Source: Rhodospirillales bacterium (lineage in GTDB: Bacteria > Pseudomonadota > Alphaproteobacteria > BOG-932 > Roseiterribacteraceae). Taken from it: a stretch of 32,930 bases of DNA. Where the stretch lies: positions 1 to 32,930 of the forward strand of contig PLTD01000188.1 of assembly GCA_003165335.1 (NCBI GenBank), in the 5' to 3' direction. The notes under the pieces were generated by a model. That model searched no databases. It saw only the letters and a list, made by a program, of their open reading frames with translations, and had not been told where the DNA came from. Both the position numbers and the translations under genes were made by a program. Positions 1 through 32,930 of this stretch are shown here, in pieces (position 1 is the stretch's first letter; each line of letters begins with the position of its first letter).

Positions 1-233
1 TCACGCAAAAAACGGCTCTTCGGTCGCTATGACCAATTCCGATCGACTCACCTGTATTCAAGAAGCGTGCCAATTGGTTGAATCGAGAGCTGGGATGGAT
101 TCAATATGGGCGAAAACCGTAATGGAGGTGCCGTGTTCGACCGATGCTCACATAATGAGCGTCTTTTTGCCTAATAAGCGGGCATTTTGTGAACAAATCT
201 TTATGAGACGCTTATGCGGGCGAGGTTCAGTTT

Positions 234-1655
234 TTATGGGGCTGGAGAGGGCAACCGTCGAAAGTCGATGTCGCTTTCCGCGGCGAGGTAGGTGAACATC
301 GCCCAGACAGCCAAGTTTTGAGCCAATTGGGCCGGATCGATCTTATCGAACGTATCGTCTGCCGTGTGATGGATATCAAAATAGTCCAATCCATCCTGCT
401 GTAAGGAGACAATCGGAACTCCGGCTCGCATTAAACCGTCAACGTCTGCGCCGCCTTGGCGGGATGGTTCGCGGCTAAGCAGTACGTGGAACGGCGGCAA
501 AAGACCTCCGAAAACGCTGCCGAAGGAGCTTGCGGCGGCCCCCGCGGGAAGCTTCGCCTCATATATCGGTCGGGCTCCAAAATCTGTTTCGCCCGCCACG
601 ATAATCCGTGCTGCGTCATCTATGTGAGCCTTAGTATAGGCAGGACCGCTGTAATCCATCTCCTCTGCGCCAAATAGTACGATACGGACCGTACGTCTCG
701 GGTGTTGGGGAAGTGACGCAATCAATTTGCCGACTTCTACTACGATCGCATCGCCTGCGCCGTCGTCGATCGCCCCTGTGCCAAGGTCCCAGGAATCGAG
801 ATGCGCTCCGATCAGGACGATCTCGTCCGGCTTTTCGCGCCCCTTCACCTCTCCCACGACAGTTAACGACTGTCCGTTCTCCCGTTCCGACGGCGTCAGA
901 GTAAGGTGAATGGTGACAGGGCCCTGCGCTGCCAGGCGCTCAAGTTGGTCTGCATCGGGGTTAGCCAGCGCCGCAGCCGGAATGCGCAGGATTCCGTCGG
1001 CGTAATCCAATGCCCCCGTATGCGCCAATCGATGGCTGTCGGTTCCGAGCGATCGATGCAGATAAGCCACTGCTCCGCGGCGCGCCGCTTCGGAGGCCCC
1101 TGCGCGCCTGATCCGGTTGGCGGCGCCATAACCTGCACCATCCTGGGTGCGCACCATCCTTTCGGTCACTACGGCGATCTTGCCGACGAGCGATCCTAGC
1201 GGAGCCGCCAACAGTGCTGAATAGGTCCGGAAGACTATCACTTCGGCCTCAATGCCCGCGGGCGGCGTGGCGACCGAACCGCCAAGTGCCGTCAAGACCA
1301 AGCGCTGGGATGCTGGTTTTTCGATTGTGGCCGTCTCAATTCCCCGCTCCCAAACCGTCATTGGAAAGTTTTCTAGGTGAACGTCTAATCCTGCGGCCTT
1401 CAATTTAGCTTCGGCAAACTTAGCGGCGCGCACCTCGGCATCGGTTCCGGCAAGGCGCGGACCGATCTCGCTGGTCATCGTCTCTAGAAATTTATAGCCC
1501 CAGTCGTCCATCTGCGCTTCGTGACCCAGTCGCTCTGCGACAGTCGCGGCAGTATCGGCTGCATCGGCTGCATCGGCGAGCGAACATCCAAGCGCCGAAA
1601 TTGCCCCCGCTACCAATATTGGAACGATAGTCCGCCGAAGCGCCCATGCGATCAT
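234..1655 (-). CDS. Exported M28-family zinc metallopeptidase (carboxypeptidase Q-like)
   Basis: A 473-residue dinuclear-zinc exopeptidase that should release amino acids or dipeptides in the periplasm or outside the cell. Residues 1-29 form a signal peptide (basic start, hydrophobic core, cleavage near ADA). A PA-domain-like region precedes the catalytic part. The M28 metal and catalytic motifs are all visible: GAHLDS (H285), AIDDGAG (D297/D298), GAEE (E331 base, E332 ligand), GETD (D358) and DIHHT (H429/H430). I chose the ATG at 1655 because GGGAGGAG lies just upstream and the signal peptide starts there; the open frame runs further up to 1913 but that part has no such support. The gene diverges from the iron permease at 2014. 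Family is sure; substrate is unknown. Confidence 0.9.
   Translation of the reverse strand: MIAWALRRTIVPILVAGAISALGCSLADAADAADTAATVAERLGHEAQMDDWGYKFLETMTSEIGPRLAGTDAEVRAAKFAEAKLKAAGLDVHLENFPMTVWERGIETATIEKPASQRLVLTALGGSVATPPAGIEAEVIVFRTYSALLAAPLGSLVGKIAVVTERMVRTQDGAGYGAANRIRRAGASEAARRGAVAYLHRSLGTDSHRLAHTGALDYADGILRIPAAALANPDADQLERLAAQGPVTIHLTLTPSERENGQSLTVVGEVKGREKPDEIVLIGAHLDSWDLGTGAIDDGAGDAIVVEVGKLIASLPQHPRRTVRIVLFGAEEMDYSGPAYTKAHIDDAARIIVAGETDFGARPIYEAKLPAGAAASSFGSVFGGLLPPFHVLLSREPSRQGGADVDGLMRAGVPIVSLQQDGLDYFDIHHTADDTFDKIDPAQLAQNLAVWAMFTYLAAESDIDFRRLPSPAP
1552..1578. repeat. Three tandem 9-bp units inside the peptidase gene
   Basis: The unit GCATCGGCT, with a one-base variant at each end, is repeated three times. 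It encodes an Ala/Asp-rich stretch (repeating ADA) just after the predicted signal-peptide cleavage site. Each unit is three codons, so slippage would change length without shifting the frame. Confidence 0.6.
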
Positions 1656-1740
1656 CTGCTCCTCCCTGAGAATAAGTTGAGGGTTCACTAAGACCGTCGT
1701 TAACGCAACAGAACGTTCGCTAAGACAGGATGCGCACCTG

Positions 1741-1769
1741 TTGATAAAGCGAACCGACGACACTATGAT
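1741..1769 (+). promoter_or_regulatory. Sigma-70 promoter reading toward the FTR1 gene
   Basis: TTGATA (1741-1746), a 17-bp spacer and TATGAT (1764-1769) make a near-consensus promoter on the plus strand. Transcription would start near 1776 and leave a leader of about 240 nt before the permease ATG. The 358-bp gap between the divergent genes (1656-2013) also holds a plus-strand open frame of up to 88 codons ending at 2007. It lacks a ribosome-binding site and its upstream ATGs precede the predicted start, so I do not call it a gene. Confidence 0.6.
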
Positions 1770-1788
1770 GAAAATGAGAATAATTCGC
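1770..1788 (+). promoter_or_regulatory. Putative Fur box overlapping the FTR1 promoter start
   Basis: GAAAATGAGAATAATTCGC matches 14 of 19 positions of the classical Fur consensus GATAATGATAATCATTATC by my count. It contains a 7-1-7 dyad, TGAGAAT-A-ATTCGCA. It abuts the -10 element and covers the expected transcription start, where a repressor would block initiation. Iron-dependent repression of an iron permease fits. The actual regulator (Fur, or another alphaproteobacterial iron regulator) is an inference. Confidence 0.55.
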
Positions 1789-2013
1789 AGCAAAACCATT
1801 ACCCGAGTTTTCACGATGTCGGTCTTGATCCTGATCAATGCGGGCGCCGGCGCGCTGGACGATCCATTATCGTTGCGCATAACAGGAAAAATACTACCGC
1901 TCTTGGAATTCACCGTACCCTCGCTTCAGAAATCTCGGATGAGGGTTACGCTTGCCCACTACTGTCAACCGGGCGATGCCGTCGGCTCCGCTGCGGCGAA
2001 GGAATAACAAGCG

Positions 2014-2859
2014 ATGTTGGCGACGCTGATCATCGTATTCCGCGAGGTGCTTGAGGCCGGCCTGATTATTGGGATTGTCCTGGCGGCAACCGAAGGGGTG
2101 CCTCGTCGAGGACGATGGATCGCTTCCGGCATTGTCGCCGGTATCGCTGGTGCGGCGCTTCTGGCCGGATTTGCCGGCGCGCTCTCGAACGCCTTTTCGG
2201 GCGTCGGGCAAGAACTGTTCAACGCCTCGGTCCTCATGCTCGCCGTCTTTATGCTGAGCATCCACATCACCTGGATGGCCAACCATGCGCGCGAGATGGC
2301 GCAAGAGATGAAAGCGATGGGTCAATCGGTGGTCCAAGGCGACCGGTCGCTTACCGCCATGGCTTTGGTAGTTGCGCTTGCCGTCCTGCGGGAAGGGTCG
2401 GAGGTCGTGCTTTTCCTATTTGGGATTGCCACTTCGACACATGAGGGAGCGGCGCCAATGTTGGCCGGGGGCATTTTCGGCGTGTTGGGTGGCGTAGCCG
2501 TTTCCTGGCTGCTCTATCGCGGTTTGGTTGCCATTCCGATGCGGCATCTTTTCAAAGTAACGAATGTTATGATCGCACTCCTAGCCGCCGGTATGGCCGG
2601 TCAGGCAGCAGCTATACTGGCCGGCGCTGATTTGCTTCCGACGCTGGGTGATCGACTTTGGGATACGTCAAGCATATTGCGGGACGACAGCATCGTCGGT
2701 CGAGCGCTGCATGCGCTGGTCGGCTATTCCGACCGGCCTTCGGGCATTCAGATGCTCGCCTTTCTGATCACCTTGGCGGCTCTGGTTACGCTGTCCCGCT
2801 TAGTCGGGCAAAGGCCCTACCAGCGATCGCAGAGCGATCCGATACCGCACGCCAATTAA
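2014..2859 (+). CDS. FTR1-family high-affinity iron permease
   Basis: A 281-residue polytopic inner-membrane protein of the FTR1/EfeU family, which carries ferric iron across the membrane, usually after oxidation by a partner. Both family-defining REXXE motifs are present: REVLE at residues 10-14 and REGSE at 126-130, each in a hydrophobic helix. About seven hydrophobic segments are seen, ending in a short polar tail. GAAGGAA upstream of the ATG serves as ribosome-binding site. No EfeO, EfeB or multicopper oxidase partner lies in this window, so it is either a stand-alone permease or its partners are elsewhere. The upstream promoter carries a Fur-box-like dyad. Length and motifs are normal for bacterial members. 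Confidence 0.9.
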   Translation: MLATLIIVFREVLEAGLIIGIVLAATEGVPRRGRWIASGIVAGIAGAALLAGFAGALSNAFSGVGQELFNASVLMLAVFMLSIHITWMANHAREMAQEMKAMGQSVVQGDRSLTAMALVVALAVLREGSEVVLFLFGIATSTHEGAAPMLAGGIFGVLGGVAVSWLLYRGLVAIPMRHLFKVTNVMIALLAAGMAGQAAAILAGADLLPTLGDRLWDTSSILRDDSIVGRALHALVGYSDRPSGIQMLAFLITLAALVTLSRLVGQRPYQRSQSDPIPHAN

Positions 2860-2954
2860 GATCACACATTAGATATAGGCGTTCCCGCAAAACCGCGGTT
2901 CTTCTGTCGGCCCGCATTTCGTGCTAGCAGCAACGCCGATCGACTGATCGGGCG

Positions 2955-3031
2955 GCACCCGTAGCTCAGCAGGATAGAGCACAGGATTCCTAATCCTGGG
3001 GCCGTGGGTTCGAATCCCGCCGGGTGCACCA
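2955..3031 (+). tRNA. tRNA-Arg (anticodon CCT), CCA encoded
   Basis: A full cloverleaf can be drawn. The acceptor stem is GCACCCG/CGGGTGC and the D stem GCTC/GAGC. The anticodon stem CAGGA/TCCTG has loop TTCCTAA, giving anticodon CCT, which reads AGG. The T arm is GTGGG-TTCGAAT-CCCGC, followed by discriminator A and an encoded CCA. The last 46 bp, from the anticodon loop to CCA, recur at 4164 and 5460, so this gene is the attachment site of a set of inserted elements and still has its full sequence. Confidence 0.97.
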
Positions 3032-3225
3032 ATTTCCCTTAGAAACAATCCGTTAGACGGTCTGCTCAGGAGTCCGGCCGGGATTTTTGTTTGCAAACTA
3101 ACTTCGCGCGAAAACAATAACTTAGGCGACGGTGGGCGGGCGCATTTTTTCTGTTAGTCACCCGTTTTACCTAAGTATTTGATTTTGTTGGGGTCCAAAA
3201 AGAGCACGTGTCCTGCATTCGAGCA
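2986..3225 (+). repeat. tRNA-derived att repeat, copy 1
   Basis: Copy 1 consists of the 3' part of the functional tRNA-Arg (2986-3031) plus about 190 bp of downstream flank. That flank is clearly related to the flanks of copies 2 and 3. Shared blocks include TTAGAAACAAT, AAACAATA, an inverted pair ACTTAGG (3120-3126) / CCTAAGT (3170-3176), and GTCACCCG between the arms. Such extended homology past the tRNA end is expected if the flank is the attP arm of related elements rather than original chromosome. No gene lies in it. Confidence 0.85.
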
Positions 3226-3236
3226 CGTCCCGAATC

Positions 3237-3671
3237 CTAATCCCGGGGTACGCGTTTAAGTTTCCCGCTTTTCCAGAGCATGCCTAGTTTTCGCAGAAGC
3301 TGGCCAAAGAGAGCAGGGGGTAGGAATCCATACGCATAGCCTTGGGGCTTTCCCCGAAGCTGACGGACGTCGAAACCCGGCCAAACAAACTCGTTCATCT
3401 CATCAAGAATGACCCAGGAGCGTTCTGTGTCTAGGTCAAGATGGCGTTTGACGGGAACTGGAATTTCAATCGCCAGGGCGCCATCTTCCGGCTCACTATG
3501 GGTGATTGGTGCTACACGGACGATCGTATCGCCATTCTCAGCGACGGACGTCTTGAGGACGATCACACAGGGTCGATCTTTTCGGCCTTCCTCCTGGCCG
3601 CGGCGATGCTCCCTGTGCCACAAATAACCGTAGGAAATGACGAGACCCGACTGCGGATCTGGAAAAGCCAT
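3237..3671 (-). CDS. PemK/MazF-like toxin of a type II toxin-antitoxin module
   Basis: A 144-residue cytoplasmic protein that resembles the PemK/MazF endoribonuclease fold, which cleaves mRNA when freed from its antitoxin. Supporting features are the beta-strand pattern with RP at 33-34, the strand APITH at 54-58, SWVI at 85-88 and WPGFDVR at 97-103, which follow the order seen in PemK-like proteins of alphaproteobacteria. It starts 11 bp after the stop of a Phd-type antitoxin gene on the same strand, the usual antitoxin-first order. The pair is the only cargo between tRNA repeats 1 and 2. Family assignment is from sequence resemblance only, and the catalytic residues are not certain. Confidence 0.7.
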   Translation of the reverse strand: MAFPDPQSGLVISYGYLWHREHRRGQEEGRKDRPCVIVLKTSVAENGDTIVRVAPITHSEPEDGALAIEIPVPVKRHLDLDTERSWVILDEMNEFVWPGFDVRQLRGKPQGYAYGFLPPALFGQLLRKLGMLWKSGKLKRVPRD

Positions 3672-3682
3672 AAGGGTCCGAA

Positions 3683-3952
3683 CTATTCTTGGTCGAGCAG
3701 GCGGTTAAGATGATCGTGCTCCGGGGACATGCGGGTGTTTAGCATCTCCTCGATTTCCGCTGCGCTGAGATCCTCGAGGCCGCGCGACCGGCCGGCGCGG
3801 GCCCGCAAGCGCTGTAGCTCCTCGAATTCAAGCGTCGAAATAAAATAGCCTGATGGGCGGCCATGACTAAGCACCGCCACTGGCTCGCGTTGCACAACCT
3901 TGTGGTAGAGCCCAAAATTCTTGGCGAATTCGGACGCTGGAACTTCACGCAT
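3683..3952 (-). CDS. Phd/YefM-type antitoxin
   Basis: An 89-residue antitoxin. The N-terminal part (MREVPASEF, FGLYHKVVQREPVAVLSHGRP, FISTLEFEEL) is the DNA-binding Phd/YefM fold. The acidic, helical C-terminal half (residues 45-89) should wrap the toxin. The ATG at 3952 is chosen because GGAGG lies 5 bp upstream; an in-frame TTG at 3964 would overlap that site. It precedes the PemK-like toxin by 11 bp. Autoregulation is likely, since the promoter contains two copies of an 8-bp sequence. Phd more often pairs with Doc and YefM with YoeB, so pairing with a PemK-like toxin is a mixed combination. Confidence 0.85.
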   Translation of the reverse strand: MREVPASEFAKNFGLYHKVVQREPVAVLSHGRPSGYFISTLEFEELQRLRARAGRSRGLEDLSAAEIEEMLNTRMSPEHDHLNRLLDQE

Positions 3953-3962
3953 AAGCACCTCC

Positions 3963-3998
3963 AATTACGGATTTTACTCAAATTACGGAATTTATCAA
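3963..3998 (-). promoter_or_regulatory. Promoter and direct-repeat operator of the first TA module
   Basis: On the minus strand TTGATA (3993-3998), 16 bp, and TAAAAT (3971-3976) form a promoter 19 bp upstream of the antitoxin start. Two copies of AATTACGG in plus-strand reading (3963-3970 and 3981-3988), 18 bp apart, sit in the spacer and just after the -10. They face the same side of the helix and suit binding by the antitoxin. Confidence 0.6.
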
Positions 3999-4003
3999 GC
4001 TGA

Positions 4004-4135
4004 CTTGATCCCCCGGCGGCAAACCATCAGCAGCCCGGGTTACTTACGATTGCCGATATTGAAGATATTTTTGAGCCGGAGCACTTTGCATCGATTAGTG
4101 CGGCTGGTCATCCCGAAGTCATCCACGCCCGATAA
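4004..4135 (+). pseudogene. Possible C-terminal remnant of an unknown gene beside att copy 2
   Basis: A plus-strand frame stays open for 43 codons and ends at TAA just before the second tRNA repeat. Its composition looks protein-like (LLTIADIEDIFEPEHF, then AAGHPEVIHAR) but it has no start codon and no ribosome-binding site. It may be the tail of a gene lost when the element shrank. I do not recognise it, and chance is possible at this length. Confidence 0.2.
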
Positions 4136-4163
4136 ACCATTGTTGGGCCAAGCGGTCGGCGAC

Positions 4164-4415
4164 ATTCCTAATCCTGGGGCCGTGGGTTCGAATCCCGCCG
4201 GGTGCACCAATCTCCCTTTAGAAACAATTCATTAGATGGTTTGCTTTGCGCTAGCCTATGAATTTTGTCGGCAAACTAATTCCGAACAAAAACAATAGTT
4301 TAGGCTGCAGCAGTCGGCCAGTTTTTTTCTGTTAGCCACCCGTTGGTCACCCGTTTCGCCTAAATATTTGTTTTTATTTAAGTCCTACAAAAATTGGAGT
4401 CCTGGGTTCGTTGCA
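4164..4415 (+). repeat. tRNA-derived att repeat, copy 2
   Basis: The 46-bp tRNA-Arg 3' segment (4164-4209) is identical to copy 1. The flank is the most diverged of the three, with a duplicated CACCCGTT block (4338-4353). The inverted pair is kept as GTTTAGGC (4298-4305) / GCCTAAAT (4358-4365). Upstream of the core it shares CGACATTCC with copy 3 and not with the tRNA gene, as expected for right-hand junctions. The rest of the stretch to the next gene (4416-4654) holds small GC-rich hairpins and no convincing ORF. Confidence 0.85.
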
Positions 4416-4598
4416 TACCTATTCTGTCACTCGGTCAAAAGGGCCCCCTAGCTTGAGGGGCTAGTTCGGCAGCGACGCTAGAGCTGCCTAGGCATCGAAA
4501 AGATCGGATTTCCCCGATCGCGGAAAACTGCCGTATCTCGCTATCCACGCTTTTCAAGCGGATTATTTTGGGCGATCGACATCGCCAAATTAAATACC

Positions 4599-4654
4599 AC
4601 TCTGTCGCATTTTCTTGATTGCGGCCAAGTCTTACTCTGTCGTATTATTGACAC
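4599..4654 (+). promoter_or_regulatory. brnT: Promoter/operator of the BrnT module, probably leaderless
   Basis: Two copies of ACTCTGTCG(C/T)AT lie at 4599-4610 and 4634-4645, 35 bp apart. They look like operator half-sites. A -10-like TATTAT (4643-4648) follows a weak TTGCGG (4619-4624) at 18 bp. It ends 6 bp before the toxin ATG, which would put the transcription start at or next to the start codon. Confidence 0.45.
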
Positions 4655-4921
4655 ATGGACGTCGAGTTCGACACTGCCAAGGACGCGATCAATGTCGCCA
4701 AACATGGAGTCTCGCTTGTAGAAGCCATCCTGCTGTTCGAAAGCGACTTCCTGGTGCGGCCCGACGGCCGAAAAATGTATGGCGAGGAACGTTTGATCGC
4801 CTATGGCGAGATCGGCGGTCGTGTCCATGTATGTGTTTACACGATGCGCGACGAGATCCATCGGATCATTTCGTTGCGCAAGGCAAACAGGAGGGAAATC
4901 GATGCCTATCGTGAAAGGTGA
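4655..4921 (+). CDS. brnT: BrnT-family ribonuclease toxin (DUF497)
   Basis: An 88-residue RelE-fold toxin of the BrnT family, which inhibits growth by cleaving RNA. The family signature is present in order: EFD..K at the N-terminus, KHG (16-18), GEER (43-46), and RIISLRKANRRE (70-81) ending in Y. Length is typical. No ribosome-binding site precedes the ATG, and a -10-like box ends 6 bp upstream, so translation may be leaderless. Its end overlaps the next gene by 20 bp. Toxin-first order is usual for brnTA. It is the only module between tRNA repeats 2 and 3. Confidence 0.9.
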   Translation: MDVEFDTAKDAINVAKHGVSLVEAILLFESDFLVRPDGRKMYGEERLIAYGEIGGRVHVCVYTMRDEIHRIISLRKANRREIDAYRER

Positions 4922-5339
4922 TCGCGCTAAGGCCGTCGCCAGCGTGACGAGCCGAGACTGGGCTGCGTTCGACGCGATGACTGATCAGGATATCGCGCGA
5001 CAAGTCTCTGAGAACTCCGATGCTGCGCCTCTGCTCGGTGAAGGAGAAGATTTGTCGAAATGGAAGCGAATCCGCGGCCGGCCGCGCGGCCGCCGTGTCC
5101 AGGCTAGAGAGACAACGGTGGCTCGCGTTCCAGGAAATCATGATGTCGATGTCCACCGGCTTCGGGCCGGTCTGGGGATGACGCAGGCGCAATTCGCTTG
5201 TACTTATGGTTTCAGCACCGCTGCAGTGCGATCTATCGAGCAGGGTAGGCGACAACCATCGGGTCCCGCGAGGGCCTTGCTCATGCTGATCGAAAAGGAT
5301 CCTGAGTTCGTTCGCCAGACGCTCGCGACGGCCGGTTGA
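4902..5339 (+). CDS. BrnA-like antitoxin fused to an XRE-type helix-turn-helix
   Basis: A 145-residue protein overlapping brnT. I chose the ATG at 4902 because AGGAGG lies 7 bp upstream; the frame stays open to 4803 but inside brnT. Residues 15-65 resemble the BrnA N-terminal region (AMTDQDIARQ, then a basic RGRPRG tract). Residues 84-120 are a Cro/C1-type HTH (LRAGLGMTQAQFA, STAAVRSIEQG, RRQPSGPA) followed by a helix, as in HigA-type antitoxins. Classical BrnA is shorter and binds DNA by a ribbon-helix-helix. The likely role is to neutralise BrnT and repress the operon; it could also act as a separate regulator. Confidence 0.75.
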   Translation: MPIVKGDRAKAVASVTSRDWAAFDAMTDQDIARQVSENSDAAPLLGEGEDLSKWKRIRGRPRGRRVQARETTVARVPGNHDVDVHRLRAGLGMTQAQFACTYGFSTAAVRSIEQGRRQPSGPARALLMLIEKDPEFVRQTLATAG

Positions 5340-5459
5340 TCTGGCGCTCTGAGAGATGGGACGCCGAAGGGGGCTCGAACTTAGTTTGGCGGAGGACTTA
5401 CAGTCACCACCCGGTCACCCGCGCCGGCCAACTCATTGATCAGAAACGAAGCCCGCGAC

Positions 5460-5705
5460 ATTCCTAATCCTGGAGCCGTGGGTTCGAATCCCGCTGGGTG
5501 CAGCAATTTTCCTTTAGAAACAATTCGCTAGACGGTCTGCACAAGAATCCGGCCGGGGTTTTTGTTTGGAACCAACTTCGAGCAAAAACAATAACTTAGG
5601 CGACAGTGGCCGAGCGCATTTCTTCTGTTCGTCACCCATTTTGCCTAAGTATCTGTTTTTGTTGAGGTCCAACAAAAGTCGGAGTCCTGCAATCGATTCC
5701 GACAG
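5460..5705 (+). repeat. tRNA-derived att repeat, copy 3
   Basis: The 46-bp core (5460-5505) differs from the tRNA at three positions, including CACCA to CAGCA at the 3' end, so it is drifting. Its flank is closer to copy 1 than to copy 2 and keeps a perfect inverted pair ACTTAGGC (5594-5601) / GCCTAAGT (5643-5650). The 120 bp before it (5340-5459) hold no gene; a TCACCACCCGGTCACCCG tract there repeats the GTCACCCG word of the flanks. Confidence 0.85.
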
Positions 5706-6015
5706 TACCAGCCGGCCGTGTCATCACTGGAGCCCGGGGGATAAGTCCCGAATCAGTGGGTAGGCGATCGGCCGCAGTTTACATTCGTCGGCGCCGGTTC
5801 GCTCCAGTTTTCCAATGGGAACAGGGCGTCCGCGTAGCTTGATCGGAGAGGCGGCCAGAGGGGTCTCAGACTGCACCTTGGCAGCATAGGCAAGCGCCGC
5901 GCTCCGCAGTGGAGGCTCGCTTTGGGCATCTGCTTGCTTCCCTGGGTGCCGTAATGAGCGCCATTTTGCTTCCCCAGGCGCTTCCCCGGTATGAGGCATG
6001 AGCTGGATGAGTGGC
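5706..6015. other. Gene-free stretch after att copy 3
   Basis: Minus-strand frames of 88 and 125 codons are open here and run into the acetyltransferase gene. They look like shadow frames: no ribosome-binding site, no recognisable motif and composition unlike the neighbours. I see no RNA gene or strong hairpin. Confidence 0.5.
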
Positions 6016-6540
6016 TCATCTCTCAGACGTCCCACCGGCAAGGCGCATCGGCAGCACGAGTCGCAGTGAGTCGGGCAACCGCACGAATCCGTGCGCGGCA
6101 TAGAAGCCGGCTGCCGATTCGTCGATAGCGTCGACGATCACCATCGAGGAGCCGACGGTACTGGCGCTCTCGAATGCCCGCTGGAGCGCGTCGGCCAAAA
6201 GGATTGCGCCCAGGCGTTGTTTCTGCCGGTCTTTTGCGACAGCCAATCGGCCTATCAAGGTAGCGCTCACCAGCGGATAGCGTGGGATGTGCTTGCGGGC
6301 GGCCTCGGGCACGTCGCCTTGAGAGATCGTCATCGCGCATAGGGTGTAGTAGCCCAAGATACGAGCCGGCTCACTGAGCTCGCTCAGTATAAACACGGCA
6401 TTGGCCTTTCGGCGTACGTCCTGGCCGGCCTGGGTTTTGAGATATCGATCCAGACTCTCCACGCCACTGTTAAAGCTGACCCGATCATGCTCCTCGTCGA
6501 GCAGCAGGATCCGAAGATCGTCCGATGACTGCTTCGCCAT
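6016..6540 (-). CDS. GNAT acetyltransferase toxin (TacT/AtaT-like)
   Basis: A 174-residue GNAT-fold protein. Members of this toxin group acetylate charged tRNA and stop translation. The family N-terminus is visible (HDRVSFNSGVESLDRYL, 18-34). The acetyl-CoA pyrophosphate-binding loop is RQKQRLGA (105-112) with a following helix, and the region GFYAAHGF contains Y147, the position of the catalytic tyrosine. Its ATG directly abuts the stop of the DUF1778 antitoxin (TGAATG), implying translational coupling. Length is normal. The module sits between tRNA repeat 3 and an IS481 remnant. Confidence 0.9.
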   Translation of the reverse strand: MAKQSSDDLRILLLDEEHDRVSFNSGVESLDRYLKTQAGQDVRRKANAVFILSELSEPARILGYYTLCAMTISQGDVPEAARKHIPRYPLVSATLIGRLAVAKDRQKQRLGAILLADALQRAFESASTVGSSMVIVDAIDESAAGFYAAHGFVRLPDSLRLVLPMRLAGGTSER

Positions 6541-6837
6541 TCACGGCATGACCCGACGTTTATGCTCCGCGAACGCGCGCTGCAGTCGTTCGCTCGGCGC
6601 CGGTGGATTGACAAGGGTGTCGAAGAAAACGATGCGATCCCGCTCGGACAAGACAAGCGCCTCATGCTCGGCGATCGTCCGCCGGGCTGCGTCCGTGAGT
6701 GCCGTCATGCAGAAATCGGTCAGCTTTCGCCGCTCAAGCTGCGCCGCTCGCTCGATCAATGCTTTGGTCGGCTCGTCGACGCGGAAACCAAGTCGCTCTT
6801 CTCTAAGCTGTCGATGGCGTTTTGCTGCCGTGGCCAT
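6541..6837 (-). CDS. DUF1778/TacA ribbon-helix-helix antitoxin
   Basis: A 98-residue antitoxin. The ribbon-helix-helix DNA-binding domain is in the first half (RLGFRVDEPTKALIERAAQL, then KLTDFCMTALTDAA). The C-terminal tail (DRIVFFDTLVNPPAPSERLQRAF) is the conserved segment that blocks the GNAT active site. The ATG at 6837 is preceded by GGAGGAG at 3 bp; a longer frame to 6867 lacks this support. It is co-transcribed with the toxin and should repress the operon together with it. Confidence 0.9.
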   Translation of the reverse strand: MATAAKRHRQLREERLGFRVDEPTKALIERAAQLERRKLTDFCMTALTDAARRTIAEHEALVLSERDRIVFFDTLVNPPAPSERLQRAFAEHKRRVMP

Positions 6838-6871
6838 GGGCTCCTCCAGGACGGAATGTACGTCCATTTGA

Positions 6872-6892
6872 CTAACATATCAAGGCTAACAT
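6872..6892 (-). promoter_or_regulatory. Direct-repeat operator of the TacA/GNAT module
   Basis: CTAACAT occurs at 6872-6878 and 6886-6892, 14 bp apart, about 35 bp upstream of the antitoxin start. The spacing and position suit cooperative binding by a ribbon-helix-helix antitoxin. The IS remnant ends about 30 bp further out, so the promoter region is only just intact. Confidence 0.45.
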
Positions 6893-6923
6893 TTAGCGAC
6901 TTCGACGCGCCGCCAACAACAAT

Positions 6924-7351
6924 GTTGGGCGCGGCGCCCGCCGAGAGCGGGGGCCCGTGGCGCGATGGCGTGCCCGGCCGATCGGCTTGACCAGGCCATG
7001 CCGGTGAAGGACGGCGTGGATGGTGCTCTTGGCCGGAATGCGAAAATCGCCATCCAGACGTCGCACCAGGAGTTCGCGGATCTTGCGCGCACCCCAGTGC
7101 GGCTTGTCACGCTTGAAGCCGACGATCAGGTTCTCAATCTGGGGCGGCAGCTGGTTGGCGTAGCGCACCGGCCGTCGCGAACGGGCGCTTAGCGCCTCCA
7201 GACCATGCTCTTTGTAGCGATCGAAAATCTTGTAGCCGGTCTTGCGCGAAATCCCGAACTCGCGGCAGACCTCGCTCATCGCCTCGCCATCCAGCACCCG
7301 GGCGACAAACCGCAGACGCTCTTCCATAGCCGAACACTCCTTCCAAGGCAT
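6924..7351 (-). pseudogene. Truncated and frameshifted IS481-type transposase
   Basis: The N-terminal third of an IS481-family transposase. It contains the HTH region (EVCREFGISRKTGYKIFDRY), the RSRRPVRYANQLP segment and HWGARKIRELLVRR. The catalytic DDE domain is missing. After RHRATG one base appears to be lost: the family's PLSAGAAPN continues in another frame, and homology stops there at about 6924. Both a frameshift and a deletion therefore inactivate it. The ATG at 7351 fits the family start and has GGAG upstream. It lies at the outer edge of the third TA unit and may mark a deletion that removed that unit's far end. Confidence 0.85.
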
Positions 7352-7355
7352 CGCC

Positions 7356-7385
7356 ATCTCCCGCCAAGCATGCTGGGCGGGAGAT
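7356..7385. promoter_or_regulatory. Perfect 10-bp-arm hairpin at the transposase start
   Basis: ATCTCCCGCC and GGCGGGAGAT are separated by 10 bp containing AGCATGCT. The arm near the gene includes the ribosome-binding site. Folding of read-through RNA would hide that site, a common way for insertion sequences to avoid expression from outside promoters. Confidence 0.6.
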
Positions 7386-7498
7386 GTTACCTATGTGTCC
7401 GGTACAAAATGTCACCTATGTCTCGAGCCGCTCACATGCATCGCTCAAGGCGTGAGACAAGCGCGTTACTAGCCTGCCCTCAGGTTAATCCGCATCGG

Positions 7499-7783
7499 TC
7501 AGGGCGCGTCCTTGCTGACCTGCCATCCACGTGAGCGGGCCACTTTTTCGCAGGTATAGGCGCCCTTACCCTCGCCCTTGCCCCATTCATAGCCAGAAGA
7601 ACCCGGCCGATAATATTTGCCGCTGTCGATTACCGCCCATACCACCTTGCCGGTCCCGCAGACGCTGCGAGCGTTCGACTCGGACGCAAACAAAGACGTC
7701 CCGTGCGCCGACGCCGAAACAGGCAGGGAAGAAATCGCCAATCCGGCGAAAGCCGCCGAAACTGCAAATATCCTGAAGCTCAC
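7499..7783 (-). CDS. Small exported protein of unknown function
   Basis: A 94-residue protein with a clear signal peptide (MSFRIFAVSAAFAGLAI..., cleavage near ASA at residues 24-26). The mature part has two cysteines (CGTG and YTCEKV) that may form a disulfide, and a VVWAVIDSGKYY...YEWGKGEGKGAYTCEKVARSRGW-like pattern similar to small secreted proteins with a VNTxSGxYH-type motif. I chose the GTG at 7783 because GAGGAG lies 7 bp upstream; an earlier GTG at 7798 would overlap it. It may belong to the accessory region or to the chromosome beyond it. No function can be assigned. Confidence 0.65.
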   Translation of the reverse strand: MSFRIFAVSAAFAGLAISSLPVSASAHGTSLFASESNARSVCGTGKVVWAVIDSGKYYRPGSSGYEWGKGEGKGAYTCEKVARSRGWQVSKDAP

Positions 7784-7946
7784 CGAACGTCTCCTCACTC
7801 TGGTCGGTTCATCATAAGAACCGATGCAATTGCGATAAGGGTCCTTAATGACGCATTACCGGCAATATAGTGGGGAGCCGCAGCAGCATTGTGGCACGAT
7901 TCAAGCCGACCTAAGGCACGCAGGGCGCCCAGCATAATGCTCACTC

Positions 7947-7967
7947 TATAATCCGGCGGTCAGACCG
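7947..7967 (+). promoter_or_regulatory. -10 box and palindromic operator upstream of the MFS gene
   Basis: A perfect TATAAT (7947-7952) has no matching -35, which suggests an activator-dependent or weak promoter. CGGTC-A-GACCG (7957-7967) is a perfect 5-1-5 palindrome at the expected transcription start. A TetR-type regulator gene lies downstream in the same cluster (11623), but a link is only a guess. Confidence 0.45.
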
Positions 7968-7972
7968 GCTAA

Positions 7973-7993
7973 TCTCCCCAAAAATCGGGGAGA
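7973..7993 (+). promoter_or_regulatory. Hairpin hiding the MFS ribosome-binding site
   Basis: TCTCCCC (7973-7979) pairs perfectly with GGGGAGA (7987-7993) across a 7-nt loop. The second arm is the Shine-Dalgarno sequence, 3 bp before the ATG at 7997. The hairpin would have to open for translation. Confidence 0.6.
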
Positions 7994-7996
7994 CCA

Positions 7997-9325
7997 ATGG
8001 ACGCTTTAAGCGACGCAGGCTACCGCAACCTCGCGGCAGATGGACGTGCGGCTCTGCCCGCTTGGCGCTATTGGACCTTGTTCCTGCTGGTGACGATGGC
8101 GACTTTCAGCATGGTCGACAAAATGCTGATCACCGTCCTGCTGGACCCGATAAAACATGAATTCGGGCTAAGCGACACGCAACTCGGCCTTCTAACCGGG
8201 ATATCCTTTTCGTTGTTTTTTGCGGTCGCCGGAATTCCCCTGGGCATCGCCGCCGATCGAACCAGCCGCCGCAATCTGATTGCAGCATGCATCACGATCT
8301 GGAGCCTGGCGACTGTGCTTTGCGGCTTTACGACCGGCTTTCTCCAGCTTCTGATGCTGCGCTTTGTCGTAGGAGCCGGAGAGTCCGGCGCAACGCCATC
8401 CGCAGTCTCGATGATAAGCGACCTGTTTCCGACACGCGAACGGGCGCGGGCGCTGGCTATATATTATCTCTTCACGCCCATCGGATCGGGCGTCGGACTG
8501 ACAGTCGGCGCGATCCTGGTGCATGCCTATGGCTGGCGAACGACGGTAATATCTGCCGGACTGCCCGGTCTGGCGATTGTACTTATCCTGTTGGTGACGG
8601 TGCGTGAGCCCCGGCGATTGAATACCCACGGCCAGCTGGATCTTACGGATGCGGCGCCGCCGATCGCGGAGACTATGCGCTTCATCCTCGGTCAGCGTTC
8701 GCTGCTACACCTTGCAGCCGGGATTACGCTGGTCACCATCGCTGTGAATGCCTTCGGCATGTGGATGTATCCATTTTTTACCCGGGTCGATCATATCTCG
8801 CAGGCATCTGCCGGATGGAAAATCAGCCTTGCGACCTATCCCGCCAGCTCGGTTGGAATGATCGTCGTGGGTGTGCTTGCCGATCGGCTCTCCGGTCGAG
8901 ATGAGCGCTGGCGCGTCTGGTTGCCGGCGATTTTGTCGTTCGCCTGCCTGCCTACCGCATTGGCCGCGGTAACGGCAGCGGATCCGAATGTGGCGCTCGC
9001 CTTTACCGGCTTGTGGATGGTCGCCGGCATTTCCTGGTTCGGGGCCAGCTATGGGGTTTCCCAGTCATTGGTGCAACCGCGTATGCGTGCGACCTTGAGT
9101 TCGATCCTCCTCTTGTTGACCACGCTGCTCGGCTTCGGCGTTGGGCCCCTTATTACCGGAAGCATCAGCGACGCGGTCGCTCCGATGGTCGGCGTTCGGT
9201 CGGTCGCTTACGGCATGGTCGGCGCCAATCTGCTGGCCTTATGGGGAGGCGTGCATTTTCTTCTAGCTTCCCGGAGCCTTCGCCACGACCTGCGGGTTGT
9301 TTCCGGCAAACCCATTACCGTTTAA
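7997..9325 (+). CDS. Spinster-like MFS transporter
   Basis: A 442-residue inner-membrane protein with twelve hydrophobic segments. It resembles the Spinster-like branch of the major facilitator superfamily: FSMVDKMLITVLLDPIKHEFGLSDTQLGLL at the first helix pair, motif A GIAADRTSRR near residues 75-84, and RFVVGAGESGATPSA in helix 4. Members carry organic acids, sugar acids or lipids; substrate cannot be told here. The start has GGGGAG upstream within a hairpin. The cytochrome c gene starts 14 bp after its stop, so the two are probably one transcript and may deal with the same substrate. Confidence 0.88.
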   Translation: MDALSDAGYRNLAADGRAALPAWRYWTLFLLVTMATFSMVDKMLITVLLDPIKHEFGLSDTQLGLLTGISFSLFFAVAGIPLGIAADRTSRRNLIAACITIWSLATVLCGFTTGFLQLLMLRFVVGAGESGATPSAVSMISDLFPTRERARALAIYYLFTPIGSGVGLTVGAILVHAYGWRTTVISAGLPGLAIVLILLVTVREPRRLNTHGQLDLTDAAPPIAETMRFILGQRSLLHLAAGITLVTIAVNAFGMWMYPFFTRVDHISQASAGWKISLATYPASSVGMIVVGVLADRLSGRDERWRVWLPAILSFACLPTALAAVTAADPNVALAFTGLWMVAGISWFGASYGVSQSLVQPRMRATLSSILLLLTTLLGFGVGPLITGSISDAVAPMVGVRSVAYGMVGANLLALWGGVHFLLASRSLRHDLRVVSGKPITV

Positions 9326-9339
9326 CTTCCGAGGTGACC

Positions 9340-10596
9340 ATGCGGATATTTACTGCGGCATGTGCGGCGATTGTGATGGCATGGTGGGGATCAACGGCTC
9401 ACGCCGCATCACCCGAATTAATCGCCAAAGGCGAATATCTGGCGCGTGCCGGCGACTGCGTCGTTTGCCACACGGGGCCGGGTGAGCGGCCTTTCGCCGG
9501 CGGTTTGCGCATGGCGACGCCTCTTGGGAACATCTACACAACGAACATTACCCCGGATAAGGATTCCGGCATCGGCAACGACAGTTTCGAGGATTTCGAG
9601 CGCGCCATGCGCCGGGGCATCGCGCAGGACGGTCACCGTCTTTATCCGGCCATGCCCTACCCGTCCTACGCTAAAGTCAGCGACGATGATCTGCGTGCCC
9701 TTTACGCGTTTTTCATGGAGAGCGTCCCGCCCGCCAGCCGCAAGAACGCACCCAGCGAAATTCCCCGCCCCCTCAATATCCGCTGGCCCCTGGCGATATG
9801 GGACAAGATCTTTACAGACAAGATCGGCTACGACCCGGATCCATCACACGACGAGGCATGGAATCGTGGCGCCTATCTGGTGCAGGGCTTGGGCCATTGC
9901 GGAAGCTGTCATACGCCGCGTGGCATTTTCTTTCAGGAAAAGGCGTTGTCGGAAAAACAGCCGATCTACTTGTCGGGCGGCAATTTGGACAACTGGTTCG
10001 CCTCGAGCCTGCGCGAAGAGTCTGAAGCCGGTCTCGCCACATGGAGCGAGTCCGATATCTCTCAATTCCTTAAGACCGGGCACAACACGCACGGAACGGC
10101 TTTCGGAACCATGATCGACGCGATCAACAATAGCACCCAATATCTGACTGACGCGGATCTTGCCTCCATAGCGGTCTATTTGAAATCTCTGCCCGGCAAT
10201 CAAGCAAGCCAAGCACCGCCAATCTCAGCAGACGAAGCTGACGGCAAACTCTACGTCCAGCAATGCGCCGCATGCCATGTCGCCGAAGGAAAGGGGCATG
10301 CACCCTACATAGCGCCACTGGCGGGCAACCCTCCCGTGATGGATGCGGACCCGGCGTCGCTGATCAACATCACTTTGAATGGTTCGTCGCGCGTCGTTGT
10401 GGACGGAATGCCCGATGCCTACCGCATGCCGCAATTTCGGGTGCTGCTGAACGACGACGAGATCGCTGCCATCGTCACCTATATTCGGACGCGCTGGGGT
10501 AACAATGCCGGCCCTGTCACTGCCGACCAGGTCGCCAAGATTCGAAAATCCACGGATGCGGCGAGCGATGCCGTCGTTATTCTGAAGATGCGTTGA
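9340..10596 (+). CDS. Three-haem c-type cytochrome (dehydrogenase cytochrome subunit type)
   Basis: A 418-residue exported cytochrome. Residues 1-22 form a signal peptide (cleavage near AHA). Three CxxCH haem sites are seen: C40-C43-H44, C187-C190-H191 and C309-C312-H313. This is the layout of the cytochrome subunit of membrane alcohol, gluconate or aldehyde dehydrogenases, which passes electrons from the catalytic subunit to ubiquinone. The frame stays open far upstream into the MFS gene, but the signal peptide and GAGGTGA fix the ATG at 9340. No dehydrogenase subunit lies next to it, which is unusual; the partner must be encoded elsewhere. Confidence 0.9.
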   Translation: MRIFTAACAAIVMAWWGSTAHAASPELIAKGEYLARAGDCVVCHTGPGERPFAGGLRMATPLGNIYTTNITPDKDSGIGNDSFEDFERAMRRGIAQDGHRLYPAMPYPSYAKVSDDDLRALYAFFMESVPPASRKNAPSEIPRPLNIRWPLAIWDKIFTDKIGYDPDPSHDEAWNRGAYLVQGLGHCGSCHTPRGIFFQEKALSEKQPIYLSGGNLDNWFASSLREESEAGLATWSESDISQFLKTGHNTHGTAFGTMIDAINNSTQYLTDADLASIAVYLKSLPGNQASQAPPISADEADGKLYVQQCAACHVAEGKGHAPYIAPLAGNPPVMDADPASLINITLNGSSRVVVDGMPDAYRMPQFRVLLNDDEIAAIVTYIRTRWGNNAGPVTADQVAKIRKSTDAASDAVVILKMR

Positions 10597-10644
10597 CCGC
10601 GCCCAATAGCGCCGAGCCTTGCTTAACCGATCTGACAAAATGGG

Positions 10645-11559
10645 ATGAATGTTGTGTTGAACAATCGCCTCACGCTTGCGCTTCTCGCCGGCTTCCTTTG
10701 CGCCACCTTCGTTCCATCACCAGCTTTCGCCTGGAGTGAGGAAGGGCATCGGATTGTCGCGCTGATCGCGGATCACTATCTGGATGCGGCGGCAAAGCAG
10801 CAGGTCGATGCCATGCTGAGCGCCGACACGGATCCGCTGACCAAACACGATATTGCTAGCGAGTCGGTTTGGGCCGACACACACCGCGATCTCGACCGCC
10901 AGAAGGTATCGGCGCGATTCACGGTGACAGAGTCTTGGCATTCCGTAAAAATGGAGCTCGGCCATCCCGACATTGATACCGCTTGCGCGGGTCATCCGGC
11001 CCTTCCGACGGGCATAACGGCCTCGCAGGGTCCCGCAGATTGCGCGCTGGACAAGGTTAACCAGTTCGCGGCCGAACTCGCATCCAAATCGACCTCGGCG
11101 GCCGAGAAGCTACTGGCGCTAAAATATCTGCTCAATCTCGTCGGCGATCTGCATCAGCCGCTCTATGTCAGCGACGATCACAACGCGGGTGGGGACGCCG
11201 TGCGCGTCTCGGGCGGAGGCGCCGACCCTGGCACTTTGCGCCGCTATTGGGATGCCGATTTCATAGATTTCCTGGGTGACGACCCCAAGGCGATTGCCGA
11301 CGACCTTGCCGACGGCATTCGACAGAGCAAGACTTTCGACAAAATGTCGGAGGGTACGCCGACCGACTGGACCAAGGAGGCTTTTGCCTTGGCTAAGGAT
11401 CACGCCTACGGAAAACTACCGGCCAAGAAGGCGGACAACTCTTTTGAACTTCCGCCCGATTATGTAACCGACGCGATCGAGACCGTCCGGTTGCAATTGG
11501 CGCGAGCCGGAGTCCGATTGGCAACTGTATTGAACCATGCGCTGGCGGCGAAGACTTAA
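10645..11559 (+). CDS. S1/P1-type nuclease homologue with altered zinc sites
   Basis: A 304-residue exported protein of the S1/P1 nuclease family, periplasmic enzymes that cut single-stranded nucleic acid with three zinc ions. The signal peptide ends at AFA so that W30 becomes residue 1, as the family requires for the Zn3 site. W30, H35, D78, H99, D168 and D203 are kept. Three ligand histidines are changed: the P1 H116, H126 and H149 positions are N164, Y174 and R199 (family LLHLVGD, QPLH and NLH..WD; here LLNLVGD, QPLY and TLRRYWD). Each change needs one base. Catalysis is doubtful. No clear ribosome-binding site precedes the ATG. It follows the cytochrome gene by 48 bp. Confidence 0.85.
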   Translation: MNVVLNNRLTLALLAGFLCATFVPSPAFAWSEEGHRIVALIADHYLDAAAKQQVDAMLSADTDPLTKHDIASESVWADTHRDLDRQKVSARFTVTESWHSVKMELGHPDIDTACAGHPALPTGITASQGPADCALDKVNQFAAELASKSTSAAEKLLALKYLLNLVGDLHQPLYVSDDHNAGGDAVRVSGGGADPGTLRRYWDADFIDFLGDDPKAIADDLADGIRQSKTFDKMSEGTPTDWTKEAFALAKDHAYGKLPAKKADNSFELPPDYVTDAIETVRLQLARAGVRLATVLNHALAAKT

Positions 11560-11622
11560 GCGAACAGTCTGTGACCACGCTGCGCTTGACTCGACGTGTA
11601 AGGATAGCTCATCAGCACAACT

Positions 11623-12291
11623 ATGGATCGCAAGGCCGCAGCTAAAAATCGTCCGCTGACGCCGGACGCCGTTCAAGCCGATGCAGGGCTGTCGATTATT
11701 CGGCGCAGCCCGATCCAGGGTCGCAGCCAGGACAAGGTTCAGCGAATTCTCGCCGCTACTGCAAAGCTGGCCGACACGATAACGCTCGAATCTATAACAA
11801 TGATGCAGATCGCCGACGCCGCAGAAGCCTCATTTAGCTCGATATATAGGTTTTTCCCGAGCAAGGACGCGATTCTCGAAGCCGTCGCGATGGAAAACTT
11901 AGACCGACTGCAAAAAGAATATGAAGCCTATTTCGCCAAGGCCGATCTCCAGGATGGCGCAAAGATCATCGACGACGCGATCGACATCTACATCGCTTTT
12001 GCAGCCCGGGAGCCGGGGTTTCGATCGCTGTGGATACATGGCGCGCCTACGCCGGCAATATCCCGCCGTTCCCGACGCGTGCACGAAGCGGCGCTCGCCC
12101 TCGCAAAGGTCTATGCGGTCGAACGTCTGGGGTTTGTCGCAAGCGAAGACCTGGAGATCCGCCTCGCCATGGCCGCGAATGCAACTACACATGTCCTGCG
12201 ATACGCTTTCCAGCAGACCGAGTTTCCTCGGGACCGCGTCATCGCAGAATTGAAGCGTTGGTTGAAAGCCGCTCTTTTAATGCTCGGTTAG
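11623..12291 (+). CDS. TetR-family transcriptional regulator
   Basis: A 222-residue regulator. After a basic 35-residue extension, residues 36-85 form the TetR DNA-binding domain (KVQRILAATAKLADT, MMQIADAAEASFSSIYRFFPSKDAILEAV). The remainder is a helical ligand-binding domain with no recognisable specificity. AAGGA lies about 20 bp before the ATG, too far for a good ribosome-binding site, so the start may be wrong. It could regulate the MFS-cytochrome genes upstream, where a palindrome overlaps the likely start site, but this is inference. Confidence 0.85.
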   Translation: MDRKAAAKNRPLTPDAVQADAGLSIIRRSPIQGRSQDKVQRILAATAKLADTITLESITMMQIADAAEASFSSIYRFFPSKDAILEAVAMENLDRLQKEYEAYFAKADLQDGAKIIDDAIDIYIAFAAREPGFRSLWIHGAPTPAISRRSRRVHEAALALAKVYAVERLGFVASEDLEIRLAMAANATTHVLRYAFQQTEFPRDRVIAELKRWLKAALLMLG

Positions 12292-12300
12292 AGCCGACCT

Positions 12301-12513
12301 TTATTTCCGAACCGACGCCTGGGCACTTTGCGTTTTCTTCTCGCGGTTTCTTTTTGCGCTTTGCTGATTCGATTGACCGCTCTCGGAAAGGGCGATCGCC
12401 ACCGCCTGTTTGCGATTGGTGACTTTCTGTCCCGCGCTCGAACGCAGATCGCCCTCCTTAAACTCGTGCATCACGGTTTCGACCTTGTTCTTCTGTCCGC
12501 GGGTGGTGGGCAT
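12301..12513 (-). CDS. DUF6496-type small basic protein
   Basis: A 70-residue cytoplasmic protein. The core VMHEFKEGDLRSSAGQKV and NRKQAVAIALSES is the pattern of DUF6496 proteins, whose function is unknown; the tail is rich in Lys, Arg, Gln and Ser and likely disordered. GAGG stands 6 bp before the ATG. Its stop lies 9 bp from that of the TetR gene on the other strand. Confidence 0.75.
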   Translation of the reverse strand: MPTTRGQKNKVETVMHEFKEGDLRSSAGQKVTNRKQAVAIALSESGQSNQQSAKRNREKKTQSAQASVRK

Positions 12514-12582
12514 CTTAAGCCTCGATCGTATCGGTTGGTTCTCCGATAACGCTAAAACTGGAGGCGACGTTCCAAGGGCCGA

Positions 12583-13680
12583 TCAGGGTTGGGGGTCCAA
12601 CTCGCGATAAATGCCATCCTGCCAGCGGTAGAGAACGTAGTTGTTTCCCTGCACGTCGCCCTTGGCATCGAATTTCACCGGGCCGCGGGTCGTGTTGAAG
12701 GTGATGGCGTGCAGCTGTTCGGCAACCTTGCGCGCATCGGTTGTTCCTGCTTTCGCAGCAGCTTCGGCCCAGGCCTGCACCGCTGCATATGCGAATAGGG
12801 GATATCCGTCGGTCAGCCGGCCAGCGGCCTTCATACGATCGACAACATCTTTATTCTTGGGATCATGCGTCGGGTCGGGTGCAAATGTCATCATTGTGCC
12901 GTCGCCCGCCGCCCCGGTAATCGCCCAGAAATCGCGTGAGACCACCGCATCGCCAGACACCATGACCGTGGTCAAGCCTTGCTCCTTCATCTGGCGGACG
13001 ATAGAGCCAGCCTCAACCGGATAGCCTGCGTAATAGAGAACATCCACTCCTGTCTGCTTGAGTTTGGCGACAAGGGAGGAATAGTCCTTCTCCCCCGGCG
13101 TGATCGTATCGTCCATCACCTCTTTTACCCCGCCGGCATTGAGTGCTTTGCGGGTTTCGTCGGCCAATCCCTGACTGTAGGTCTGGCGATCGTCCACGAT
13201 CGCGATCTTCTTGCCGGGAAATAATTTGATAAGGTCGCGGCCTGCCAGCGCACCTTGCTGATCATCCCGCCCGCAGATGCGAAAAACATTCCAATGCCCC
13301 GCATCGGTGAGCTTCGGATTGGTCGAACCGGGCGAGATCATCAAGATTCCTTCTTCGGCATAGACGTCCGAAGCGGGAATAGACGAGCCAGAGCAGAAAT
13401 GACCGATCACGACGGCAGGCGGGCTTGCAGCCAATTGATTTGCGATCGCCACCGCCTGTTTGGGATCGCATACGTCATCGTGAACGGTAAGACGCAGCTT
13501 TTGACCCAGGATACCTCCGGCTGCGTTCAGGTCGTCGACGGCCTGTTGCGATCCATCACGCAACTGCTCGCCATGGCTGGCGTCCGATCCTGTCATTGGG
13601 GCTACCATCGCGACTTCTATGTCGGCAAGTGCGAGCGGTGAAATTAGGGAGAAAGCGAATAGAGCGAGACCAAAACGCAT
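12583..13680 (-). CDS. Periplasmic substrate-binding protein, branched-chain amino acid type
   Basis: A 365-residue LivJ/LivK-like protein (Peripla_BP_6 fold) that binds solute in the periplasm for the ABC importer encoded at 14749-18556. The signal peptide ends at ALA around residue 19, followed by IEVAMVAPMTGSDASHGEQL, typical of LivK. The HFCSGSSIPASDVYAEEG segment forms part of the ligand site. I chose the ATG at 13680 where the signal peptide begins; the frame is open to 13716 but the ribosome-binding site is weak for both. It is separated from the other transporter genes by an oxidoreductase on the opposite strand. Ligand is not known. Confidence 0.88.
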   Translation of the reverse strand: MRFGLALFAFSLISPLALADIEVAMVAPMTGSDASHGEQLRDGSQQAVDDLNAAGGILGQKLRLTVHDDVCDPKQAVAIANQLAASPPAVVIGHFCSGSSIPASDVYAEEGILMISPGSTNPKLTDAGHWNVFRICGRDDQQGALAGRDLIKLFPGKKIAIVDDRQTYSQGLADETRKALNAGGVKEVMDDTITPGEKDYSSLVAKLKQTGVDVLYYAGYPVEAGSIVRQMKEQGLTTVMVSGDAVVSRDFWAITGAAGDGTMMTFAPDPTHDPKNKDVVDRMKAAGRLTDGYPLFAYAAVQAWAEAAAKAGTTDARKVAEQLHAITFNTTRGPVKFDAKGDVQGNNYVLYRWQDGIYRELDPQP

Positions 13681-13846
13681 AGTGATCTTTCTCGATAAAG
13701 CGGCGGACGTGCCCATGATAGTGGCTTTGGCTTAAGATGATAGAAAGGATCGAACGGGCGGTTCGGACATCGCGAGCGATCCAATCCTTGCCTATAACGC
13801 CGCTTCAAAGCCGTGTACAACGCGTCCTCCGACGATGAGGGGCAAG

Positions 13847-14752
13847 ATGGCGCGCAAATGGGCAATCCAGGATATTCCATCACAAAAGGGCAAGTTGGCG
13901 GTCGTAACCGGGGCCAATCGCGGTTTGGGACTGGAAATCGTAAAGGGTTTGGCCAGCGCAGGCGCGCATATCGTCATGGCAGTTCGCGATCGCGCTAAGG
14001 CGGCGGCAGCCATCGCGACGGTTGTACGTGAGTTTCCGAGCGCCGAGGTCGAGGCGATGACCCTGGACCAGGCTGACATTGCCTCGATTCGCAGCTTCTC
14101 GGAAGAATTCCACAAGCGCTTCAACCATCTCGACTTGTTGATAAACAACGCGTCCGCAATCCTGGTTCATCAGTCCAAAACGCAAGACGGGTTTGAAAAG
14201 CATTTCGGTGTCAATCATCTTGGAAGCTTCGCGCTCACCGGACTGCTGCTCGACAAGCTAACCTCGGCAAAGGGCGCTCGCATCGTCAACACCTCCAGTA
14301 CCGCCCACCGGCTGGTAAAGAGCATCGACCTGGATGATCTGCAGTTCCAGCACACGGCTTATAAGCCTATGGAAGCCTATGGGAGAAGCAAGCTCGCGGC
14401 ATTGCTGTTCAATGCCGAGCTTGACCGGCGGCTCAGAAAAGCGGGTTTCGATACAAAAGCCGTGGCTGCACACCCGGGCTATTCAAATACAAACCCCGAT
14501 AAGGGTGGCGTGCTCATGCGGGTTGCAACCTCGATTTTTGCACAGCCGGCAGCCATGGGCGCCTTGCCCCAGCTATACGCAGCAACGGCACCCGGCGTCA
14601 GCGGCGGGGACTACATTGGACCAGGCGGCATTGCTGAAATGCGCGGGTATCCCGCAAAAGTCGGCTGCACCCTTCAAGCAAAAGATCAGACGGTTGCAGC
14701 CCGCCTTTGGGCCATATCGGAGTCACTGACAGGCGTCAGCTTCCTCGATTAA
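13847..14752 (+). CDS. Short-chain dehydrogenase/reductase
   Basis: A 301-residue SDR oxidoreductase. The cofactor loop TGANRGLG starts at 21, NNA at 100-102, the catalytic serine is S150 (NTSS), and Y178-x-x-x-K182 (YGRSK) completes the active site. The overall pattern (LDLLINNA, FGVNHLGSFALTGLLL, AHPGYSNTN) is that of retinol-dehydrogenase/protochlorophyllide-reductase-like SDRs, so NADP is the likely cofactor; the substrate is not known. The ATG at 13847 has AGGGG upstream and is preferred to the ATG at 13835. Its stop overlaps the livF stop by 3 bp on the opposite strand, leaving no room for a terminator. Confidence 0.88.
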   Translation: MARKWAIQDIPSQKGKLAVVTGANRGLGLEIVKGLASAGAHIVMAVRDRAKAAAAIATVVREFPSAEVEAMTLDQADIASIRSFSEEFHKRFNHLDLLINNASAILVHQSKTQDGFEKHFGVNHLGSFALTGLLLDKLTSAKGARIVNTSSTAHRLVKSIDLDDLQFQHTAYKPMEAYGRSKLAALLFNAELDRRLRKAGFDTKAVAAHPGYSNTNPDKGGVLMRVATSIFAQPAAMGALPQLYAATAPGVSGGDYIGPGGIAEMRGYPAKVGCTLQAKDQTVAARLWAISESLTGVSFLD

Positions 14753-15462
14753 GTGGGCAGTCCGCCCAAGTAGGCCGCCTGGATGTCGGCGTTTGCTGCC
14801 AAATCCTTCGCTTGCCCCTGCAACACAATACGACCGGTCGCCAGAACATAGCCGCGATGGGCGAGCGCAAGCGCATGATGGACGTTTTGTTCGACCAGCA
14901 AAATTGCGGTTCCGCGTTCCTGATTGATGCTGAGTATCGCGGCAAATATCTGCTTAACGATCAGGGGCGCCAGACCGAGGGACGGTTCATCCAAAAGAAG
15001 AAGGTCTGGTTCGGCCATCAGTGCTCTAGCGATGGCGAGCATCTGCTGTTCTCCACCGGAAAGTGTGCCGCCGCGTTGGTCTAGTCTTTCCCCGAGTCTC
15101 GGGAAAAGCGCCAAAACCGAATCGATATTGGCTTTGAAATTGGATGGGGAGGCGAGCCTGGCTCCCATCATAAGGTTCTCAAGCACGCTCATTCGCGCAA
15201 AGATCCGCCGGCCCTCCGGTGCATGAGCAACGCCCAGAGCCGCGATCCGATGCGTCGGCAGATGCGTGATATCTTGCCCCTTGTACCGCACCTCGCCGGA
15301 CAAGGCGGGCGGGCGGCCGCAAATTGTCATCAGCAATGTCGTCTTGCCGGCACCATTCGATCCGACAAGCGCCACGATTTCTCCCGCACCGACGCTTAGA
15401 TCGACGTCTTCCAGTGCGCGGACAGCACCATAGGCGGCGGAAATCCCCTTGAGCGCCAACAT
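14749..15462 (-). CDS. livF: LivF-type ABC transporter ATPase
   Basis: A 237-residue ATP-binding subunit. The P-loop GSNGAGKT (34-41), signature LSGGEQQ (134-140) and Walker B LLLLDEP (D158, E159) are intact, with the LivF-typical APEGRRIF segment. Its ATG overlaps the livG stop by one base (TGATG), so the two are translationally coupled and likely form the heterodimeric motor of the importer. It is the last gene of the livHMGF operon. Confidence 0.93.
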   Translation of the reverse strand: MLALKGISAAYGAVRALEDVDLSVGAGEIVALVGSNGAGKTTLLMTICGRPPALSGEVRYKGQDITHLPTHRIAALGVAHAPEGRRIFARMSVLENLMMGARLASPSNFKANIDSVLALFPRLGERLDQRGGTLSGGEQQMLAIARALMAEPDLLLLDEPSLGLAPLIVKQIFAAILSINQERGTAILLVEQNVHHALALAHRGYVLATGRIVLQGQAKDLAANADIQAAYLGGLPT

Positions 15463-16262
15463 CAGGCAGCCTCACCGTCCGGCTCGCCCAGATAGGCAGC
15501 AATTACGGCCTTGTCGCCGCGAATTGATGCCGGTGATCCTTCGGCGATTTTGCGTCCGTAATCGAGCACAACAATATGGTCGGAAATCTCCATAACCAGA
15601 CTCATGTCGTGCTCGATCAAAAGGACCGCTAAACCCAACTCCTGGGAAACCGCGCGCACTAGGGAGGCCAGTTCTATAGTTTCACGCGAATTGAGGCCGG
15701 CGGCAGGTTCGTCCAGGCATAGAAGACGCGGGCCGCTGCAAATGGCGCGTGCAATCTCAAGTCGGCGCTGCTGACCATAGGACAGGAATTGGGCAGGTTC
15801 ATTGGCGCGGCTGAGCAGCCCGACACGATCAAGCCAATAGCGCGCTTTATCCAGAGCCTTCTTTTCCGCGCGCCGGTAAGACGGCAAGCCCAATATTCCC
15901 GCGATTGAAAATGCCGAGGCGCGCATCAATTCTGCATGCTGCGCAACGAGAAGATTTTCCAGCACCGTCATATTGGCAAACAGGCGAATATTCTGGAAGG
16001 TCCGCGCAATGCCCAGCTGTGCGATACAATGGCCGGGCTGACCTGAAAGCTCGGTTAAGCGCCCACTGCAATCGAGGCGTATGCTTCCACTCCTCGGCCT
16101 GTAGAATCCCGTAACGCAATTGAACAGCGTGGTCTTGCCCGCACCGTTCGGACCGATCAGGGCCGTTATAGCTTCTGGCCGCACATCAAACGAAACGGAG
16201 TCGATTGCCACCAAGCCGCCGAAGCGCATGGTGAGATCTTTGATAGAGAGTAGTGCCGTCAC
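15462..16262 (-). CDS. livG: LivG-type ABC transporter ATPase
   Basis: A 266-residue ATPase partner of LivF. The P-loop GPNGAGKT (37-44), signature LSYGQQRRLEIARA (160-173), Walker B LLCLDEP (D184, E185) and switch H218 are present, plus the LivG-typical GIARTFQNIRLF. The frame is open to 16547, but the protein starts at the GTG at 16262, which overlaps the livM stop as GTGA. The longer reading has low-quality Cys/Arg-rich sequence and is a shadow of livM. Confidence 0.92.
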   Translation of the reverse strand: MTALLSIKDLTMRFGGLVAIDSVSFDVRPEAITALIGPNGAGKTTLFNCVTGFYRPRSGSIRLDCSGRLTELSGQPGHCIAQLGIARTFQNIRLFANMTVLENLLVAQHAELMRASAFSIAGILGLPSYRRAEKKALDKARYWLDRVGLLSRANEPAQFLSYGQQRRLEIARAICSGPRLLCLDEPAAGLNSRETIELASLVRAVSQELGLAVLLIEHDMSLVMEISDHIVVLDYGRKIAEGSPASIRGDKAVIAAYLGEPDGEAA

Positions 16263-17635
16263 AGAAGAGTCGCGGTTGGTCGACGCGTCGAAATGAGACC
16301 CCGCGGGCGGAAGCGCATGATCGCGATCATGGCGATGCCGAACACTAGCATTCGGTATTCTTCCAGTGGGCGAAACAACTCCGAAAGGCCGACATAAAGG
16401 ACGGCGGCAAAAACCACACCGAGTTGGGATCCCATTCCGCCCAGAACAACAATTGCAGTTACCGCCACGGACTCCATAAACCCGAAGCTCTCCGGGCTCA
16501 CGAAGCCTTGCCGTGCAGCAAAGAACGCACCGCCCACACCTCCCCATGCTGCGCCTATGGCAAAAGCCGTCAGCTTCACTCGTCTGCGGTCTATCCCTAG
16601 CGCCTGGGCGGCAATCTCATCTTCACGTAGCGCTTCCCAAGCTCGCCCTATCGGAAGTCGCCGAATTCGAAGCGTGAAGCCATTGACCAGAAGCGCGGCT
16701 CCTAGAACAAGATAATAGAGGAAGATAATTCGGTGAATCGGATTATAGGGAATACCGAACAGGGCGTTGAAGGCTGTATGGCCCGGCGCAGGACTAGCGG
16801 TAAAATCCGCAATCCCAAAAAAGCTCGGGCGGGGAGCCCCCGCGATTCCTTGTGAGCCGTTGGTCAGGGATCGCCAGTTGTTCGCGACAATCCGGATAAT
16901 TTCCCCGAAACCAAGCGTCACGATGGCAAAATAGTCTCCTCTCAGACGCAGTACCGGAAATCCAAGCAGCAAACCCGCCGCCGAAGCAAAAGCCGCCGCC
17001 AGCGGGAGGCAAGCCCAGAACGAAAAGCCGTACGTGCTGCCCAGAATCGCAGCCGTGTAGGCACCGATTGCAAAGAAGGCCGCATATCCCAGGTCGAGCA
17101 GGCCCGCGAGACCGGTTACAATATTTAATCCCCATCCAAGAAGCACGTAGGTCAAAATCATGACGCCGGTATCGAGGACGCCCCGGTTGGCGAAGGGCAA
17201 TAGAGGGAGGAGCGCGGCAAATGCAATCATAGCCCATGGCGCATAGCGCCCCGCCAGCCCGACCGCGCCAGACATCGACCCAAAAGGGCGCGATCCAAGC
17301 AGCAAAAACGCGGCCCGCATTGCGATCAGAGCCGCTCCTCCGACGGCCACAACCTCCAGGAACTGACTGGGCCAAGGAATAATTAGCGAGCCTATTGCGA
17401 AGGCCGCCATAAAGAAGAGCACAGAGCGAACTGCGCCGCCCGAAATCAGGGAAAGCGCCAGCCGCCCAACGAACACGAGGATGATCATAGCGACGAGTTG
17501 GGGCCAGCGGTTCGCAAGTCCCTCGCCACCACTTTGGTCGACCAGACGAAAGCCTACCAGGGGTAAAGCGAGCAGACCGGCAATGAGCGCGGCGATCGCG
17601 CCGTCCCTGGCTGCCTTGAAGGGTAGCTGCGCCAC
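16259..17635 (-). CDS. livM: LivM-type ABC permease
   Basis: A 458-residue permease. The LivM core begins near residue 155 (GVMILTYVLLGWGLNIVTGLAG-like segment with LDLGYAAFFAIGAY) and includes the ATPase-contact loop IGRAWEALREDEIAAQALGID. The N-terminal ~150 residues add several hydrophobic segments, a long form also known in other LivM proteins. It starts 3 bp after the livH stop and overlaps livG by 4 bp. Confidence 0.92.
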   Translation of the reverse strand: MAQLPFKAARDGAIAALIAGLLALPLVGFRLVDQSGGEGLANRWPQLVAMIILVFVGRLALSLISGGAVRSVLFFMAAFAIGSLIIPWPSQFLEVVAVGGAALIAMRAAFLLLGSRPFGSMSGAVGLAGRYAPWAMIAFAALLPLLPFANRGVLDTGVMILTYVLLGWGLNIVTGLAGLLDLGYAAFFAIGAYTAAILGSTYGFSFWACLPLAAAFASAAGLLLGFPVLRLRGDYFAIVTLGFGEIIRIVANNWRSLTNGSQGIAGAPRPSFFGIADFTASPAPGHTAFNALFGIPYNPIHRIIFLYYLVLGAALLVNGFTLRIRRLPIGRAWEALREDEIAAQALGIDRRRVKLTAFAIGAAWGGVGGAFFAARQGFVSPESFGFMESVAVTAIVVLGGMGSQLGVVFAAVLYVGLSELFRPLEEYRMLVFGIAMIAIMRFRPRGLISTRRPTATLL

Positions 17636-17638
17636 GGC

Positions 17639-18556
17639 CTAGACCTTCTCGACTTCGGGCCGTCCCATCAGGCCGCTGGGCCGGAAAATCAGCACCAGCA
17701 CCAGAATCGCATAAGCTGCGACATCCTTATAAGCAGCATCGGCGTATGCAGACCAAAAGGACTCTACCAGTCCCAGCACCAACCCGCCCAGAAGCGCACC
17801 TGGCAAAGAACCGACGCCGCCGAGAACCGCCGCTGTGAATGCCTTGAGCCCGGCCAGGAAGCCTATGAAAAAATCGATCACACCATAATAAAGTACGACC
17901 ATAACCCCGGCGACCGCCGCCAGAGCAGCCCCAATGATGAATGTTACCGAAATCGTACGATCTACATCGACTCCGCAAAGCGCCGCCATGAGCGGATCGG
18001 CGGCAGCCGCACGCTGCGCTCGGCCGAGTTCCGTTCGGTTGATGATAAGTGTCAGGCCCGCCATAAGGGCGAGGGTCAGTAGAAAAACGACGATCTGAAA
18101 ATTGCTGATTCCGACCGTAAAGCCGTCGTCGCCGCGCATCAGTGTAAATCCGCCGGATATCAGCGGGGGCAGCGTCTTAACCCGTCCACCTTGTGTCAAC
18201 TGAACATATTGCTGAAGAAAGATAGACAGGCCGATCGCGGAAATAAGAGGCGCCAAGCGGGGTGCGCCGCGCAGAGGGCGATAGATCAACCGCTCGATTG
18301 TCCAGCCGTAGAGGCCAGCAATAACCATGGCGACTAGGATCGCGAGTATCAGCAGAATTGGAACGGATGCGATGCCGGCCGACATCAAAGCCAATATCGT
18401 GATCAGCCCAACGAAGGCACCTATCATGTAGATCTCGCCATGGGCAAAATTGATCATGCCAATGATGCCATAGACCATGGTGTAGCCGATGGCGATCAGA
18501 CCATAGATGGAGCCGAGCGTCAGGCCGTTGATCAGTTGCTGGACAAAATACGCCAT
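17639..18556 (-). CDS. livH: LivH-type ABC permease
   Basis: A 305-residue permease, first gene of the operon. The start LINGLTLGSIYGLIAIGYTMVYG and MINFAHGEIYMIGAF are hallmark LivH sequences, and GRAQRAAAADPLMAALCGVD is the loop that contacts the ATPase. With LivM it forms the membrane channel for branched-chain amino acids or related solutes (amides and urea use the same family). The ribosome-binding site is weak. The promoter should lie in the 535-bp gap shared with ornithine decarboxylase. Confidence 0.92.
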   Translation of the reverse strand: MAYFVQQLINGLTLGSIYGLIAIGYTMVYGIIGMINFAHGEIYMIGAFVGLITILALMSAGIASVPILLILAILVAMVIAGLYGWTIERLIYRPLRGAPRLAPLISAIGLSIFLQQYVQLTQGGRVKTLPPLISGGFTLMRGDDGFTVGISNFQIVVFLLTLALMAGLTLIINRTELGRAQRAAAADPLMAALCGVDVDRTISVTFIIGAALAAVAGVMVVLYYGVIDFFIGFLAGLKAFTAAVLGGVGSLPGALLGGLVLGLVESFWSAYADAAYKDVAAYAILVLVLIFRPSGLMGRPEVEKV

Positions 18557-18875
18557 CTGAAACCGGTGGTGGGAAAGGCATCACGGTGCCCGATACGATC
18601 GGGCTCTGCAACAGTCACCGCGAATCCATGCAAGCCCTTGAGGCGTCGAGACGAAACGCGATAAAAACCTGCGCATATTCCCTATGCAAAAATGTCGGGG
18701 CTCGCAGAGCGTTTTCCCCTTTTCATCGAAATCGGATGGGCCTATATGCCCCTCCACTCGCACGCGCACGTGCCCCTGGCCCTGGTCACTTAGAGTTTCG
18801 ACCTGGGGTTTATGCAACGACGTAACGCGTATCTTCTGACCGTCCCTTAAGCAAGGCGGCACGTTGGAGGTTACG
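18557..18875. other. Upstream half of the livH / ornithine decarboxylase intergenic region
   Basis: No convincing protein gene: open frames of 74-124 codons on either strand lack ribosome-binding sites and motifs. GCATA-TTCCC-TATGC (18673-18687) is a dyad about 120 bp before livH that may be an operator. This part likely holds the livH promoter and the promoter of the decarboxylase leader. Confidence 0.4.
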
Positions 18876-19092
18876 ATGTTGGATGTTGTTGTCCGCAGGC
18901 AAAAGCCTGCGATTGTCCGAAATGACATATCTCTTAGTAGTCCCACCGGGTCCAAACCGGTGAAATGGCCACGTTGGCCCTCGCGCAGAAAACTGCGCTC
19001 TCCTCGCCGCGGCTAATTAGGCCGTTCTTTCACAAAATATTTCCGGCTCTTGAGAGCTTGCTCGCCTCATTTGGGGTGATCAGGGGGGAACA
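18862..19092 (+). promoter_or_regulatory. Structured leader of ornithine decarboxylase (speF-type candidate)
   Basis: Four perfect stem-loops follow one another: CGCAGGC/GCCTGCG (18894-18911, loop AAAA), CACCGG/CCGGTG (18944-18962), GGCCA/TGGCC (18967-18979) and GCGCAG/CTGCGC (18983-18998, loop AAAA). CGGC/GCCG (19010-19024) then flanks the leader-ORF stop and is followed by TTCTTT, a weak terminator-like arrangement. GCTCT/AGAGC follows further down. Such density is not expected by chance. Polyamine or ornithine control of the gene behind it is the likely purpose. Confidence 0.55.
18876..19016 (+). CDS. 46-codon leader ORF upstream of ornithine decarboxylase
   Basis: A short ORF with an excellent ribosome-binding site (GGAGG, 5 bp before the ATG) ends 76 bp before the decarboxylase start. 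The peptide begins MLDVVVRRQKPAIVRNDI and ends in a basic, Trp- and Pro-containing tail (KWPRWPSRRKLRSPRRG). Four perfect hairpins lie inside it. In enterobacteria the decarboxylase gene speF is controlled by a translated leader peptide that senses ornithine, and in alphaproteobacteria a structured speF leader RNA has been described. This ORF is therefore a candidate regulatory peptide. I do not recognise its sequence, and translation is unproven. Confidence 0.55.
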   Translation: MLDVVVRRQKPAIVRNDISLSSPTGSKPVKWPRWPSRRKLRSPRRG

Positions 19093-20220
19093 ATGACTCA
19101 CAAAATCGCACAATTTTTGGAAGACCGACGACCGGCAACACCGTGCCTCGTGTTCGATCTGGACGTAGTCGAAGAAAATTACCACGACATCCACAATGCG
19201 ATGCCGGACGCGCTGATCTATTACGCGGTAAAGGCAAATCCCGCCCCGCAGATACTCGATCGGCTGGCCCGTTTGGGCTCACGCTTTGATACTGCAAGTG
19301 TTGCTGAAATCCGCATGGCGCTGTCGGCGGGAGCCAAGCCCGAGCACATCTCTTTCGGCAATACCATTAAGAAGCAGGCCGATATTGCGACGGCTTATGC
19401 TCTGGGTGTCCGGCTATATGCCTTTGATAGCGAGGCGGAGTTGAACAAGCTCGCCGATGCCGCCCCGGGGTCGCAAGTTTTCTGCCGAATTCTAACGTCG
19501 GGTGTTGGCGCAGACTGGCCCTTGTCACGCAAGTTCGGCTGCGATGTCGAGATGGCGGAATCGCTCCTCAAGGCCGCGCCGGCAAAAGGCCTCACTCCGG
19601 TCGGCGTATCGTTCCATGTCGGCTCACAGCAACGTGACCCTGAGCAGTGGGACTGCGCGTTGGCCGAAGCTGCCGGCCTGTTCCGCCGGCTGGAGGCTGA
19701 CGGAATCTACCTGACGCTCGTCAACTTGGGCGGCGGTTTTCCGACGAAATATCGCCGTGACGTCCCAACCGCTGCCGCCTATGGCTTCGCGATCCGCGAG
19801 GCTTTGGCGCGCCATTTCGGAAACCGTTTGCCCGAAACGATCATTGAGCCTGGGCGCGGCATGGTCGGCAACGCCGGCGTCATACAGACCGAGGTGGTTT
19901 TGATATCGCGCAAGTCAGCCAACGACAATCGCCGCTGGGTATTCTTGGATATCGGCAAGTTCGGGGGGCTGGCCGAAACGATGGACGAAGCAATCCAGTA
20001 TCCGATCACGTCGGACCGAAAGGGGCCTACGGAGGCTGTAATCCTGGCTGGCCCGACCTGTGACAGTGCCGACGTTCTGTATGAAAAGGCCGACTATCAG
20101 TTGCCGCTATCGCTGCAGATCGGCGACAAGCTGGAGATTAAAGCCACCGGAGCCTACACCACGACCTATTCTGCGGTGGCATTCAATGGTTTCCAGCCCC
20201 TGGAAGCCTATTACATCTAG
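19093..20220 (+). CDS. Ornithine/lysine decarboxylase, alanine-racemase fold
   Basis: A 375-residue PLP enzyme of the eukaryotic-type ODC family, which makes putrescine from ornithine; some bacterial members also accept lysine. K47 (YYAVKANP) binds PLP, H175 (FHVGSQ) stacks on the ring, GGGF (213-216) and EPGRG (252-256) hold the phosphate, and C323-D324 (GPTCDSAD) come from the partner subunit. All key residues are intact and length is normal for the short bacterial form. The start has AGGGGGGA upstream. It lies behind a structured leader with a small ORF. Confidence 0.93.
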   Translation: MTHKIAQFLEDRRPATPCLVFDLDVVEENYHDIHNAMPDALIYYAVKANPAPQILDRLARLGSRFDTASVAEIRMALSAGAKPEHISFGNTIKKQADIATAYALGVRLYAFDSEAELNKLADAAPGSQVFCRILTSGVGADWPLSRKFGCDVEMAESLLKAAPAKGLTPVGVSFHVGSQQRDPEQWDCALAEAAGLFRRLEADGIYLTLVNLGGGFPTKYRRDVPTAAAYGFAIREALARHFGNRLPETIIEPGRGMVGNAGVIQTEVVLISRKSANDNRRWVFLDIGKFGGLAETMDEAIQYPITSDRKGPTEAVILAGPTCDSADVLYEKADYQLPLSLQIGDKLEIKATGAYTTTYSAVAFNGFQPLEAYYI

Positions 20221-20225
20221 CAGTT

Positions 20226-20257
20226 TGACGGCGTGGGGGCTCAGCCTCGCGCCGTCA
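20226..20257. terminator. Hairpin between convergent decarboxylase and peroxidase genes
   Basis: TGACGGCG and CGCCGTCA form a perfect 8-bp stem with a further GGCT/AGCC pair inside. It lies just after the decarboxylase stop and before the stop of the opposite gene, so it may end both transcripts. There is no T-tract on either side, so it is not a classical intrinsic terminator. Confidence 0.5.
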
Positions 20258-20262
20258 CTCTC

Positions 20263-20757
20263 CTAGCCGAGAAGTTTTTCGATCGCGCTGGTAAAGCGCG
20301 ACGAGCCCGGAGCCGTGATCGACGAAAACCAATCGATAAACTGGCCGTCAGGTCCGATCAGATATTTGTAGAAATTCCAGTGCGGCTTCGCAAAAAAGCC
20401 GCCCTTCTCCCCGAACCATCGAAACAGCGGATGGGCCTCAGCCCCCGTTACATGGACTTTCTCCGTCAAGGGAAAATCAACTCCGTAACGGACCTCACAA
20501 AAGCTCTGGATTTCGCTAGCACTACCAGGCTCCTGGCCGGCGAAATCGTTCGAAGGAACCCCCAGAACGACCAGCCCCTTGTCGCGCTTAGCCTGCCACA
20601 AAGCTTCGAGCCCCTTATATTGGGGGGTGAATCCGCACTTAGACGCCGTATTGACGATCAACATCGGCTTCCCGGCGAATTGAGCCAAGGGTAAGGGCTT
20701 GCCTTCGAGCGATTTGAAGGTGAACGCATGCGCAGAATTTGGCAGTGTCTCGGTCAT
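20263..20757 (-). CDS. Glutathione/thioredoxin peroxidase (cysteine GPx)
   Basis: A 164-residue cytoplasmic peroxidase that reduces hydroperoxides. The catalytic tetrad is present: C41 in NTASKCGFTPQY (cysteine, not selenocysteine), Q75 in PSNDFAGQEPG, and W127-N128 in WNFYKYL. C87 is the likely resolving cysteine, as in thioredoxin-dependent bacterial and plant forms. AGGGGGA precedes the ATG. The DUF1489 gene lies 59 bp upstream on the same strand. Confidence 0.93.
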   Translation of the reverse strand: MTETLPNSAHAFTFKSLEGKPLPLAQFAGKPMLIVNTASKCGFTPQYKGLEALWQAKRDKGLVVLGVPSNDFAGQEPGSASEIQSFCEVRYGVDFPLTEKVHVTGAEAHPLFRWFGEKGGFFAKPHWNFYKYLIGPDGQFIDWFSSITAPGSSRFTSAIEKLLG

Positions 20758-20816
20758 TCGGGTCCCCCTGCGACAATTCTCAAAACATGCCGTGCGGAGA
20801 CGATATTGTCACGCAT

Positions 20817-21236
20817 TCAAATCAGACCCAGGCTTCGCAATTCCTTCAACATCTCATCCGACGGGAGCTCTCCATCTGCGCCCGTCGTCAGATCCGGCGG
20901 CGCGACTTCGGGAGACAAATATCGCCATCCTTGGAACGGGCCACGTTGAGTCGGTATGACCCCGACAAGTTCTGGGTCCAGCAGAAATAGGCAATACCGC
21001 CTGCCCTCTGCGTCTAGCTCCTGCTCGAACCCTATCAATCGCTGGCGACACCGAATGACGCCCTGAATTACCCAATTGAGTGAGTTGCCGACGACATCCG
21101 GGCGAACTGGCTTGTGGCGCGTGAAGGCGCGCCTTACCGCGAGGTTCTCCCGCTCAGCCGCTCTGGTGCGCTGAACCTCTTCCAGGTGTTCGACGTCACG
21201 GATTCCAACGGCCAGTTTGATCAGGTGGGTTGCCAT
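20817..21236 (-). CDS. DUF1489 family protein
   Basis: A 139-residue cytoplasmic protein of a family found mainly in alphaproteobacteria and without known function. Recognisable segments are the start MATHLIKLAVGI, the TRHKPVRPDVV region, LNWVIQG.I.CRQRL, and FQGWRYLSPEVAPPDL near the end. No ribosome-binding site of note. It is upstream of glutathione peroxidase and may share its transcript. Confidence 0.85.
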   Translation of the reverse strand: MATHLIKLAVGIRDVEHLEEVQRTRAAERENLAVRRAFTRHKPVRPDVVGNSLNWVIQGVIRCRQRLIGFEQELDAEGRRYCLFLLDPELVGVIPTQRGPFQGWRYLSPEVAPPDLTTGADGELPSDEMLKELRSLGLI

Positions 21237-21337
21237 GGCGCCGAATCTATTCGCTTTCAGGATTTCTCAGCAAAGCTCTGTCGTGTTTCAGCCGAGCTTT
21301 ACTGCTATCCTGATACCAACCGAAAGAGGACCGACTT

Positions 21338-21538
21338 ATGAAAATGGAAGGGCGCTGGACGATTATCGTCTTCGCAACAATTGCTGTCGTCGGCATCAGC
21401 GGGATATTCGAAGCGCTGCCGCATGCGTCCGAGTCATTTGCCGATCTGGCGCTAGATGCGGGCATTCTGATCGTTTTCGTCGGCATATCCGTGTTGATAG
21501 CCCGCTGGCTAAAGTCGCGCCGTGCGAATACTAAGTAA
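21338..21538 (+). CDS. Small two-TM membrane protein
   Basis: A 66-residue protein with two hydrophobic helices (about 7-24 and 41-57) joined by a short acidic loop, and a basic C-terminal end (KSRRANTK) that should face the cytoplasm. GAGGA stands 7 bp before the ATG, which makes it more than a chance ORF. I do not recognise a family. It lies between the DUF1489 gene, which diverges from it, and the 3' end of rne. Confidence 0.6.
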   Translation: MKMEGRWTIIVFATIAVVGISGIFEALPHASESFADLALDAGILIVFVGISVLIARWLKSRRANTK

Positions 21539-21683
21539 CATGCAAGCGGCGACCTTGAGCAGCGACCGTGCGCGGCCTGACCAGAGTTAATAGTGGGGGC
21601 ATTGTGCGGGGCATCGCATGAATTGGGTGGACCAGGGGCGAGAACCCCTGTCCGTTCCCGCAATGAACAGCGTCGCAGAAGCC

Positions 21684-24383
21684 TTATTCCACCAAACGCT
21701 TCCAGAAGCCGCGCCGAGGTTGCGCTGGCGGCTGGTTCACAATTTCATATTCTCGAGCCACCGGCGCGACCGGAGCGGGCTGAGCCGGTTCCGGTTCGGG
21801 CGGCTCTGCAGGTACATCCTCCTGTACCGTCGAGGGTGCAGCCTCGGCGACCGATGGCGTCTCGGCTTCTGCCTCAGGAGTGACAGTCACATCGTTCGAT
21901 GGAGCCTCAATCGTTTCCGTCTCAGCAGGTGACTGATCGTCCGTATCGCCTTCCGCTTGAGTCGAAATGTCGTTTGAATCTTCGTCGCTGCGACGCGATC
22001 GGCTGCGTCCTCCCCGACGGCCACGGCGGCGGCGGCGCGCCGCACCCTCGGCCGCGGTTTCACCATCTTCTGGCACACCGACATCTGTGCCCTGAGACGA
22101 GGTCTGGGCCTCATCCCCTTCGACCGTCTCTTCTACCACATCAGGCTGTTGGCCCGAACTGTCGTCCTCGTTGGGCGCTGAACCGTCATCAAAGGACTGC
22201 TGGGGCGGCAAGGTGCCCGCTGCGTCGTCAGGACGATCGTCGCGGCCACGGCGGCGGCGGTTACGGCGACGTTTGCGCTTGGCGGGCTCACCATCCCCCG
22301 TGGTTTCGGATGCAGCTTCTGGAGATCGACGTCCGCGATCCGACGACGGAGCACTTTCTTCAGCTTCTTCAACTTCGTCCGGAATATCGTCTTCCGCCTC
22401 ATGCGCGGCGATAGTTGCCGTCAAATTAAGGGGGGGAGGTTCCATTCCGGGCGGCTTCGCACGAATCCGATCGATCCTGTGCTCAGGTGCTATCAGGCTG
22501 TCATCGGCCAGTACGCGAACCGAAAATCCGTATCGCTGCTCGATCTCGGTGAGAGCGCCGCGTTTTTGGTTGAGAACGTAAAGAGCGATATTTCCAGCGA
22601 CCGTAACCGATATCTCCGCCGCACGGTGTTTGATTCCCTCCTCTTCGATGGCGCGCAAGACCAAAAGCGAGGCAGATTCAATTGACCGCACGAGACCTGT
22701 ACCCAAGCAGTGGGCACAAGTGTGGAAGTTAGTTTCAATAAGGCTGGGATGCAGCCTTTGTCGCGACAGTTCCAAAAGTCCGAAAGGCGAAATCCTTCCG
22801 ACCTGAATGCGAGCACGATCGTTCTTCATCGCCTCTTTCAGACGACGCTCGACCTGCGCATCGTGGCGCGGCTCGTCCATGTCGATCAAGTCGATAACGA
22901 TCAGACCGCCCATGTCGCGCAGCCTGAGTTGCCGCGCAATCTCGTCCGCTGCCTCGCAATTGGTCTTAAGCGCGGTTTCCTCGATATTGCGCTCACGCGT
23001 CGAGCGACCCGAGTTGACGTCGATCGAGACCAGCGCTTCGGTCTGATTGATAACGATGTAGCCGCCCGATCTTAAGTGCGCGACCGGGTTGTGAATCAGA
23101 TCGATCTGGGTTTCGACCTGATAGCGGAAAAAAAGCGGAATCGACGGGTCGCGGTAAGGCTGTACACGTCTGGCATGACTGGGCATCAGCATGCGCATGA
23201 AGTCCTTGGCCTGCCGATAGCCTTCTTCGCCTGCGATCTCGATCGCGTCGATGTCGCGCGTATAGAGGTCGCGGATCGCGCGCTTGACTAGATTGCCCTC
23301 TTCGTAGATCAGAGCCGGCGCTGTCGATTCCAAAGTCAGCGTGCGGATATTCTCCCAAAGCCTCAGCAGATATTCCAAGTCACGCTTGATCTCAGCCTTC
23401 GAACGCTCGACGCCGGCGGTGCGCAGGATGACCGACATGCCATCGGGCACCTCCAGGTCTGATATCAGCTCCTTCATGCGCTTGCGGTCGGCCGGATTGG
23501 CGATCTTGCGGCTGACACCACCGCCGCGCGAGGTATTGGGCATCAGGACGCAATAGCGGCCCGGAAGCGACAGAAAGGTCGTAACCGCCGCACCCTTGTT
23601 GCCGCGTTCCTCTTTTGAAACCTGCACCAGCATGATTTGCCGACGCTTTATAACTTCTTGAATCTTGTAATGCGGCATCTGGGAACGGCGGCGGCGTTGT
23701 GCCTCCTCCACCTCATCCCCGCCCACAACATCGACCGTAATGGGCTGTTCCTCAGCCGCAACACCGCCACTACCGGCATTGCCGCCATCGCTCGATGCGC
23801 TCTCCTCGGCAATCTCTGCGCCTTGGGTGTCTCCGCCTTCTTCGTCGGACTGGCTTTGGTCGTAGGCTATATTGTCCGCAATCGACGGGCCGGTATCGGC
23901 AACCGCGGGAATAACCTCCGACGAGTCCGGCTGGTCAGAATCCGAAAGATCCAAGGGGGCCGTTTCATATTCAGCGGCGGTCAAGTCCTGATCGGAACTT
24001 TCTGACGTTTCCGTATCAGCGCGATTTGGTGAATCTTCGGGCGCGTCATGCTCCGGCGCATTTGGTTCCGCAGCCTGATAGGGTGTATCGACCCAACGCG
24101 GCTCCGGCTCGTCATGATGGGAAGGTCGGTCGCCCACCGGTATGCGATAATAGTCTGGATGAATTTCGGGAAAGGGCAGGAAGCCGTGGCGGTTGCCGCC
24201 ATACTCGACGAACGCCGCCTGTAGAGACGGCTCCACTCGCGTCACTTTTGCTAGATAGATGTTGCTTTTGATTTGGCGGCGCGCCGCCATTTCGAAATCG
24301 AACTCTTCCAGACGCGTGCCGTCGACTACCGCAACCCTTGTTTCCTCAGGATGGGTCGCGTCGATCAACATTCTCTTAGTCAT
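21684..24383 (-). CDS. rne: Ribonuclease E
   Basis: An 899-residue endoribonuclease that starts mRNA decay and matures rRNA and tRNA, and forms the scaffold of the degradosome. The S1 domain begins at about residue 35 and is split by an acidic insert (about 85-230), as in other alphaproteobacterial RNase E. Catalytic D455 (SIDVNSGR) and D498 (IDLIDMDEPRH) and the Zn-link C556/C559 (CAHCLGTG) are present. The C-terminal third is disordered, with two Arg-rich RNA-binding tracts (about 700 and 795) and a terminal RRGFWKRLVE microdomain. GAGGA precedes the ATG. It diverges from amiC. Confidence 0.96.
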   Translation of the reverse strand: MTKRMLIDATHPEETRVAVVDGTRLEEFDFEMAARRQIKSNIYLAKVTRVEPSLQAAFVEYGGNRHGFLPFPEIHPDYYRIPVGDRPSHHDEPEPRWVDTPYQAAEPNAPEHDAPEDSPNRADTETSESSDQDLTAAEYETAPLDLSDSDQPDSSEVIPAVADTGPSIADNIAYDQSQSDEEGGDTQGAEIAEESASSDGGNAGSGGVAAEEQPITVDVVGGDEVEEAQRRRRSQMPHYKIQEVIKRRQIMLVQVSKEERGNKGAAVTTFLSLPGRYCVLMPNTSRGGGVSRKIANPADRKRMKELISDLEVPDGMSVILRTAGVERSKAEIKRDLEYLLRLWENIRTLTLESTAPALIYEEGNLVKRAIRDLYTRDIDAIEIAGEEGYRQAKDFMRMLMPSHARRVQPYRDPSIPLFFRYQVETQIDLIHNPVAHLRSGGYIVINQTEALVSIDVNSGRSTRERNIEETALKTNCEAADEIARQLRLRDMGGLIVIDLIDMDEPRHDAQVERRLKEAMKNDRARIQVGRISPFGLLELSRQRLHPSLIETNFHTCAHCLGTGLVRSIESASLLVLRAIEEEGIKHRAAEISVTVAGNIALYVLNQKRGALTEIEQRYGFSVRVLADDSLIAPEHRIDRIRAKPPGMEPPPLNLTATIAAHEAEDDIPDEVEEAEESAPSSDRGRRSPEAASETTGDGEPAKRKRRRNRRRRGRDDRPDDAAGTLPPQQSFDDGSAPNEDDSSGQQPDVVEETVEGDEAQTSSQGTDVGVPEDGETAAEGAARRRRRGRRGGRSRSRRSDEDSNDISTQAEGDTDDQSPAETETIEAPSNDVTVTPEAEAETPSVAEAAPSTVQEDVPAEPPEPEPAQPAPVAPVAREYEIVNQPPAQPRRGFWKRLVE

Positions 24384-24852
24384 ACTAAATCCTCGGAAGG
24401 GTTACCGAACATCACCCTCGCGACAAGCGGGTGAAGCCAGGCCCTCGGCTAGCAGCGCAATCATTCGACTCGATGCCCGACAAACGGCGCTCAAGAAGCG
24501 GCCAGGGCGGGCTCGTCATCGAAAGCCGGCCAAAAGCCGGTTCCGCTGCGATTGAAACAAAACTCAGTGGAGGCACCGCGGGTCTGGTCGGCTCCGCCGC
24601 CGCCGCTCTCCCAAGCCTTGAGGCTCTAGGGGATCGCAACGAAATGGGAGATTTGCATCGACCGCCGCGTCACACTCCGTGTCGCACCTTCTACCATAGC
24701 CTGTGGTGCCGTCAGGCTCAATCTTTGATTTTACATCACCCCGCCGATCCGCAATCTCGCCATATTGCAGGTTTAGAGCGACAAGATGAGATTGAATCTG
24801 ATAGAATAGCGCTAATCGACTGACAAACTTTGGAATCAGAGTTGATTTTGCG
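24384..24852. other. Divergent intergenic region rne / amiC
   Basis: 469 bp without a supported gene. It should contain the promoter and long 5' leader of rne, which in many bacteria is the target of RNase E autoregulation, and the amiC promoter. A small hairpin CCGGC-CAAAA-GCCGG lies at 24526-24540. I could not pick out a confident promoter for either gene. Confidence 0.4.
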
Positions 24853-26271
24853 ATGAGCAAGAGCGTGGTCCGATACTGGCATACGCTTATTTTGGCACTC
24901 GGCCTGATGATAGCGTCGCCGCCCATATATGCTGGTGCCGATTCCGGCATGCGGCTGTTCGACGTTCACCTCACCGCACAAGGCCCCCGGACCGAAATAT
25001 CGCTCAGCTTAAGCAGGCCGATGACATTCAAAGCCGCTATCGACCCTCAGGTTAGCGGCCGCGTTACGATCGAATTCGACGATATGACCATGATCCCCGA
25101 TCGCATGATTGCGCGCGGCCTCGGGCTGGTCCGCAGTTTTCATGCCGAACCGATGTTGGGCGGCGGCGTCCGTTTAATTGTCGATCTTGTGCGCCCCGCG
25201 CTGATCACATCTGTCAGCGCGTTACCTGCAGAACCTGGCAGAGCGCCCCGCGCAGTTGTCGGGCTGGTCGCGAGCAACACAGCTGCAATGCTGTCGGCGT
25301 CCGGCCTGGTCTATCGTCCGAAAGCGGCCTCGTCTGTAACAATACCGAGCGCGACACCCGATATGATCGGTGCGTTGATAGAGACGCCTGCGCAGAGAAT
25401 CCTTGAACGGCCCCCTGTTGCGCCGCCGTCGAAACCGCAGGCCGTCGATACTTCAGCAAGGGGGGATATGCGCGCATCGGCATTGATCCCTGTCGCGATT
25501 GTTGCAAATCCGGTGCAGTCGAAGCAGGGGCAGGACCGGGCGAATGCTTCCATCGCCTCAATCATTTCGCCGAAGCGGACAATTGTTATCGACGCCGGGC
25601 ACGGCGGGATCGACCCAGGAGCGGAAAGTGTCGCCGGATACCATGAGAAGGAGATTACCCTGGCAACCGCCCGCCTATTGCGGCGCGATCTAGAGCAGAC
25701 AGGACGGTATAAAGTAGTTCTGACGCGAGATAGCGACGTCTATCTGAAATTGCATGAACGAGTCGCGCGCGCCAGGTCGGCGCATGGAGATTTGTTTATC
25801 TCGCTTCACGCCGATTCCGTCGCCAACGACCGGCCAACTCGTGGCGCATCGATCTATACCTTATCCGAAACCGCCTCAGACAGCGAAAGCGATCGCTACG
25901 CTCAGCGCGAAAATCGGGCCGATGCTATCGGCGGAGTCGATTTGGGAGACCAGAGTGACGACGTTGCGGGCATTTTGGTCGATCTAACCGTTCGAGAGAC
26001 CGTGAACGATGGTAATCGTTTGGCGGGCATGATGGTGGATTCGCTCGAACATCAACGCGTTTCTCTATTGCCCAACACTCCCCACCGGTCGGCTGGGTTT
26101 GCGGTTTTGAAATCTCCGGATATCCCATCGGTTCTGATCGAAATGGGATATCTGTCCGATATTTCCGATGCCCGCGCCTTGGCCGATCCGCGTCATCAGG
26201 CTCAAATCGCCCTTGCGATCAGGGAAGGCGTTGATCGCTATTTCGCTTGGCTCCAGATTTCTCGATCCTGA
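24853..26271 (+). CDS. amiC: N-acetylmuramoyl-L-alanine amidase (AMIN + Amidase_3)
   Basis: A 472-residue exported amidase that cuts the peptide stem from peptidoglycan during daughter-cell separation. The signal peptide is residues 1-27. An AMIN domain (about 33-140) targets the septum, a proline-rich linker follows, and the zinc amidase domain covers 242-468. Zinc ligands are H250 (DAGHGG), E265 (HEKE) and H319 (SLHADS), and E430 (LIEMGYLSD) is the catalytic glutamate. The helix after LGDQSDD is the segment that blocks the active site until an EnvC-type activator binds. The ribosome-binding site is weak. Confidence 0.94.
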   Translation: MSKSVVRYWHTLILALGLMIASPPIYAGADSGMRLFDVHLTAQGPRTEISLSLSRPMTFKAAIDPQVSGRVTIEFDDMTMIPDRMIARGLGLVRSFHAEPMLGGGVRLIVDLVRPALITSVSALPAEPGRAPRAVVGLVASNTAAMLSASGLVYRPKAASSVTIPSATPDMIGALIETPAQRILERPPVAPPSKPQAVDTSARGDMRASALIPVAIVANPVQSKQGQDRANASIASIISPKRTIVIDAGHGGIDPGAESVAGYHEKEITLATARLLRRDLEQTGRYKVVLTRDSDVYLKLHERVARARSAHGDLFISLHADSVANDRPTRGASIYTLSETASDSESDRYAQRENRADAIGGVDLGDQSDDVAGILVDLTVRETVNDGNRLAGMMVDSLEHQRVSLLPNTPHRSAGFAVLKSPDIPSVLIEMGYLSDISDARALADPRHQAQIALAIREGVDRYFAWLQISRS

Positions 26272-26382
26272 CCATCTGGAAATCCTTCCGATTTTCTCTT
26301 GCCTGATCTACCCCTGGTCCTAACTTTGCTCTCGATGGCAAAAGGCATATGAGCGCGCGGTCATGGAAAAGGGTACGATCAG

Positions 26383-28335
26383 TTGAAAGGCTACCTGCCG
26401 TCTATTGTACCCGTGACCCTTGTCGCGGCATTGCTGTTTGCCTTACAGGCACTCGCCGAGACGCTTGTCCCCATCGAAGCTTATGGAAAGCTCCCGGCTA
26501 TTGAATCTCCCCGGCTTTCGCCGGACGGCGATGCAATTGCGTTTTTGTCCTCGGTCGACGGTCGGCGGTGTCTGGTAATCCATCGGTTGGAATCCGACAG
26601 ACCCAACCATGGCATTTGCCCCGGAAGCAATGAAGTCCGGTCGTTCTTCTGGAAGAACCCAGACCGTCTAATCGTCGAGATTTACACGCAAAGTCATCCG
26701 ATCGGTTCGGAACTGCGAACCGAAAGCCAGCTTGTGGCGCTCGACATCAATGGCCGATATCCAGTTCCGCTCGTCGAGCCTCGAGTGGAACGGGCAGTTG
26801 ATTTTGGTCAGGACAGAATTATCGACATGCTGCCGGACGATCCGTCACATGTTCTTATTGCCACCTACCGATCCGACGAGGATTCGCCCGATGTAGTGAA
26901 GGTCGACATCGATTCCGGACACCGGCGGACTATGGTACCCGGCCAAAATCGCATCACGAATTGGAAAACCGATTCCGCTGGCCATGTGCGTCTGGGTATC
27001 GCCGTTCAAGACAGTCTGCTGAAAGTCTTTTATCGCGACGATCCCGAAGCGGACTTTCGGTTGATCAAACAGGTTGAGGCCGCGGATGCGTCCAAGTTCT
27101 CGGTCCTCGCCCTGGGAAGCGAGCCCGGAATACTTTTCGTCGCCTCCAGTGAGCCGACCGGTAAGCGCGCTATCTACCGTTATGACGTTCATGCGGATCG
27201 ATTGCTCGACGCCTACGCGAGCAATCCTGATGTCGACATCGACGGCCTGATTCTGGATCGAGGTTTACCTCTGGGTTACAGCTATACTATCGACGAGCAG
27301 ACCTTGGTCTATACGGACCCCGGCTTTCGCGCCGACGCAGCGCAGGTCGCCGCCGCCCTGCCGCAATATCGCACTAGCGTCGTCGATTCGGCAGGTGGAG
27401 GGCGGCGATTGCTCGTGCTGGCGGCGGGCGGAAACCGACCAGGAAACTATTATGTGCTGACACGCTCAGAGGGAAAGGGTGTGCTATCTCCTATCGGGCC
27501 AATAAGGCCCGAAATTCCGGACGCGTCACTGGCCTCTGTGACACCGATTACATATCTGTCTCGCGACGGGCTAACGATCCATGGCTATGTCACGATGCCT
27601 CAGGGAATGTCGCTCAACGACAAGCGCCAAATCCCATTTGTTGTCCTGCCCCATGGCGGTCCTTCGACTCGCGACACTCTAAGCTTCGATTATCTGGCCC
27701 AAATGATAGCAAGCCGCGGCTATGGGGTTTTACAGCCCAATTATCGAGGTTCGCGGGGATATGGCGGAGACTTCGAACGGGCCGGCTTCCAGCAATGGGG
27801 GCTAAAAATGCAAGACGATGTGGTCGACGGGACCCGGTGGCTGATCGACCAGAAACTCGCCGATTCGCGCCGAATTTGTATCGTGGGATGGAGTTACGGT
27901 GGATACGCAGCACTGATGGGCGCGATCAAGACCCCCGACTTCTACCGTTGCGCCGTCAGTATGGCCGGTGTCACTGACCTGAGGCGGCGGCTGGACCGGG
28001 CCAATCAGTCCCGTTTTGCGGATTTGAATCTGCCGCGATTCGACAGCGACCCAGCAAGCATCGCAGAGAATTCGCCCGTGCTGCATGCCGATCAGATCCG
28101 CATTCCGGTTCTTCTGGTTCACGGACGGCGTGATTTCACAGTATCTGTCGAGGATAGCGAGGCAATGGAAGGCGCACTGAGAAAAGCGGGAAAGTCCGTG
28201 AGGTCCCTCTATTTTGACGACGACGACCATTATTTATTTCGAGAGGAAGACCGCATCGCCTTCCTCAAAACGCTAGACCAGTTTCTCCAAGAGAATCTTG
28301 GGGCGGGAATTTCCTTTCCGTCAGGGACGAACTAG
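26383..28335 (+). CDS. Exported S9 (prolyl oligopeptidase-type) serine peptidase
   Basis: A 650-residue peptidase with a signal peptide (1-25, cleavage at ALA), a beta-propeller region (about 35-370) and an alpha/beta-hydrolase domain. The catalytic triad is S504 (GWSYGGY), D584 (HGRRDFTV) and H616 (DDDHYLF). It probably trims peptides in the periplasm. The start is the TTG at 26383, where the signal peptide begins. A 7-codon ORF (ATG at 26363) ends in a TGA that overlaps this TTG and could couple translation. It sits between amiC and the PBP gene, which are usually neighbours in alphaproteobacteria. Confidence 0.9.
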   Translation: MKGYLPSIVPVTLVAALLFALQALAETLVPIEAYGKLPAIESPRLSPDGDAIAFLSSVDGRRCLVIHRLESDRPNHGICPGSNEVRSFFWKNPDRLIVEIYTQSHPIGSELRTESQLVALDINGRYPVPLVEPRVERAVDFGQDRIIDMLPDDPSHVLIATYRSDEDSPDVVKVDIDSGHRRTMVPGQNRITNWKTDSAGHVRLGIAVQDSLLKVFYRDDPEADFRLIKQVEAADASKFSVLALGSEPGILFVASSEPTGKRAIYRYDVHADRLLDAYASNPDVDIDGLILDRGLPLGYSYTIDEQTLVYTDPGFRADAAQVAAALPQYRTSVVDSAGGGRRLLVLAAGGNRPGNYYVLTRSEGKGVLSPIGPIRPEIPDASLASVTPITYLSRDGLTIHGYVTMPQGMSLNDKRQIPFVVLPHGGPSTRDTLSFDYLAQMIASRGYGVLQPNYRGSRGYGGDFERAGFQQWGLKMQDDVVDGTRWLIDQKLADSRRICIVGWSYGGYAALMGAIKTPDFYRCAVSMAGVTDLRRRLDRANQSRFADLNLPRFDSDPASIAENSPVLHADQIRIPVLLVHGRRDFTVSVEDSEAMEGALRKAGKSVRSLYFDDDDHYLFREEDRIAFLKTLDQFLQENLGAGISFPSGTN

Positions 28336-28392
28336 CGCTGAACGTGCGGGTTCAGTATCATCGACCCACCTCCTTACGGGATTTTCGGCCCA

Positions 28393-30840
28393 ATGCGCTT
28401 TCTTCTGATCGGGTTGTCGGCTCTTGGCATCCTCGCCGCTGGTGGCATTCTGGCTGTATTCCTGCTCCTTCGTCATTATAGCGAAGGTCTCCCCGACTAT
28501 CGCGCATTGGCAGATTACAAACCAAAGGTCGTGACCCGAGTCCACGCTGGCGATGGCGAACTTCTGGCGGAGTTTTCAACCGAAAAAAGAATCTTCGTGC
28601 CAATCGGGTCGATCCCGGCTCAGGTCAAACAGGCTTTCATCGCGGCTGAGGACAAAAACTTTTACCAGCATAAGGGCGTCGATCCCGAAGGGATCATGCG
28701 CGCCGCAGTCACCGATCTGAAAAATCTCCATTCGGAAAAGCGGCCGGTCGGTGCGTCGACCATCACTCAGCAAGTGGCCCGCAACTTCCTATTAACCAAC
28801 GAGGTCTCGATAGCGCGCAAGATCAAGGAAATGATCCTTGCCTACCGCATCGAACAAGTCCTGACCAAGGACCAGATTCTGGAACTCTATCTGAATGAAA
28901 TTTACCTAGGCTTAAACTCCTACGGAGTCGCAGCCGCAGCCCTCGATTATTTCGACAAGCCGCTGGACGAACTGACCGTGGCGGAAGTTTCATTCCTGGC
29001 GGCGATTCCCAAGAACCCAAACAAATACTTTCGGGAAAAGAATCATGATGCGGCGCTTGATCGTCGAAATTACGTCATCAACCGGATGCTGGAAGATAAA
29101 TATATAACGTCGGCGCAGGCTGCCGAGGCGATTGCCGCTCCGCTTGGCTTTCACCCGCCGAAGGATGCCGAGGCAGTACCTGCCGGCCATTTCACTGAAG
29201 AGGTCCGGCGGGAGCTTTTGGCGGCTTACGGCAAGGATGGGCTTTATGGCGGGGGTCTGTCCGTGCGCACAACGCTGGACCCCAAGCTGCAGGCGATCGC
29301 GGTTAAATCCCTCCGCGATGGCTTGGTGTCTTACGATCAACGCCACGGGTGGCGTGGACCAGTCTCTCATTTGCCGAATATGAATTCCTGGCCGGAGCAG
29401 TTGGCAAAGGTTCCTGCTCCCGAAGGCGCGGAAAGCTGGCGCCTCGCTGTCGTAATCGACACTGACGCAGACTCTGTAAAAATCGGTTTTGCGGATAAAA
29501 CCACAACTGAGTTGGCAATGGCCGATATGAAATGGACAGGCAAGGCAAAAGCCAGTGCCGTAGTCCAGATCGCGGACGTGGTTTTGGTCCAATCCGTCGA
29601 AACCGTGGCTGCCAAGCCGGATGACCGAAAAGCCGGCGGCAAAAAGCAAGACCAGGAATCAAAGGCTCCAGTTCCTGCTTTCCACTATGTCCTGCGTCAG
29701 ATGCCCGAGGTAAACGGGGCCTTGGTCGCGCTCGACCCGCACACCGGCCGCGTGTTGGCGCTGGTCGGGGGGATGAGCTACGCATCAAGCGAATTCGATC
29801 GCGCTACACAAGCGATGCGTCAGCCTGGTTCAAGCTTTAAGCCATTCGTCTATCTGGCGGCGCTCGACAGCGGTTTCACGCCATCTACAATCGTATTGGA
29901 CGCACCGATAGAGATCGACCAAGGGCCGGGGCTGCCGATGTGGAAGCCGGTCAATTTCGACCACGAATTCCTTGGGCCTCTGCCGCTTCGAGTTGCACTT
30001 GAAAAATCGCTCGATACGGCGACTGTCAGAGTCGGGCAAGCGATTGGCATGGCTAAGGTCGTGGACTATGCCAAGAAGTTCGGGATCTCCGACAATCTCC
30101 CACCATTTATCTCCAGCGTAATTGGCGCCGGCGAAACAACGTTGATGCGCATGGTCACTGCCTATGCCGAACTCGATAATGGCGGCAAAAAGATTGTCCC
30201 GACACTCATCGACCGAGTGCAAGACCGTGAGGGCAAAACTCTGTTTCGACACGATATGCGAGCCTGCCAGGGTTGCGCCAATGTCAGCTGGAGTAATCAA
30301 CCGGTACCTGAAATCCCCGATGACAGACCGCAAATCCAAGACCCGCGCACAGCATACCAGATGGTCGAAATGCTCGAAGGGGTGGTTCAGCGCGGTACTG
30401 CACGTTCCCTGGCCTCGCTGGGCCATCCGCTCGCGGGCAAGACGGGCACCACCAACGACGCCAAGGATTTGTGGTTTATGGGATTTTCGCCGGACCTCGT
30501 GGTCGGCGTATTTGTCGGCTATGACGATCCGAAATCTCTCGGGAAGCGGGAACAGGGCGCGACAGTCGCCGTACCGGTTTTTAAGGAGTTCATGGGGATC
30601 GCCCTGGCTGATCAACCGCCTATCCCTTTCCGGATACCTCCCGGACTGCGCCTGGTCAGAGTCGATGCCTCGTCAGGCGCGCAGACAAATTCGAGCGATC
30701 CTAACTCGCTGTGGGAAGCGTTCCTTCCGGGGACCGAGCCCGGAGCCGACCATCCTGCCCCACCGGGGGCCGATCTCCTTACCAATGCCGGGTCTCAAAA
30801 CCTGCCTTCAGCGACTACGGGTACCGGTGGAATCTATTAA
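28393..30840 (+). CDS. mrcA: Class A penicillin-binding protein (PBP1A-type)
   Basis: An 815-residue bifunctional peptidoglycan synthase anchored by one N-terminal helix (3-26). The glycosyltransferase domain shows E86 in EDKNFYQHKG, GASTITQQVARN and the second glutamate in LYLNEIYLG. The transpeptidase domain has S480-x-x-K483 (PGSSFKP) and K683-T-G (KTGTT). The middle motif reads S539-L-D541 where the family has SxN. An OB-like insertion lies between the domains (about 330-430). The tail is Pro/Ser-rich. No ribosome-binding site precedes the ATG, and the sequence there resembles the anti-Shine-Dalgarno. Confidence 0.94.
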   Translation: MRFLLIGLSALGILAAGGILAVFLLLRHYSEGLPDYRALADYKPKVVTRVHAGDGELLAEFSTEKRIFVPIGSIPAQVKQAFIAAEDKNFYQHKGVDPEGIMRAAVTDLKNLHSEKRPVGASTITQQVARNFLLTNEVSIARKIKEMILAYRIEQVLTKDQILELYLNEIYLGLNSYGVAAAALDYFDKPLDELTVAEVSFLAAIPKNPNKYFREKNHDAALDRRNYVINRMLEDKYITSAQAAEAIAAPLGFHPPKDAEAVPAGHFTEEVRRELLAAYGKDGLYGGGLSVRTTLDPKLQAIAVKSLRDGLVSYDQRHGWRGPVSHLPNMNSWPEQLAKVPAPEGAESWRLAVVIDTDADSVKIGFADKTTTELAMADMKWTGKAKASAVVQIADVVLVQSVETVAAKPDDRKAGGKKQDQESKAPVPAFHYVLRQMPEVNGALVALDPHTGRVLALVGGMSYASSEFDRATQAMRQPGSSFKPFVYLAALDSGFTPSTIVLDAPIEIDQGPGLPMWKPVNFDHEFLGPLPLRVALEKSLDTATVRVGQAIGMAKVVDYAKKFGISDNLPPFISSVIGAGETTLMRMVTAYAELDNGGKKIVPTLIDRVQDREGKTLFRHDMRACQGCANVSWSNQPVPEIPDDRPQIQDPRTAYQMVEMLEGVVQRGTARSLASLGHPLAGKTGTTNDAKDLWFMGFSPDLVVGVFVGYDDPKSLGKREQGATVAVPVFKEFMGIALADQPPIPFRIPPGLRLVRVDASSGAQTNSSDPNSLWEAFLPGTEPGADHPAPPGADLLTNAGSQNLPSATTGTGGIY

Positions 30841-30958
30841 TGCTTCCACAAGGAGTCACCCAATATCCGGCTGACAAAAGACAGATCCGGCATGAACCTC
30901 TATCGCCGCAGCGGGTTTACCTCCTAGATCTGAAATCCATTCAAGGCGGAAATCACCA

Positions 30959-31660
30959 ATGACTGATGTCCTGATCGAAGCCACAGACAAGCATCACTTC
31001 GGCGCCTATGTCGCCGTGCCGACAGGAACCGGGAAGGCTCCCGGGATGCTTGTGATCCAGGAAATCTTTGGCGTGAATCAAAATGTTCGAGCAATCTGCG
31101 ATGAATATGCAGCTCAGGGCTACATCGCAGTAGCGCCCGATTTATTCTGGCGGCAGGAACCTCGTGTGCAATTGGACTCGACGACCAAGGAGGGCTGGGC
31201 CCGAGCCATGGAGTTGTTTCGGGGCTTCAGCGAAACAAAAGGTGTCGAAGATCTGATCGCGACACTCGCCTGGATGCGGACGCATCCGCGTATCACCACA
31301 AAGGTCGGAACCGTCGGATACTGCCTGGGCGGCAAGCTCGCTTATCTGATGGCGACGCGATCAGATGTGGATGCGGCGGTCGGTTATTACGGGGTCGGGA
31401 TCGAAGGCAGCCTCAGCGAAGCGGGCGCCATCACAAAGCCTTTAGTTCTGCATGCCGCAGAGAAGGATGGCTTCTCAACTCCGGAAGCGCAAAAGAAGAT
31501 TCGAGACGGGCTTAAGCTCATAATCCACGCGACTGTATACACTTACCCTGGCGTCGATCACGCATTCGCTCGAAAGGGCGGCGAACATTATGACAGCAAG
31601 GCTGCCCACCTCGCAGACGATCGCACGGCAGCATTCTTTGCCGCCAACCTTAAGAGCTAG
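30959..31660 (+). CDS. Dienelactone hydrolase family protein
   Basis: A 233-residue alpha/beta hydrolase. The triad of the dienelactone hydrolase family is present: C122 (GYCLGG), D170 (AAEKDGF) and H201 (GVDHAF), with E35 (QEIFG) that orients the cysteine. The family cleaves dienelactones in chlorocatechol breakdown, but most members in genomes without that pathway have other, unknown ester substrates. The next gene starts 2 bp after its stop. The 118 bp before it hold nothing notable. Confidence 0.9.
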   Translation: MTDVLIEATDKHHFGAYVAVPTGTGKAPGMLVIQEIFGVNQNVRAICDEYAAQGYIAVAPDLFWRQEPRVQLDSTTKEGWARAMELFRGFSETKGVEDLIATLAWMRTHPRITTKVGTVGYCLGGKLAYLMATRSDVDAAVGYYGVGIEGSLSEAGAITKPLVLHAAEKDGFSTPEAQKKIRDGLKLIIHATVYTYPGVDHAFARKGGEHYDSKAAHLADDRTAAFFAANLKS

Positions 31661-31662
31661 CG

Positions 31663-32640
31663 ATGAAAGCCCAAGCAGTCCGCATTCACGAGACCGGGGG
31701 ACCCGAGGTTCTGCGTGTCGAGGACGTCGATGTTCCCTCTCCGGGTAGAGGTGAGGTGCGCATTGAGCAGACCGCGATTGGGGTCAATTTCACCGATACC
31801 TATAACCGCACCGGCCTCTACAAACAGCCGCTCCCTGTCGTGCTGGGTCACGAGGCCGCGGGCATCGTTGAAGCAGTCGGCGAGGAGGTTCAGGGCTTCA
31901 GGGTAGGCGACCGTGTCGCCTACGCCGGTGGTCCTATAGGTGCTTACGCATCGGTACGGCTTTATCCCGCCGAAAGGTTAGTTCCACTGCCGGACTGGAT
32001 TGACGACCAGACGGCCGCGTCCCTGATGTTGAAGGGGATGACGTCGGAGTATCTTCTTCGTCGCACTTTTGCCGTCAAAAAGGGCGACTGGATCGTCATT
32101 CATGCGGCGGCAGGAGCAACCGGCGGGATAATGTGTCAATGGGCTAGGTTTCTGGGTGCACATGTCATCGGCACGGTCGGAAGCGAGCATAAGATTGCGG
32201 TTGCGGAAGCAAACGGAGCCGAGAAGGTTGTCTTAACCACAGACCCGAAATGGCCTGCCAAAGTACGCGATTTCACAGATGGCGCCGGTGTGGCCGTCGT
32301 TTACGATGGGATCGGTAAAGATACATTCGATGGATCACTCGAATGTTTAAAAATGCGCGGCTTGATGGTGTCGTTCGGCAACGCCTCAGGCCCCGTGCCG
32401 CCGATTGCCATTTCAAAACTCAACGACCGCGGGTCGCTATACCTGACTCGGCCAAAGCTTTGGGATTATGTCGCAGAGCGAAAGGACTTGATGGAAACCG
32501 CAGCGGCACTATTCGATGTTATTCATCGCCGCGAGGTGACAGCAACAATCGCCGAAACCTTCACTCTTGCCCAAGCCGCCGATGCACACCGTGCAATCGA
32601 AAGCCGATCTGTGATGGGTTCAATCGTACTGCTTCCTTAG
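31663..32640 (+). CDS. qor: Quinone oxidoreductase (zinc-free MDR family)
   Basis: A 325-residue NADPH-dependent quinone reductase of the medium-chain family. The N-terminal catalytic domain has NFTDTYNRTGLY and GHEAAGIVE, and lacks the zinc-binding cysteines. The cofactor domain carries the loop HAAAGATGG (about 148-156) in place of the usual AAAGGVG. It is joined to the dienelactone-hydrolase gene with a 2-bp gap, so the two are co-translated and may handle the same reactive carbonyl or quinone compounds. Confidence 0.9.
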   Translation: MKAQAVRIHETGGPEVLRVEDVDVPSPGRGEVRIEQTAIGVNFTDTYNRTGLYKQPLPVVLGHEAAGIVEAVGEEVQGFRVGDRVAYAGGPIGAYASVRLYPAERLVPLPDWIDDQTAASLMLKGMTSEYLLRRTFAVKKGDWIVIHAAAGATGGIMCQWARFLGAHVIGTVGSEHKIAVAEANGAEKVVLTTDPKWPAKVRDFTDGAGVAVVYDGIGKDTFDGSLECLKMRGLMVSFGNASGPVPPIAISKLNDRGSLYLTRPKLWDYVAERKDLMETAAALFDVIHRREVTATIAETFTLAQAADAHRAIESRSVMGSIVLLP

Positions 32641-32647
32641 GACGGTA

Positions 32648-32673
32648 AAGCCCGGCGGAGCTTTTCCGCCGAG
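32648..32673 (-). terminator. Hairpin terminator after rho
   Basis: On the minus strand a 10-pair stem (core CGGCGGA/TCCGCCG, with one G-T pair) with loop AAAGC is followed by TTTA. It lies between the rho stop and the end of the convergent qor gene. The T-tract is short. Confidence 0.55.
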
Positions 32674-32691
32674 CAATACCCCGTAGCGCAT

Positions 32692-32930
32692 CTATTGATT
32701 CATCGACTGGAAGAAGTCGGCGTTGTTCTTCGTGTGCTTCAGCTTATCCAGGATGAACTCGACAGCGTCCGCCGTGCCCATCGGATTGAGGATGCGGCGC
32801 AGAACCCACATTTTGGACAGCGTAGCGCGATCGACCAGCAGTTCCTCCTTGCGCGTACCCGACTTGGCGATATCGATTGCCGGGAAGGTGCGCTTGTCGG
32901 CCAGTTTGCGGTCGAGCACGATTTCCGAGT
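32692..32930 (-). CDS. rho: Transcription termination factor Rho (C-terminal end, partial)
   Basis: The last 78 codons of rho; the gene runs off the right edge. The sequence [27 protein letters not shown] and the C-terminal [14 protein letters not shown] are highly conserved in Rho, the RNA-dependent helicase that ends untranslated transcripts. The segment includes the R-loop-side region and final helices of the ATPase domain. It ends with the usual short helix tail (FFQSMNQ). Confidence 0.95.

Follow-up and report, generated by a model that had tools for sequence, protein, structure and literature searches.

The speF RNA motif (RF00518) was described by Corbino et al. in 2005, and it bound none of the compounds ornithine, lysine, diaminopimelate, putrescine, cadaverine, and spermidine (PMC1273637). 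The odc1 leader (uORF-25-1) has two UUG start codons two nucleotides apart at the start of the ornithine decarboxylase (ODC) gene and encodes a fixed 11-amino-acid peptide (PMC8632094); in the literature that we searched, nothing besides odc1 was found on alphaproteobacterial ODC leader peptides. ORF34/SpeFL, the leader of gammaproteobacterial speF (DUF2618, PF10940), is a functional analogue (PMC6386406). The leader analyzed here lies in a 32,930-nucleotide stretch of DNA from a Rhodospirillales bacterium, referred to as the window, and all features are on the plus strand unless noted otherwise. Like odc1, it is an alphaproteobacterial ODC leader with a ribosome-binding site in a hairpin and a conserved uORF, but its ORF starts with ATG and has mostly 28 to 59 codons, and the ODC ATG follows 68 to 143 nucleotides further on. 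Membership in odc1 was ruled out for the window leader, which has neither paired UUG starts nor an 11-amino-acid uORF at the ODC start. The leader family is apparently undescribed so far, and no description of it was found in Rfam 15 or in the literature searched, which was thin on subscription journals.

The leader and its distribution

The original prediction of a 46-codon ORF preceded by GGAGG and located in front of an ODC gene proved correct. The ORF (46 codons plus TAA; MLDVVVRRQKPAIVRNDISLSSPTGSKPVKWPRWPSRRKLRSPRRG) occupies positions 18876 to 19016, and its Shine-Dalgarno (SD) sequence GGAGG (18866 to 18870) lies 5 nucleotides upstream of the ATG and was invariant in 35 aligned sequences. 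The stop codon TAA (19014 to 19016) is separated by 76 nucleotides from the ATG (19093) of the ODC-type pyridoxal phosphate decarboxylase (19093 to 20220; Orn_Arg_deC_N/Orn_DAP_Arg_deC; 375 amino acids), whose ribosome-binding site, GGGGGGA, forms with the ATG the stretch from 19083 to 19095. A possible -10 element, CTATAT (18742 to 18747), aligned with CTATRT at the equivalent place in Azospirillum leaders and would put the transcription start at about 18755 to 18760; a sigma-70 consensus scan of the leader region found no promoter, and a terminator scan of the leader found no intrinsic terminator. The 46-amino-acid peptide matched no Pfam family at an E value of ≤0.001. Two neighbors are on the minus strand: an ABC transporter operon for branched-chain amino acids (LivF/G/M/H-like; 14749 to 18556), which diverges from the ODC leader and shares the intergenic region with it, and a glutathione-peroxidase-like gene (20263 to 20757), which is convergent to the ODC gene.

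Scanning 84,980 named genomes with a 24-base start-codon motif (GGCGGCNNNTTGGAGGNTAYGATG) gave 57 matches, namely 54 alphaproteobacterial ODC leaders and 3 chance sites inside Firmicutes genes. The leaders came from Azospirillum, Niveispirillum, Nitrospirillum, Skermanella, Arenibaculum, Aerophototrophica, Oleisolibacter, the TMPK1 genome of the window's family, and related metagenome-assembled genomes, and five of them were on the same contigs as loci L002 to L006. ODC was directly downstream in 53 of the 54; the last stretch ends early, and its full contig is that of L002, in which the ODC gene is present. A short ORF was opened in all 54, with 28 to 53 codons in the complete ones, and the conserved AVKAN codons of ODC lay 304 to 437 nucleotides from the leader ATG. 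We also built a covariance model, R1, of the 5' part of the leader from 35 leaders. It matched in 16 of 372 genomes of the class, at one site each and always before an ODC-type decarboxylase, 15 of which belonged to our earlier homologue set while the last was another such decarboxylase. A search of PLSDB plasmids with an Azospirillum leader peptide gave no match. Several lineages (L014, L169, L173, L018, and L176) were fused, with no stop codon between the leader ORF and ODC, which form one continuous frame. The fused ORF forms an N-terminal extension of the enzyme, which in L014 and L169 starts with an Azospirillum-like TRLRN element. Other ODC homologues, about 66 to 73% identical to that of the window (L123 to L125, L128, L129, and L131 to L139), had neither the leader nor the ar45-like blocks described below, and several of this group were in genomes with a second ODC gene.

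The window matched R1 with 118.5 bits at 18806 to 18925, a conserved 5' RNA domain that forms a long bulged hairpin with the leader ribosome-binding site in its 3' arm; the conserved element begins about 60 to 110 nucleotides upstream of 18862, where the original prediction had it start. In this hairpin GCAACG pairs with UGUUGU (codons 3 to 5), and the leader SD and AUG fall within the 3' arm. The pairs of the domain were intact in 98.9% of cells over 32 distinct sequences, most of them being invariant or varying on one side, so that covariation support there is weak. Hairpin P2 (18894 to 18911; CGCAGGC/GCCTGCG), over codons 7 to 12, did covary, with changes on both sides in 4 of 7 pairs in alignment A1.

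The four perfect stem-loops predicted within the ORF, and the fifth followed by TTCTTT, were all present. Downstream of P2, hairpin 2 (18944 to 18962; CACCGG/CCGGTG) was kept in L002 and L003, as was hairpin 3 (18967 to 18979; GGCCA/TGGCC) with G-U pairs, and hairpin 4 (18983 to 18998; GCGCAG/CTGCGC) was GCGCAA/TTGCGC in L003, a compensatory change. The fifth (19010 to 19024; CGGC/GCCG) encloses the stop codon and reads CGGCTAATTAGGCCG, CGGCTGAATCAGCCG, and CGGCTAATAGCCG in three congeners; stop codons in or adjoining stems were found in the window's genus and in Azospirillum. The fold of the 311-nucleotide leader had a z-score of -4.07 against dinucleotide shuffles, none of 100 shuffles being as good. 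The ORF also folded better than synonymous-codon shuffles (z-scores of -2.5 in the window and -2.2 and -2.1 in two congeners), and the hairpins therefore exceed a mere by-product of the peptide. This excess was inconsistent in the leader family beyond the window's genus; the density of ORF hairpins is a genuine additional trait of that genus.

Selection on the reading frame

Judged by comparison of the aligned leaders, the ORF is under selection as a reading frame. The frame was kept in 54 leaders. When eight pairs of close relatives were pooled, the pN/pS ratio came to 0.57 for the ORF's own frame (Fisher P = 0.009), whereas the two shifted frames gave 1.43 and 0.99. Near the end of the ORF, AGTAT occurred in 47 of 55 leaders, without exception in frame and with eight different spacings to the ATG. 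In the wider class, all 12 copies of [T/A]CNAGTAT that were found behind an upstream-block anchor followed by an SD-ATG were in frame and had no stop in between; 2 of the 12 were from Azospirillaceae. In all, start codon and C-terminal motif were separated by 13 different spacings, each a multiple of three, which implies at least 12 length changes that preserved the frame. If changes were free, this would have a probability of about 2e-6, a figure to be taken as a guide since the loci are related. The gaps between the leader stop codon and ODC took 29 values, divided 11/11/7 over the three frames. The selection on the frame is moderate, and the middle of the peptide is largely free.

Two parts of the peptide stood out. 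The element TRLR(N) at codons 12 to 16 was kept with synonymous changes (CGT/AGG/CGA for Arg and CTC/CTT/CTG for Leu). At the C terminus, many leaders had [S/T]-S-[I/M] followed by 0 to 8 residues and the stop codon (for example, QSSIGGLSA, TSI, SSI, SSMRAPD, QSSIG, LSSMCSRQ, and LSSICASC). The codon of the first Ser/Thr varied (TCG, TCC, TCA, or ACC), while the second Ser was encoded by AGT wherever the strict motif was present (e.g., L062, L059, L171, and L008). AGT made up 16 of 1,028 Ser codons (1.6%) in the ODC genes, and its fixation despite this rarity means that the motif is in part under constraint at the RNA level; no RNA pairing partner for AGTAT was seen by eye. The free first codon and the fixed AGT together point to a joint peptide and RNA constraint. 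Lineages without the motif include Skermanella and the family to which the window belongs. In the window's genus the peptide ends with KPV[KR]WPRWP[SM]R[RK]KLR..RRG, and the basic, Trp/Pro-rich end, to which the original prediction had drawn attention as suited to stalling, was confined to that genus. Broken frames or a lack of conservation in orthologous leaders would have counted against a translated, regulated leader, and neither was seen. Both the stems and the frame were retained, and the comparison thus supports that part of the prediction.

A probable translated attenuator and its alternatives

On balance, we regard the leader as probably a cis-acting translated attenuator of ODC. The 5' RNA hairpin would hold the ribosome-binding site of the short leader ORF, and ribosomes would translate the ORF toward a stop codon that sits, at the 3' end, within or beside a further stem. 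The position of the ribosome, or a nascent-peptide pause responding to ornithine or a polyamine, would then set the folding or the access of Rho ahead of ODC and in this way the ODC output. Linkage in cis to ODC, selection on the frame, and conserved hairpins are supported by the comparative data; from these we infer the regulatory role, the pausing of the ribosome by the peptide, the signal (ornithine or a polyamine), and the output step. The ORF is under selection, as leader-peptide attenuators call for, and the frame-locked C-terminal motif favors a role for the peptide; ribosome stalling on it is plausible. Against the attenuator are the absence of the C-terminal motif in some lineages, the fixed AGT codon, the fused ORFs, and the inconsistent release of the ODC ribosome-binding site by a ribosome modelled at the stop codon. 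Regarding the output step, the ratio of C to G between the stop codon and the SD was up to 2.3 in Azospirillaceae versus 1.0 in the window, so that Rho-dependent control of ODC may be possible but receives no support from the composition of the window.

The main alternative, which we consider possible although rather doubtful, is that the 5' RNA domain is itself the sensor, as an aptamer or a protein site, and gates the leader ribosome-binding site, with the ORF merely coupling translation and the peptide being irrelevant. Between the window and other families this domain was 80 to 85% identical, compared with 67 to 70% for the ODC genes and about 30% for the remaining leader, and the leader SD and AUG were paired in 35 sequences. 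Pairing with GCAACGACG also keeps Val codons 4 and 5 near-fixed as GTT, a codon that accounts for 4% of Val in these ODCs. In the fused lineages, moreover, the leader start is the start of ODC itself, which favors a role for the 5' domain. However, a sensor of this kind leaves the frame-locked C-terminal motif and the synonymous variation in TRLR unexplained, and outside Azospirillaceae and their relatives the 5' domain has diverged, yet the ORF persists.

Two further mechanisms are improbable. Attenuation through Arg codons, as proposed for Salmonella ORF34, would sense arginine by slow decoding, and the window peptide is indeed rich in Arg. Across the family, however, the number of Arg residues in a peptide varied between about 10 and 1 without a common run, and Arg-codon sensing was rejected since Arg content was not conserved. 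In a classical translational attenuator, equally hard to credit, CUCCUC near the end of the ORF would pair with the SD of ODC, which a stalled ribosome would free. CUCCUC and GGGGGG were paired in the consensus fold of three congeners, but no such complement was identified in Azospirillaceae, and a ribosome modelled at the stop codon gave no consistent exposure of the ODC ribosome-binding site: the release was small in L001 and L002 and of opposite sign in L003, and its mean over 27 leaders was zero. Release from an anti-SD by a ribosome at the stop codon was therefore rejected.

Relation to speF RNA, ar45, and SpeFL

The window leader sits upstream of a COG0019-type ODC gene in an alphaproteobacterium, which is the context of speF RNA, and the original prediction had identified it tentatively with that motif. 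This identity did not hold up: a covariance search with RF00518 gave no match in the window at an E value of ≤10 and none in the whole genome, and in an Rfam scan of both, tRNA alone reached the gathering score. As the leader is not RF00518, it also gives no direct evidence for the suggested peptide-based action of speF RNA. RF00518 itself was present in 11 of 289 sampled genomes of the class. A hidden ORF beginning at its conserved TTG was considered and rejected, as the frame differed between members.

Both elements share the ODC family downstream, occurrence in Alphaproteobacteria, and an ar45-like segment at the 5' side. In the window this segment (GCGCACGTGCC ... GCAACGACG) lies at 18764 to 18822, and its two blocks are those found at either end of Rfam ar45 (RF02347) in L009 and L011. 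The end blocks CACGTGCC and CAACGACG are common to ar45 and the present leaders, whereas the window and Azospirillaceae have no T-run after the segment; the window had no covariance match to RF02347. Among 47 loci of the class with upstream blocks CACGTGCC and A[AT]CGACG, about 33 were followed by an SD-ATG ORF 59 to 79 nucleotides later, and about 10 of the 13 without one were RF00518 or RF00518-like. The RF00518 loci examined have another downstream module without an SD-ATG ORF, and R1 found no match in them. The translated leader and RF00518 thus appear to be two alternative modules that follow a common ar45-like segment. That the leader is a diverged, purely structural member of the speF RNA family, as its place, its enzyme, and the common upstream blocks might suggest, is highly improbable given the missing RF00518 match, the lack of R1 matches at RF00518 loci, and the selection on the frame. 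One genome carries two ODC genes, L190 (G228:C51) and L150 (G228:C74), one with a translated leader and one with RF00518.

The leader family offers a testable alternative for the control of alphaproteobacterial ODC, in culturable Azospirillum species. More tentatively, a class-wide arrest peptide, with T-R-L-R near the N terminus and [S/T]-S(AGU)-[I/M] at the C terminus, may sense ornithine or a polyamine inside the ribosome and control the ODC of this family, which we take to have the alanine-racemase fold. SpeFL acts within the ribosome as an ornithine sensor, and the gammaproteobacterial ODC that it controls and the alphaproteobacterial type have different folds. Like ORF34/SpeFL, the leader described here is a short ORF before an ODC gene, and the two may be compared in how they work, but SpeFL is gammaproteobacterial and the window peptide has no similarity to it (no Pfam/DUF2618 match). 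If such an arrest peptide exists, it would be independent of SpeFL and represent convergent ribosome-based sensing of one pathway, and bacterial evolution would have arrived at ribosomal sensing of the ODC pathway on two or more occasions.
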